Shown here piece after piece: positions 1-64,000 of a stretch of DNA of 64,000 nt. The position numbers and the translations under genes were made by a program. Origin of the DNA: Leucocoprinus leucothites (lineage: Eukaryota > Basidiomycota > Agaricomycetes > Agaricales > Agaricaceae); contig JAACJO010000007.1 of the NCBI GenBank assembly GCA_013368445.1, positions 124,001 through 188,000 of the forward strand, written 5' to 3'. Within the stretch, counting starts at the first letter, position 1, and the number at the start of each line of letters is the position of its first letter. Below the pieces are notes generated by a model, which was given only the letters and a program-made list of their open reading frames with translations, had not been told where the DNA came from and made no database searches.

Positions 1-615
1 GTCCATAGAACACCCAACTAGACATTATCTTGGCCTGCCGGTTCGCGTCGAAAAACTCGGACACGTCCTTGTTGCTCCTTCCCCATGCATGCAACTTTCC
101 GAGGAAATCACCCACTTCCTTCCCGATCCGATGGGCAGTCTCTGCTGAACATTGGCCCCCCGCATGAATTCTTTTAATGTCACGGAATTTAAACCACAAT
201 CACTCATAATGACGGCATGTTCTACGTCGTCGTAGTGATATACGCTGGGCACTGTGACGAAAGCTGTTGCAGGGGACCATTCGCGAACCCTCCTTAAAGC
301 CTCGACTTCGAAGAACTGGTAGAGATTGGTAGTTAGTAACGAAGTTGGGATTTTGGTTTTTTAATAACATCTTACCTGCCGTCTGATATCAAAAGCCAAA
401 CTTGTCATGCTCTTGATATATGGCCGACTGTGCTTGAGCACAAGCGTATTCACTCCTTCATACGGCTGTCGCAAATGAATCCTAAAAGCATAGTTGCCTC
501 CACCTCCAGATAGAGTTTCAGCTCGAGTACAAGCATACGGGGTGTTGGAGAGATATGCTTCGACTCCCTCTTCAGTAGTGAGGTCAAATGCAGTGGGGTT
601 GTAAGCAGCAGCCAT
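1..615 (-). CDS. APH-type phosphotransferase, N-terminal part, with apparent frameshift
   Basis: Partial gene running off the left edge. Exon 1 is 376-615 and exon 2 is 1-315, with a 60-nt GT-AG intron between (phase 0). The protein opens MAAAYNPTAFDL and has the layout of the aminoglycoside-phosphotransferase/methylthioribose-kinase superfamily: a Gly-rich nucleotide loop (LSGGGGNYAFRI), a VLKHSRPY segment carrying the candidate ATP-binding lysine, then an FFEVEALRRV acidic helix. Downstream, the same strand continues as AETAHRIGKEVGDFLGKLH, but one base out of frame: the run of six C at 156-161 would need a seventh to keep the frame. It is either a consensus error or a real disabling mutation. 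The kinase catalytic loop lies outside the window, so substrate is unknown. Family call is fairly sure, precise function is not. Confidence 0.72.
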
Positions 616-874
616 TGTGGATGAGTGAACGATTGAGAAGCTTTATATATCCACCAGCCTGCTGATTGCGATCGCGTAAACACGGACGCGTCGATGGAGT
701 CAGACTAGTCAGACTGTCCAAGGGAAACCCCGCCCTTGGCACATTTCGGAGCCGCGATCTATGAATATCTAAACTAATCTCGTACATGTTGATCATGGTA
801 GTTATGACCCGATGAACAGTAAGGGCATGAAATTAGAAGCCACCAATAAAAAAGTCAACACGATATGTACCATA

Positions 875-2190
875 CTATAGAAACCAAAACCTCTTTTTCT
901 TCTCTTGTGAATGCTCTTTATCACGGTCGTCGTTGGGTGGTGGTACGCGATCTTCGGGTTTAGGTAATAGAATGGGGCCGGAAATCTCTCCAGCGTCCCA
1001 TGCCATTGGGATAAGAGCCACCGGAAGGAGCCACGTCGCAGTCAAAACAACGCCGTTGCCTAGTCATTGATAAGTTAAATTTCAAAATATGAAGAAACAA
1101 GATATGATCACGAACCTTTGTCGTGCTTTTTAATCCGACCCCAGCTCCAAGCGATAAAGACACCAATATATCCAACAACGGGGCTCAGCCTTTTCAGCAA
1201 GGTTAAAGGTGGCCTGAATTGTACTGGGACAAGAATCTCTGGAACTTGATTCAGCAGCCATTTGAGAGCACCTGTTATCATGGCTGCTTGGGTTGTCGCC
1301 TTGAGGGATACAGAGTCGAGTGTCGTCATGGCTGATGGGGGAAGATACAGCCTATAACCCCACCAGGTGGCATAAACCGAAATCTGCGTCGTGGAGGGTA
1401 CCCATTCAGCGTCCTCTCCTGGTTGATCTAAAACGGGGGATCCTAGTCTCGCAGTGGTGTCACTGAGGGAGCAGACCTCTGCCAGCTCAACTTTGGAATC
1501 ATTGGCAGGTTCAAGGGGAGAATACATCATCAGTCCATGATCCTGCGTTAGACTTGGAGTAGGCGATGATGATGCCTGCTCTCTGTCCATCTCCTTCTCT
1601 TTCCCTTTCCATTTCATACTCGACAGCATATTCCAGATACTCTGCCTCTGGGTACCCTGGTTGCTTCCCTCTCCTTCATCACCATTCATGACCTCCTCCG
1701 AAGAGAGCATGAGCACTAGCTCCTGGTCAACACCGGGTGGTACTGGTGGGCCAGTAGATCCATCTTCAGCCTTTAGAACATTCGGCTCAGGATCGGGTGC
1801 TTCGACTGTGGTGGACTGTCGGGATGGTGTAAACGCGCCAGGGAGGGGCAGAGACTCTATCAAGTCCCTTATCCTTTGGGCAAATGTCAAAGGCCCGGTA
1901 TCTTCTGGTTCCAGGTCTACAGGGACCTCTGTCGACACAACGGTCTCAGCCAACTTCGCCACATTTTCCTCCTCGGAAGGCGTTTTTGAGGGTGGTTCAA
2001 ACTCTGTCTTGTCCCAGCCGGAATTGCTATCGATGACGAGCTTGTCTATCTCCCATGAAGGTGGAGGAAAGATAGGCTTTTCAGTTTGTCGTCGTGATAT
2101 GACCGTGTCTGCGAACATTCTCCACCGCGCGAGTGCTGCAGCCTTTGCAGTTGGAAACCGATTAGTCCCCGCCTTCTGCGATGGATCCAT
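875..2190 (-). CDS. Unknown protein with two C-terminal membrane segments
   Basis: Two exons, 1116-2190 and 875-1059, joined by a 56-nt intron with a GTTCGT donor (phase 1); predicted 419 residues. The first two thirds are hydrophilic, Pro/Ser/Glu-rich and probably disordered. The C-terminal third has two likely transmembrane helices, one around PVVGYIGVFIAWSW and a second created only by splicing (GNGVVLTATWLLPVALIPMAW), separated by a short Lys-rich loop (RIKKHDK). The tail is strongly charged (KEHSQEKKKRFWFL). I do not recognise the family. The hairpin-plus-basic-tail shape would suit an organelle membrane protein, but this is inference. Confidence 0.7.
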
Positions 2191-2354
2191 GTTTCAAAGG
2201 TGGTTGCAGCTGGGAGTATGACAACAGGAAGCGAATTGGTGCGCAGTAATGGTGGTGGTGCATTGAATCCAGTTGTGGGTAAACAAGCCACCAATCAGAG
2301 TTCGCCATAAATTATCTGATAACATATGATTATACATAGATTATGACATCTACC

Positions 2355-4058
2355 CTAGTCGATCGTCACCTCTTCAGTGGGCTCATGCCAAATGTTCCAT
2401 CCCACCGAATGTCCACATCTGGGTGGATGATGCTCACTTCTTGTGGGGCCAGCCAAGCACAGAATTGGCGGTGTGTCGTTGGATATTGCAAACGCGTCAT
2501 CATCATCTGGGTCGACGGCTTCTAGGCCTTCCATCCCGGTCGTCCGCACGCTCTGAGCATCTTCAGTGAAATGCAAGAGCCGAACACCATTCCGTGAGCT
2601 CGTCCTCATCCTTGCACGAGTTACTTCAAGCTGTGCAATCCCTTCAGCCCACCCCGCCTCAAATTCTGCACGTATCGCGGCGTGATGAGAAGGTTCAGTC
2701 TCTATTACAGTAGTGGTCGCCAGGGATCTGATCCCGGGGACGAAAGGAAGAATGCGGATTTTGGGTATCATTGGCTTTGGTAAACCGGGGTCTCGAGGAG
2801 TTGGTACAACTTCGTCATTGCCAGCGGGACGGTCACGAATGGATATAGTTGCAGCCGCCAAGCCTCGCCTGCCGGCTCTCGGTCGGGGGGCTCAGTCCTC
2901 AAAGGGGTAGAGACCAGTTGTGCAGGTCCTCCATCGTTAAACGGAATTTCTTGCTCCCCTACCCACCTTTCCACTTTCAACTCTCTCTCCCTGTCTCGAG
3001 CACGCTTGACACCAACAAGCGCACAACGTTTTCCAAATGCTCCCCATTCACCTTGGTGACCTTCTACACGTAGAACAGCACACTCATCAATGATAAGGTG
3101 CTTGAGGTTCCTGAAGCGAGCAAGAATCATATCAAGCTCTCCTTCTATCATGCCACACGTGGACAGATCCAGGAACTCAAGCCTGGGTACAATGGGGGTC
3201 GCTTCTGGAGAGTGATATGCCTCTGTAGGTGCTGAAGGTGGCACGCATAATGATCGGGCTACGGGTCTTGATGGAATGCGTAGGCGAAGAGCGGTCATGG
3301 AATATGCGATGGAGGGTGAGTGAACCAACACTGATAGATGCGGATCAAGGAGGAAGAAAACGATGGGTTGAGCAAAGGTCCGCTTCTGGGAACTAGTTTC
3401 TTGAGGGTCCTGAACGATGGAAATCGCTGGTATCTGTTGAGGTGGCCACTTTGCTAATGCCAACAAGGTAGAATCAAAGTAGACACCCTGCGGGATGATT
3501 AGTTTGGTTTGGCAGGGGCTCTAGATAGCACACCTTATGGAACTGGTAGTAGGACGCCTTTTTGACACTACATGGCTGAGCATAAGAGTTGAAGGAAGGG
3601 GAAGAGCTGAAGACATACTAGGGCCTGAATCTGAGGGATAGATGCGTAAGCGTTCCAATTGGCTCCTGAAACAGCTGCTCCAGATGTTCAGGGGAGAAAT
3701 TGCTGGGCCCGATTCTGATACTGAGGGAACAGAGATTGGGAAGTAGACGAACAATGTTGATCACTACGTCCGCATCTGCGGTCCAAGTTTCTATTGCAAG
3801 TTCTTTCACCCACGACGCACAAGGATCGGTGATTTCTCTCTGACTGCTTGTAGCGTCCAGAGCCTTGCGTAAGCGTAAGTAGAGAGCAGGTGCTTGGCGA
3901 GGTTGTCGAATCCGGATGGAATAAAAGAGGAGCTGAGTCGGAATTGGTGCAGACGGCAAGACACGAGAAAGGGTTAAGACGACCTGTGTCCAGGACGAGG
4001 GCTCTAGATGTTGGATGATAGCTATGTAAAGTTCTCCAGGAAGAGTGGTCAGAGACAT
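2355..4058 (-). CDS. F-box/LRR-like protein with a probable frameshift
   Basis: Exons 3619-4058, 3534-3567 (34 nt) and 2355-3487. The start MSLTTLPGELYIAIIQHL is an F-box-like helix, so the protein probably recruits substrates to an SCF ubiquitin ligase. A Leu-rich stretch follows (RLEFLDLSTCGMIEGELDM and FRNLKHLIIDECAVL). Both splice junctions restore a continuous frame across VKKASYYQFHKGVYF. Near 2785-2790 the frame changes inside a C/G run: YQLLETP is followed one base out of frame by GLPKPMIPKIRILPF. A 64-nt intron with a poor GTGACC donor could also bridge the two frames, but would remove likely coding sequence; a missing base is the simpler reading. The C-terminus ends around HEPTEEVTID. 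Confidence 0.7.
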
Positions 4059-4221
4059 GGGAGATTAACGTAAGTACGACGGTGGGCTTATGGCTACCGA
4101 AGGAGATCAGGATCAATGCGTTTTTCTCTTGTAACATGATATGCATCTGTTTTTCGCTTACTGCCGTGCGACACGGTCAGATATCACTATGATACAAGTA
4201 ATGTACAGAAATCAAGTAGAT

Positions 4222-5531
4222 CTAAGAGAATCCTGGAGTCAAGTCTAGACTAGATCCTGGAGCCTGCCATGACCGTTCCACGACTGGCGGTGCTGGTGAG
4301 GCAGGTTGTGACGACCAAAGCGTCAGCGCACCCGGTGTCTGCCCACCAAAAGCTGTTAGAGGTCGACCTGTCGCATTATTGCGTTCCCGCCGGTCTGGCA
4401 TAGTTCCTCCCCATACTCCCGAGCGTTTCTGTTGCGGAGGCGGAGGGGCAGATTGAGCTTGTGGCTGATTCTGTTGTTGGATTGCTAACCGTGCTAGGAA
4501 TTGTGTTTCGGGTGCCCGTTGGAGGTGTGTCGTTGGTTCTAACGGGACGCCTGCCCAGTAAGAGTTTTCAGGTATCGAGCGATGGCTAGCAATGACCATT
4601 TTCCGGTGTATGTCAACCTGTCCCTCATCAACAGCAAGTCCCTTGGCCTCCATATTTTCTCGGTCAATCTCTAGTGCCTTCCGGAGCACCACATTCTCTT
4701 CCTCCAGTCTCCGTATTTCACATTCCCTTTGCAACGCCCAGTCTTGACGACCCAGCTCTCCGAAATCAGCGTCAGCTTGCTCCTCCAAAGCTTGCAGAAG
4801 TCGCTGTAACTCTTCAATTTCTTGAGGCAACGAATTAGGATCATCTGGTGGTGGAGATGATGATGAATCTCCTTCAACTTCTTCGCCCGCCATTAGCCGT
4901 AGAAGCGACTGTAGGTGATGTGAGAGCCTGTGAACGGATTGTAACATGACGGTGTTCGCTGTCACGTCCGCGGCAATGCTTTGCGATTCTCGAGTCTGGA
5001 TGAGAGTTTCGTAATGTCTAGCAAGAGTATGCTCATGCTGTTGCGCTGCAGCCTGGAAGCACAAACGTTGAGGACAGACATACGGGAGGCTTTGGGCAGG
5101 GGACGCACGGCATGGTTTCGAAACTTCGTCATAATTGTTTCCATGGTTGTTTCGTATTCCTTCAGCAAGGAAGACAGTTGCTTATTTTCTTGCAGGAGTG
5201 TCTGGTTTTCAATGATGATCTGCGCATTCAAGCGCTCTACATCAGAGTCAAATTCCTCTTGAAAACCGTGTTTAGTGTCAAGTGAGATTGGGACAGATAT
5301 AGAATACCTTGAGATATATCGACGTTGAACCTGCGGAGCGAAAAGCCAGAGCATGTCTGGTCTGCACGGCCCTGGAGACGTGTTAAAAGAGCTTGAGTGT
5401 TGCAACATAAAGGCACTCACCTTCAGAACCACAGCCTGATTTTTTAACGACGTTGCCAGCTCTTGGTTTCGTGCCAACTGCTCACTGAGTTCCGAAACTA
5501 ACTGCCAAACGCGGATGAGCTCAGTCTCCAT
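4222..5531 (-). CDS. SIKE/FGFR1OP2-family coiled-coil protein (STRIPAK subunit)
   Basis: Four exons, 5421-5531, 5308-5371, 5109-5257 and 4222-5052; 384 residues. Spliced sequence gives SGFSLRRFNVDISQEEFDSD then ENQTLLQENKQLSSLLKEYE and TIMTKFRNHA. A later helix reads EIRRLEEENVVLRKALEID. These match the conserved coiled-coil blocks of animal FGFR1OP2/SIKE and of the fungal STRIPAK subunit known as SCI1, which bridges the striatin phosphatase-kinase complex controlling hyphal fusion and fruiting. The C-terminal 110 residues are Gln/Pro/Ser-rich and probably disordered. I start at METELIRVW (5531); an in-frame ATG at 5588 would add 19 residues that look like leader sequence. Confidence 0.83.
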
Positions 5532-5838
5532 TATTAGTGGGGCGTTTTGGAGAAGAGGAAGAAAGCTGAACGAATCCGAAAAAGCCAACGTGGAGAAGGA
5601 AAGGGGTTATTAATTGTTGTGGAGGGAAAACAAAATGGGTATAGTGATGCAAGTCTTGTCCAAATCAGAAGCGCGAGAGCCTTCGGTTGTATCCGTGTTA
5701 TGATCCACAGTTGAAAACATATACTATAAGTTATGTACAATCTCAACCTCAGAGCTTGCTTCAGTTTCCCGAGGAGTAGAGTATTGTAATAATGATAGTA
5801 CACATATGCGACAGGGCATATGATATCTCCGGAAATTA

Positions 5839-7495
5839 CTATAGGCCCTCAATTTCTCTTTCCCATTCTTCGCCCTCCAGTAAGCAATCTTTATACAACT
5901 TGCCAAGAAGGCCTTGGAATTCAGCTCAGTTTTTGTTAAGAGTAGAAGTTAACTCACATCGAGATTGACGTCGTTCATTGACACTGGAACAAGCGGAGGT
6001 GCAACTTTGGACACTGTAAGCGGTGATTTTGGAGAGAGTGGTAATTTGGAGGTTTCATTTGCCCTTGGAGAGCTGGGGACATCTGAACGCGGTGTCGTCG
6101 GCGTTGGGGTACTTTGTGCTTGACGGGCCGCGTTAGACATCGGCGAAGGAGGTATTTGAGGCCGAGGAGAAACAGAGGGTCCTGTCGATGGAGGTTGTAT
6201 CGTAGGAATTGCGGGAGAATCGGGCGTGGAGGCTGCTTGTTGAACATGTCTCGAATAAACGGTAGGTCCATTCGAAAAGTTAGCTGTTGTATTAGGGCGA
6301 AGAAGGGAGCGAGTGGGTCGAGATGGAGGGGGTCCTATTGAAGGTACTGGGATGCGAGGTTTGATGGGTGTTTTGTTGAGGGGAGGGACAGAAGTAGAGA
6401 CTGGAGACGCTTGAGAGACTGAACGGGCGTTTTTTGGCATCTTGCTAGGACGTTCATGGGGCTTAGAAGATTGAGCTTGAATATTCACATCGGATGGTGA
6501 AATTATTGGCACCTCAAGAGTCTTCGTTGGAACGAGCGCTTCGACTAACTCGCTAGCACGAGATTCCATAGCTTCCCAATCTTTTTCAGGGAGAGGAGGA
6601 AGGGTAGCACCAATGTTGGCCTGTGCATCTGCACCCTCATTTCCGGGATCACCACTGTGTCCCCGGACGTATTGGAAACGGATTTGCTGGCCCCTTTTCC
6701 CTCGTTCCTCGAGTAGAGAGGACAGGTATCGGATAATTCCAGCGTTCTTCACGGGCTCTCCATTTGACGTTCTGAACCCGTTCCGTCTCCAATTCGGTAG
6801 CCACTGTTCGAAGCCTATGATATTCTTAGTATGATACAGTCTCGTAGGATGTTCACTTACAATTAATAGAATATTGAGAGTCTGTTTTGATAAGCAGCTT
6901 TTCCCTGGTCACGGGCGTGGTCTCGAGTACGCGAATGATAGCCTGGATGCTGGCAGTCAGCAAGCAGAGAAAGTAAACAAGAGACGGAGGTCTACAATCA
7001 GTTCGGCGCGATTGTTCGTCTGGTCACCGGGGCACCGCTCTGCGAGATTTCTGTTTTCAGTTAGTCCTAAACAGTGCTCAAGTAGCAAACCAGTCTGACC
7101 GTGGATCATTTGCTCCCCAAAACACGCCTATTCCAGCTATGGAGCCAATTTTGCCATTTCCTTTGCAAGCTCCGTCGGAATAAACCACCAGCCATTGACT
7201 TTCATCGGTAACACTGCGAAAACTACGTTTTCGACCTACTTTGTTATCTTCAGGAGACTTTGATGATAATTCGGTCGATGAACTTGGTTGATCTCCTCTC
7301 ATGTAAGCATCGGCCTCAGCGGCAGTGGAAAACTTCCTATGTTCAGGCTTTGAGAAGTTTTTAACTTGTATTTCACACTCTTTCCTACGAAAACTCTAAA
7401 TAGGGACCCGTCACGATTCATCTAGCAGCTTACCACGTTCCATATATGCCAGGTGTTCTGCCTTTGCGAACAGCATAGAAAAATCCTTTTGGCAT
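5839..7495 (-). CDS. RNH1: Ribonuclease H1 (hybrid-binding domain plus RNase H)
   Basis: Exons 7434-7495, 7100-7384, 6996-7050, 6861-6942 and 5949-6814, then probably a last exon from 5912. Residues 1-49 (MPKGFFYAVRKGRTPGIYGT) form the hybrid-binding (viroplasmin-like) domain. The RNase H fold follows with all four acidic active-site residues: Asp in YSDGACKGNG, Glu in NNRAELI, Asp in KTDSQYS and Asp in GNEGADAQ. It degrades the RNA strand of RNA-DNA hybrids. Unusually, about 220 residues of Pro/Ser-rich sequence follow the catalytic domain. Exon 5 runs to a stop at 5949, but GAT|gtgagt there looks like a donor. The next exon reads well as GLLGKLYKDCLLEGEEWERE only with one extra base at the junction, so the 3' end is uncertain. 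Confidence 0.88.
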
Positions 7496-7718
7496 AACGG
7501 CTACTTGGCGTGCTGGTCTTGAGTCCTTGCAAAAGATGAGGCCCCGAGATCGAGAAGTAGCAAAGCGAGGAGGGTGCCAACGTGGGGTGCTTTGTGTTTT
7601 CTTCAATGAAGCAACGGCAGTAATGATATGCTGACTGGAGCAGGATCGTCTGACTGTCAACCAAAGGCGCATGTGTCTTGTGGAAGCAAGGATCCTTCCT
7701 TCGCCTCATTAATGCACA

Positions 7719-7735
7719 ACGCGTAAGGTCACGTG
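7719..7735. promoter_or_regulatory. ACGCGT and CACGTG motifs upstream of RNase H1
   Basis: ACGCGT (7719-7724) is the MluI cell-cycle-box core bound by MBF-type factors in fungi, and CACGTG (7730-7735) is an E-box. They lie about 225-240 bp upstream of the RNase H1 start. A hexamer is expected about 15 times in a window this size, so the assignment is tentative and rests only on the fit with a DNA-metabolism gene. Confidence 0.25.
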
Positions 7736-10127
7736 CGATCAAGGCGCGACAGCTCGCCGCGACCATAGGCATTTCCAATAAGGTACATCCTGCTAGATCA
7801 CTGCACCCTTATGTAATATGCTTAGTAAGCGGCGAAATATTCGATTTTGAAAAATCAAAAAATGAAAAGTTCAAAAATCTTGGGATATTGTCATTTATGT
7901 ATCTAGGATGCTTTGGGAGGCATACTCTGATCATCACAAAATTCCTGAAAAAAGGATATCGCGCCGTGGCTGTGATCACTGGCATCGGCAATGATGGTAT
8001 ATTGTAAGGTCCGATTTTAGATGATCTTGCGTTCATCAGTAATATAGAAGCTCGAAAAGTGGCTATGAGCTTATGACGGAATGTTATAAGAAGGTGGAGT
8101 GACATTGTCCGATGCCCTAGTGTTAGTCTCATATAGTCAAGAGTCAATAAATTCCCAGTCATGACAAGCCAATGCTATGCAAGAGTCATTATTATGTACA
8201 CCTGAACTTCAATTGACTGCTCTTTGACTGCTCTTTGAAGACACTATAGCATCGTGTCATGATGGAGGGTGCATCATATGGTCACACCAACCAAAATAAT
8301 ACGGATTGGATGATTGGTGATTGGTGAATGACCGTTGAAGTTACACCTAACTTTTAGATGAAAAGATTTGATTTATGAGTTTATTCACTTTGATCAGGGA
8401 GTCTCAGAGTACTTAGGTTGTGTAACGAAGGGTGCGTTTCTGATTGAGTCACACTGTTTTCCCTGGTTGCTCGATGACATGAAGTATTTGGGGCATACGT
8501 CACTACCATTGGGGCTCTCCACAACTAAGTTTGTCCTGAATGACTCCACACTCCAAGCCTGTATGCGCATAAAAGAGGGAGAGGTAGGTCAGTGTTGAAG
8601 TCAAGTCGGTGCCTTCCCACCTTCCAAACTCAAATGTAGAGCGTCAAGTAAGTAGGGACTTTGGTTTTATAATAGTACAAGGTAAACTCGGCAGTACACT
8701 GACATGCCGTAGCAGCCTTTCAAGGTGAGTTTCACTGCTAGCTGTTACCAATTATATTCGTCGACACTCAATCATCCTACAGGCTGTATCATGTATGGTG
8801 CGATACAGGGAAAGCAATTTTCGGTATTTACACATGTGTAATTACTATATAGTCTTACTATGTCGCCTAGCCATCCAATTAATATTGAATATATTGCATC
8901 TTTTAATCGAATAACAGCTGAATTCATAATAGTGTTAATACATTGCGAAAATAGCTAAGAATGGTCATTTATAAATATTAGTTCTGTTATAACTGGGAAA
9001 ACCTGATACTGGATTATATGGCATGATAGGGTACTGAAATATGGTACCAGTGGCCAATGGCTTGCATCGTGACAAGCATGATGGACTGGGGCCATTCCGA
9101 TGAGGAAATGATGTCACCGATTTGATGTCGAGTACCGGGACCCCAGCACATAATGGTGGTCGTCATATTATGTCAAATTCAGTGCACGATGGTAGATGAC
9201 AGGTACATTATGGACCTGACAAGGTCCTACCGTTTTTTCTAGAATTGAGTGATGCTTCGAATAGAAGTCACAAAGATGACCACAGGAAGTCACAAGTTAT
9301 TTGAGATGGCACTTTTAATTTATGATATTAGGTTGAGTGAATAAGAGATGATGGCAGGAACAATTAGTTTGTCCGGGTTCACGATGTTCACATCTGAAGC
9401 TGAAGATTGAAACGAGTACAGTTTATAGCCTTTTTGTCTATTCTTTTCGGACACAATCCTTTGATTATATTACGCTGAGTGATCACGTGTTTGATTACAT
9501 AAGCGGCGAAATCAATGCTTCACCAAACTCATCATCGTCTCTCCTCACTCAAATATGACTGAATGGCATGTTTGAGCAATTTTCGAAAATTTGATAGATG
9601 GTGTTATAAGTTGCCATAAAAACCGAATTTTAAAATTCTGACTTCTAGGATGTAGTCTCTGTACATTAAACAAAAGGTCCTAGGAAGCAGATTGGGGAAA
9701 GCAATGTTGTTGTTGTCGTTATTGAGGTTGGTGTTGAGAGATTTTGATTACATAAGGGGTGTAGTGATCTAGCGGGATGTACCTTATCCCTCAGCCCGGC
9801 GTCGAAACCTCCACTTCTCTATTTTCCCGCCTACCCATACCCTTTTCCCAAAAATTTCTGCATATCCACCCAATAATCAAATATGACGGTCGGCTAGACA
9901 GTGAGCCTTAAGTGGACATTCGGTCTCGGGTAACTGTCCGCGCTCTCACAAACAAGGAAATTGGTGGCAATAGGCGGTCAGTTTCCTTCAGTCGCACTCC
10001 TTGTGCGGTTGTCCGGACAAAGTAAGATTGCCCTACTGATATAAGGGTAGTGCAGTAAGGGTATATCAAAGAATAAGGTAAATCTAGAGAATATAAGACA
10101 TAGATACTTATAAGTATTGTAGTATGC
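7736..10127. other. Gene-poor AT-rich gap
   Basis: No convincing coding exon is seen on either strand between the RNase H1 promoter and the RAD5 stop. The short ORFs here lack family motifs, codon bias and splice-consistent continuation. Small repeats occur: an 11-bp unit twice in tandem at 8214-8235, a 14-bp direct repeat (TTTGATTACATAAG) at 9490-9503 and 9743-9756, and a 13-bp word (TAAGCGGCGAAAT) at 7826-7838 and 9500-9512. These could be relics of a mobile element, but no terminal repeats or transposase remnants were recognised. Confidence 0.6.
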
Positions 10128-13100
10128 CTAATCGTCCTCCCCGAACATGATCTTCAGGTTTTCGATACTTTGTGGATCCGCAGGACCATCTTTTCCGCTG
10201 CCTCGAAAGGCCTCGCGTATGATGGCTGTCTTCCTTTTCTGGATTTGCAAAATTCTTCCTTCAATGGTGTTGGAAACCTACAGCAATCGTAAACGGATAT
10301 CTCCTGGCCGAAAGACATGTACTTACAATGAATTGAGTTACATGAACAGCTTTCTCTTGGCCAATTCGGTGCACACGATCGATCGCTGTACAGAGAGAAT
10401 TGAGTCTTTCAATAGCTTCATCGAGCTCATGGGTTTACATACCTTGATTCTCAGTTGCGGCATTCCACCAGCAGTCCATCTGGAAAATCTGGGTAAGTAC
10501 CACACCGACCAAGGAGGGAAAGATGTACCATAAATACATGATTTGCATTTGTCAGCTATCAAAAAAGCCGTCAGTAGCATGAAGTGGATTAAAGCACATT
10601 TGTCTTTACATTAAGTCCAACTCCTCCCGCCTTTAAGCTGATGATCAAGACCTTGGGTTGAGTCGAAGGTGCTTTAAATGCTGAAATCGCAGAGCTCTTT
10701 TTCTTCACGTCCATAGTGCCATCAAACCGATAGTGGTCAAATTTTTCTCGTCGAAGGACAGTCTGTATAAGATCCATGAAGCTTGTGAATTGGGAGAAAA
10801 CGACAGCACGGAAAGCTGGGTCCTGCTCCTTCAATCTCCCTGTTTGGCATATTTAATTTCATAAGCAGAGAATGCTGTATTTGCCACGCACGCAAATGTT
10901 GGAGAAGAGCTTCAAGCTTGGTCGAGGACTGGAAGTCATTCCGTCTAAGTGTGACACCAGCAGAGGGCTGGGAGCCAGTAGGCTCCTTCCGAACAACCTC
11001 CAGTAGTTCACTGGCTTTGATAGGCCCTCGGCCACATGCAAAACAATTCGGCTGTTGGCCTTTCTCTTCACGGGTGGCAATATGAGTGAGAATGCAGTCC
11101 TTACAGCTGAATTAACATCAACCTATTAAGTATTTTCCTTTACGAGAATATGCAAGCAACTCACCATTGATGAACACACCCTGGTATAATAGTCGGTATC
11201 TGCATCACGTCAAAACATATAGGACACTCTAATGCCTCCTCATCCGCTAGATTCGCTAATACACCTTCTGCGAAAGTCGGATTGGGACTACCGCTACCGT
11301 CAGGCTCTGAATTGAACTGTTGAACGAGATCATCAATGCCCAAGTTTTTGTTCTTCGAGGACCTTGAATGTCCTGCTTCCTCATTCTCCAGGACTAAGCT
11401 TGGGTGCAGTACAGCACGTCGTAGCCTATACAAGGATTAGATCATCCCGAGAGAAGCAGTGTTTAGCACACCTCATGAGCATGGCTAGAATGTGCGTATA
11501 ATTCCTGCTAATTAAACCCTTGGCTTCGAGTGAGTCAAAATTTTGCTTGACCTTCAGCCAAATTGAGTCGTAGATCTTTCGTTCTAACGACGAGAACTCA
11601 AGAGTCTCGATGTTGACCTGGGGAGATGATGACAGAGAGAAAAACATGATGAAGACAAACTATGTACCTCTTTTGGCGGTAACTCAACAATCTTTTTACC
11701 ATCAACGTCAAGCATGTTCTTTTCTCTTCGTAGCAGCACATTTTCAAGAATTACTTGGACGATCTCTATTGCCTTCGGATCCCGAGCGAGGAAGGGTAGA
11801 GTGATAAATCTGAAAAGTGTTAGGATGGTGGTACGAAGATTAAGGGCGCTGACTTACGAGCGGAAGTACGCGTATTCCGACCAAGGTTTGTGATCCAGAA
11901 ATCTACTAGAAGCCGCGTCAACACCAAGGAAACAAATCATTGCGTAGATGCTCACAGTAGCGAGAAAAGATCTTCGAGTTTATTAACGATTGGTGTCCCG
12001 GTAACGGCCCATCGCCATCTGGCACGTAAGTCATAGACAGCTTTAGCTGTCTTACTAGTCCGAGATTTGCATGCGTGTGCTTCATCTAGAACAATTCTCA
12101 GCCAATAGACTGTTCGGAGTATGAGTAACTACAAAGAACATAGATGGTCCTATGCGCTCACCCTCGAACACAGAAGATCTGTAAGGCTTGGCATGCTCGG
12201 AAGCCAGTGTGCCATAGGATGTTACAACGACTTTGGGAATGACATTCCCTTCGTCCCCATCGTCAACTACAGTATCGAGATCAAGACGATTTGAACCATG
12301 CCAAATAATAACCTTGACCGTGCCGGTTTCATTTGATCGACCTATCTCTTCTGCCCACTGATTCAATAGTGAGGTCGGGGCTACAATCAAGGTCGCAGAT
12401 GGGGGCAGGCGCCTGGGTCGCCGTTTACTGGGCTGAAAGGCTTTATCGATGCGCTGTTGGCGTGATTTGGCTTGGGGCACTTCTTCCCATTTTACTTCGG
12501 CCTTTCCAAGTCGGCTCGTTTGTATCAGGGCTGAAATCATTATAGTCTTGCCCATACCCACTGCAGACCTCTCGTTAGTACCTAAACGTAAACGTGACGA
12601 AAACCTTACTTTCTGTAAAAAATTAATAATAATAAAAGAACAAATGCCCGTCATTGAGATGCACGCATTCAGAAGACTCGCTGCCTACCGTCACTGGGAA
12701 ATTTCAGCTTGAATCCACACGTGAAGATAATAGAACTTACGCCAAAATTCCTCCTCGGCATTGTCGCTCAGCTTTGGGAACACTCAAGCTGAGCTCGCCC
12801 GAGTACGGATTGAAGTAAAATGCTTTCTCGTCAGCCGTTAAATCGATGCCTCCGGATTTGGAATTTGGTTCTGCAGGGAAAATATACCTGAAGACATGAA
12901 CGAGTGCAATTAAGTTTGAGAGGAACACCTACTGGCTCCACAATGGGTGCATCGACGCAGTTCTATGAGAGTCGTCCTTATCATGCTCGATAGAAAACAT
13001 CCAACTACCCCCAAATCAGCCACAAAATCCTGTATAGACCACAGCACATACTGGAGCGCTTGCTTTTGATAACCCCGCAGAGTCAGGTCGAAGCTTTCAC

Positions 13101-14500
13101 TAGGTTCCATCATTGGCACCGTGTTATCCTTCTGTTGAGCCCTATTAAAATTTGAATGATTAGGATCAAGACTTGAGCAAGCATCTCACTTTTGATAAAT
13201 GAGGTTTAAATCATTTCCAGAAAGCTCCTCGGTCACATCAACCTCAATTTCCTCCCCATCACCCACAAGTTCTTTTTTTGTTTTCCCAGCCTTGCGTTTT
13301 GCGAGCTGATCAATGGTATCCTCGAACTTCTGGCTAAATCGCTGTGGTTTAACACCCGCACCAGCCTGAGGTTGCAGCCCTATAACATCGAAGAGCTTAA
13401 GTATAGATGCCTTCCTCTCACGTAAATAACTTCGAACGGAGAAAATCAGATATAAAGCCATTCAAACAGCAGCAAATCCAGCAAACCTCTCCTCCTGTGT
13501 TTCGTAGCCCTCATTAAAAGAGAAATCGCCATCGTCTCGTTGGTTAGAGATACATAGAGGTTTGAAGGCTTCGGAGACAAGATATATGTGTAGTGTTACC
13601 ATCAAGCCCATGCCGGTCAAGAGCTTCTCAGGACATTCGGTCATTGTACCTCGAATCTCAACCAAACCTGTATGTACATCAACCACAATTTCGCTGGCGA
13701 CACGAAAGGGCGTACCAAAATCTAGAAGTCTTGATATCCAACTGGCCACCTCGGTTGGTAAGCGAGCAAACTCTATATTGATTCAAGTATGAGTTTTCCC
13801 TCAAAGGGCCTAGACTTGACAAAGAAATACCGAAGCCCCTCTGGTTCGAAATGCGCACAACTGTGTCCACCTTCTTTTTCGCGATTTTCGTCGTTTGAGG
13901 CTTCATCATGCTGGTAATTGTAGCTTGTTTCTTGCCGCTGATTCCCTTGGTACTCTTCTGGGTTTTCGAGCTGGTAGGCATGCTATTTGGCCCATCTCGT
14001 TGGATGATTACAGATTCGCCAGGCTTGACATAGCCCTTCCCGGAGGCTGTACTCCAAGCATTCTCGACAAAGACGTCTCCCAAATATATAGGACAGAAAC
14101 AAGGAACCTGGGAGGCAGTTTGAACGGGAGATAATCTCCTTTTTTTTGCTGGAGGCCCCTCAAGATACTCCCTATTCGATTTTCTGGGCATGTTTTTTGT
14201 TGAAAGAATAGGGGGTGCCTCCAGAATCTCGATGTCATCGTCGTCAGTGACAAAACCAGGTATAGGAGATGTGTTTATGTGTGCGTCTTCAGCATCGTCT
14301 TCGTCGCTGGGTGCCAAAAAGAGAGTAGAGGAAGAAGGGACCTTGGCTAGCGTTTGGGGACCGTCCGATGGAAGGATTGGCTCTGACTCAAGCAAACTCT
14401 CCTCATAGGACTTGGCGGGCGATATGACTCCGTCTTCATCATCAGAGCCAGCAAAGAATAGGCCAGGAGGGGAATCGCCAGTTACCCTTGCGTCTGACAT
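10128..14500 (-). CDS. RAD5: RAD5/HLTF-type HIRAN-SNF2-RING DNA helicase and ubiquitin ligase
   Basis: Twenty exons whose phases all agree, 1126 residues: 13831-14500, 13487-13772, 13190-13429, 13052-13141, 12933-13004, 12741-12887, 12689-12693, 12610-12612, 12162-12560, 11956-12109, 11858-11905, 11668-11809, 11472-11617, 11165-11425, 10892-11106, 10610-10839, 10529-10555, 10443-10479, 10327-10385, 10128-10277. A disordered acidic N-terminus precedes a HIRAN domain (about 133-165, [15 protein letters not shown]). The SNF2 ATPase has motif I ADEMGMGKT (Lys about 509) and DEAH. A RING finger (CPICFD...CVHQCCKDC, about 867-915) sits between the helicase lobes, as in Rad5, and the second lobe ends with [12 protein letters not shown]. 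Rad5 proteins polyubiquitinate PCNA and remodel stalled replication forks. Motif I is encoded across two microexons. Confidence 0.95.
12610..12693 (-). other. RAD5: Two consecutive microexons (5 nt and 3 nt) in RAD5 motif I
   Basis: Microexon TGACG (12689-12693) is flanked by cccag and gtaggc; microexon AAA (12610-12612) by ttacag and gtaagg. Joined to the upstream ...GC and downstream TGGGTATGGGC they read GCT GAC GAA ATG GGT ATG GGC, exactly the SNF2 motif I (A-D-E-M-G-M-G). The three introns are 47, 76 and 49 nt with GT-AG ends, and the last has a perfect CTAAC branch site. Without both microexons the frame and the ATP-binding motif are lost. Confidence 0.88.
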
Positions 14501-14661
14501 GATGGACGTACGAGGAACGCGAAAAAGGGAACTGCCTGGATGAATAAATTGGGACGCGTCGAGCGCGTCACGTACACAAATAAAGCCAAATACTCAGGAT
14601 AGATTCCAATCTCTTCTGGATCAGAGATCTTCAGCTCACTGGCTTGCACACCCAACCGACC
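14501..14661. promoter_or_regulatory. Bidirectional promoter between RAD5 and CCT7
   Basis: Only 161 bp separate the two start codons, so the genes must share a promoter region. It contains an ACGCGT (14554-14559) 54 bp upstream of RAD5, a possible MBF-type site fitting a replication-stress gene. No TATA box is evident. Confidence 0.5.
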
Positions 14662-16597
14662 ATGCAACGATCCTTGCCGATGGTACGCTCTGGTTTAAAG
14701 CCAAACATCCTAGTAAACTCATTATCGCCCAGCAACCAACCGTTGTCCTCTTAAGAGAGGGGACGGACACTTCTCAGGGAAATCCTCAGCTCTTGTCAAA
14801 TATTTCAGCTTGTCTTGCGATCGCAGAGACGCTTTCCAGCACACTTGGACCAAGAGGGATGGATAAGCTGATTGTCAATGAGCGCGGAGAAGCCCAGATA
14901 ACGAACGATGGTGCTACCATCCTCAAATTACTCGATATTGTGCATCCTGCAGCTAGAACACTGGTAGACATTGCTAGGGCCCAAGATGCTGAAGTTGGGG
15001 ATGGGACAACCAGTGTAGTTCTGCTGGCTGCACAGCTGCTGAAAGAAGTTCGCGGATATATTGAAGAAGGAGTTAGCCCTCATATTATCATGAAAGGCTT
15101 TCAAAAAGCATCACACCTGGTAGGTTAACAATTTGTCCCATCCTCTCCGTCACATGTATCCTTGACCGCAAAATTAGGCTTTGCAGCGCATCAAGGAACT
15201 ACAAGTGTCAGTCGATAAATCAGATCCAGAGTAGGTGCTGGTCAACGTGAATTCCATAATATCTGACTTGCATCCACAGGCGCTTCCGTGCCCTATTGCT
15301 CAAATGTGCCTCGACATCAATGTCTTCAAAACTTATTCACTCCGAGAAACCTTTTTTCTCCAAAATGGTTGTCGACGCAATTGAATGCCTCGACCAAGAT
15401 GACCTCGACGATTCTTTGATTGGTGTCAAAAAGATTGCCGGTGGTGGCATGCAAGACTCACTCCTAGTCAGGGGCGTGGCCTTCAAAAAAACCTTCACTT
15501 ACGCAGGCGCAGAGCAACAGCCTAAGCTCTTCCATGATCCTCTTATCCTATGCCTCAATGTCGAGCTCGAGCTTAAGGCAGAGAAGGACAACGCAGAAAT
15601 CCGGGTTGATGCAGTCGCTGATTACCAAGCCATCGTGGATGCCGAGTGGGAGATCATATATCGTAAACTCCAGGCAATCGAGAAAACGGGTGCAAAGGTG
15701 GTCCTCAGCAAACTTCCAATCGGTGACCTCGCTACTCAATGGTTTGCGGACCGGGACATTTTCTGCGCTGGGCGCGTCGCTGCGGCTGATCTACGGAGAG
15801 TTATTCAGGCAGTTGGCGGGTCCATCCAATCTACGTGCTCCGATATCAAGCGCGAACACCTTGGCACATGTGGCATATTTGAAGAGAAACAAATTGGCGG
15901 AGAGCGCTACAATATATTCGAAGGATGCCCCAAGGCAAAAACTTGTACGCTGGTGCTTCGCGGTGGGGCTGAGCAATTCATGGAGGAGGTGGAACGTAGT
16001 TTACATGACGCGCTCATGGTCGTTAAGCGTGCTGTTCGAACCGGCGAGATCGTTGCTGGTGGTGGTGCTACTGAGGTTTGTGAATCTCAGACATTCCTAG
16101 CCCAGGCTGACTATTGGTTGTAGATGGAGCTGTCCGCTTTTATTCGGGATTACGCGTATTCTATTCCTGGTAAACTCCAGCTCGTGATGGCCGCATTTGC
16201 GAAAGCCCTTGAAATCATTCCTCGTCAAATAAGTGATAATGCTGGGCTCGACTCTACGGATATCCTCAACAAACTCCGGATGAAACATGCGAATGGCGAG
16301 AAGTGGTACGGGGTTGATGTTGATGGTACCTCAGGCGTTCGGGACAATTACGAGGCTTTCGTCTGGGAACCAAGCCTCGTCAAAAGTAATGCTATCAGCA
16401 GTGCAACTGAAGCTGCATGCTTGATTCTCAGTGTGGATGAGACAGTGCGTAATCCCCAGAGCGAAGCCGTAAGTTGAGTCTCTTTTCTGCTTCTATCAGT
16501 TTTTGACGCTCTATAGCAAAATCCCGGTCCAAAGGCACCCCCGGGTGCAGCGCAGAGGGCATTGAGGGGCCGCGGGAGGGGTATGCCTCGCCGGTGA
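14662..16597 (+). CDS. CCT7: T-complex protein 1 subunit eta (CCT7) chaperonin
   Basis: Six exons: 14662-14682, 14733-15119, 15178-15230, 15280-16075, 16124-16468, 16517-16597; 560 residues, normal for CCT7. The start could also be the in-frame ATG at 14680, giving [17 protein letters not shown], the typical eta N-terminus. The ATPase motifs [26 protein letters not shown] and [13 protein letters not shown] are intact, as are GGGATE and the C-terminal Gly/Arg tail GRGRGMPRR. The protein is one of eight subunits of the cytosolic TRiC/CCT ring that folds actin, tubulin and WD40 proteins. It is transcribed divergently from RAD5. Confidence 0.95.
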
Positions 16598-17186
16598 AGA
16601 CTGGCATAGCCAATATGATAATGACGGACCATGTACTAATCGGAGGTCGCTTAATTGCTAATCCAATGTCACACTGTTCCAATTGAGCCCCGTCCCCAAT
16701 GGGAAACCTGAAATACTCCCGGAAGCTCAAGGGTATATTTTGCGACATATGAAGTGCTCAAATCAGGAGTCGCGTTGTTCATTGCTATCTTTTTTGCTTC
16801 CGCTGGTGGGTTGGTTGGCAGGTCACCTGTTTATGAGCATTGCCGTACTTATAATGTCTCCCGCCTCTCCCGTCTAAATCTACTCTAACCCTTATACCCA
16901 GCTACGAACGACCTCTTAGACCTCAATCAACGCGCCTAAAACCCTATTTTATCGCCTACACCAGATGACCTTGATCGGGTAATTGACAGCCCTTATTTAG
17001 ACCAACACTAATTGCGCCATCGTGCTTCTACGGTACGCCATATCTGTACCTCCACGCGCCATATCCCAACACATTTACTCCCTCCCAGGACCATATGTCA
17101 TCAAAACTGAGAGTGAAATAAATAAACATTCCCTTACGAAAATCGAACGAAGCTGTTTCTGCGGCCTTCCACCATCGCAGTCGACG
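16598..17186. other. Intergenic region upstream of the MFS transporter
   Basis: No gene seen. It holds the 3' flank of CCT7 and the 5' flank of the transporter; a reading frame open upstream of 17187 has no in-frame ATG that looks like a start. Confidence 0.5.
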
Positions 17187-19521
17187 ATGTCGTCTCGTAT
17201 TCCAACTTCTCCCATCCCGCGAAAGGAGGATTCATTCGAGTCGTCCGATGGCGAAAAGGCTACAGTCTCTTCTGAAATCCACTCGGTTCGAGATATTCCT
17301 CCCTTAGCTGCACCTCTCAACCATCCTGCGAAAGGTGTGGGCTTCCATGGTATTCTCTCAATTTTCAATCCCGATAAACGGGATTTGGATGCTGTTGCGA
17401 CACAGCCCTCCGTGTTTGACGACCCAAGCACTCTTGACACTTACCGACCACCAGGGAATTATGAGAATGCTCATCGCTTTGAGCCGCTTGCGCGATGGAC
17501 ATGGCGGGAAGAAAAGGTAATTGTACCAAGCTTACTCGCCCATGGTTTTGAGCATAATGATAATTGTAATGGAACAGGCCATCGTCCGAAAAATCGACCT
17601 GCGCATCATGATCTGGGCGTGTATTATGTTCTTTTCTTTGGACCTAGATCGGGCAAACATATCCCAAGCCAACTCCGATAATCTCCTCGACGACCTAAAG
17701 CTTACTACAAATGATTACAACCTTGGCAACACGTTGTTCCGTCTTTCCTTTCTCTGTGCAGGTAGAGGAGCCACCCATGCCTCTAGAATACACACTTATG
17801 GTTTGCCAGAGCTACCCTCGCAGCTCATCTCAAAACGCGTCGGGCCCGATGTCTGGGTTCCCAGCCAGGCAAGTCGTGCCGGTTTAACTCTTTCATTACA
17901 CATTATAATCATATTGTAGATGGTGGCTTGGAGTGTCTTGTCAGCTTCGCAGTTCTGGCTAAGTGGTCGTTCCAGTTTCCTCGCATGCAGGTAAGTGATC
18001 AAGTCCATCAGGCTGCCTCGCTATATAATTTGATACCTAACGTCATACTAGATTCCTCCTCGGATTCCTTCAAGGTGGCTTCATCCCTGACATAGTCCTT
18101 TATCTGTCGTACTTCTACACAGGACGTGAACGTGTGTTCTTTATATCCCCCCCCCTTTTTATTGATTGCGATTAGTTGTACTGACTCTGCTTTTGATCCA
18201 GTACCCATTCGCCTTGCCTTTTTCTGGATATCCAACTATGCTGCTGATATCTTGAGTGCTTTTATGGCAACTGGTATACTGAAAATGCGCGGAGTGGGCG
18301 GCCATGCAGGCTGGCGGTATTTATTTCTCATCGAGGGGCTTCTGACTTTCGTTGTTGGTATCACTTCTTGGTTTCTTATGCCTCCTGGTCCGTGTGAAAC
18401 GAAAACCTGGTTCCAGCCGAAAGGGTGGTTTAGTGAGCGGTATGTACCTTTTGTCTTCAAGCCCGACCTGTCCTCTTGAGCGACCCATACATTACCAGCG
18501 AAGAAACAATAATGGTTAATCGTGTTCTGCGCGATGATCCAACCAAGTCAGACATGCATAATCGTGAAGGCCTCACAGTCCGCATGATTTGGAACTCTCT
18601 CAAGGACTGGAGGCTCTGGCCCATTTACAGTGTTGGTCTCACACACATGAGTAAGTCACCCTTGTTCCTGTATCGAGGTACGGTCAGGTTGACATGGCCT
18701 CTTCTAGTTCCCGTCGGTCCTCCTCAGCAGTACCTCACACTCTCCCTTCGCAATCTCGGCTTCAATACCACGGAAACAAATTTACTTTCCATCCCTTCAA
18801 CAGTGATTGGGACGGTCATGCTCCTTTTCACCGCCTACTTCAGCGAATTGGTCAATAGCAGAGTTGCTGCAACAGTCATTCTGCAGCTTTGGGCCTTACC
18901 TCTGCTCATCGCACTTTATACTTTCAACAGCCATACCTCACAATGGGTTTATTTTGCTGTTGTCACTCTCGTCACTGGCTTCCCTTATGTACATCCCATA
19001 CAAGTCGCCTGGGCATCGAGGAATTCTTACAGCGTGAAAACCAGGACGGTTTCTGCCAGCGTGTACAATATGTTTGTACAGGCTGGTGCCATCATTTACG
19101 TGAGCACAGTCTACAGTATCTCATGGACAAATAAGTCGCTGAGAGTGATATGATTCAAGGCGAATATATACCGCGCGGATGATAAACCTCTCTGTGAGTT
19201 TCGATCCCCGCCTTCTCACCACGTTGACAAAACGATTCTTAACCAGTATTCTCTCCAGATAAACGAGGCAACCGGGCTCTCATCGGCATTGCATCAATGA
19301 ACATCTGTCTTTACATCTTTGCCTATTCCTTCTACAGGACCCTCAACGCTCGGCGAGAGAGAAAATGGAATTCCATGTCGGTTCAGGTGGGCTGATCTCT
19401 TGACATGACGTTTCAAGAAATTTAATCTAATCCATTCGCTTGGGTGTAGGAACAGCAAGATTACATCAACAACACTAAGGACATTGGGAATAAGCGCCTG
19501 GACTTCCGATTTGTGTACTAA
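17187..19521 (+). CDS. MFS transporter, anion:cation symporter (allantoate/vitamin permease) family
   Basis: Eleven exons: 17187-17516, 17578-17761, 17810-17868, 17920-17990, 18052-18131, 18202-18439, 18481-18650, 18708-19099, 19160-19193, 19247-19386, 19450-19521; 589 residues. After a hydrophilic N-terminus (about 110 residues) the sequence [17 protein letters not shown]...LDRANISQA is the hallmark start of the Dal5/Tna1/Fen2-like group, which imports small organic anions such as allantoate, nicotinate or pantothenate. Further motifs are [20 protein letters not shown] (TM4-5 region) and [13 protein letters not shown]. About 12 TM helices are expected. The intron after exon 3 has a GC donor (CAG|gcaagt). 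The substrate cannot be told from sequence alone. Confidence 0.88.
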
Positions 19522-19903
19522 TGGATTGAGCATTATGATAGGAAAATTATATCACATTGATTTATTTTCTAACTCTCCACTGTATTTGTGTACACTATTT
19601 CATTTCTCTATCATCTGCAGCACTCAGATCTAGTAGCCCCTGTCAGACCTTCCCTGACCGTACCTCACTAAACTTTGCGTACCATTCTTTGGGTTCGATC
19701 GCCCTCCAGAATTACTTCTAAATTTGGTAGGTGATCGACAAGGTCCGAGCGCATCAATTTAATCGAGATCACTATCATTATTTGGTCATGCTTATCCACA
19801 TTTTTGCATTTCTTTTTCGTACTGGCGAATTTATTGAAGTGGGTCCACGGAGGACCACGGTAGCAAAGGACATATTTATTATACCGGTGAACATATCATG
19901 ACC

Positions 19904-21959
19904 TTAAAACAACTCGAATGCAGTCCATACTGGGACAATCCTACCCTTCTCCTCAACCTCTACCCATCCTTTTAGTTCGTCATCGAGGTAGCCCATGTCA
20001 TCCACTCTTCCGAATGCCTGGTCCCAACCCAACCCAACGGCTAATGTCCTGCACACATTCGAGCTGAATGCCCAAGAAAAATAAGAACAAATCAATCGCC
20101 GCTCCAAAATGCATACCTGATTGTACAGACACCAGCTCTTGAGATCGGTTCACCTTTCTGGGACCACATCCCACTCAATAATGCAAAGTCCACGACCATA
20201 CCCTTGGTCAGTCTCAATCTCTCTTCCAAGCTGAGGGAGTTGAACTCTTTCTGATCATAGTCCTGCGAACTAGCAAGCCGCCGCAAAGCAGAATCCTGGC
20301 TCTGTCGAAGGGAAAAGTAGCGTCCCATATAACTGTCTGCGAATTCACTTTCAGCGGCGGGAGAATCAGATGCAAAGTACACAGGAGCGTCGCTGAGGGA
20401 ATTTAATAGCCGTGCTCGTGTATCCTCAATGTAAGAAATATACTCCGTTATCGAGGTGTAGGAAGTACTGGAGAACCGGTGTTTTCTGTCCCCGCGTCGG
20501 ACATGTACTGAGATGTAAGTTTCTCTAGGCTGTGATGCGGCCGGAGGAATGAGGGCTTTGAGCTCCTGGCGGGCAGATTGGATGAGACTGGCTAGTTCCG
20601 AGTTGGGTCTGATTGTGGAGACAAAAGACTCGTGTGCGGCATCAAAGATGGGGCGAAGGCGGTTCAGATTATGGCCATACCTTGTCAAAGTGGAGCTTTA
20701 AGCTAATCAGACAAGGGGGAGTGAGAAGGAACGCCACTGACGGGTTCTCGTAATGTTCTGAGAAAGCATGCCCGAAATGATATTTTGCTGTGTGCGCGGT
20801 TATCACCTGAATCGACGTAGGTCAACAAATGCTTCAGTACGTGACAAAAGGTCTTTTTACCCAGTGGCTGAAAATTTGCGTTAGAATACTCAAAGTTCGC
20901 GAAGAAGACCAATTTACCTCGCAGTTCGGGGACAAGCAACGAGTTCTAAAACGCCACGACCACTTAATCCAAGAATCGTGTAGTGAAAGTCAGCGGATTT
21001 ATCGCACCTCTTGGATGAGGCGCACGGCAGTCGGGCTCAGGACCGGGGTTTTGGAAGTGATGTGTCCACCTGTCATGGAATTCAATGAGGCCAAGCCACA
21101 ATTTAAGTTAGTCTCAGCCACATACTTTCCACGATTCCAGTATGTATCATCGATAAAAAATGTTCGATTGCGCTATGCTGCAATCAATCTTCAGCGTTCC
21201 GCAACCAATGCAACGATTACGAACCTCACGAGCCAACGCGGCGGCTTGTGCAATCAAAGCCAAATCAGCCAAAAGCCCCACTTCTCCGTCCAACAGATAA
21301 GTAATTGTTTTTGAGCACACAGCTTCCCCTCCACCTTCTAGAAACTCGTTCTTGTCCGCGGTTTCCTCATTCTCCACTTCATGGGAAGTTTCGTTCATAT
21401 TCATGTTCATCGAATTTCGATCCCAGTAATCACCATGGGACATAAACCCGCTCTGAAGTTCTCTGCATTGGGAGACGTACTCTGACGGGTGCAATGGAGC
21501 TTCCTTCGGCGGAGGTATTGGTGGTGGCGTGTTCTTCACCGCCTCATCCGCAACAGGTGATGGTTTAGGCCCTTTTACGCCTACGTATTCCTGCAATTGT
21601 CCGGGGTGCTTGTACGAGAATACGATTAGGCCGAACAGAAAACACGCGAACAACGTTCCAAGAATAAGTGGGAAATCCACAAAACGTGCTGCAAAGCGGA
21701 TTCGTTGCGTTTTGGAGGCGTCTTTGGACCTGCCAGCAGGTTGGCGTGCGGAGGTTCTATTCGGCTCTGCGGAGAGAAGTGGAATGGTCTGCGTTTCACT
21801 ATCCGCTGGAGGGTGAATGTCCACGTCGTCGTATTGTCCTTCGGCTGTGCTCTGCCTCTCGAATCTGGAGCGAGGCGTTCGTGGTGTTAGAGCCTGTTCA
21901 TCAAGGTTATTCATGTGAACACCAGAAGCGAGATTAGTGAGTGGCTTGGGATGTGGCAT
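19904..21959 (-). CDS. Type II membrane fucosyltransferase-like protein
   Basis: Eight exons: 21225-21959, 21126-21172, 21008-21069, 20918-20945, 20861-20867 (7 nt), 20742-20806, 20117-20680, 19904-20063; 555 residues. A cytosolic N-terminus is followed by one TM anchor (FPLILGTLFACFLFGLIVF, about 98-116) and a lumenal domain. Key segments are RTFFIDDTYWNRGKW, a CPRTASHWVI stretch, YHFGHAFSEHYENPY and IGVHVRRGD-like YISVHVRRGDRK, the GDP-fucose-binding motif style of the FUT8/O-FucT/NodZ fold. SSNVCRTLAVGLGWDQA lies near the C-terminus. Probably a Golgi or ER glycosyltransferase of a family expanded in mushrooms; donor and acceptor are inferred. The 7-nt exon CCACTGG is needed for the HWVIT junction. 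Confidence 0.8.
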
Positions 21960-22181
21960 CTTCTGCTCAAGTTGCCTAGCAAGCAGTGGAAGGGAGTGAA
22001 GATTACCAGTGCGACGCTTGGCATCGTTTTGTCGTTGAGATGAGTGCGCCTAACAACGGATCAGATCAGATGTTGGCCGGCCATGGGATATATTTATATA
22101 CATAAGATCAAGTACTTATTTATAGGAGTACGCTGGTATGATACAGGAGTCGTTACGAGCGGAAGTATACAGAAAAATGAA

Positions 22182-22986
22182 TCAGACAGTAGTAGGAGAG
22201 GTCGTGGTTTCACCACCGCTTGAGGCTGACGTGTTGTTCGATGTGGCGGATGGTGTTGGAGAGGAGTCAATAGGGAGTGCGGGGGAATTGGCAGGGGTGG
22301 GTTGAGCACGCCAAAGACTTGTAGTAGACATAGACGCCATAGACGACGATCCAGGTGTTTCGGATGTATTGGAAGGCGCAAGGACACTGGTGTTCGCCGG
22401 AGGACCAGCCCCGTCGACGCGACTGTTATTGAATGACGCATTGCCCTGGTCGGTATCTGGAGCCGCTGAAGAGGAATTGTTCGAAGCACTAGGTGAAGGC
22501 GCGGTTCCAGAAGCAGATGTTGGGAGGGAAGCTCGATTAAGGGCGCTAGATATTTGCGAAAGTTCCGCTCGGACTTTGTCTGGATTGGTGGAGACCTCGC
22601 CTTCTTGCTTTCCACCGGAAGGGCATAGTGCATTGGATAACGCAGGCAAGGGCAACAACTGTAATACTGGGCATACTATACCAAGAACAGGCGGAAGAGG
22701 ATCTGGGAATGGGTCAGGGACAGTCGATTGAGATGTCGCAATGTCGAGTGTCTGTACCTGAGCCTCTTTCCGCGATGGGATCTGACATGATGTCACGCCC
22801 TCTAAGACCGGATTCCTTTGGACCGAGGCTTTCGGAACTGGTAGATGATGCAAGAGCACTGGAAGATGCGGAGGAGTTGACCACGCCCTCCTGATGGCCG
22901 TCGCCACTGGGAGCAACGAGAGCAGAGGAGGAGGAGGAAATAGCAAGGGTAGCGATCAAGAGGGAAGTGCTGGTTGGGATCTTCAT
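22182..22986 (-). CDS. Secreted Ser/Thr-rich (mucin-like) protein
   Basis: Two exons, 22758-22986 and 22182-22666, joined by a 91-nt intron (phase 1); 237 residues. MKIPTSTSLLIATLAISSSSSA is a clear signal peptide. The rest is low complexity and rich in Ser, Thr, Ala, Asn and Pro, suited to heavy O-glycosylation at the cell wall. There is one Cys in the mature part (ALCPSGG) and no obvious hydrophobic GPI-attachment tail. No domain recognised. Confidence 0.68.
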
Positions 22987-23189
22987 AATGCAGATTGTGG
23001 TGGGGTACGTACGAAGGGTTCGGAGAAGTTGAATTATTGTGGCGAACCGTGTAGATTTTATGTCCCCATTAGGGGAGTCTAGGTCGGTCTGCGACGAGCA
23101 GGAGCAGCGGAAATGACGGATATGACGTTTTGAAATTGTGACACAGACTACAGACATGCATAGGAGGATTGCTAACGAGTGGGCCCTCG

Positions 23190-23453
23190 CTATTCCATTT
23201 CCCACAGTTCATCTTCTACTCGTTGGTGGTGGCGGGGTCGTGGGTATGTGCGAGTGCTTTGTGCGGTGTTGCTGAGAGCCTCGCGAAGTGACACCCCGAG
23301 GCAAGACGAAATGAGACACCAGAAGAGAGCAGCAGAACTTGTGGACATCAGTATTGAAATTGAAGATTGGAAGATACGAGGAAGACGATACATTAGAAGC
23401 CCGAAAACAATGAAGAGTGGCGCAAGGCTTGCGATTGCAGTGTTCTCAGCCAT
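23190..23453 (-). CDS. Possible small two-TM membrane protein
   Basis: An 87-codon ORF starting MAENTAIASLAPLFIVFGLL with a good start context (gtccATGGc). It has two hydrophobic segments (LAPLFIVFGLLMY and ALFWCLISSCLGVSL) and a charged tail. No homology recognised and no intron; it could also be a chance ORF in the shared upstream region of the secreted protein and the CDF transporter. The rest of 22987-23865 shows no coding signal. Confidence 0.3.
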   Translation of the reverse strand: MAENTAIASLAPLFIVFGLLMYRLPRIFQSSISILMSTSSAALFWCLISSCLGVSLREALSNTAQSTRTYPRPRHHQRVEDELWEME

Positions 23454-23865
23454 GGACCATAAAGTGATCGATCTTGGCGCTAGAAGAATGGACAACAGCC
23501 ACGCAACAGCACAAGGCCCGTGCGCGTGATGAAGCGGACAAACAGGGGAGGTAGAAGGGACAATCTGGGTTAGAATCGGGCTTTGAACCTTATCGTAGAG
23601 CCGATAACAAGGGGAAGGGAGTAAAAAATGAAAAGTGTTAACTCTCGAGGACGACAGAGAGTTGCGAGCAGCGTGCGAGCAACCAGCAACTGGAAGAATT
23701 GACCTGAACTCGTTGGACCCAGTGCACTGGTTCCCAGCTCACCGGTACCGCTCTTTTGGAAGATTGGGTTGATCAGATCACCCCAGTTCCACTCTTTCGG
23801 TTCTTCTCACACTGACCTCCTTCTTCCCTTGCCTCATCCATTCCACCCTCTTGCTCGTCCTCGCA

Positions 23866-25768
23866 ATGCACAACGGCCGTCAATCGACTTCCACGTCGAC
23901 AGTAAAGTCCTCAGCAATACATAATGTACCTTTTTCCCTCCATTGGTCCTCCTCACAGCTCTTACTCTATATTTCTTCCAGGCCCCCGACGCAGTGGTAC
24001 CAGATCAGCCTTTTAAATTGGAGCCTGATATTGAAAGGGCATCCGTGTCCGGCAGTATTCTGCCCTCCGACCCTTATCAGTTTCGAGACGGCCTCATCGA
24101 CGACGAAACTCTCTCCCAACTTCGCCGCAGGAGGAGGGGCAAGCGTCTTGCAAAGTACCAGCGCAGACAGAATGATGTCAGTCCTAAGCTCTCTTCTGCT
24201 CCCTATGCCGATGGCTTACTCTTCTCCAGCTGATTACCTCCCTCCTTAAACCCATGGAAGAGCACACTGAGGAAGCTCAGTCAGAAGAAGAAGCGGCGCG
24301 TCTGCAAGTAGGTCACCTTTACTATCTTTCCCCGCGTTCTTCTTAACGGGGTCCTCCCTTCCTCAGGTAAAGATTGCCGTGTACGGTAGTTTAATTGCCA
24401 ATTCCGCATTATGCATCCTCCAGAGTAAGCTGACAACTATTCTTGGCATCTCCCCTGATGTTCATCTCGCATAGTGTATGCTGCGATATCTTCTATTTCT
24501 CTATCCCTCTTGGCCACTGGCATCGACTCTGTCTTTGACATCGGGAGCAACCTTGTGCTCTTCTGGCTACACAAGAAAGCCCAAAAACTTGATGAAAACA
24601 AGTGGCCAGTTGGAGGTTCGCGCCTGGAAACGATTGGCAACATCGTATATGGTATGTTCCCCTGTCATGCCTGACACCAATCACCACCGCCACTGACCAT
24701 CCCGCTTAAGGTTCCCTGTGAGTATTCTAGTCCACGCTTGAACCTCCAGGCCTCAATGCAAATTACAACAGCATGTCCTCCGTCAACCTCATTGTTATTG
24801 TTGAATCTATGAGGACTATTATTAGCAAGCGAGGGGACGATCTTATACCTTTTCACTTGCCGTCCATCATCGCCGTTGCATCTGCTTTGGGTGTGTGTCT
24901 AGTCAGCCTCCAGTTTACATCACGCCACCGTTACGCTGACGTCTGGACTTATTCTCCGCTTATATCCGTTCTAGTCGTCAAGTTTATCCTTTTCGTCTAT
25001 TGCTACTCAATTCGCAAGCGATCCAGTCAAGTCCAAGTTCTATGGGAGGACCACCGGAATGATCTGTGGATTAACTCATTCGGTGCGTTTATTGCATTTT
25101 GTTGTGGGTCTTCCTGACTTGGCACCATCTCAGGTGTCCTCATGTCCTGTGGCGGCAGCAAGCTCCGCTGGTGTTCGTACCCTTTTTCTTCAGTCTCATT
25201 ACGCTTATTTACCTGGGCAACTAGACCTCGACCCCATGGGCGGTATCATTGTATGAACCATATTCCCCCCCGGAAGTCTAGACTCCTGCTTACGTTGACG
25301 TAGATTGCTGCTGGTATCGTAGTTGCGTGGGGAAGGACCATCTATGGCCAATTTGAGCTTCTGGCCGGAAAGGCTGCCCCACACGAGTTCATCCAGCTCT
25401 TGGTCTACAAGGCCGCAACGTTCAACGAGGGTATCATCAAGGTTGACACTGTTCGCGCTTATCACAGTGGCCCGGTACGCTTGGCTAGGCTTCTTGTAAT
25501 TTGAATCTCAGGCCTGACAAAAATGTTAGGAATACTTTGTGGAAATCGACATCGTCATGGGTGCCGACACGCCCTTGTGGAAAGCCCATGACATTAGTCA
25601 GCAACTCCAAGATAAGATTGAAGTACTCCCGAACGTTGAGCGTGCATTTGTGCATGTGGATCACGAAACTACGCATGTCCCTGTTTGTGCATTATTACTT
25701 ACCTTATTGATACAACTGCTCACCCTGACCGTTAGGAACACCGGAAAACCAAGCTCATTATTCTCTGA
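23866..25768 (+). CDS. Cation diffusion facilitator (CDF) metal transporter
   Basis: Twelve exons: 23866-23925, 23982-24176, 24230-24307, 24367-24424, 24475-24651, 24711-24717 (7 nt), 24772-25082, 25134-25172, 25225-25250, 25304-25474, 25530-25676, 25736-25768; 433 residues. The CDF signature SLLATGIDSVFDIGSNLVLFW gives the TM2 Asp pair, and HRNDLWINSFGVLMSCGGSK the TM5 His/Asp metal site. WPVGGSRLETIG, DPMGGII and the cytoplasmic C-terminal domain (YFVEIDIVMGADTPL, HETTHEHRKTKL) are all typical. It should export Mn or Zn from the cytosol into an organelle or out of the cell by proton antiport. The microexon GTTCCCT supplies the YGSLMSSVN junction. Confidence 0.9.
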
Positions 25769-27644
25769 ATCATTGTATACACGACCGCTTCGGCAAACGA
25801 ATCTATCGACTGCACGCGCTTCTTTCTCACCCTAGAAGGATCGGCGCAATACTGTAAATGAGCTAGACTAACGCAGCTAATGCCCGAAATTTGTTTCTTT
25901 CACTCATGTCATTCTGTCTATTTTCATTCTCGTCTACTTTGAGTACCAATGTTTCGGGTCCTAGTCCTGTTTGTTAACAAGACCCGTCACATTGGTAACT
26001 CCGAAATCATGCCCTCCCCGATGTTGATGCGTTCAAATGTTCTTGGTACATTCCGTTAGTGCTTGTAATAACAGGTGGCTATACTCCCCATGTAGTATTG
26101 GATCTCAATGAAATTAATAGAACTATCTCCTTTGCTTCCCCTTCTTTTCCTTCAACCCTCGGTTGTAGAGATCATCGCTGACAAATCAGCCGACCGTGAG
26201 TCGAGCAAATCAAAAAGGGCTACTAGTTCACGAGCCATGCAACCGAAGACTAGATAAGCTTCTTTCTGGCGAAGCTCGGACACTCAGTACTCAGGAATGA
26301 ATGAACAAGGAAGGGGAGTCGGGGTGGCGTCTTACTATGCGGACGGAAAACACCCTAACTGTTTCCCTTTGAGCGCGGTTCTCCGGAGACCCGCTATGCA
26401 GGAGTAGCTTAAAACGTGGTTACGTTTGATCAAGAAGATTCTGAGATTGAAAATATGAGATAGGGCAGATCTCTAGGTGCTTTTAGGCAGGTATGGTTCT
26501 AAATATAGTATACTGTAATTATGGACTCTTTACCTGTGATTTTCTTAGCCTGTATCCTTGGCGGTTATCCATGTCCCTGAGGGTAGTCGAGAACAGGTCA
26601 GAGGGGTATTGCTCCCAAGAGTTTGGCTACGGTAGCTGAGAAGAACGTAAACGTTAGCGGTGCCGGTCGTGAAATCAAATTGTAGTCGATGTAGATAAGA
26701 GGGAACAAATGACCAAGAATGGATGATATAGCGTGCAGCTCTCCACAAGAGACGTTGGGTCAGAGGGGCGGGAGAGATAATGGAACCAATTAATTTGAGT
26801 CGATTTTGATCGTCACCGAGACGAGTACTCCGTAAAGACATGTGTTTCATCATCTAGGCGGGCTAATGATGGATCAGTAGTTTGTATCGGGTGCTCTTGG
26901 ACGACCTGGGAAGTTCAACATTAAACCGTTCCCATCCCACACGACTAAAGCTAGAAATGGCAGAAGTAGACAGGATCCGAGGATTGCTCCTTTGGGTGCT
27001 TGAGCATCTGAGCGGGATGGTGATTTACGAGGGTTGACGCATGATGACGTTCACTGTCGTTTGTCGTGGAGGTGCTTGAGTATCGTGTTCAGAGCGCCGG
27101 GCTCGAAGATAAAATAGAGTCAATCATGGCGACATGAGAATAGAAAGATGGAACCCGAGTCGGGAGTAATAACAACACCTTAGGGGCTCGGTGGCCAGTC
27201 CAACTGCTCACGGCGGGGACCAGAATACCGTGCTATCACAATTGGTAAAAGACGATGCAGATCGTCGTGTAAGCCGCCGATAGTTGTCGAGTGGGAGACC
27301 TACACCATTAATATCTTGGGAGCTAGGAATATAAATGGGGCCCTGGGCTAGCATACTGTAAGGAATACGTATGACTGGCGGTCATTCGCCAGTGTTTGTC
27401 AAAGCGAGTTTATCCATTGGGTACCAAAGGTAAAATATAATCTCAGGCCAGCGTCAATCGGTATATATCTGGCAGTATCTTTCCTCGTTCCGGTCCCGAT
27501 CGGGAGAATCACCGCAGGAATATGTTTATATTTCAAGAGGGGCTCAACCAGTGCTTTGGATCTAGTTCCATATTGAAGGCCCAATTGAACGAGTATTCAA
27601 GTCGGCGTCAGCCTCGTTCTGGCACATTTAACACATCATCAATC
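25769..27644. other. Gene-poor interval
   Basis: No supported gene. The longest ORF (minus, 26545-26853, about 100 codons) has no family motif and no splice-consistent extension. No tandem array or terminal repeat was recognised. Confidence 0.55.
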
Positions 27645-28025
27645 ATGTCGCCAGTTTTGTCTGTTGATAACAACCCAACGCCTCATGCTAGGTCAACCTT
27701 TGAAGATCACTGGGACGTGGTGGACTTTATTCTTCTGTTCTTCTTTGTAGAATGCGTCATCCTCGCTTATTGGTTTGGGCACACGGGAATACGAAGCACT
27801 CGGCGTTGGCTGAGGGGGACAAGAAGCGGTGGCAGACAGATAGAGGCATTGAGAAGACTAGATGCCAGATGCGGGGCACAGACCAGGTGTACAATGCCAG
27901 AGAGTACAGCGGAAGCAGGAAGTGGATCGGTATCGAGCGGACCAGATACAGAGGAGACAGGGACGTCTCCGACTGTGCCTCTGCCTGTTGCAAGAGAGCC
28001 ATCACCAAGCAAGACCGTGGCCTGA
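27645..28025 (+). CDS. Possible small single-TM protein
   Basis: A 126-codon intronless ORF beginning MSPVLSVDNNPTPHARSTF. One strong hydrophobic helix (VVDFILLFFFVECVILAYWF) is followed by an Arg-rich stretch and a Ser/Thr/Pro/Glu-rich tail. The basic residues directly after the helix would place the tail in the cytosol. No homology recognised; a second frame is also open across 27752-28183, so the assignment is weak. Confidence 0.35.
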   Translation: MSPVLSVDNNPTPHARSTFEDHWDVVDFILLFFFVECVILAYWFGHTGIRSTRRWLRGTRSGGRQIEALRRLDARCGAQTRCTMPESTAEAGSGSVSSGPDTEETGTSPTVPLPVAREPSPSKTVA

Positions 28026-28416
28026 GTCGGATTAATGCTAGTTATCTGCAAATGGCTATGTTTGTAGCAGCATTGGACAGCCGAATAGAACATGTTGACG
28101 CGGCGCGACGCGAAGGGCCATCATCGACTCGACAATGGTCAGCCGTATTACCAAATATAGCAACCGTGACTGAAGTTGATTAAGGCGCTCAACAGCCTGA
28201 GCTCTTGAGGTGCATTAATTAAGTCATCCTCCCTCCTCTTCTCCTCGCTCTCTTTCTCCTCTATCCCGCCGCTGCACATTTCCATTTCGCGGGCAAGAAC
28301 GCATCGAATATTCCACATAGTCTGGCGCAGATCCGTCGACCCCTATTTGCTCTTCATTCCACCCACGGCGGACAACGAGGGCCTGAGCTTTCTCTTCATT
28401 CTTGGTTTAAAGAATA

Positions 28417-30619
<2,203 letters not shown>

Positions 30620-30741
30620 ATTACAAACGCACAATCAAGCATTCTCTCTCCCTTCTGCTGTCTTGGGCATACGTCAGACCTGGACTATTTCGTGTACTCT
30701 GTTTTCTGCGACTCTCATCTCCAGCTCTATCTATCTCAACG

Positions 30742-30757
30742 CACACACACACACACA
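30742..30757. repeat. (CA)8 microsatellite
   Basis: Eight CA units in the 3' flank between the kinase stop (30619) and the AP-3 delta stop (30975). No other feature was seen in this convergent gap. Confidence 0.9.
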
Positions 30758-30974
30758 TTTCTCGTTTGCCCAAACAGGCATCTTCTCTTTTCATCATCTC
30801 ATTGATCTCTCGTTTCATCGACTGCTATCTACCCTCTCGTTCAGCTTGTATATCAACTGCTACCCTTTCAGTAGTATCTTACTCGTACTCTCGTACGAAC
30901 TGTGTTTTGATAATATTTCAATCAATTTGTCTATACTACCAGCTATCCCATGTATCAGGTGGCAACTGCCCAAT

Positions 30975-33900
30975 TCACGCATTCGCTGCCCCTGAAGTCA
31001 CAGTAGTCGACCGTTTCTTCTTCTTCTCTTTATCACCACTCGTTGCCTTTTTCTTGGAACGGACAACCTTGATTGGCTCTGGAGTGCTCGTTCGTGTATC
31101 ATCCGGTGTTTCATACGGTGGAAACGACGACAAGTGGAAGGGTTTCGGTAGGCTGGCACTAGCAACAGGTGTTGCCTGGCCAGAACTTGTGTTCGTTACT
31201 GGTGCGGCTCGCAAGATGGCATTTTCGGGCATCTCTCCGTCGCGGTCAACAACAAACATATCCGACGATGAGAAGTCCTGTGAGGTTGCCCTAAGAATTG
31301 GCCTTCGACTCGACGCGTCTGTGTTCAAAGTCAATGGGGCTGTCGAGGGATACAGATGACGAGTAACTGACCCGGTACAATTGATGGCATGTCCTCTAGT
31401 CGTACAATAGGAATTGTTTCAATTTCTTCGTCGGTCGGTTTGGGCGGTGTATCGTCGATAATGTAGTATGGATCATCCTTTAGCTGCTCCCTCCTCTCTG
31501 CTTTCCGCTGCACGTGTGATTATACTAAGCATCATCGACTGCTATGATAAAGAAAATGCTCACCCGCTCGCGCTCTTCCGGCGTTTCAACATTTGCATCA
31601 ACAGGTGTAAGGATATCTCCATCCTGAAGTAACTCCACGTCTTTCGTCTTCCTCTTTGACGAAGATCTGTTTTTCTTGCCGTTAGGTTCGCTTTCCTTCT
31701 CTTTCCCTTTCTTACTTTTTTTCTTCTTTTCCTGCGTAGCCTCTTCGGGTATAGCTACAGGCTCCTGTGCAGGCGGTACAATCCATGCATCGAGGTCAAG
31801 GCCATCAGGTATAGGCACACTCGCTTGTGCATTGGAGGCAACGGGATTGAGATCGTATGTAGAAAACAGCGGCTGAATGAGGTAGAGGCTTTTCGGGAAG
31901 TTTACTTCTGTCGAGTTTCTGCCATCATCAAATGCGACTGAGGGACTTGCTGCGGGCGTGGTTGCTTTTGAATGGTGGCTATTGAGATCAGCAGCAATAA
32001 AGCTACACAGTTGGCGAATATTTGCAGCCTGTACGAATTGATAGAGATGTTAGCGACGAAGACTAATGAAAAGATATAAGAACATGCCCTTTCTTGGACC
32101 TCAATATAGGGACTGCTGACAAGCACGTTCATTCGTTCCATGATGCTCTCCACTGCAATTTGAATCTTTGGTAGTTCATCTTCGTCCCAGTGCTGTGCTA
32201 GCTCGGAAGCCCAAAAACCAAAGATCTTGATTGCAGCTTGTATGTAAATTGAGATAGAGTCTTGAGGAAGCCGAGTAATCTCTGCCTGAAGGAGGTAAGG
32301 AAGAAGCCGTTCAGGTTCTGCAAGTTCTCTGATAGAGTCATCTTAGTAACGACCAGATATTGCATGCCATAAATACTGACTGGCAATATTCACCAACTAT
32401 CCACGCAGCTGCCCAAAGAATCTCGGAGCAACTACCATCTTCCCCAGCATTCTGAAGCATCGACTCGTCAGTAAGCACAGAGTACATCAGCTTTACTGCG
32501 TAACGCCTCGCTGCACGGACGCGACCAACTACATCAACTAGCTGGTCCCGGATCTCTGCGCCAATATCCACGTTTGCGACATGCGCAAGATCAACAAGAA
32601 CCGAGATATACCACTCAAAGTTGGTAATATTTTCGTATGTTGATCGCGAACAGACAGACAAGATGCGCTGAGATAGGATTAAGCGATAGGATGGAGATTG
32701 GTTGGGAGAGGTGAGAGAATGGGAGACACTGATGGAATTTTGTGCGAGGGATTGTGTTGCAGATGGTAGAGTGGATGAAGAGTCTGGCAGCAAGTGAGAA
32801 AGGAGCTGCTGCACGATTGATTGTAGATTGCTTCGGTTGACCTGAAAACTCATGGGAATCGCTCTGTAAATATAGTGGGTTCACGCCTACCATTGCTGTG
32901 ACCAGATCTAGCGCACGCATACGGATGCTGATATCTGGATCATTGACGCTTGCAAGTATTGTATCTTGGTATTCAGCAACGAGGTGAGGATGACTCGGCA
33001 CAATTTTAGTCATAGCCAGTAATGCAATATACTTCACTAGCAAGCTTTGAGAAAGAGACGTGTCAAGTTAAAAGAAAACGTACAGTTCTGGTCACTGTCC
33101 TGGATGAAGGCAGCGAGCTTTGAAACGCATAGCTTGGCTAATGAATCGCCTGAGGGACCTTGTAGCATGCCTCCAATAATACATGTGTGCACACATTCGT
33201 ACAGTAGAGAAATCGCGGGTGTGGTTGAAATGAGCTCCGTAATGGGCGGCTGCAGTTTTTTGACAAGCCTCGGTTCATATGGAGAAAGTGATCCAAACTA
33301 ATGACGTTAGATCTAGAACCGACACTTATACAGGCTAACTCACTAGTTTGATGATCTTGATTAACATCCAATTATTCGTCGAATTGGTTAACAGATGGAA
33401 TAACTGAGGAGCCAGTGTCAGGTAATCCTGAGGACTCCGTCTTGCCAGCTCGCACAAAACATTCACTGTAGCCGCAACAACACCTAATAAATTTGAGAAG
33501 TGTATTCGATAACGTTCTGAGAAAGGGTAACACACCTGGATCTGGATCCTCCAGCTTTTCGAACAATCGTGGGCGCGCGTGCGGCCCTGCTTCGGGGTAT
33601 TGCTCAAGTATCTTGAAAACTCCCAAGACCGCTCTTTTGCGTATTTGAGCACGGGAGTGGTTCATCATAGCAATTAACTCGGTTGTGAGATCACGAGCGA
33701 GGTCAGGGCTGAGGAACGCGGACAGCCCATTCAGAGTTATGGCAATATCGGCAGGATTGGAGCTCAGATCCTGGGGATAACCAAAGAGACGAATTTGAGC
33801 AGAGTTCAGACAAAACGCGGTACTTCTTGCTAACCTTCTTCAGAAGGTTCGTAGTGAGCATGAGTACGTCCGTATCTTCATTGAAGGACTGCGCAGCAGC

Positions 33901-34200
33901 GAGGTATCCAACGCTCTTTAGATGGAATCTAGGAGAAGACATGGCTTCTACGACATGGAATGAAGCCCAGCTCATATCATAACCTAACATATCTAGCTGA
34001 ACGATAATGAATTGGCGTGGACGGGATCATAATGCGATACATACATAAGTGAGCTTCATAACAGCGCCTGCCTTGAGTTCCATGTCATCACCCTTGATCT
34101 CCCGCCTAATCTCATCGACTGCTTGTGCTATGAATTTCGACTCATCTTTCTTGTTGGCACGAAGCCCGCGGATGAGGTCTTGAAGAGTACGCTCCCACAT
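30975..34200 (-). CDS. APL5: AP-3 complex subunit delta
   Basis: Exons 34045-34200, 33835-33996, 33536-33770, 33344-33483, 33084-33297, 32891-33036, 32381-32841, 32088-32328, 31564-32028, 30975-31507; about 917 residues. The start MWERTLQDLIRGLRANKKDE and the following ARM-repeat solenoid (KLTYLDMLGYDMSWASFHVVEAM, SRAQIRKRAVLGVFKILEQYP, NNWMLIKIIKLFGSL) are diagnostic of the delta adaptin trunk. A Lys-rich hinge (KKKKSKKGKEKE) and KKKATSGDKEKKKKR tail follow. AP-3 sorts cargo from Golgi/endosomes to the vacuole. The intron between 32088 and 32028 has a GC donor (AGG|gcatgt). In the last exon, frame continuity across VTRHLYPSTAPLTLNT requires one extra base in CCC at 31371-31373; a 32-nt intron could also bridge but would be very short. 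Confidence 0.9.
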
Positions 34201-34944
34201 ATACGCAACTTGAGATAGGGGGTAGGGATACGCCTACGCAAGCTTTGCGCAACAAATAATGCTAGTGGATCAAGTTTGGTGTCCGAATAACAGACTGGAA
34301 GGGGATGTCGATGTAGAGCCGTACCAGCTTCGACCGCAGCTCTCATACTTGCTTAGGTTCGCTCAATGACTGATAGCATGGCACGTGCTCTGGAATATTC
34401 CATTCCATAATTCATTCAATGATTTCGTTGTTCAAATTTTCTAAACGCACAAACCAAGTTCATAACTGGCCAAATTTCTCTCCCTCTCTACCTTATCCAA
34501 GTTTCAGAACTGCCGAGGAAGGGTTGTGATAAAGGGTATAGCCTTGTTACGAAACTTACCACCGTATACTCGCAGTTCCGGTTTCAAAACAAGATAGCAG
34601 TTGTCGCCATGTATCATAATTCTGACCTGCTCTGCGTTGTGCCATGACAATACCATGTTTAGACGGCGGAACACCAACAAACCCGTGAAGCTCTAAGTCT
34701 GCAAGACTGCATGTTGCTGCGCCCCGACGATGATGTCGATGATGGCATCATCACTGACCTCGTTGGTTTCCTCGTAAGGTCGAGCCCCACAAATTTGACC
34801 CCACTATCCTGGTTTTTGTCACGGCCACGCTATTCATGGTTGCTGATGTCATTCGTTAACTCCCGCATCTTAGCCTTTATATCATGTTGGTCCTAGGAAT
34901 AGAGCGGTTCCCGGTTTGCCTGCCCTTGCCATCGACTTGCTCCA
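34201..34944. promoter_or_regulatory. Divergent intergenic region, AP-3 delta / RhoGEF
   Basis: 744 bp between the two start codons, with no coding signal. Both promoters and 5' leaders must lie here; no TATA box or repeated motif stands out. Confidence 0.45.
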
Positions 34945-36747
34945 ATGGCGCTGACGTTCGATCTCCCCCCGCCCTCGAGCTCCAGTACCTCCTCTAACGA
35001 TGACGACTACCCCTTATACTCTGCATCGTCGACCGATGCAATTCCTTCCGACCTGCTCCCCACATGCGCGTCTCGAAACTCCGATTCAGTAAACCTGGAC
35101 GTTCCTAGGTATGACATCCTAGGCCCGTCTCCCTATACCCAGCATTTCCTATACCCAAATCTGTCCAATCCACTTCCTCCATCTCCTGGTATTCATAAAA
35201 AGCCTTCACACATTGCTTGGCATCCTTCTACGGTTGAATCAGCGGGCGTGACGCCGGGTGCTCAGTCCCAAAACAAAGCTCGTCATAATCGGAGGAGCGG
35301 TACACTTCCTCTATCTTTTGATAAACACCTTTACAGACCGGGTCACCCTTCCTTTGTCAAGTTTCCAGAAGGCTTGCCTGTATGTGACACGAGCAATTGC
35401 TATCACCTCTGATGTTTATGGCATTTGCTCGTTTTTACAGTTAAATAGGCCACAGCTCCATGGCTTGCGTTCACCTCATCCCCGTTGTATATCCAATACA
35501 ATGGGCACAGAAGCTCTCATCTCTCTCGCATGGACCGGGGAGATTTCATCCCCAATCGCTGCCTTAGGGTATGCGCCTTCTCGTGTCGGGGATACCTACA
35601 TGTGGCCAAAGCTCAGAATATCCGATGCCGAGGTGGTTCCAAAACGGCGGGCATCGTGGCCCAGAAAGTGCGGAGAACAAGAAATCAAACGTGGACACGA
35701 AAATATTGAGCAGTCGCGAAAATCGCCTTCTAGGAATAGCCCACGGTTGAAATTCCAGTCAGAACGATGGACTCTTGCAAACGCGATTTCGGACGATCAA
35801 GTCTCTGATGAGACTCTCGTCGAGCTCCTTGAAGAACTGCGTTTACGTCGCTTGCGCTCAAACGAGAGATCTGCCTTCAGGTTTCTGCCCGAACTTGTAA
35901 CGCCAGCTGAAGAAACACCAGACCACATTGACATTGAACCGCCCCGTGGAGCTGGTGTCGCTTCTCGAGCTTCAGATGCTGTTCCAGAGAACATGACCAA
36001 AGCGTGGTCTTCTGCTCGACGAGCGGTTCTTGTTTGTCGAGAGCTCGTTCGTACCGAGCGTCATTACTTGAATTCGCTACATGCTCTTCTCAAGGGCGAG
36101 ACCCAATCGCCACCGCCTCCCCTCATGTTATCCCGACTACCTGCCCTGATTGACGCCAGTACCCTCCTTGTAGACCTCATGGAAACTAATCCTAGCGTCT
36201 TGGGTGTATGTACCGCATTCCTTCAAGTCTACGAACGATTAGAGGAGGCATTTGTACAGTGGTGCGAAGTTGTAGGGCAGTTTTTCACCGCTGACTCTAC
36301 CGGGAATCCGGACACATTAGTGAAACGCTCAAACAGTGCCCCTGCAGGCCCTAATTTGACCATTGGAGAGAAGACTTTGTTGACGAAGAGTGTCGTTGGA
36401 TCATGGGGACGAAAGATACAGCCTAGGTCCATTAACTTGGACGAGATCGCCTCAATGGTCACTGGGCATTCAAAAGCCAAAGCTCAATCCAAGCCACCTG
36501 CCCGAGACCTCGCGATTCTACCAACACAACGAATTACTCGTTATGTTCTTCTATTCAAAGGTAAATAGTCATATTCGACTAATCGAGCAAGTTCGTGACG
36601 ATGGTCTTCCTAGATCTTCTCATTCGCTCACCTCCTCTTGACATCAAGCTTACTGTTGAACATGCTACCGAAGCTGCGATTACATTGGCTGCGAAAGCTG
36701 ATAGAGCTCAAGATCACGCTGCCTTTCGTATGGTTTCCGAGAAATGA
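34945..36747 (+). CDS. RhoGEF (DH-domain) protein
   Basis: Three exons: 34945-35379, 35441-36560, 36614-36747; 562 residues. The N-terminal 330 residues are Ser/Pro-rich and probably disordered. The C-terminal part is a Dbl-homology domain: RELVRTERHYLNSLHALLKG (CR1 helix), ALIDASTLLVDLMETNPSVL, and DLAILPTQRITRYVLLFKDL (CR3, with the PxQRxxRY core). It should activate a Rho/Cdc42-family GTPase in cell polarity. Unusually, no PH domain follows: the stop comes directly after the last DH helix. A long disordered loop (SNSAPAGPNLTIGEK...) is inserted between CR1 and CR3. Confidence 0.85.
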
Positions 36748-37430
36748 ATAGACACGATTTGCATGTATTTTATGCCTAAACTGCGTTATTATATTTAAAG
36801 TTAACAAAGCGAACGCTTTCCACCCATACAGCTGGACCTCTAGTACGCTAAAGAGCGACCCCTTCCTATCTACTACAGTCACAGTCAAGATCTTCAGGTC
36901 CATCGCCTCAAACGAGGCGATCGACTTGCACGTGGCCGCATAAAATGTATAAGCGCCCCCAGTAGCATCTGGAGAAACAGCTCAGCGCAGTGGGAAACAA
37001 TGTGAAGTTTGTGAGAAACTGGATCTCGAGGGATCTCCAAACCTCCTACTAACCCCAGCAGATGACCAATACGATGCTCAATAATGCTCTTGCAAGTTGC
37101 GATTGACGCCCGGGGTGCATTGTTATCCGGCTGGGGTACGTGCAGAAGCACTATGACAGTTGGTCCAAATTGAACGCAGCCAATAGGATGGTGCATTTTC
37201 CTGGTGCTCCAGGATGTGCTGCTCCGTAAATACATACCCCGTTTGTGATTGCCAAGCGGAGCCTTGTATAGGTTGCAACCGAGGGGGCGGCGCAGAGGCT
37301 CTCTGTCATTCACGGGAAAAGTTCAATTCAGTTGATTGTTGGTCTATAAATCCTCAAAGGCCATGAATTGTTGGCCCACCCCCCACCCCCCTTCTTGCTT
37401 GTTCCACCACACTCAGAGGCGCTGCCCACT
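36748..37430. promoter_or_regulatory. Intergenic region with TATA box before the monooxygenase
   Basis: TATAAA at 37345-37350 lies 81 bp upstream of the monooxygenase ATG, followed by a C-rich tract, a layout seen in inducible fungal genes. A minus-strand ORF at 36894-37313 has no recognisable motif and is not called. Confidence 0.45.
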
Positions 37431-40040
37431 ATGTCTAGGTATAAACTTGGCGATTTCTGTGTTGATGAATCCCGTCCCATGAAAGTCGCGGTGATTGGTG
37501 CCGGGTACGGCGGTAGGTTCCTTCTTTGCTTCTCTTGGGTTTGGCACTGAAGGCCATCACTAGGTATTATTGCTGGGATCAGGCAGGTGCACCACCGACG
37601 GAATAATCATCCAAAATACTAACCACAATGAACAGGCTTCGCCAAAAGGTGAAAAACATCGACCTCACAATCTACGAAGCAAACGGCGGTGTCGGCGGTA
37701 CTTGGTTTACGAATAAATACCCTGTGGGTATAGCAACTACGCGGTCACTATTAGACTTCTGATCAGTCGTTCCCCAGGGATTGTGCTGTGATATTCCCTC
37801 GCACTGCGTAAGCGCCTTCTGATAAACTTTAGGCCGAGATTTAATTGTATTTTTATCCTTCAGTATCAGCTCACCTTTGAAGCCAATGTAAGCACCACCT
37901 GTTATATGCTTTATGCGCTCGGTATTCACCCGTGATAGAAACACTGGTCCTCCTTTTATTCTCCTGGTCCGGAAATTCTACAATACCTTGAAGGTGTTGT
38001 CGACAAGTACAAATTATGGCCCCTTATCAGACTGCAGCACCGTGTATCTCGTCTGCGCTACGATGAGTCTGCTGGGAAGTGGCATCTCTCGGTTACAAAG
38101 ACTATTCCTGGGGATGAAGCCAAAACCGAACATCTTGAAGATACCGCGGACGTTGTTGTATCCGCACTCGGTTCCCTCAGAATACCATCCTGGCCTGATA
38201 TACAAGGTATCGAGAGCTTCCAAGGAGAGCTAATCCATAGTGCGGAATGGAAAACCAAGGACGGGGAAGGGACTTGGCAAGACACTGTCAAGACTTGGGG
38301 TGAAAAACGGGTTGGTGTAATTGGTGCGGTACGTCCAGGCTGGTGTCTAAATGCCGTGGAAGTCTTCACACTGTGTCTTTCCGAACAGGGGTCATCGGCA
38401 ATCCAGGTTGTTCCAAGTTTACAGCCCCTGGTCAAGCACCTCGTGAATTTTGTCCGTGGAAAGACGTGGATTTCTGGCATTTTCTCGAAGGACAAGCTTA
38501 TGGAGCTCTCGGGAGGCGAGGATATCCAGAACTGTAAGCCAGTCGTCGTAGGGTCCAGGGCTTGTGACTGAGGGTGAAATAATAGATTACTTTCAGGAGA
38601 AAGATTTCCAGAGATTTGAAGATGACAACGAATATCAGAAGTGGCGTCATGGGCTAGAAGACGGGCTTAACGTAAGTATTTTTAGCTTCCCCGCCTAATC
38701 ATCATCATCCACTCAATGTTATCGTCCAAAGGGAGCACATCTTGCTACGTTGTATGGCCATCCTGTGAACCAGTATGCCCAAGAAGAGTTTAGGAAAGAC
38801 ATGCTGCAGCGATTAGCAAAGAAGCCTTGGATCGCAGATCACCGTAAAGATATTCTTTTCCGCCACTAGAACGAGTACTCACACATGTACTCCTGGAAAC
38901 AATAGTCATCCCCGACTTTTCCATTTGCTGTCGCCGACTGACTCCAGGCCCTGGGTACCTCGAAGCTCTCTGCCAAGATAATGTGAGTCGCCATCGAAGT
39001 TTGACTTCTTCTTTGAACTCTATTCTAATCATACATTCACTTACCATCCAGTGCGACTTTGTCTCAGCACCAATCAAACAAATCCTGCCCAACGGGATTC
39101 AAACTATCGATGGCAAAATCGAAGAACTCGACGTCATAGTCTGCGCCACAGGATACGACACATCTGGCAAATCCGGATTCCCCATCATCGGTCGCAACGG
39201 CCTTGACCTCGCAGACAAGTATACACCCCACCCCGTAACTTACCTTGGACTCACAGCCGAAGGGTTTCCTAATTTCTTCCACGTTTTGGGACCTAATTCC
39301 GGCGTGGGCGCTGGATCGTTGTTGGTGTTGATTGAGAGGCAGGTTGATTATATCGTTAAGGCGATTTTGAAAATGCAGAGGGAGAGGTTGAAGAGTATGG
39401 AGGCGAAAAAGGAAGCTGTGGATGACTTTGATGAGTATTTAATGGTATGTTTCCCCCCCCCCGGCTTTATTTTTGGTTTTTGTATAGTGCTGATTCCGAG
39501 AACGTAGAGCTACTTCCCAAAGGTACGCAAAAAAAAAACCCCCCTACGCTTTAAGCCTCCGGTTGTTCATGCATATACACAGACCGCTTTCGGTCAGAAG
39601 TGTCGCTCGTGGTATAAAGTGGGCAAATCCGAAGAGGGAAGAATCGTTGCCTTATGGCCAGGTCGGCTATACGCTCACCGTCACACACACACAAAAATTC
39701 ATGACATTGTTCTCCTAGGATCACCTCTTCACGCCGTACAGACATATGAACACCCTCGCTGGGAAGATTTCAACTACGAGCGATTAGATGGTGAAACCAA
39801 GAATAGGTTTTACTTCCTTGGAGATGGTAACACTGTTGCTGACATGAAACCAGGAGAAGATAGTGCGTAATCGTTTCTGCGGCTGCTGCTATTTTCATGT
39901 TTTGATCTCTTATCTGACTATGTATATTGCAGGGGCATGGTACCTCCTACCCGAGAACATTGATTATCCACCCAGTAAGTTCTGAATTACCGATGGAAAC
40001 AGCTTGGCTCTGATGTATCACTATAGTTCCGTCCGACTGA
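37431..40040 (+). CDS. Flavin-dependent monooxygenase (Baeyer-Villiger/FMO type)
   Basis: Sixteen exons: 37431-37512, 37564-37582, 37636-37723, 37778-37807, 37864-37887, 37939-38328, 38389-38533, 38586-38671, 38732-38843, 38906-38982, 39052-39444, 39508-39522, 39583-39661, 39719-39862, 39933-39974, 40027-40040; 579 residues. The FAD site is VAVIGAGYGGIIAGIR, the NADPH site VGVIGAGSSAIQVVPSL, and between them lies FQGELIHSAEW, the FxGxxxHxxxW fingerprint of Baeyer-Villiger/FMO enzymes. YPGLCCDIPSHCYQLTFE and WPGSPLHAV, both assembled by splicing, are typical of fungal members. It should insert oxygen into ketones or oxidise heteroatoms; substrate unknown. One intron has a GC donor (AG|gcaggt). 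Confidence 0.92.
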
Positions 40041-40231
40041 TGCCAAAGACGAGATCTTTCATGTAATCTGTCTTGTAATCTAATGTAACGCAATGATACC
40101 CCAATATCGGTCTACCACAAAAACATAAAATACTCATACAATGAACGAACGAAAAGCAAGGTAGCAAAAACCACCAAAAAAGCGAACCTTGATATACAAG
40201 AGAAGGCGAGCTAGAAATAAAGAGACTGCCC

Positions 40232-43200
40232 TCAAAACATACCCTCCCTCTGAGGCACAACACCTCTCGGACTCGGCTGCTGCCCCTGTCCGCTCACACC
40301 TCCGCTCCCAGTGCTCCCAGTACTTCCCGTACTACTCACCGTAAGCAAGCTCCCAGGCCTATTAACAGACCTAGGGGGCAAAGACGGATTCGTCCTCGCC
40401 GTCCTCGCCCTCACGCTCCCAGTCCCAGCTCCAATAGAAGTCGGGCTTATAAACCCACTCGGACCCTCTGTCCAATCTCTCGAGTCATCCGCTGAAGGTC
40501 GCCCTCTAACTGAACCGAAATGACCTACACCAGGTCGACCGCCACTAACGGGTGTTATGGGGGCAGGAGAATCGCGATCACCACCACCACCACCACCACC
40601 ACCCCCTCCTCGTGCTGTTCGACGCGGTTGCGGTGTCGCTGAAGTGTTGAGAGTCAGCCCAAGCCCCGTGACAGGTGCTGACATCGGGGGTGTCGGCGAT
40701 AAAGGCATAGGTGAAGCTAGACCACTCGACACATTGAGTGTAGCAGATCCTCCACCTACAGGTGTACGACTACGAGATACTGATGGTGGATACGCTGATG
40801 TGGAAGAAAATGATTGTGGTTGTGACGATTTCTGAGCTATAGGCGCCTTGATGTCTCCTTGTGATGATAGTGGAGGGGGTGTACCATTCCTCGGGCTCGT
40901 AGGTTCTCGGAAAGCAGATGGTGGTGCTGGTGAACGACGGCGTGTGGGTGGCGGTGGGGCTGAGAGTGTAGGTGGTGGTGGTGCAGGTGGTAGTCCTTGG
41001 ATTGGGGAGGGTTCTTTGTTGTCGTCACCCTTGTCGTCTGGAGGTTGTTGTTTGAGATCGAGTTGTTTGACTAGTGTAGATAAATCTCCTTGTTTGGAAT
41101 GTCTATGTGCACTGAATGAAAATCCCGTTGGACCTCGTTCTGATTCTTTGGGTTTCTCGACTAGAAATTGATGAAGGAGGTAGCTGAAGTCGAGGCCATG
41201 TTCTCGCAGGAGCTAAGAACGGGCTTTAGGTCAAGCTTTCTGGATAGAATATCGGGTGATACATACTTTATTACTCTGCATGTGTGCGATTGCTATGGCT
41301 TCTTCCACGAGACCAGGCTCAACGTCTTTGGTATAAACTTGCTTTCTGAACATCTCTGCAAAAATCTTGAGCTGTTCTTGAGTCCATACGACGAGTGCTA
41401 ACATACATGATCAGAAATTGAACCCGAGTAGAATTATAAGACGTACCACTAGTAGACTCGTTGTCCTTGAAGCTCCCAAGGTACCAATCCGCGGTGTGCT
41501 TGATACCCGTAAACCAAACGACACTGAGATCACCTACATAAGAGGTGATGTCTCCCTCGAATCGAATCCTCCTCATCAAGCCATTAATAACACCTGCGCG
41601 CATGTCTAAGTAGGCTTTACGAGCAGCAGCGGCAGCTTTTAACCGGATGAGGAGGGTAATCAGCGTAATACAGGTTGTCTTCTTGTTAGAGGGCACCGAG
41701 AGGGATGAGAGAAGGGCAGCGGTCAGTTGGTGAGTCAAGCTCGGAAGTTTGGTTTGCAAGGCGGGAATGGTTGATTGACGCGCTTGACCTAATCTAGGTT
41801 AATGCATGAACTACGTGAAATCCTAAATTCACACCTTGTTCAACAAGGTCTACAGCCTTTGTCCACTCGCGAAGAGCGATTGCAACGGTCAAATCGTCTG
41901 ACCACTCTCCCACCCAGCGAGCATCTCGCTCGGCCTTTTCCTTGGCATTATCAGCTTCGCTGTTGTCAAGAAAATCGCCACCCCTTTTTGCGAGATCAGC
42001 CATCCACTCGGGCATAGGCGGTACAGCGGAACTTCTCTAGAAGAGACATTAGATTGAGAAGTGGCGCATATAAGAGGGGAACGGACGTCACCGCCTTGCC
42101 ACAAGCTTTTACGTCTCTCGTGTTCGCCTTCACGTTCCTTCCGTTTCTTGGCAGAGAGCTCGTCCGCGACTTGTCTGAATTGGGCAAGGAGAGCTTTCTT
42201 GTCTGTGGGTGTTTCTGTTCTGTATACATGAGTCTCTTTGCCCTGGCGAATCTTGAATACATTGGTCATGTCTGTAAGACAGTTAGAAATATTTCTGGTG
42301 GTGAAGGGGGAACGCACTAGGAGAATCCTTGGTATCAAGGACAAGCATGTCATTGAGGGCCCAACATCTTTCGGCCACAAGCTTGCCTTCATTGACCGTA
42401 GATCCATCGCCGGTACCGCCGGCATTTCTTCTTCTCCTGCGAGCCACCAGAACGGCGTCATCAAGGATGACGAATTTGACTTTACCAACGACCTTGTAGG
42501 TAGCGGCGTTAAGACTATACACGCCTTCCATCTCGCCCACGACGTGTCGTCCTGGGGTGGTAGGGACAAACTTGGCCGCGCCTTCAATTGAAGCGTGAAG
42601 AGTCTGCATCTGATTGAAGTAGAGAATGCGGAGATCGGCGACAGAAGAGCGCTTGTAAGTTGAGAGAACACCGGTACTTGAAGAAGTAGGGTCGGGAATG
42701 TGCAGCATTGAAGGCATGGACTTGTACTCTGAAAGCAGGTCCTTGAGTTCAAGCATCTCATTCTCAAGAACGGATATCTCTTTCGAAATGAGAACGAATT
42801 CAGCATAGCTGTGTTTCGGGTCAGACAGATATTGGAGGGAGTAAGGAGGGAGTACTTTTTGAAGACGGAGCGCTGGAGATCAGAAGCGGTGTCGTCCTTG
42901 GCTACGCGTAGGGAGGACTGGAGAGACTTGAGTTCCGCCTCTGTTGAATTGAGGAGTTTAAGTTTGATGACTAGAAAGCATCAATGTGAAGGCCAGCAGA
43001 TAGGAGGGCATGAGCGTACATGCGTCAGGATTAAAGTCCTCTGAACTGAGGAGTTTCTTGTCCTCGGGGGCAATGGATCCGTCTGCTAGAACGGGTCTTT
43101 CTCTGAGGCTGTCGTCGTCGTCTCGTTGTGTGTCTCTTGTGCGATGAGAGGGTGTGGGTGTAATGGAAGGAAGAGGCGGGATAGAGGGGATGGGGGCTGA

Positions 43201-43377
43201 GATGTCTGCATAACGAGTAGACATGCGTTTCTTGATTTTGTCATCGACGCGGGACTTGCGAGCATCGCGGTTTGTGAGTTTGGATAGTTTACTGGGTGAG
43301 CGTGCAGGTTTGCGGGCAGCCTCTGAGGGGCGGCGTGTGCGGAGAGAGGAATCCATCTCCTGTGCGGATGACGGCAA
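40232..43377 (-). CDS. EXO84: Exocyst complex component EXO84
   Basis: Eight exons: 43020-43377, 42856-42970, 42318-42808, 42087-42271, 41835-42036, 41447-41788, 41267-41397, 40232-41212; 934 residues. The conserved block FKNYAEFVLISKEISVLENE is followed by a PH domain (DLRILYFNQMQTLHASIEG, GRHVVGEMEGVYSLNAATYK, FVILDDAVLVARRRRR, ALNDMLVLDTKDSPN). The helical cullin-repeat region follows (EWTKAVDLVEQGQARQ and WYLGSFKDNE). Exo84 is part of the octameric exocyst that tethers secretory vesicles at growth sites. The C-terminal 250 residues are Pro/Ser/Gly-rich with a ten-Gly run. A second in-frame ATG at 43356 is an alternative start. It is divergent from the SKT5-like gene. Confidence 0.93.
40580..40603. 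repeat. (ACC)8 trinucleotide repeat, poly-Gly in EXO84
   Basis: Eight perfect ACC units on the plus strand encode most of a ten-residue Gly run in the EXO84 tail. Such coding triplet runs are prone to length change. Confidence 0.9.
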
Positions 43378-43462
43378 GGGGCAAATATAATATTATGATT
43401 AAATAATAAATGGGTTCCATAAATGCGTGACTGGCCTCAGCCTCTTTCCTTCACCAACACCC
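43378..43462. promoter_or_regulatory. Very short bidirectional promoter, EXO84 / SKT5-like
   Basis: Only 85 bp lie between the two start codons (106 bp if EXO84 starts at 43356). The transcripts probably overlap at their 5' ends or share one compact promoter. The sequence is AT-rich in its centre. Confidence 0.5.
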
Positions 43463-45050
43463 ATGATGGAGGCTCCTCTTGCTCCTGCGCCCTGGCAGCA
43501 CCAACCCTGGGACCCTGCTGACCACCACCAAAACGATTCTCCTGCTCTCTCTCACAACATCCTCCCTCCCAACGACGATGACCACGACGACTTCTTCGCC
43601 GCAACCCCCTCCCACTCCCAGCCCGCCCTCCATCACTCCCTCTCTGCCAACCTCCATCCAGACCAGAACGCCTACCAGAATGCCAGCTCAGTCGCCACCC
43701 ACTCCATTCGTGCACCCTCTCCTCCCCCGAATGCACCCATCCTCGACCATTCCCATCTCCGTCCAGGCAAGCAGGCCGCCCTCCTCTCTCATGAACGCAC
43801 CCTCGAGCTCTATCGTGCAAATGCTAAAAAGACTCAGGATCCCGATCTCCAGTTCGAGTTTGCCGTCTTCATGATTGATGCCTCCAAGTCCCTTCCCATC
43901 CCGCCCAACACTCCGGGTAATCTTCTACAGGTGGAAAAGGCTCTCGAGAAGCGCGAGGATCTTATCCGCGAAGCCACTTCCCTCCTCAAACGCCTCGCAG
44001 ATAGAGGTCACCCAGCAAGCCAATATTTCCTTGCAGACTGCTACGCTAACGGCATCGGCACAGTCAAGGGTAAACAAGATTTTGACAGGGCATATCCACT
44101 CTTCGTGTTAGCTGCCAAACATGGTCATCCAGACGCCGCTTACCGTGCAGGTACCTGCTGCGAAAACGGTTGGGGTTGCCGCAGAGAGTCAGCCAAGGCT
44201 CTCCAATTTTTCCGGAAAGCCGCTGCCGCCCTCCATCCCGGTGCCATGTACCGCCTCGGCATAGCCGAGCTCAATGGCGAACTAGGTCTTTCCAAGAGCC
44301 CCAAGGAAGGTGTCAAATGGCTCAAGCGAAGTGCCGAGCACGCAACTGCCGAATTCCCTCATGCTCTCCATGAGCTAGCATTGCTCCACGAACGGGGTAT
44401 CGACAACGTCGTCTTTGTCGACTATGAATATTCTACAGAGCTCCTCGCTCAGGCTGCCGAGCTAGGCTATGCTCCAAGCGCATACAGACTCGGCGAGTGC
44501 TACGAATATGGCAAGATGGGTTGCCCTCAGGACCCTGCTTTGTCAATCCATTACTATGTGTGTCCTCTCTTTCTCTTGTCAGCCACAACCTTTTACCCCC
44601 CGTAGAACATTGCTGCGCAGCAGAACCATCGTGATGCCTGTTTCGCACTCACGGCCTGGTATCTCGTCGGCTCACCCGGCGTCCTTCCGCAGTCTGATAC
44701 AGAGGCCTTTCTCTGGGCCCAGAAAGCCGCAGAAGCTGGTCTCGCCAAGGCTATGTATGCCTGTGGATACTTTTTGGAGGTCGGAATAGGCACCACGGCC
44801 AATATTCAAGAGTATGTCTCATTCGTATCGATTCCACCCAGATTATCTTACCCATCGTGCTCTATCTAGAGCCATGTCATACTATAAACGTGCTGCAGAA
44901 AAGGGTGACAAACGTGCGACTCAACGGTTAAAGAACTCGCAAAATGGGCCGATGCATCAACCGGGCGGGCCAGGGTCCGTATTGCACCGTGGGCAAGGCG
45001 ATTCAGATGCAGGAAAGAATCCCAAGGACAAAGATTGTGTCATCATGTAG
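43463..45050 (+). CDS. SKT5: Sel1-repeat chitin synthase activator (SKT5/CHS4-like), prenylated
   Basis: Three exons: 43463-44557, 44606-44811, 44870-45050; 493 residues. After a disordered His/Pro-rich N-terminus there are about seven Sel1 repeats, for example RGHPASQYFLADCYANGIGT, HGHPDAAYRAGTCCENGWGC, LHPGAMYRLGIAELNGEL and GYAPSAYRLGECYEYGKMGC. The protein ends in CVIM, a CaaX box; yeast Skt5/Chs4, which brings chitin synthase III to the membrane, is farnesylated at such a box. The upstream frame is open from 43427 but lacks an earlier ATG, so MMEAPLAP is the start. It pairs head to head with EXO84, another polarised-secretion gene. Confidence 0.9.
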
Positions 45051-45720
45051 ATAGCCTCGTCAGGCTTATTTCTGGTGCGTCGTGTCTGATTGTGGCGCTT
45101 CATGGCATTAGAACCCACTCCTCTTGTCACTCAGCGTCGCTTATGGTTTGATTGGATTGCGCCCGTGGCCTAGAATTTTTGCATTCGGTTTTTGTTTGCG
45201 GATAGGATAGAATGACTAGGTGGTCCTGTCTATACCCTGTTCATCCTCCTCCCCCTGGACTCTATTTCTCTTGCCTCGACTTTGGGATTATATTTATAAC
45301 TGTATCCCTTCCCATCTGTATGTTTATTTCACTACCTTTGCAGACTATCACCTTCCTTTTCCGACTTGTACATACATACACACATCCATTAATTACCCCG
45401 AGCATATTCGCATACGTAGTTGACTTTCATCATTCCGCGTAATCACTTCACTGTCTTTTGACCCTCATCGCCGTCATAACCTACGTATTCGGGTACAACT
45501 TATTTGGAAAGTACATCCACTTTCATCATATCTGGACACCTTACACAATATTCGGATATGACAATCTAAAAATGTGTTTGTAGTCACTCCCTTCGGACTA
45601 CTTTGCTTCTGCCCCCAATTACCTCTCATGAACGACACGAGTCCAAAAGAAGGGGTGCCTAACCACGCGTATCTACACCAAAGCTCATAAAACGTTTGTT
45701 TAAAATACATACATCATGCA
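45051..45720. other. Convergent 3' intergenic region
   Basis: Holds the 3' ends of the SKT5-like gene and the TatD gene. No coding signal or structured repeat seen. Confidence 0.5.
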
Positions 45721-47348
45721 TCATGCATCAGTCAGCTCTTGTAGTTTGAACAGCTCTATCGTGTTCTTGTACGCCTTTTGGGCAATCGCCAAAAAGGGTA
45801 TTTCCTCCATTTGCTCGCCCTTTGCTAGAGCTTCCTCCCGAGCTTTTCGGTGTAGACGGTAAATCACCCATGCAACGCCTCCAACAGCGCTAGGTTCGTT
45901 GCGGCCTTTGACTGGTTTGCCCATACTGAACCGTTCGGGCTGTGTTGCGGGTGGGAAGAAGACGGAACGGTAGTTTGGTGGGAGATCGTTGAGGTAAGGT
46001 TTTGAGGCGTGTGTGGAGGTGCATGAACACCAGGGTGCATCTAGGTTAGATGTAAGTAAGACGTCAAGTGAAGGTTGAGTCTCTGTTGAAATTGAAATGA
46101 GGGTGGTTGAAGGCGTACCGGTTTCAAACATGATCCATTGAGGAAGGATTGCGAGTGCTGCCTCTAGATTTTGGGGTGTCTTTAACGAGCACCCGTTTAA
46201 ACTGAGGTTTGATCTAGCTCAGCTTCGGTGTAACTAATTGAACGATTCATGAACTACTCGCCTGATGTGGAATCCCATTTTCATCTGCAAGAGGTTCAGT
46301 CAGTCTCATCAACATTGTGTTTCACGAGGGATGGACACGAACATAGTCTTTTGCTTCCTCTACCGTTCCAGTGAAACTATGAACAACCCCTCCCGCACCT
46401 CCAACATCTCTCCCACCATTCGTGCCAAACCCTTCTTCCATAAGAATTTGAACCAGATCTTTATGCGCTGCGCGCGAGTGTAAGAACATCGGTAGGTGAT
46501 ACTTCTTCGCCAAGGATAGCTGCATCCTGAAGTATTTCTTCTGGACGTCGATAGGCGCATGGTGTGTCCGGTCGTAGTCTAAATTATCATGCATTATAAA
46601 CTTACAATGTTGAATCCCATGATAGGAGTCATATTGATTGAGAGCGGACAACATACCTAGGCCTAACTCACCCAGTGCGACTACTCTTCCTGTGCCTGTA
46701 AGATTGGCAGAGATGAGGTTTTCGAGAGCTTGGAGGTATCCTTCTGGTCCACCGTCAGGGTGTTTGTCAAAATCCGTTGAGCGGGTGGGGTGGCACCCTA
46801 CAGTGGCATAGAAGTCTGTAGACTTACATGTGGTTTGTAAACAGGAAATGGATAAGGGATAAGTGACTGACCATGTTCTTTGGCGAGCTGTATTGCGTTT
46901 CTAGATTCGCGGAGACTTGTGCCGGTAATTATGAGGGATTTAACACCTGCGGCTTGGCAGCGTTTCTTCATTTCTTCGAGATCATCTGTGAGTGGAGTTT
47001 TGAGTTTGTGATTAGGTGCATGTGGCGAATAAAAGGAGGCGGGAGGTAGTACCTTCATGTTTGGATTTTCCGCGATATATTCCTCGGAAGACCGGGTCAG
47101 TTAAATTCACTATGGCGTTAGGGTTCAGTCTCATTGTCACAAGGTCATCTATATTGAAGAGCGACATACCGGCGATGTCTGGTCAGAGGGGGAAAAGGCA
47201 ACCAGTGAAGGAGAAAAACAAAAAGTATTGGTAGTCAGCAACTCAGAACAGGATATATTCAGAGAGGATGTTGCTTACCGATAAACCGGAGGCGCTCCAA
47301 GGAAACAGGGTTATTGGCCCTTGTATTCGTGACGACAGTGACTGGCAT
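45721..47348 (-). CDS. TatD-family metal-dependent deoxyribonuclease
   Basis: Nine exons: 47279-47348, 47170-47178 (9 nt), 47053-47109, 46872-46985, 46657-46797, 46343-46578, 46262-46284, 46119-46201, 45721-46040; 350 residues. TatD landmarks are complete after splicing: FIDIAVNLTDPVFRGIYRGK, SLIITGTSLRESR, GCHPTRSTDFDKH, ALGELGLDYDRTHHAP, KKYHLPMFLHSRAA, GVVHSFTGT and the metal-binding FETDAPWCSC. The family has 3'-5' exonuclease/endonuclease activity and is linked to DNA repair and apoptotic DNA breakdown. One intron has a GC donor (ATCAG|gcgagt, 46202-46261). It is divergent from the thiolase. Confidence 0.92.
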
Positions 47349-47783
47349 ACTGGATGAAGAAAGGAAAGAGGGTGGACGTATTGCTCAGAATGGATATCTT
47401 TAGATCTATCATCGCAAATCCCCGTACTTTACAGGGTAGACTTGGCAAGTCCAAAACAAAGAAATCCTCAGTTGTTCATTGAGCGAAGTAACGAGGACCT
47501 ACGTGGCCATGGTCCGTGTCATATTTCGATTGTTTACACGCACACTCCTAAGTGCTGGTGACATCCGTAGCCTTGCATACATGTTGTCTGGCGTCGGAGA
47601 AGACGGGGCGAGAGAAACGGAAAATTAGCCACGGAACCGGCTTGATGACATCACTGGACCACTTCCTGATTACCGGTCAGTTACCCATTCACCGGCCGGG
47701 TCTACACATACATATCACATTTCTTAGGGCGCTTTTCACTCCCTTCTTCCTCCCTCTTGCTTTCTAATATCGACGCTCGGACC
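47349..47783. promoter_or_regulatory. Divergent intergenic region, TatD / thiolase
   Basis: 435 bp between start codons with no ORF of note. It contains GC-rich CCGG words (ACCGGCCGGG near 47690) close to the thiolase, but no defined fatty-acid response element can be named. Confidence 0.4.
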
Positions 47784-49453
47784 ATGGAACGTGTAAAACA
47801 ACTGGCTGGACATTTCAGGCCTACTGGGTTAGCTGCTCTGGAACGCAAGAACCCCGATGATGTGGTTGTCACTATGGCCATTCGTTCACCTCTCTGTAAA
47901 GCAAGGAAAGGAGGGTTCAGGGATGCAAGGTGTGTTGTATACTACAGCAAGATACCGCTTTTGTTGACTTTGGGCTTAGGACAGACGAACTATTACTAGA
48001 GATGTACAAGGTCTGCACTCAGGTCTACAGCCACGAAGCTCCGGACCAAATACTGAAGTCGATATTAGCACTCTATAGCTCAGTCGAAAATTGATCCCAA
48101 ACTGGTGGGCGACATCTGTGTTGGCACTGTCCTCACGTCCGACGCTATGTATGCCGCGAGGTCTGCGGCTCTCGCAGCTGGGTTCCCAGAAACTACTCCC
48201 GTTCAGGTGGTAAACAGGTTCTGCTCGAGTGGTCTCATGGCCGTGAGCACTATTGCAAACCAGATACGAAGTGGAGCTATTGAAGTCGGGCTGGCTGTTG
48301 GTGTTGAGAGCATGTCTGAAAAGTACGGTTGCCTTCTTGTTGCCGAGGCGCACATAATTCTGACTCTAGGTCTTTAGTCCCGACAAGGGTGGTCCGGAAC
48401 AAAGCGAACTTATTTCTTGTAATCCGGCTTCTCGTGATTGCAAGGAACGTATGGGATGGACGAGCGAAAACGTTGCTGTTGAGTTCAACGTTACTCGCGA
48501 GGAGCAAGACGCCTTTGCTGCCGAGTCTTTCCAGAAAGCGGAACGTGCTCAGAACCTGGGATATTTCAAGGACGAGATTGTCCCATTTGCTGTTTTCCAG
48601 AAGGATCCAAAAACTGGGGAGAAACGACAAGTCATTGTGACCGAGGACGACGGGATTAGGCACGGAACGACGAAGGAAGGGCTGGGCAAGATCCGGCCTG
48701 CATTCCCGCAATGGGGAAATTCGACTACGACGGGTGGAAATGCTAGTCAGATTACAGATGGTGCTGCTGCCGTGTTGTTAATGACTCGGAGAAAGGCAGA
48801 GGAGCTCGGGCTGACAATTTTGGCGAAGTATGTCATTACGACTGTTGCTGGTTTGGCTCCACGCATCATGGGTATTGGTCCCATATACGCAATTCCGAAG
48901 GCACTGTCGCTTGCTGGCATAACGATTGATGATGTGGACCTCTTCGAGGTGAGCTCTTTCTTTGATATCAACCGCGCTCAATCTGATCTTCATTATTAGA
49001 TTAATGAGGCATTTGCTTCGCAGTGTGTTTATTGTATCAAGGCACTGAAGCTTCCGGTGTAAGTCTTTGAAACCACTGAACCAGGTTTATAGTAAGCGCT
49101 GATGGGTTGCCAGTGAGAAGGTATAGCCGTGTTGATCAAACGCATGATTCCACATGTTTACCACTGAATAGGTCAACGTGAACGGAGGTGCTATTGCTTT
49201 CGGCCACCCATTAGATGAGTGAAAATTTAATGTATGCTCTGATGGTAGACTTACCTATCTCCTTTGTTACGTGCCACCGGGGCGCGCCAGGTTGCGACAG
49301 GTCTCAACGAGTTGCATCGGAGAAAGGGAAAGGTATGTGCACGGCTACTTCCTTGTTTACAATAGTGCTCATTGTATCGCGCCCTAGGTCCTTGTCACCT
49401 CGATGTGCATCGGTACTGGTATGGGCGCCGCAGCTGTGTTCCTACGAGAGTAA
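47784..49453 (+). CDS. POT1: Peroxisomal 3-ketoacyl-CoA thiolase
   Basis: Nine exons: 47784-47929, 47980-48010, 48069-48322, 48378-48948, 49000-49058, 49114-49120 (7 nt), 49172-49214, 49271-49332, 49388-49453; 412 residues. The N-terminus MERVKQLAGHF carries a type 2 peroxisomal signal (R-V-x5-H-F), as in Pot1/ACAA1. The nucleophile Cys is in VNRFCSSGLMAV (about 111); INEAFASQ, VNVNGGAIAFGHPLGATGAR and CIGTGMGAA supply the other active-site motifs. It catalyses the last step of peroxisomal beta-oxidation. The final motifs depend on a 7-nt exon (TGAGAAG) and on an AT-AC intron at 49215-49270. Confidence 0.94.
49215..49270 (+). other. Non-canonical AT-AC intron in the thiolase gene
   Basis: The coding sequence reads CCA TTA G, then 56 nt beginning ATGAGT and ending TTAC, then GT GCC ACC GGG GCG CGC. 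Removing exactly these 56 nt restores GHPL-G-ATGAR, the invariant thiolase motif, in frame. No GT-AG choice does so. The donor ATGAGT looks like a U2-type GTGAGT with A at +1, not the U12 consensus ATATCC, and the acceptor is AC. Confidence 0.85.
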
Positions 49454-49747
49454 GGCTGTCGCATAGTCATTTGTGTGCGTGATGATTGTTTTGGTTAGCC
49501 TGTGGTGGTAGTGATTTCTATCCTCCGATTCTCGTATATTGTCATTCCTACTACAAGGCATCGACGGTCTACGCCTGTCCCCCGACAGTTAATAAGGGTA
49601 CTAGTATGAAAGAAAGTGTATGTGTGCACAAAAATAATAGTCGGCTTCAAAACCAGTCTGCTATGATACAAATCACCATCACCATGGACTGCTCCATCAT
49701 TCACGTCAACCACCGTCTCCTACGCCAGTGTCTTGGAATCAGCGCCC

Positions 49748-50769
49748 TTAGTACGGAACAATCCTGCCGTCGGGGGCCTTCACGGCATCCTCAACGGGGA
49801 TATCCTGACGGCTCTTGAGCTCGCGTTTGTTGCTGTAGGGAACAATTCTACCGTCGGGGGCCTTGACTGCATCCTCAACGGGAATGTCCTGGCGAACCTC
49901 AAGGCTCCGTTTGCTATAAGGGACAATTCTACCGTCAGGGGCCTTGACGGCGTCCTCGACGGGAATATCCTGGCGTGCGACGACTTCTCGTTTGTACGGA
50001 ACAATTCTGCCGTCTGGTGCCTTCACAGCGTCCTCAACAGGAATATCCTGGCGCTTCTCCCGCTTGTAGGGAACAATTTGACCATCGGGAGCTTTGACAG
50101 CGTCCTCGACAGGAATGTCCTGACGTTTACTGTATGGGACGATTCTACCGTCAGGAGCTTTGACTGCGTCCTCGACAGGAATGTCCTGCCTCGCCTCGAG
50201 CTCTCGCTTGTATGGGACGATTTGGCCATCAGGAGCTTTCACAGCATCCTCGACGGGGATGTCCTGACGTTTACTGTAAGGAACGATCCTTCCGTCAGGT
50301 GCCTTGACTGCGTCCTCAACAGGGATATCTTGTCGGGATTCGAGCTCTCGCTTGCTGTAGGGAACAATTCTGCCATCGGGCGCCTTGACTGCATCCTCTA
50401 CGGGTATATCCTGGCGTTCGACGAGTTCCCGCTTGTAGGGAACGATCCTGCCGTCAGGTGCCTTCACAGCGTCCTCCACGGGGATGTCTTGACGAGGGCT
50501 GAGGTCTCGCTTGTATGGCACGATCCTACCGTCAGGGGCTTTGACGGCATCTTCGACGGGTATGTCTTGTCTTCGGGAATAGGCATTGATTGGCTCGAGG
50601 GGAGTGGGTTCACGTTGCTGGATGGCACGCTGAACGATGGTTTAGAACTTTTTTGACAAAGTAGTGAAAGAGAACTCACTGCCATTGGCATGGGCATGTT
50701 CAGGGGGATGCCCATGGCTTGGCAGGTAAAGAGGACGAAAAGTGTGGAAATGATGAATGAGGAGCGCAT
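49748..50769 (-). CDS. Secreted KEX2-processed repeat precursor with 11 peptide copies
   Basis: Two exons, 50680-50769 and 49748-50629, joined by a 50-nt phase-0 intron; 323 residues. MRSSFIISTLFVLFTCQAMG is a signal peptide. After a short pro-region (REPTPLEPINAYSRR) there are 11 copies of QDIPVEDAVKAPDGRIVPY, nearly all ending in KR, SKR or NKR, the Kex2 sites; the last copy ends at the stop. Short variable spacers (DLSPR, ELVER, ELESR, ELEAR, EKR, EVVAR, SLEVR, ELKSR) precede most copies and end in Arg; two copies have none. The core is almost invariant: only R15 becomes Q in two copies. This architecture is that of fungal KEX2-processed repeat proteins, which include pheromones, repellents and dikaritin RiPP precursors. 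The peptide itself is not one I recognise. Confidence 0.9.
49751..50569. repeat. Coding tandem repeat, 11 units of about 72-81 bp
   Basis: Cores of 57 bp recur from 49751-49807 (last copy) to 50513-50569 (first copy). Units differ at many third codon positions while the protein stays the same, so the array is old or under strong protein-level selection rather than recently amplified. Confidence 0.92.
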
Positions 50770-51293
50770 GATGTATCCGAAAAGATAGTAATTTGGATCG
50801 ACCAAGGGAATGAAGAAAGTGCTTGCGACTACTAGTAGCAAGGGCGCGCCTGCGGCCTAAAAATGAAGGGGGAGGCTGGGAAGACGTCAGTTACACATCT
50901 GCAGTCGTGCAGATAATACGACTTACAAAGAGAAAAGGAGGAAGAAAAAAGAAAGAAACTACGAAAAGGCTAAGGGAAGAGAGGAAAGACGGCTAGCATG
51001 GAGACCAGAGCCTTTTGTAGGCGACGGTACTTGGTGATGGAAACGGAGTCGCACGGCTACCAGATTGATATTTTAAGAAACCGAATAGTTGGAGCCATCA
51101 TTCATCTGTCGATGGTCACTGCCCGGTATCATGGTGGTCAGAATGGCAATTGGTGTTGGTCGTTAGGCCCCTGAGAACGTGACCCTGAATGGTAATTTTA
51201 CTATGCAGCATTGTGATTGATGCCTTTTTGGCAGATATTCTCGTTCTCTACTTCGTCCTTTTACGGTTGAGTGTATCGGCTGTTTCAGCTAGG
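50770..51293. promoter_or_regulatory. Divergent intergenic region, repeat precursor / ESF1
   Basis: 524 bp with no supported ORF; purine-rich (GA) stretch around 50935-50990. It must contain the promoters of both the secreted-peptide gene and ESF1. Confidence 0.4.
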
Positions 51294-53691
51294 ATGTCAG
51301 ACCCGCGCTTCGCTCGACTCAAAACAGATCCTCGTTTTCGACGCCCTAAAAAGAAACAACAGAAAGTTGTCATTGATGAGCGGTTCAAGTCTGTCTTTGA
51401 TCAGACAAAGGGCAAGAAGGGCAAGGGCAAGGGTAAACGTGCGTGCTGATGGTCGTTGTCAATCGAGCTCTCCCAAATGTGCTCATAGCTCTTAAATAGC
51501 ACTAGTGGATAAGTATGGCCGAACACTTTCAAAAACTCATGAAGAAGACAACCTGAAGAAATACTATCGGTTAGCTCCTGCCTCAGACGACGACGAGAAG
51601 GACGGTGGGGGTACGGGAGAAGTGACCAAAGCCATTGATTATGCTCGTGGAGAAGTTCTCATGGAATCGTCGGACGAGGAAGAGGACCAAGAGGGAGAGG
51701 ACACTGAAGTTTCTGATCAAAGCGATACAGAAGAAATTGTTCGGATTGGTGGAGACCATGATGAGCTGGAAATCGACCTTGACGAGGATACCTATGCAGA
51801 ACTTGATGCCCAGGTGGCAGCTTACGCAAAAACCAGGAAGGACTTGGACGAAAAGGAAGAGAAAGAAGAAGTTGGTGTTGTGAACCGAACTCGACGGCTT
51901 GCAGTGGTGAATCTGGACTGGGATCACGTCAGGGCGTCACACCTTTACAAAATCTTTTCCTCACTTGTCTCCTCCACGGCGCCACACGTTCCAGTCAATG
52001 ATACTCCGACATTTGGAAAAGATGGTGGGCCGAAGAAAGGGAAGGGTGGGGCTGCACCCGTTGCAAGAGGCACTATTCTCTCTGTGAGGGTATATCCGTC
52101 AGAGTTTGGCAAGGCACGAATGGAAAGGGAGGAAAGGGAGGGCCCTCCGGTGGATATTTTCAGAAGAAAGCAGAAAGAATCAAAAGAGATCAACGAAAAG
52201 ACGATATATGAAGTTGGTGATGAGAATGAGTATGACGAAGATGCTTTGCGGCGCTACCAGCTTGAGCGGCTGAGGTGTGTCTCAATCTCTGGTTCCTCTT
52301 CTAATAGCGTCAATGAATGACTATAGATATTATTACGCCATCGTTGAATGTGATACGACGGAGGCAGCCTCGCACATTTATAACCAACTAGAGGGAACAG
52401 AGCTGGAAAGGTCGGCTAATGTTTTTGACCTCAGTTTTGTTCCTGAAGATATGATATTTGAAAATGACCCGCGGTTCGTTTAAAACTCTACTTCACTGGC
52501 TGAAAATGACTTTGGTGAAGGGACGAAGCAACTGAGGACGTATCAGCCGATTACAAGCCAGTGGACTATGTCACTGATGTATGTTCTTGACCTCTATCCG
52601 CTTTTCATTTACAAACGTTCCTCAAGGCCCTCCGGCATTCGAAAGTCAAGCTCACCTGGGACGAGGACGATCCAGAGCGATATCAAGTAACACGCAGAAC
52701 CCTCACACGTCAAGAGATCGAGGCTGCTGATTTCAGAGCATACATCGCATCTTCCTCGTCAGAGGATGAAGACGAAGGCGGCAATGAGGACAAGGTCAAG
52801 AATTCCCGGAAGGGCAAAGATGTTTCTCGGCAAAAACTGCGCGCTCTCCTCCTTAGCGGAAATGACGACGGGCTGCCAGAAGGATGGAATAGCGAGGGAG
52901 AAGGGAGTGACGTTGATATGGAAATTACATTTACTCCTGGGTTGAGTGAAAAAACAGAGGGTGAGGAGACAACTCTGGATAAATATCATCGAAAGGTCCG
53001 AGAGAAAAGGAAGAAGAGAAAGGAAGAGCGGAAAGAGAGCAGTAAAGCAAAAACCGAGAAGGGTAGGGCTGGAAAGGTTGAAGGTGACGACTTTTTTGGT
53101 TCTGCGAGCGGCGAAGAGGATGAGAGCGATAAGGAAGCTCCAAAAGATGTTGGCAAAAATGTGGGCGAAAAGAAAGCTCGAAGACGAACACCCCCTAGGA
53201 AGGAAAGTACAGCGGAAGAACTGTCTCTCATTGCTTCCTCTCGGAACGTCAATGAGGAACCGAAGCATTTCGACATGAAAGCCGTGCTTAGGGCAGAGAA
53301 ACGCAAGGGGAAAAGGAACAAGAAGAACCAGAAAAATAAAAATGCTGGAGAGCAAGAACTACAAGAGGATTTCACGATTAATGTCAGCGATGACCGATTC
53401 AAAGCCTTACACGAGGATCACCAGTTCGCTATTGATCCCACTAACCCTCAGTGAGTTATTTATACTACCAATCATAACCCAGAAATCGACTCCCCGATTA
53501 GGTTCAAGGAAACGAAAGGAATGAAGGCATTCCTGGAAGAGCGTCAACGTCGACAGAAGGGAGAGCGAGGGGAGGATCACCAGCGTGTAGATCAGCCTCA
53601 AGTCAACGATCGAGGGTTAAAAAGTCTCGTTGAAAGCGTAAAACGTAAAAGCCAGGAAGCTCATAGCAATGGTAAACGGAGACGGGTGTAG
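51294..53691 (+). CDS. ESF1: ESF1-type 18S rRNA-processing factor
   Basis: Six exons: 51294-51438, 51500-52274, 52327-52473, 52521-52578, 52627-53450, 53502-53691; 712 residues. MSDPRFARLKTDPRFRRPKK and VDKYGRTLS at the N-terminus, the RLAVVNLDWDHVRASHLYKI RNA-binding-like block, YYYAIVECDTTEAASHIY, KLTWDEDDPERYQVTRR and the C-terminal NUC153 motif (VSDDRFKALHEDHQFAIDPT) are diagnostic. The protein is extremely rich in charged residues, as expected of a nucleolar SSU-processome factor needed for early pre-rRNA cleavage. I chose MSDPRF as start; the frame upstream is open from 51189. Confidence 0.94.
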
Positions 53692-53844
53692 TTCTTTCCC
53701 TTTCCTATAGAATGCTATGATATATGTTACATCCGAGGTAGACTACATGTGGGTGTAACAAAGGCGATTGGAGTCACGTCAGCAATCGCTTGCAGTGACC
53801 CCAGCGATTTGTCAGTGTGCGAATCCTTTGCATTAAGCGTGTTG

Positions 53845-54751
53845 TTACATGATATTTGCGTTGGAGAGGTCTAGCTCAGGGTGTTGGGCCTGGAACTTCT
53901 TAAGCATCTAAGCGAAATGTCACCATCTAACCCTAAAACATGAAGAGATTTGCAAACCTCTGCTTTCTTAATCTCATCCGAAGTCGGTTTTCCGAGTTGC
54001 TAATGGAACATCAGTGACGCCACTTTATGTTCAAGTACGAGTAACTAACCTTCTGCTGGCTATCGAACTAAGGAGGGGGAAGGCTGAGTGCTTTAGACTC
54101 TTGCTAGGATGACATATGCTTACCATCATCTTTTCGACGATGCCACTGCAATCGTGTCAGTAAAGGAACAATGGGAAAGTAAGACCGATTCATTTGGTGA
54201 GATTACCCACCGTGTCTCTGAGTCCAAGTCGCTTAATTTACTGTTTGGTGGTTCAATCTTGCTCGTGTCGATTTTTGGATGATGGGCGAGGACGTTCTCC
54301 CACCATGTCTGTTTGTTGAGTTTTTCAAGAGTGATTAAGACGGATTTTTTGTCCTCTTTTGAGAGGGATTATAGGGAATAAAAAGGCGGCAGCAACACAG
54401 TCACTCACGAAGGGTCCAGCTACTGTCATCGACCTTGATCTCCTTGCATAGTTCGCCATCGAGGATGGGATCCTGACCTTTGAGGCCGACGCTAAGCTTC
54501 TTTTTTTGAATGATCACAGATAAGTCTTTCCCTCTGGTTCCTGAAGGAACCGGCACAATAATCTCGACCTCTCCGAGTTCTTGTTTCCATTGATATGGCA
54601 GTGCTAAATTGTAATCAGAGGTGAAGCCAGGGCTCGAAGCAGCTTTAGAGAATAGCATACCGGCCTGCTCAGCAGCCTCGCGCTCTCGGTCTGCTTTGTC
54701 CTTGACTTCACGCTGCTCAGTAGTCAAATTCTCCTCCTCCGTGTTAGACAT
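53845..54751 (-). CDS. NUDC: Nuclear movement protein NUDC (CS domain)
   Basis: Six exons: 54409-54751, 54211-54355, 54124-54145, 54050-54067, 53958-53999, 53845-53907; 210 residues. The CS (p23-like) domain begins LPYQWKQELGEVEIIVPVP and contains KDLSVIIQKKKLSVGLKG and SSWTL. The downstream NudC signature is WWENVLAHHPKIDTSKIEPP, then KMMFDSQQK and the tail LKKFQAQHPELDLSNANIM. NudC is an Hsp90 co-chaperone stabilising LIS1/dynein and WD40 proteins, needed for nuclear migration. Three small exons of 18-42 nt lie near the 3' end. It is divergent from the SUMO ligase, 244 bp apart. Confidence 0.95.
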
Positions 54752-54995
54752 CGATGATCAGGAGATTCGTAGACGCGCTGAATTACCAAAACTCATGGCG
54801 GCTGATATATGGACGCTCGATTATGTCATCACGGGATTTCGAGCTTGATTATCCTTGTTTGTCCAGCCTCTTGTCCTGGGTTACAATCCTTCGCAGCCTC
54901 GCCGACTTTCACATTCCACGGTCAGAACTCGTGCTCGCATAGCTGCATCTTCCTTACCTCTAACCAGTCCCTTCCCTGAGCCTGCGTACTGGCTC

Positions 54996-57511
54996 ATGGC
55001 GAGCACGGAATCCTGGCCTGACTTCGATGTGAGTCCAAGTTCTCTTATTTTATTACTTTGTTCCTCAGTTGTCTACAGGCGATCCGTCATAATATCAAGC
55101 TTAACACTGTAGAAAAACTGAAACATATCCTGACGGGGTTAAACGACGAGTGTGGTACTCACCACGCCCGTTCAGGCAAAAAGCAAGATCTCATAGACAG
55201 AATTGTCTCCTCCCTGGATCAATGGTACCACGCAAGAGCGGAGGATAAGTGGTCGAAGGCGAAGGCTGTCATTGCACAAGTCAAGTCTACTGGAACGTAT
55301 GTGCCTTCTTTTGTGATTCGCCTCGCCATTGACGCGCGTGTGCCTCCCAAAAATCGTCTTAGTGGGTCTTAGGCATCTTTTACTGATCTGCTTGTGCAGG
55401 TATTCATCACCTCATTCAATGGCTTCGTCGTCTACACCTGCTTCAAACCCAGCAATACATTCGTTGTATCATGCGAACAACCTCGTTAAACCTAGCTATC
55501 AAGCATCGGCCTCTAACACAAGCGCTCTTCCTCGTTACGATCCATATGCTCCCCCACGCCGACCTACTGTTCCTCTTGCAGCAAATACGTCTTCATCAGC
55601 GTTCCAGAAGCCTCAGGGTACGCATGAAGGAACTGACATGCCCGTGATGCACATCTAATATTTCTCTGGTAGCCATTCGCTTCAAGGAATCGCCATTTTT
55701 CCACATAGAACAAATTTTATCCACTGTGGTCGAATGCCCAGGTAAGCAGTGGGGACAAAGCATATAACTACTTTCTTATCGCCGCCCTTAGAATCGGCCA
55801 GTTCCACCGACCGTCGTCAGCAACACGTCAATTTTACCCTATCTGCGGAACAAATCAGCAAACTTCGGGCCTCTGGGTGTGTACGAATGACCTCGATTTT
55901 TTATCAACACTGATTTGTTCACAGGACGAAGTACCAGTTACGCCTCTTTTGCACTTCTTCTTTCTTTTACTCTGGTCATTCCTCCTTCCGTTCAACCAGC
56001 TCTACTTCAGTTCCCTGTTTGGTCGAGTTCCCACCCACATGTGAAGTTCGTGTTAACAACGTGCAGCTTAATGCCAACCTCAAAGGGTTGAAGAAGAAGC
56101 CAGGAACAGCACCACCTCCTGATATCACTAAATTAGCGCGTTTAACGGCCACGCCCAACAAGGTCGAGCTCGTGTATGTGAACAGTCAGCAGCCTGTGCA
56201 AAATAAGGTTGGTATTTTGTCCCCCTCCAGGCTGAATCTATTTTAAAGTTTCCCTATCAGAAATACTACATGGCTGTGATGCTCGTCGAGTATACTGGTG
56301 TTGATCAACTTGTTGAAAAACTCAAGTCCTCATCTTACCGGAAAAGTGAGGACATTAAGCAGAAAAGTATGTCGTCAATACGTTCCTTGCGAAACGGTGG
56401 TTAATGGCTATATGCAGTGGCGGAGTCTGTGAATCCTGATGACGATATCGTCGCGGGGCCATCAAAGATGTCGCTAAAGTGCCCTGTATGTTTGTTATCA
56501 TCAATTCCCAGGGCGGTATGAGTTGACCACATTTCTAGTTGAGTTTCTTGCGAGTGGTCACACCTTGTCGGTCGTCAAAATGCGTACATTCCCAGTGCTT
56601 TGATGCGACGTCGTGGTATTATATGATGGAACAGACGACGACATGGTTGTGTCCTGTGTGCGAAAAGCAGTTGGATCACCGCGAGCTTATCATTGATGGG
56701 TGGGTGGTCATGGTATTTCATTTCTGCGTAAACTGAAAACCGTCATAGCTATTTCGACGAGATCCTCAAGGCGGTTCCTGAAGGTGTCGAGGACGTCATC
56801 GTAGAAGCCGACGGTGAATGGCATACAACAGATAACAAGTATGGCAGTGCGTCCTGGAAAGCCAAGAATCCTGTTGTTGCGCCCCAAACACCCAAGAGAG
56901 AGGAGTCTCCACCACCTGTTAAGCTTGAACCGGAAGTTGGCTCTATCAAGCTAAATGGTCAGCAGAAGACGGATGTGTCTTATATCTTACTGTCGGACGA
57001 CGATGAAGACGAGGTTCAGAAGGAGCTGTCGCCTTCACGCAGCGCCAATCGTTCAATCAACTCGACTCCTCAACACCAGACACAAAGGAAGGCGCCTAAT
57101 GTGATTGATCTGACACTGGACTCCGATGATGACGAACCTGCTCCTGTCCAGTCGGGGAAGCGCAAGATAACTGAGACTGAACTCGGACCTACTTCTCCCA
57201 CTGAACCCATCTGGAAAAAAGGTCGCCACGAAATCGATTATCAGCTTCCTTCCATCGCCACACTTCACAACTCGACGTCCAGTCCGCATTTTCGACAGCC
57301 TGCAATAACGAGTGGCGGTCGACTTCCGCCACCGCATACCATCAATCCTGGTTCACCCCCGCGTTATCCACATTACCCGGGGGCCTCTGCCCCTCTCTAC
57401 AACAATAGCCTTCCAATTCGTGGTAGTGGTTCTACACCCGGCTCCATTCAACTGCCGCCTCTTACTGGGTTGCCTCCTCATCGGCAGAGTGGCCAGCCCC
57501 GCTGGCCGTAG
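54996..57511 (+). CDS. SIZ1: SIZ/PIAS-type SUMO E3 ligase
   Basis: Ten exons: 54996-55028, 55079-55296, 55400-55617, 55673-55741, 55792-55876, 55925-56207, 56261-56366, 56418-56485, 56539-56699, 56749-57511; 667 residues. A SAP DNA-binding domain (about 12-60, NIKLNTVEKLKHILTGLN) is followed by a PINIT domain (SPFFHIEQILSTVVECPES to YYMAVMLVEY) and an SP-RING (about 355-415, KCPLSFLRVVTPCRSSKCVH...WLCPVCEK). A SUMO-interacting motif, VIDLTLDSDDDE, lies in the tail. It promotes SUMO transfer to chromatin and septin-type substrates. The order SAP-PINIT-SP-RING-SIM is exactly that of Siz1. Confidence 0.95.
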
Positions 57512-57979
57512 TTATAGTATTTATTTCTCTCGGTATTATCCTAGTTTTCGACATAGTTTACTTATGGCCTAATGCGCACGCCTATGTACTATATGCATCA
57601 ATTGTGATTGGTAGGATACTGTTGAAGATCGATTGTGGGGCTAAGAGAACTCGTAAATTCCAAAAATTTCAAACGATCCCGAGCTGCTGAAGTCAGGATC
57701 ATTTCATTGCTTTTCTTTTGTCCCGACTTCCGCCTCTTCCGAGCCGTAGGTGGCGGTGTAACACTGCAAATGATTTGATCTGCTCTCTGATTGGCGGGTT
57801 TGGTCAAATCACGCTACTTATCCGCGCCCGACAGGCTGGTGATACGGTCCTAAGCGGAGTTTGAATCTTCTCCGGTGCTTCCCGAATGCCTTTTGACACG
57901 CGAAGTTTTAGCAATTTGTCACTCAACTCTTCCTTTCACCTCCACTCACTCTTCCCGGTCTCTCTCCCGTAAAAAAAAA
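57512..57979. promoter_or_regulatory. Promoter region of the ADP/ATP carrier
   Basis: No ORF of note. A pyrimidine-rich tract (about 57925-57968) directly precedes a run of ten A that ends in the ATG, as seen in highly expressed basidiomycete genes. Confidence 0.5.
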
Positions 57980-59191
57980 ATGGCCGAAGCTAAGAAGGTC
58001 AAGACCCCTCAGGAATTCGCAAGTAGGTTCAAGTAGTGATATGTTCGTGAAGCGTTGTTGAATGTGTCTTGCGCAGTTGATTTCCTGATGGGTGGTGTCT
58101 CCGCTGTAAGTATCTTCTCGTCTTTCACGTATCCTTTCACTTTTTTTGACGCGTTATTCTCAGGCCGTCGCAAAGACCAGCGCTGCTCCCATCGAGCGTA
58201 TCAAGCTCCTCGTTCAGAATCAGGATGAGATGGTATGAGCTGGCACCTTGTCCTTCTGGCTTCTGAGCTCTGACACGTCATGTGTTTTCTAGATCAAGCA
58301 AGGGCGCCTTGCAACCCCTTACAAGGGTGTCACCGATGCTTTCTCCCGTACCTACAGGGAGGAGGGTCTTGTTTCCCTCTGGAGAGGAAACACCGCCAAC
58401 GTCATCCGTTACTTCCCTACCCAGGCCCTGAACTTTGCCTTCAGTAAGTTTCTCTTTGACGTAGATAATTCTCAGTTCTGACTAGTTCTCTAGAGGACTA
58501 CTTCAAGTCCTTGTTCGGTTTCAAGAAGAGCGAGGGTTACTGGAGGTGGTTCGCTGGCAACGTCGCCTCTGGTGGTGCCGCTGGTGCCTCTTCTCTCCTC
58601 TTCGTATATTCCCTTGATTACGCCCGTACTCGTCTTGCCAATGACGCCAAGTCTGCGAAGGGCGGAGGTGCTCGTCAATTCAACGGTTTGGTCGATGTCT
58701 ACAAGAAGACTTTGGCTTCTGATGGTATCGCCGGTCTTTACCGTGGTTTCATCCCCTCCGTTGTCGGCATTATCGTGTATCGTGGGCTTTACTTCGGTGT
58801 CTACGATTCACTCAAGCCCGTCGTTCTTGTCGGTGCTCTCGAGGGCTCCTTCTTGGCTTCTTTCGGTCTCGGTTGGGGTGTTACCATTGGTGCTGGTCTC
58901 GCGTCTTACCCTCTTGACACTATTCGGTATGCCAATTATCTCTCATCGTTTTCAATGTAACTGACATTTAAATTCAGTCGTCGCATGATGATGACCTCCG
59001 GATCCGGCCAGAACTACAAATCCATGTTTGATGCTGGTTCTCAGATCATCCAGAAGGAGGGTGTCAAGTCTCTCTTCAAGGGTGCTGGTGCCAACATTCT
59101 TCGTGGCGTCGCTGGCGCTGGTGTGCTCTCACTCTACGACAAGCTCCAGCAGGTTATGTTCGGCAAGGTCTACGCGGGAGGCTCCGGGTAA
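57980..59191 (+). CDS. AAC: Mitochondrial ADP/ATP carrier
   Basis: Six exons: 57980-58022, 58077-58105, 58164-58232, 58293-58443, 58494-58926, 58978-59191; 312 residues. The RRRMMM signature unique to ADP/ATP carriers is created across the last intron (CG|T CGT CGC). Three mitochondrial-carrier repeats are visible ([33 protein letters not shown]), with six TM helices. It exchanges cytosolic ADP for matrix ATP at the inner membrane. Codons are strongly C-ending, consistent with high expression. Confidence 0.97.
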
Positions 59192-59486
59192 AGGGTTGAC
59201 ATGAGTCGCTAATTCTCTATATATACACCATACGCATAGACTGTCATTTTTATTGTTTCTCGCTGGGTATGGCCTACTTTACTATACCCTGGTAAAAGTT
59301 AGTACTAGAATTTAGTGCGGATAATTACCCTCATTTTCGAGAGGATGGACTTCTTTGTGGCCGTAACCCTGAGTTGAAATTTTGAATCTCGGCCCTGAAA
59401 GTCACGCGAGTTTAGCCGTCGACCGAAAATAGGTGACATGCCGATCAATCACGATCAAAGCTTCGCGTGGACGCGTTCCAGCGGGT

Positions 59487-62010
59487 ATGCAATGTTTTCT
59501 TCGTCCACTATACTTGTCCCGGCGAGCATACACGACTGTCGCGACAACACTTTCAGAACCAAACGCAGGCTCCATTGTTCTCCGGCCATATCAGATTGAA
59601 TGCATTCAATCCTGCTTGGAAGCGCTTGCTTCAGGTACCACAAGAATTGGTGTGTCTCTGCCAACTGGTTCAGGAAAAACAACCGTCTTTCTTTCCCTGC
59701 TTTCCCAAATCTCTTCACCACCCACCAGCCCCCATGCTACGCGGTCCCTCGTTGTTGTCAACAGTATTGAGCTTGCGAGACAGTCAGCAGAGCAAGCTGC
59801 TCGGTTGTTTCCTGACTGGTCTGTAGAGATAGAGCAGGGAGCAAAGCACAATGCCACAGGTTCGGCGGATCTGTATGTTCCACCACTTGCTTTCAACTCC
59901 AAATGCTAAATCTGCTCAAGCACTGTAGCCACCTATCAAACGTTGATACGCCCTGATAGGTTTAGGAAATTCGATCCCAATTTCTTGAAAGCTGTTATCA
60001 TTGATGAAGCACATCATTCAGCTGCTCCTTCGTATGTTGTGTTCTTCTCCGACTTTGAGGCCATGCTCACGGCAGGATAGCTATCGCAGGCTCTTATCCC
60101 AATTTGATCCAAACATTCTCCATCCTGACCGTGCTACTCAACTACCCAAGCTTCCGCATTCTATTCCAATTATTGGTTTCTCTGCCACTTTCAGCCGTCA
60201 CGATGGCTTGATGCTAGGGTCCGTATTTGAGCAAATCGTGTATCACAGAGACCTCCTAGATATGATTAGGGACCAATGGTGAGTGGACCTTTCACTTTCG
60301 TCCTTGTTTATTGATAAACTTGCAAAAGGCTTTGTGACATCCGATTTACCTCTGTCAAAGCGAGTCTGAAACTCGACGAAGTTTCCGTAAACTCCCAGAC
60401 AGGCGATTTTAACTCTACCAGCCTTGCAAAGCAAATAAACACAGAACCCATGCGCGAGTTGGTTGTCAAAAGCTGGATTGACCGAGCTTGTAAGGCCATG
60501 TTTCATTGCCATTTACCCTTTTGACAAGTTTCATTAGCTGAACGAAAATCCACTCTCGTTTTTTGCGTCAATGTGGAGCACGTTCATGCTTTAACTGCCA
60601 CATTCAGGAGTTTTGGCATTGATGCACGCGGCATTGACTCTCAAACGGATGCTGCTGAGCGTAAACTGCTTATTTCGCAATTCAAAGAAAGAGTATTTCC
60701 AGTACTTGTCAACTGCGGTTTGTTTTTACCACCCTTGAGATCATTCCACTCAACCTTTGGATTCGCAGCTATTCTAACCGAAGGTGCTGATATACCGAAC
60801 ATCGACTGTGTCGTTCTGGCAAGACCTACGCGATCGCCAAACATATACGCACAGATGGTATGTATTGCTTGATTGAAACCGCGACGTGACCGTCTAATCA
60901 ATGTAAAAGATCGGACGAGGAATGCGTCTATCTCCTTCCACCGGAAAGGAGGACTGCCGAGTTATGGACTTCGTGGACCTTTCTTCCGAACTGAACGTGG
61001 TCTCGCTACCAACTCTCTTCGGTTTAGACCCTGCAGAAATTGAGGATGAAGGTATGTCTCGAACCTTTTCATTGTTCATTTCCACTCAGCATTCATCAAT
61101 TCAGAGAACGTCGAAACTCTGGAAGCAAAGTCTCAAGCCAAAACGGCGCCTATCCTTGGCCCTGACGGGACGCATATCACAGGTGGCCTCTCCGACCCCA
61201 GATACGGGGACTTGTCCGTCACCTATACCGACCACGAGGATCCATTTTCGCTCATGGACAACATGTCTGGCGCTCCAAACATGTTTAGAATCAGTTACAA
61301 CGCCTGGGTAGGATGTGGGAATAATATATACGTATTACCCTGCTTACAACACGGGGATGTGAGGATCCAACCTGTGGAAGACGAAGATGGTGCTCCGTTT
61401 ACAGACTGATTTCACATCCGAAGCGCTGATGTGTATGTTCTCTGCAGGTCGGACTTCCTTCAGTGGTTACTTCATCCCTCAGCTGGACCCAAGAGTAGCC
61501 AAGGCTAAAAATCTTCCTCCGTTTCTACGCAGACGGAACATCCTCAACGCTGAAACACTTGAAGAGGCAGTGAGGGGATGTGATACTTATGTTGCCAAAC
61601 AGGTGCTCAAAGGAAAGCTAGTCCGAGGGTACGTGCTCGTCGGTTTAACCTCGCTCCTCCTAATGTGCTTTTAGTGTATTACGGACAGCAAGGTGGAGAT
61701 CAGACCCTGCAACAGACCCTCAGAAGAAATTCGTTCAATCCAGGTGGACGAGCAGCAAAATGCAAAAGATAATGAAAAAGGAGGATATAGAGAAGAGGAT
61801 CAAGAAAATGACGAAAGGGGAGGCAGCAAACATGATCACACGATTGAAGCACGGTGCTCAGGTGAGTAATTTGGGGTCTTCACATGAGTTGTTCATTAAA
61901 TGGTATTCTAGAATCGCTACGCGAAAGAGTTGAAGAAGAAAGACCTGGCCGCAAGAGAACAAGTCAGGCTAGCTAAGTTCAAAGTTGAAGTGGGACCCCT
62001 TAAAACCTAG
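59487..62010 (+). CDS. IRC3: Mitochondrial DEAD/DEAH-box helicase, IRC3-like
   Basis: Eleven exons: 59487-59872, 59921-60031, 60081-60278, 60329-60489, 60538-60717, 60769-60857, 60910-61051, 61105-61389, 61448-61628, 61675-61861, 61912-62010; 672 residues. MQCFLRPLYLSRRAYTTVATT is a likely mitochondrial presequence. Helicase motifs are GVSLPTGSGKTTVF (Walker A), IIDEAHHS (DEAH), IGFSATF, EGADIPNIDCVVLARPTRS and QMIGRGMRLSP. Irc3 remodels branched mitochondrial DNA in yeast. The exon 8/9 join (GAAGATG|gtgctc, 58 nt) is the least certain: an open frame across it would encode DFTSEALM, but only splicing keeps the C-terminal frame. ACGCGT sits at 59471-59476 just before the ATG. Confidence 0.9.
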
Positions 62011-62061
62011 GCCCTATATATCCCCTCGTATATATCCGTATTCTAATACTAGATCACTTTT

Positions 62062-64000
62062 TTATATCGCCGAGGATTGCAGCTTCAGAGCATCAGAGAG
62101 TAGTGGCGAGACTGCTAGATCGCTCTGAAGAGTCAGAACAGCCGCCTGTTGGGCAGTGGTTATCGTTTGTTCCAGGTCCTTGGGGTTATAAAAGGCATTG
62201 GGATTCTGGGAGAGCGATGCAAGGACAGCGCCAACAAATGAATCCCCAGCACCGGTAACATTTACAACGTTGTCAATGGCAAGCCCGGGGAAATGGTGGA
62301 GAACAATGATTTCTTTGCTATTGCCCTGTGCTACGATATAACGAGCTTGTGGATTGCTCCGCTCCCTTCCCCAAGGTGATGTAGTCGCATCTTTCCCACT
62401 GATACGCATGACACATATCGCGCCGCGCTCACCACATTTGATGATCAAATGTTGGAAGAATGGAAGGAGATTGATGGCCATTTGGGCGATTCCTTGGTCT
62501 ATCAGGAAGGATAATGTGCCCTTGCTGACATCGAGGTCCGTGACGTTCCTCCTCGCGAGCTGTTCCAAATCCATGCGGAATGCTGAGCCGAGTCCCATAC
62601 TATCAATACAAGACCAACAATATGCGTTGGATGAGAAATTATATGGTTCTGCTTGGATTGAATTGTACACATGCACGAGTTCGAGAAGATTGGGGGAGAA
62701 GAATGCGATGGGAGGTTCAATAATATCCGGTTTGGCTAGCAGGGCTTCAATAGCGGGAAGTATGGAGGTGGATTTGACAACAGAGGTGGGTTCACTGCAT
62801 CAAGGTTTATCAGAAGGATTTTTGTTGATGGTAGAGACCTACTTACAAAAATACTACAAAGCTTGTGAGTAAGTTAGTTGGAGAGTGTGAGCGATTGTAC
62901 ACACCTTTGATACGATGTTTATCACAATAGCTAACCACGCCTTTGATGGCTGTTGGTGACAAATTTCCGTCGATAGCCAAGACTTTTGGAATATGCCTTC
63001 GCAGTTGGGGTATAATCTACTTTTCTATCAGCAAGCTGGTATCACTAGAAGGAGAAGACAGACCTGTTCATCAATAAGTGCCTGTGTAATCTCCATATCT
63101 GCCACACCCCCGGTTAGGTTTCCAACACTATCCAGAACCATGTTGCAAACGGCAGTACTCCCATCGTTCTTCAGCAGACCGTCGGTTCGCATACCGAGTT
63201 TCTCTGTTTCATCAACCAGGAGTTTACCAAACCCGTCCTCACCAACCGGTGCGACCAATAAGGACGAAGTCGGAAGCTCTTGCGCAGTCAAGATGCGGTG
63301 TGCAGCTTCTGCCATATTACGAGCTACACCACCAACGGATAGGGCAATCTTTCCGGGTACCGTAGAGTTTTGAACCAGCGAAGAATCAGTACTTGCGTCT
63401 GCCCGTGCCGTGACGTCGATTGCTGCAGAACCAACTATAATGAGGTCTGCAGGTGGCTAAATTTCAAGGGTGATGAACTGAATAAGAAATGGAAAAGGGG
63501 GATTGGCGTACCAAAGTGACTTCATCTGCCACACTGGCCGATGAGCTCAGTGGAGTGGTGGAGCCGGTGTTTGTTACGACGGTGTTCCCCGTAAGTTGAG
63601 GAGTAAATGAAGCAGAATACAAATGGTCCTAGGACATCGAAGTTAGATATTCGGGTCTATTGAGGAGGTGTAAATCATACATATCCATTAACCAGTTTGG
63701 CATACTGAACAGCAATTTGACCACCTAAGATTATGACTGAGATCAGAACATCAAAGAAAGATACTTTTACTAACCGACACTCGCCGTGTTCCTCAAGAGT
63801 GCTAGATTGGAAGCCAATGAACCTCCTTTTGTCAGCTCCGCCACGCGAGCTAAGAGCCAAGGGGTAACTTCCTTCCCGCGTTTGCTCATTCCATTCGCTT
63901 CAGATTCCATCACTGCCTGCTCAACTAGTCTTTGGATCTCTGCTCCCTTTGCTTCGTACTCGTGAGGAATAGGAACAGCTAGCAAAGCGCCATTCTGCAG
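62062..64000 (-). CDS. Bifunctional pseudouridine-5'-phosphate glycosidase / pseudouridine kinase (partial)
   Basis: Runs off the right edge; visible exons 63775-64000, 63681-63724, 63512-63628, 63064-63456, 62905-63016, 62849-62855 (7 nt), 62062-62794, about 543 residues. The first part is the end of the glycosidase (IndA/YeiN) domain: GALLAVPIPHEYEA, GKEVTPWLLARVAELTKGGSL, NTASVGGQIAV. After a linker comes a PfkB kinase: VGSAAIDVTA, GGVARNMAEAAHRIL, LVAPVGEDGFG and the anion-hole/base motif NVTGAGDSFVGAVL. Together they phosphorylate pseudouridine and split it to uracil and ribose-5-phosphate. The TATTTTT microexon is required for the KVFFEPTSV junction. Confidence 0.93.

What the first reader, a model, noticed from the sequence alone, without database searches (positions are those of the whole stretch)
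49748..50769. Secreted precursor with 11 copies of a 19-residue peptide between Kex2 sites
Seen: a signal peptide, then 11 near-identical cores QDIPVEDAVKAPDGRIVPY, flanked by KR/SKR/NKR and by short variable spacers ending in Arg. The core has only one variable position (R/Q) while the spacers vary freely, and copies differ at many synonymous sites. Known: fungal KEX2-processed repeat proteins yield pheromones, surface repellents or dikaritin-type RiPPs. Inference: the selected product is the core peptide, perhaps with N-terminal Gln cyclised after cleavage at the spacer Arg and with the C-terminal Tyr exposed after Kex1-type trimming. I see no DUF3328/UstYa-like, methyltransferase or oxidase gene next to it that would mark a modified RiPP cluster; neighbours are thiolase and ESF1. 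So it may be a stand-alone signalling or cell-wall peptide of unknown function.
Basis: partly seen in the sequence, partly recalled or inferred. Interest (0 to 1): 0.9.

Follow-up and report, generated by a model that had tools for sequence, protein, structure and literature searches.

The report
Mushroom precursor carrying eleven peptide copies
A predicted fungal gene, likely from a mushroom of the Agaricus family, encodes a protein with eleven near-identical copies of a 19-residue peptide; it is predicted to be secreted and cut into free peptides that likely act outside the cell, and it belongs to a peptide family already found in other mushrooms, whose function is still unknown.

Summary
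On the minus strand, 50769..49748, a gene with one predicted 50-base intron encodes 323 residues: a signal-peptide-like start, a leader and 11 cores QDIPVEDAVKAPDG[R/Q]IVPY. All 19 codon columns vary between copies, only one changes the residue (pS 0.78, pN 0.02), so selection most likely holds the peptide itself. It is not an orphan: related precursors occur in Tricholoma, Amanita, Serendipita, Rhizoctonia and Ceratobasidium, and the core matches the 18-mer that Vogt et al. 2022 (PMC9769878) detected as a linear pyroglutamyl peptide from Coprinopsis cinerea KEP 497993, whose knockout had no phenotype. All ten linkers carry KR right after the core or after S/SN; seven also end in a single-Arg [LV]xxR before Gln, the published expanded Kex2 motif. 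The genome encodes a kexin, a glutaminyl-cyclase-like protein and a DPP IV-type peptidase. None of 16 UstYa matches lies on this contig, against a dikaritin. Verdict: a new member, with unusually many copies, of a known mushroom KEP family; predicted linear secreted peptide, function unproven.

The parts
49748..50769 (-). whole coding region with intron; 323 aa precursor
50680..50769 (-). exon 1 (30 codons, ATG, signal-peptide-like start)
   Evidence: hydrophobic stretch SFIISTLFVLF, mean Kyte-Doolittle 2.45; no signal-peptide predictor run
50630..50679 (-). predicted 50-nt intron GTGAGT...TTCAG
   Evidence: from frame and splice consensus; no RNA data
49748..50629 (-). exon 2: most of the leader, 11 cores, linkers, stop
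50570..50712 (-). leader (IPLNMPMPMA...INAYSRR), interrupted by the intron, ending in dibasic RR
   Evidence: sequence; leader similarity to 8 of 13 relatives tested
50513..50569 (-). core 1
50435..50491 (-). core 2
50357..50413 (-). core 3
50276..50332 (-). core 4
50210..50266 (-). core 5 (Gln variant at position 15)
50132..50188 (-). core 6
50066..50122 (-). core 7 (Gln variant at position 15)
49994..50050 (-). core 8
49916..49972 (-). core 9
49835..49891 (-). core 10
49751..49807 (-). core 11, followed directly by the stop codon

Best explanation
The predicted gene encodes a repeat precursor related to Coprinopsis cinerea KEP 497993, which is predicted to be secreted, cut by kexin at KR and at single-Arg [LV]xxR sites and trimmed, and would likely release eleven linear pyroglutamyl 19-mers ending in Tyr that likely act outside the cell as a signal. 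Shown here: the repeat anatomy, the near-absence of residue change at saturated synonymous divergence, the homology of the core (and in part the leader) to other Agaricomycete precursors, and kexin, glutaminyl-cyclase-like and dipeptidyl-peptidase genes in the same genome. Known for the relative (PMC9769878): its peptide is made, linear, pyroglutamylated and ends in PY or PYK. Inferred: splicing, secretion, cutting and Gln cyclisation in this species; a Kex1 gene was not searched for. Least certain is the signalling role (about 0.4) as against a role towards other organisms (about 0.35); the confidence given is for family and processing.
For: 11 of 11 cores start with Gln directly after a basic residue, and 10 of 10 linkers put KR after the core, in 5 of 10 with S/SN between. 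7 of 7 single-Arg spacers have Leu/Val at P4 and none has Asp at P3, which fits the expanded Kex2 motif LxxR and the statement that Asp at P3 is unfavourable (PMC8528282, passages); the core's internal Arg (9 of 11 copies) sits in PDGR, with Asp at P3. pS 0.775, pN 0.018 over 55 pairs. Homologs: 7 proteins at E 4e-33 to 3e-6, 9 further ones at 6e-40 to 1e-13 with the profile. The window core scores 43.5 bits on a profile made without it, the C. cinerea core 30.5 bits on the family profile; 0 of 100000 shuffles reach either (the profile holds near-duplicates such as P0001/P0002). Kexin exon C5:1033683-1034318, best PDB match Kexin 1r64, E 1.6e-70, with a P-domain match beside it; glutaminyl cyclase C5:790242-790907, best match 3si2, E 2.2e-34; DPP IV-type gene C2:481557-482878. 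0 of 16 UstYa matches on contig C7. The C. cinerea peptide was detected as pyro-Q...PY, and products cut after single Arg were seen in Pichia.
Against: No expression, RNA or proteomic data for this species. Deleting KEP 497993 in C. cinerea gave no visible phenotype in growth or fruiting, and KEP-derived peptides were still present in all kex knockouts (PMC9769878), so function and the exact protease are open. Gln at the cut is not universal: 51 of 71 core matches (40 of 60 without the window), 3 more after an XP dipeptide, 17 of 71 neither; Tricholoma has Ala, others Val, Glu, Ile, Phe, Asp or Tyr, or no basic residue within 8. P4 is Leu/Ile/Val in 20 of 32 single-basic sites over the family; the Rhizoctonia-type sites read xYPR. 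The 7 spacers share ancestry and are not 7 independent trials. Leader similarity failed for 5 of 13 relatives. The profile search did not return 3 of the 6 relatives that were in its own query alignment (P0003, P0004, P0006), so the searches are far from complete.
Confidence: 0.72

Rival explanations
1. The peptide is aimed at other organisms (animals, plants, bacteria or rival fungi) and is not a message among the fungus's own cells.
For: Vogt et al. favour a biotic role because the knockouts had no axenic phenotype (PMC9769878). Relatives include plant- and root-associated fungi (Serendipita, Rhizoctonia, Tricholoma).
Against: Synthetic peptides tested there showed no activity against five bacterial strains. 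The majority core keeps Gly12 and a final Tyr/Phe in 17 of 17 sequences (the search pattern itself required Tyr/Phe at the end and Gly/Asp/Ala/Ser at 12), and no second locus was found in this genome, more like a ligand kept for one receptor than an arms-race molecule (inference).
Confidence: 0.35
2. It is a dikaritin-type RiPP: the Tyr is cyclised by UstYa-like enzymes encoded elsewhere.
For: Tyr in every core; the genome has 16 UstYa matches on six other contigs.
Against: None on contig C7, which reaches at least 2.0 Mb (the search goes exon by exon and counts are lower bounds); Tyr is the last residue; the relative's peptide is linear (PMC9769878); the probably corresponding KEP type has 0 of 64 members with a DUF3328 gene within 15 genes (PMC7329392).
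Confidence: 0.06
3. It is a structural or surface peptide like the Ustilago Rep1 peptides.
For: Same gene layout: repeats cut by Kex2 during secretion (Rep1 as summarised in PMC8528282).
Against: Short, charged, GRAVY -0.38; peptides of the C. cinerea relative are recovered from extracts and, for one of three, from culture supernatant; its knockout has normal mycelium.
Confidence: 0.08
4. Coding artefact: a DNA repeat that happens to be open.
For: The plus strand is also open through the array, 49667..50656.
Against: Nearly synonymous-only divergence on the minus strand, homologous proteins in several fungi, leader similarity outside the repeats.
Confidence: 0.01

Closest known systems
Coprinopsis cinerea KEP 497993 and its agaricomycete homologs (Vogt et al. 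2022, PMC9769878)
   Same: Secreted repeat precursor; core Q-IPxExxxKxxxGxIxPY; cuts at KR and single Arg; N-terminal Gln; C-terminal PY
   Different: Window core has an extra Asp after Gln (19 against 18 residues) and 8 of 17 aligned residues identical; 11 near-identical copies here; the repeat number and full sequence of KEP 497993 were not in the text I read
Umemura 2020 KEP type G-1/P-2 (#7), PMC7329392
   Same: High Tyr content, 64 genes in 62 strains, 0 of 64 with a DUF3328 gene nearby, mushroom-forming genera including Coprinopsis, Pleurotus, Hypsizygus, Panaeolus
   Different: Its profile figure and member table were not readable here, so the equation is inferred; Tricholoma, Amanita, Serendipita, Rhizoctonia and Lentinula are not in its genus list
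Cantharellales precursors (Rhizoctonia solani, Ceratobasidium: P0010-P0012, P0015, P0016; P0007 is similar but from an unnamed source)
   Same: Leader PMPxAxA...IxxYxKRQ and core tail with APxG...Y
   Different: Core begins with a GDS-type motif, linkers mostly YPR|Q or YRR|Q (KR|Q in Ceratobasidium), a C-terminal tail after the last core
Ascomycete dikaritin precursors (ustiloxin, phomopsin, asperipin)
   Same: Signal peptide plus Kex2-bounded repeats with Tyr
   Different: No UstYa match on the contig, longer core, Tyr at the very end
Ascomycete alpha-pheromone precursors
   Same: Repeats freed by Kex2/Kex1; in one relative (P0004) also XP dipeptides before Gln, as for Ste13
   Different: No direct sequence comparison was made; the STE2 search in this genome gave nothing but no control rang either

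Membership tests
KEX2-processed repeat proteins (KEPs) | Signal peptide for secretion | tested here: inconclusive
   Hydrophobic start by Kyte-Doolittle; no signal-peptide predictor available
KEX2-processed repeat proteins (KEPs) | Several near-identical repeats bounded by KR/RR/KK | tested here: met
   11 cores, 10 of 10 linkers with KR, leader ends in RR
KEX2-processed repeat proteins (KEPs) | Peptides are actually released | not testable with these tools
   needs peptidomics; shown only for the C. cinerea relative (PMC9769878)
KEP 497993 family | Sequence homology of the core | tested here: met
   C. cinerea core 30.5 bits on the family profile, 0 of 100000 shuffles
KEP 497993 family | Homology outside the repeats (leader) | tested here: inconclusive
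   8 of 13 relatives at 16 or fewer of 2000 shuffles, 5 of 13 not; C. cinerea leader not available
KEP 497993 family | About one gene per genome | tested here: met
   Only this locus found with three queries
Dikaritin RiPP | UstYa/DUF3328 gene near the precursor | tested here: not met
   0 of 16 matches on C7
Dikaritin RiPP | Cyclised core | not testable with these tools
   needs mass spectrometry
Basidiomycete lipopeptide mating pheromones | C-terminal CaaX motif | tested here: not met
   precursor ends in IVPY; motif definition recalled

The most novel reading that the evidence does not exclude
This is the hormone of mushrooms: a pyroglutamyl ~19-residue peptide kept from the Cantharellales to the Agaricales, dosed by repeat number, that tells the fungus's own cells about growth or fruiting through a receptor nobody has named.
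Probability: 0.25. Interest if true: 0.8.

Novelty: new member of a known kind. Interest (0 to 1): 0.38.

Why it matters
KEPs are widespread in fungi and their functions are largely unknown (PMC9769878, abstract). This precursor has the most copies of the 17 I saw (11; no relative has more than 5), and its synonymous sites are saturated while the peptide hardly changes, so the conserved unit and its likely ends can be read from sequence. It gives an exact molecule to synthesise and to test beside the C. cinerea deletion strain that already exists.

Tried and rejected
Dikaritin cluster: rejected on the UstYa search. Paralogs with other cores in the same genome: none found with P0006 or P0003 as query. 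Known Pfam domain: none over its cut-off in the window protein. PDB relatives of two cores with linker: 0 at E 10. STE2 receptor: no match, but no control genome rang, so it says nothing. NG86 dS was computable for only 20 of 55 copy pairs, so I used raw pS and pN. The leader looked Cantharellales-like, but a CCT-eta piece put the genome nearest Agaricaceae: 88% to Leucoagaricus (now Leucocoprinus) gongylophorus, 86% to Agaricus bisporus, most other named Agaricomycetes in the list 77-84%; three unnamed proteins reach 86-89% over 67% of the query (120 of 5434 listed). That rests on one gene. Dropped rows: P0008 (E 0.42, judged unrelated by eye); P0004 left out of the profile because its cores are one residue longer, and 4 of its 5 cores matched. 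The core patterns were mine and fix some positions in advance. Each homology search scored only about 8000 candidates, so absent species prove nothing. A paper opened for Kex2 specificity (PMC2515848, passages) had nothing to the point.

Full report
What is there. The minus strand from 50769 to 49748 encodes a 323-residue protein if one predicted 50-nt intron (50679..50630) is removed. It starts with a hydrophobic, signal-peptide-like stretch, then a leader ending in RR, then 11 cores QDIPVEDAVKAPDG[R/Q]IVPY, and stops directly after the last Tyr. Tandem Repeats Finder sees the array as 81-, 78- and 144-base periods. Copies 4-5 and 6-7 share the linker AGTAAACGT and the R-then-Q order, so the Gln variant most simply arose once and was doubled with a two-core unit (inference).

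Selection. Over 55 pairs of copies the mean difference is 11.1 of 57 bases. pS is 0.775 and pN 0.018; all 19 codon columns vary, only column 15 changes the residue. A neutral simulation of similar divergence gave at least 13 variable residue columns in 1000 runs. The copies therefore look old, not freshly homogenised, and each seems held to the same peptide. I had DNA for this precursor only, not for its relatives.

Relatives. A single-sequence search gave 7 related proteins and one that I judged unrelated; a profile search returned 13, of which 9 were new, and missed 3 of the 6 relatives in its own alignment. Taking the majority core of each of 15 relatives, the window, and the C. cinerea peptide, Gly12 is present in 17 of 17 and the last residue is Tyr in 16 and Phe in 1; my pattern had required Tyr/Phe there and one of Gly/Asp/Ala/Ser at 12, and single copies deviate (one Tricholoma copy has Ser). 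Leader similarity outside the repeats is clear for 8 of 13 relatives tested, not for 5 of 13. Identity of the window core is 14 of 17 to one Tricholoma core, 12 to one of Amanita, 10 to one of Serendipita, 8 to C. cinerea and 6 to one of Rhizoctonia.

Known work. Vogt et al. 2022 (PMC9769878; I read the abstract, passages, Results parts 1-2 of 3 and Discussion) found pyro-QIPAELPTKSINGNIEPY and the form with a further Lys, primarily in premature caps, reported at least 13 homologs of KEP 497993, and saw no phenotype of its deletion and no antibacterial activity. Umemura 2020 (PMC7329392; outline, diversity section, passages, Discussion) gives type G-1/P-2 as the most ubiquitous KEP type, 64 members in 62 strains and 49 genera, 0 with a DUF3328 gene within 15 genes; I take it as probably the same family from the genus list and Tyr content, but could not see its profile. 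Le Marquer et al. 2019 (PMC6339444; outline and two sections) do not name this motif in what I read. In the listings of my further searches I saw no title or abstract start that gives this family a function; I did not open the other papers listed there, apart from passages of PMC8528282.

Processing. All 11 cores follow a basic residue with Gln next. The 7 single-Arg spacers read LSPR, LVER, LESR, LEAR, VVAR, LEVR, LKSR: Leu/Val at P4, never Asp at P3. The expanded Kex2 motif LxxR and the dislike of Asp at P3 are in print (PMC8528282, passages). The core's own Arg, in PDGR, has Asp at P3. In the family, 51 of 71 core matches have Gln right after the basic residue and 3 (all in P0004) an XP dipeptide then Gln, as a Ste13-type trimming would leave it; 17 of 71 have neither. 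Six of 17 precursors end exactly on the core's last aromatic residue. Both ends of the mature peptide can thus be proposed: Gln, likely cyclised, and a free Tyr after Kex1-type trimming (a Kex1 gene was not searched for). The genome holds a kexin, a glutaminyl-cyclase-like gene and a DPP IV-type gene; only one kexin was found, where C. cinerea has three kex2 genes, and the count is a lower bound.

Setting. Neighbours are thiolase (48370..48996) and ESF1 (51496..53451, two ORFs) (10 ORFs scanned, 7 with a Pfam match). No second locus was found in the 47-Mb assembly. The 16 UstYa matches lie on six other contigs. One conserved gene places the genome nearest Agaricaceae.

Verdict. Real, and a new member of a known family. 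What I did not see stated in the papers read is the 11-copy case with saturated synonymous sites, and the leader-level link from Agaricales-like precursors to the Cantharellales. The function remains a guess: signal first, biotic role close behind.

Noticed in passing
window 49667..50656 (+): The opposite strand of the array is open for 329 codons from stop to stop; most likely a by-product of the repeat.
   Followed up: partly
window 37939..39507 (+): Two ORFs that look like a flavin-containing monooxygenase by eye, about 10 kb from the precursor; no Pfam match at 0.001.
   Followed up: partly
G000 C20:258820-269766 and C45:126605-137462: Three UstYa matches with the same spacing on two contigs, two of the three with identical scores, as if a UstYa cluster were present twice (haplotype copies or a segmental duplication).
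   Followed up: no
G000 C3, C11, C26, C36 (loci L007-L014): UstYa-like genes in pairs, candidate RiPP clusters; no repeat precursor in the 8 loci of about 3 kb that were scanned; C20 and C45 were not scanned.
   Followed up: partly
P0010 (Rhizoctonia solani): The annotated protein joins the peptide precursor to a Tim17-like domain, probably two genes merged by the gene model.
   Followed up: no
P0004 (metagenome protein): Linkers KR-SP|Q, KKR-TP|Q, KKR-SP|Q, KR-EP|Q: an XP dipeptide before Gln, suggesting a second route (Ste13-like) to the same N-terminal Gln.
   Followed up: partly
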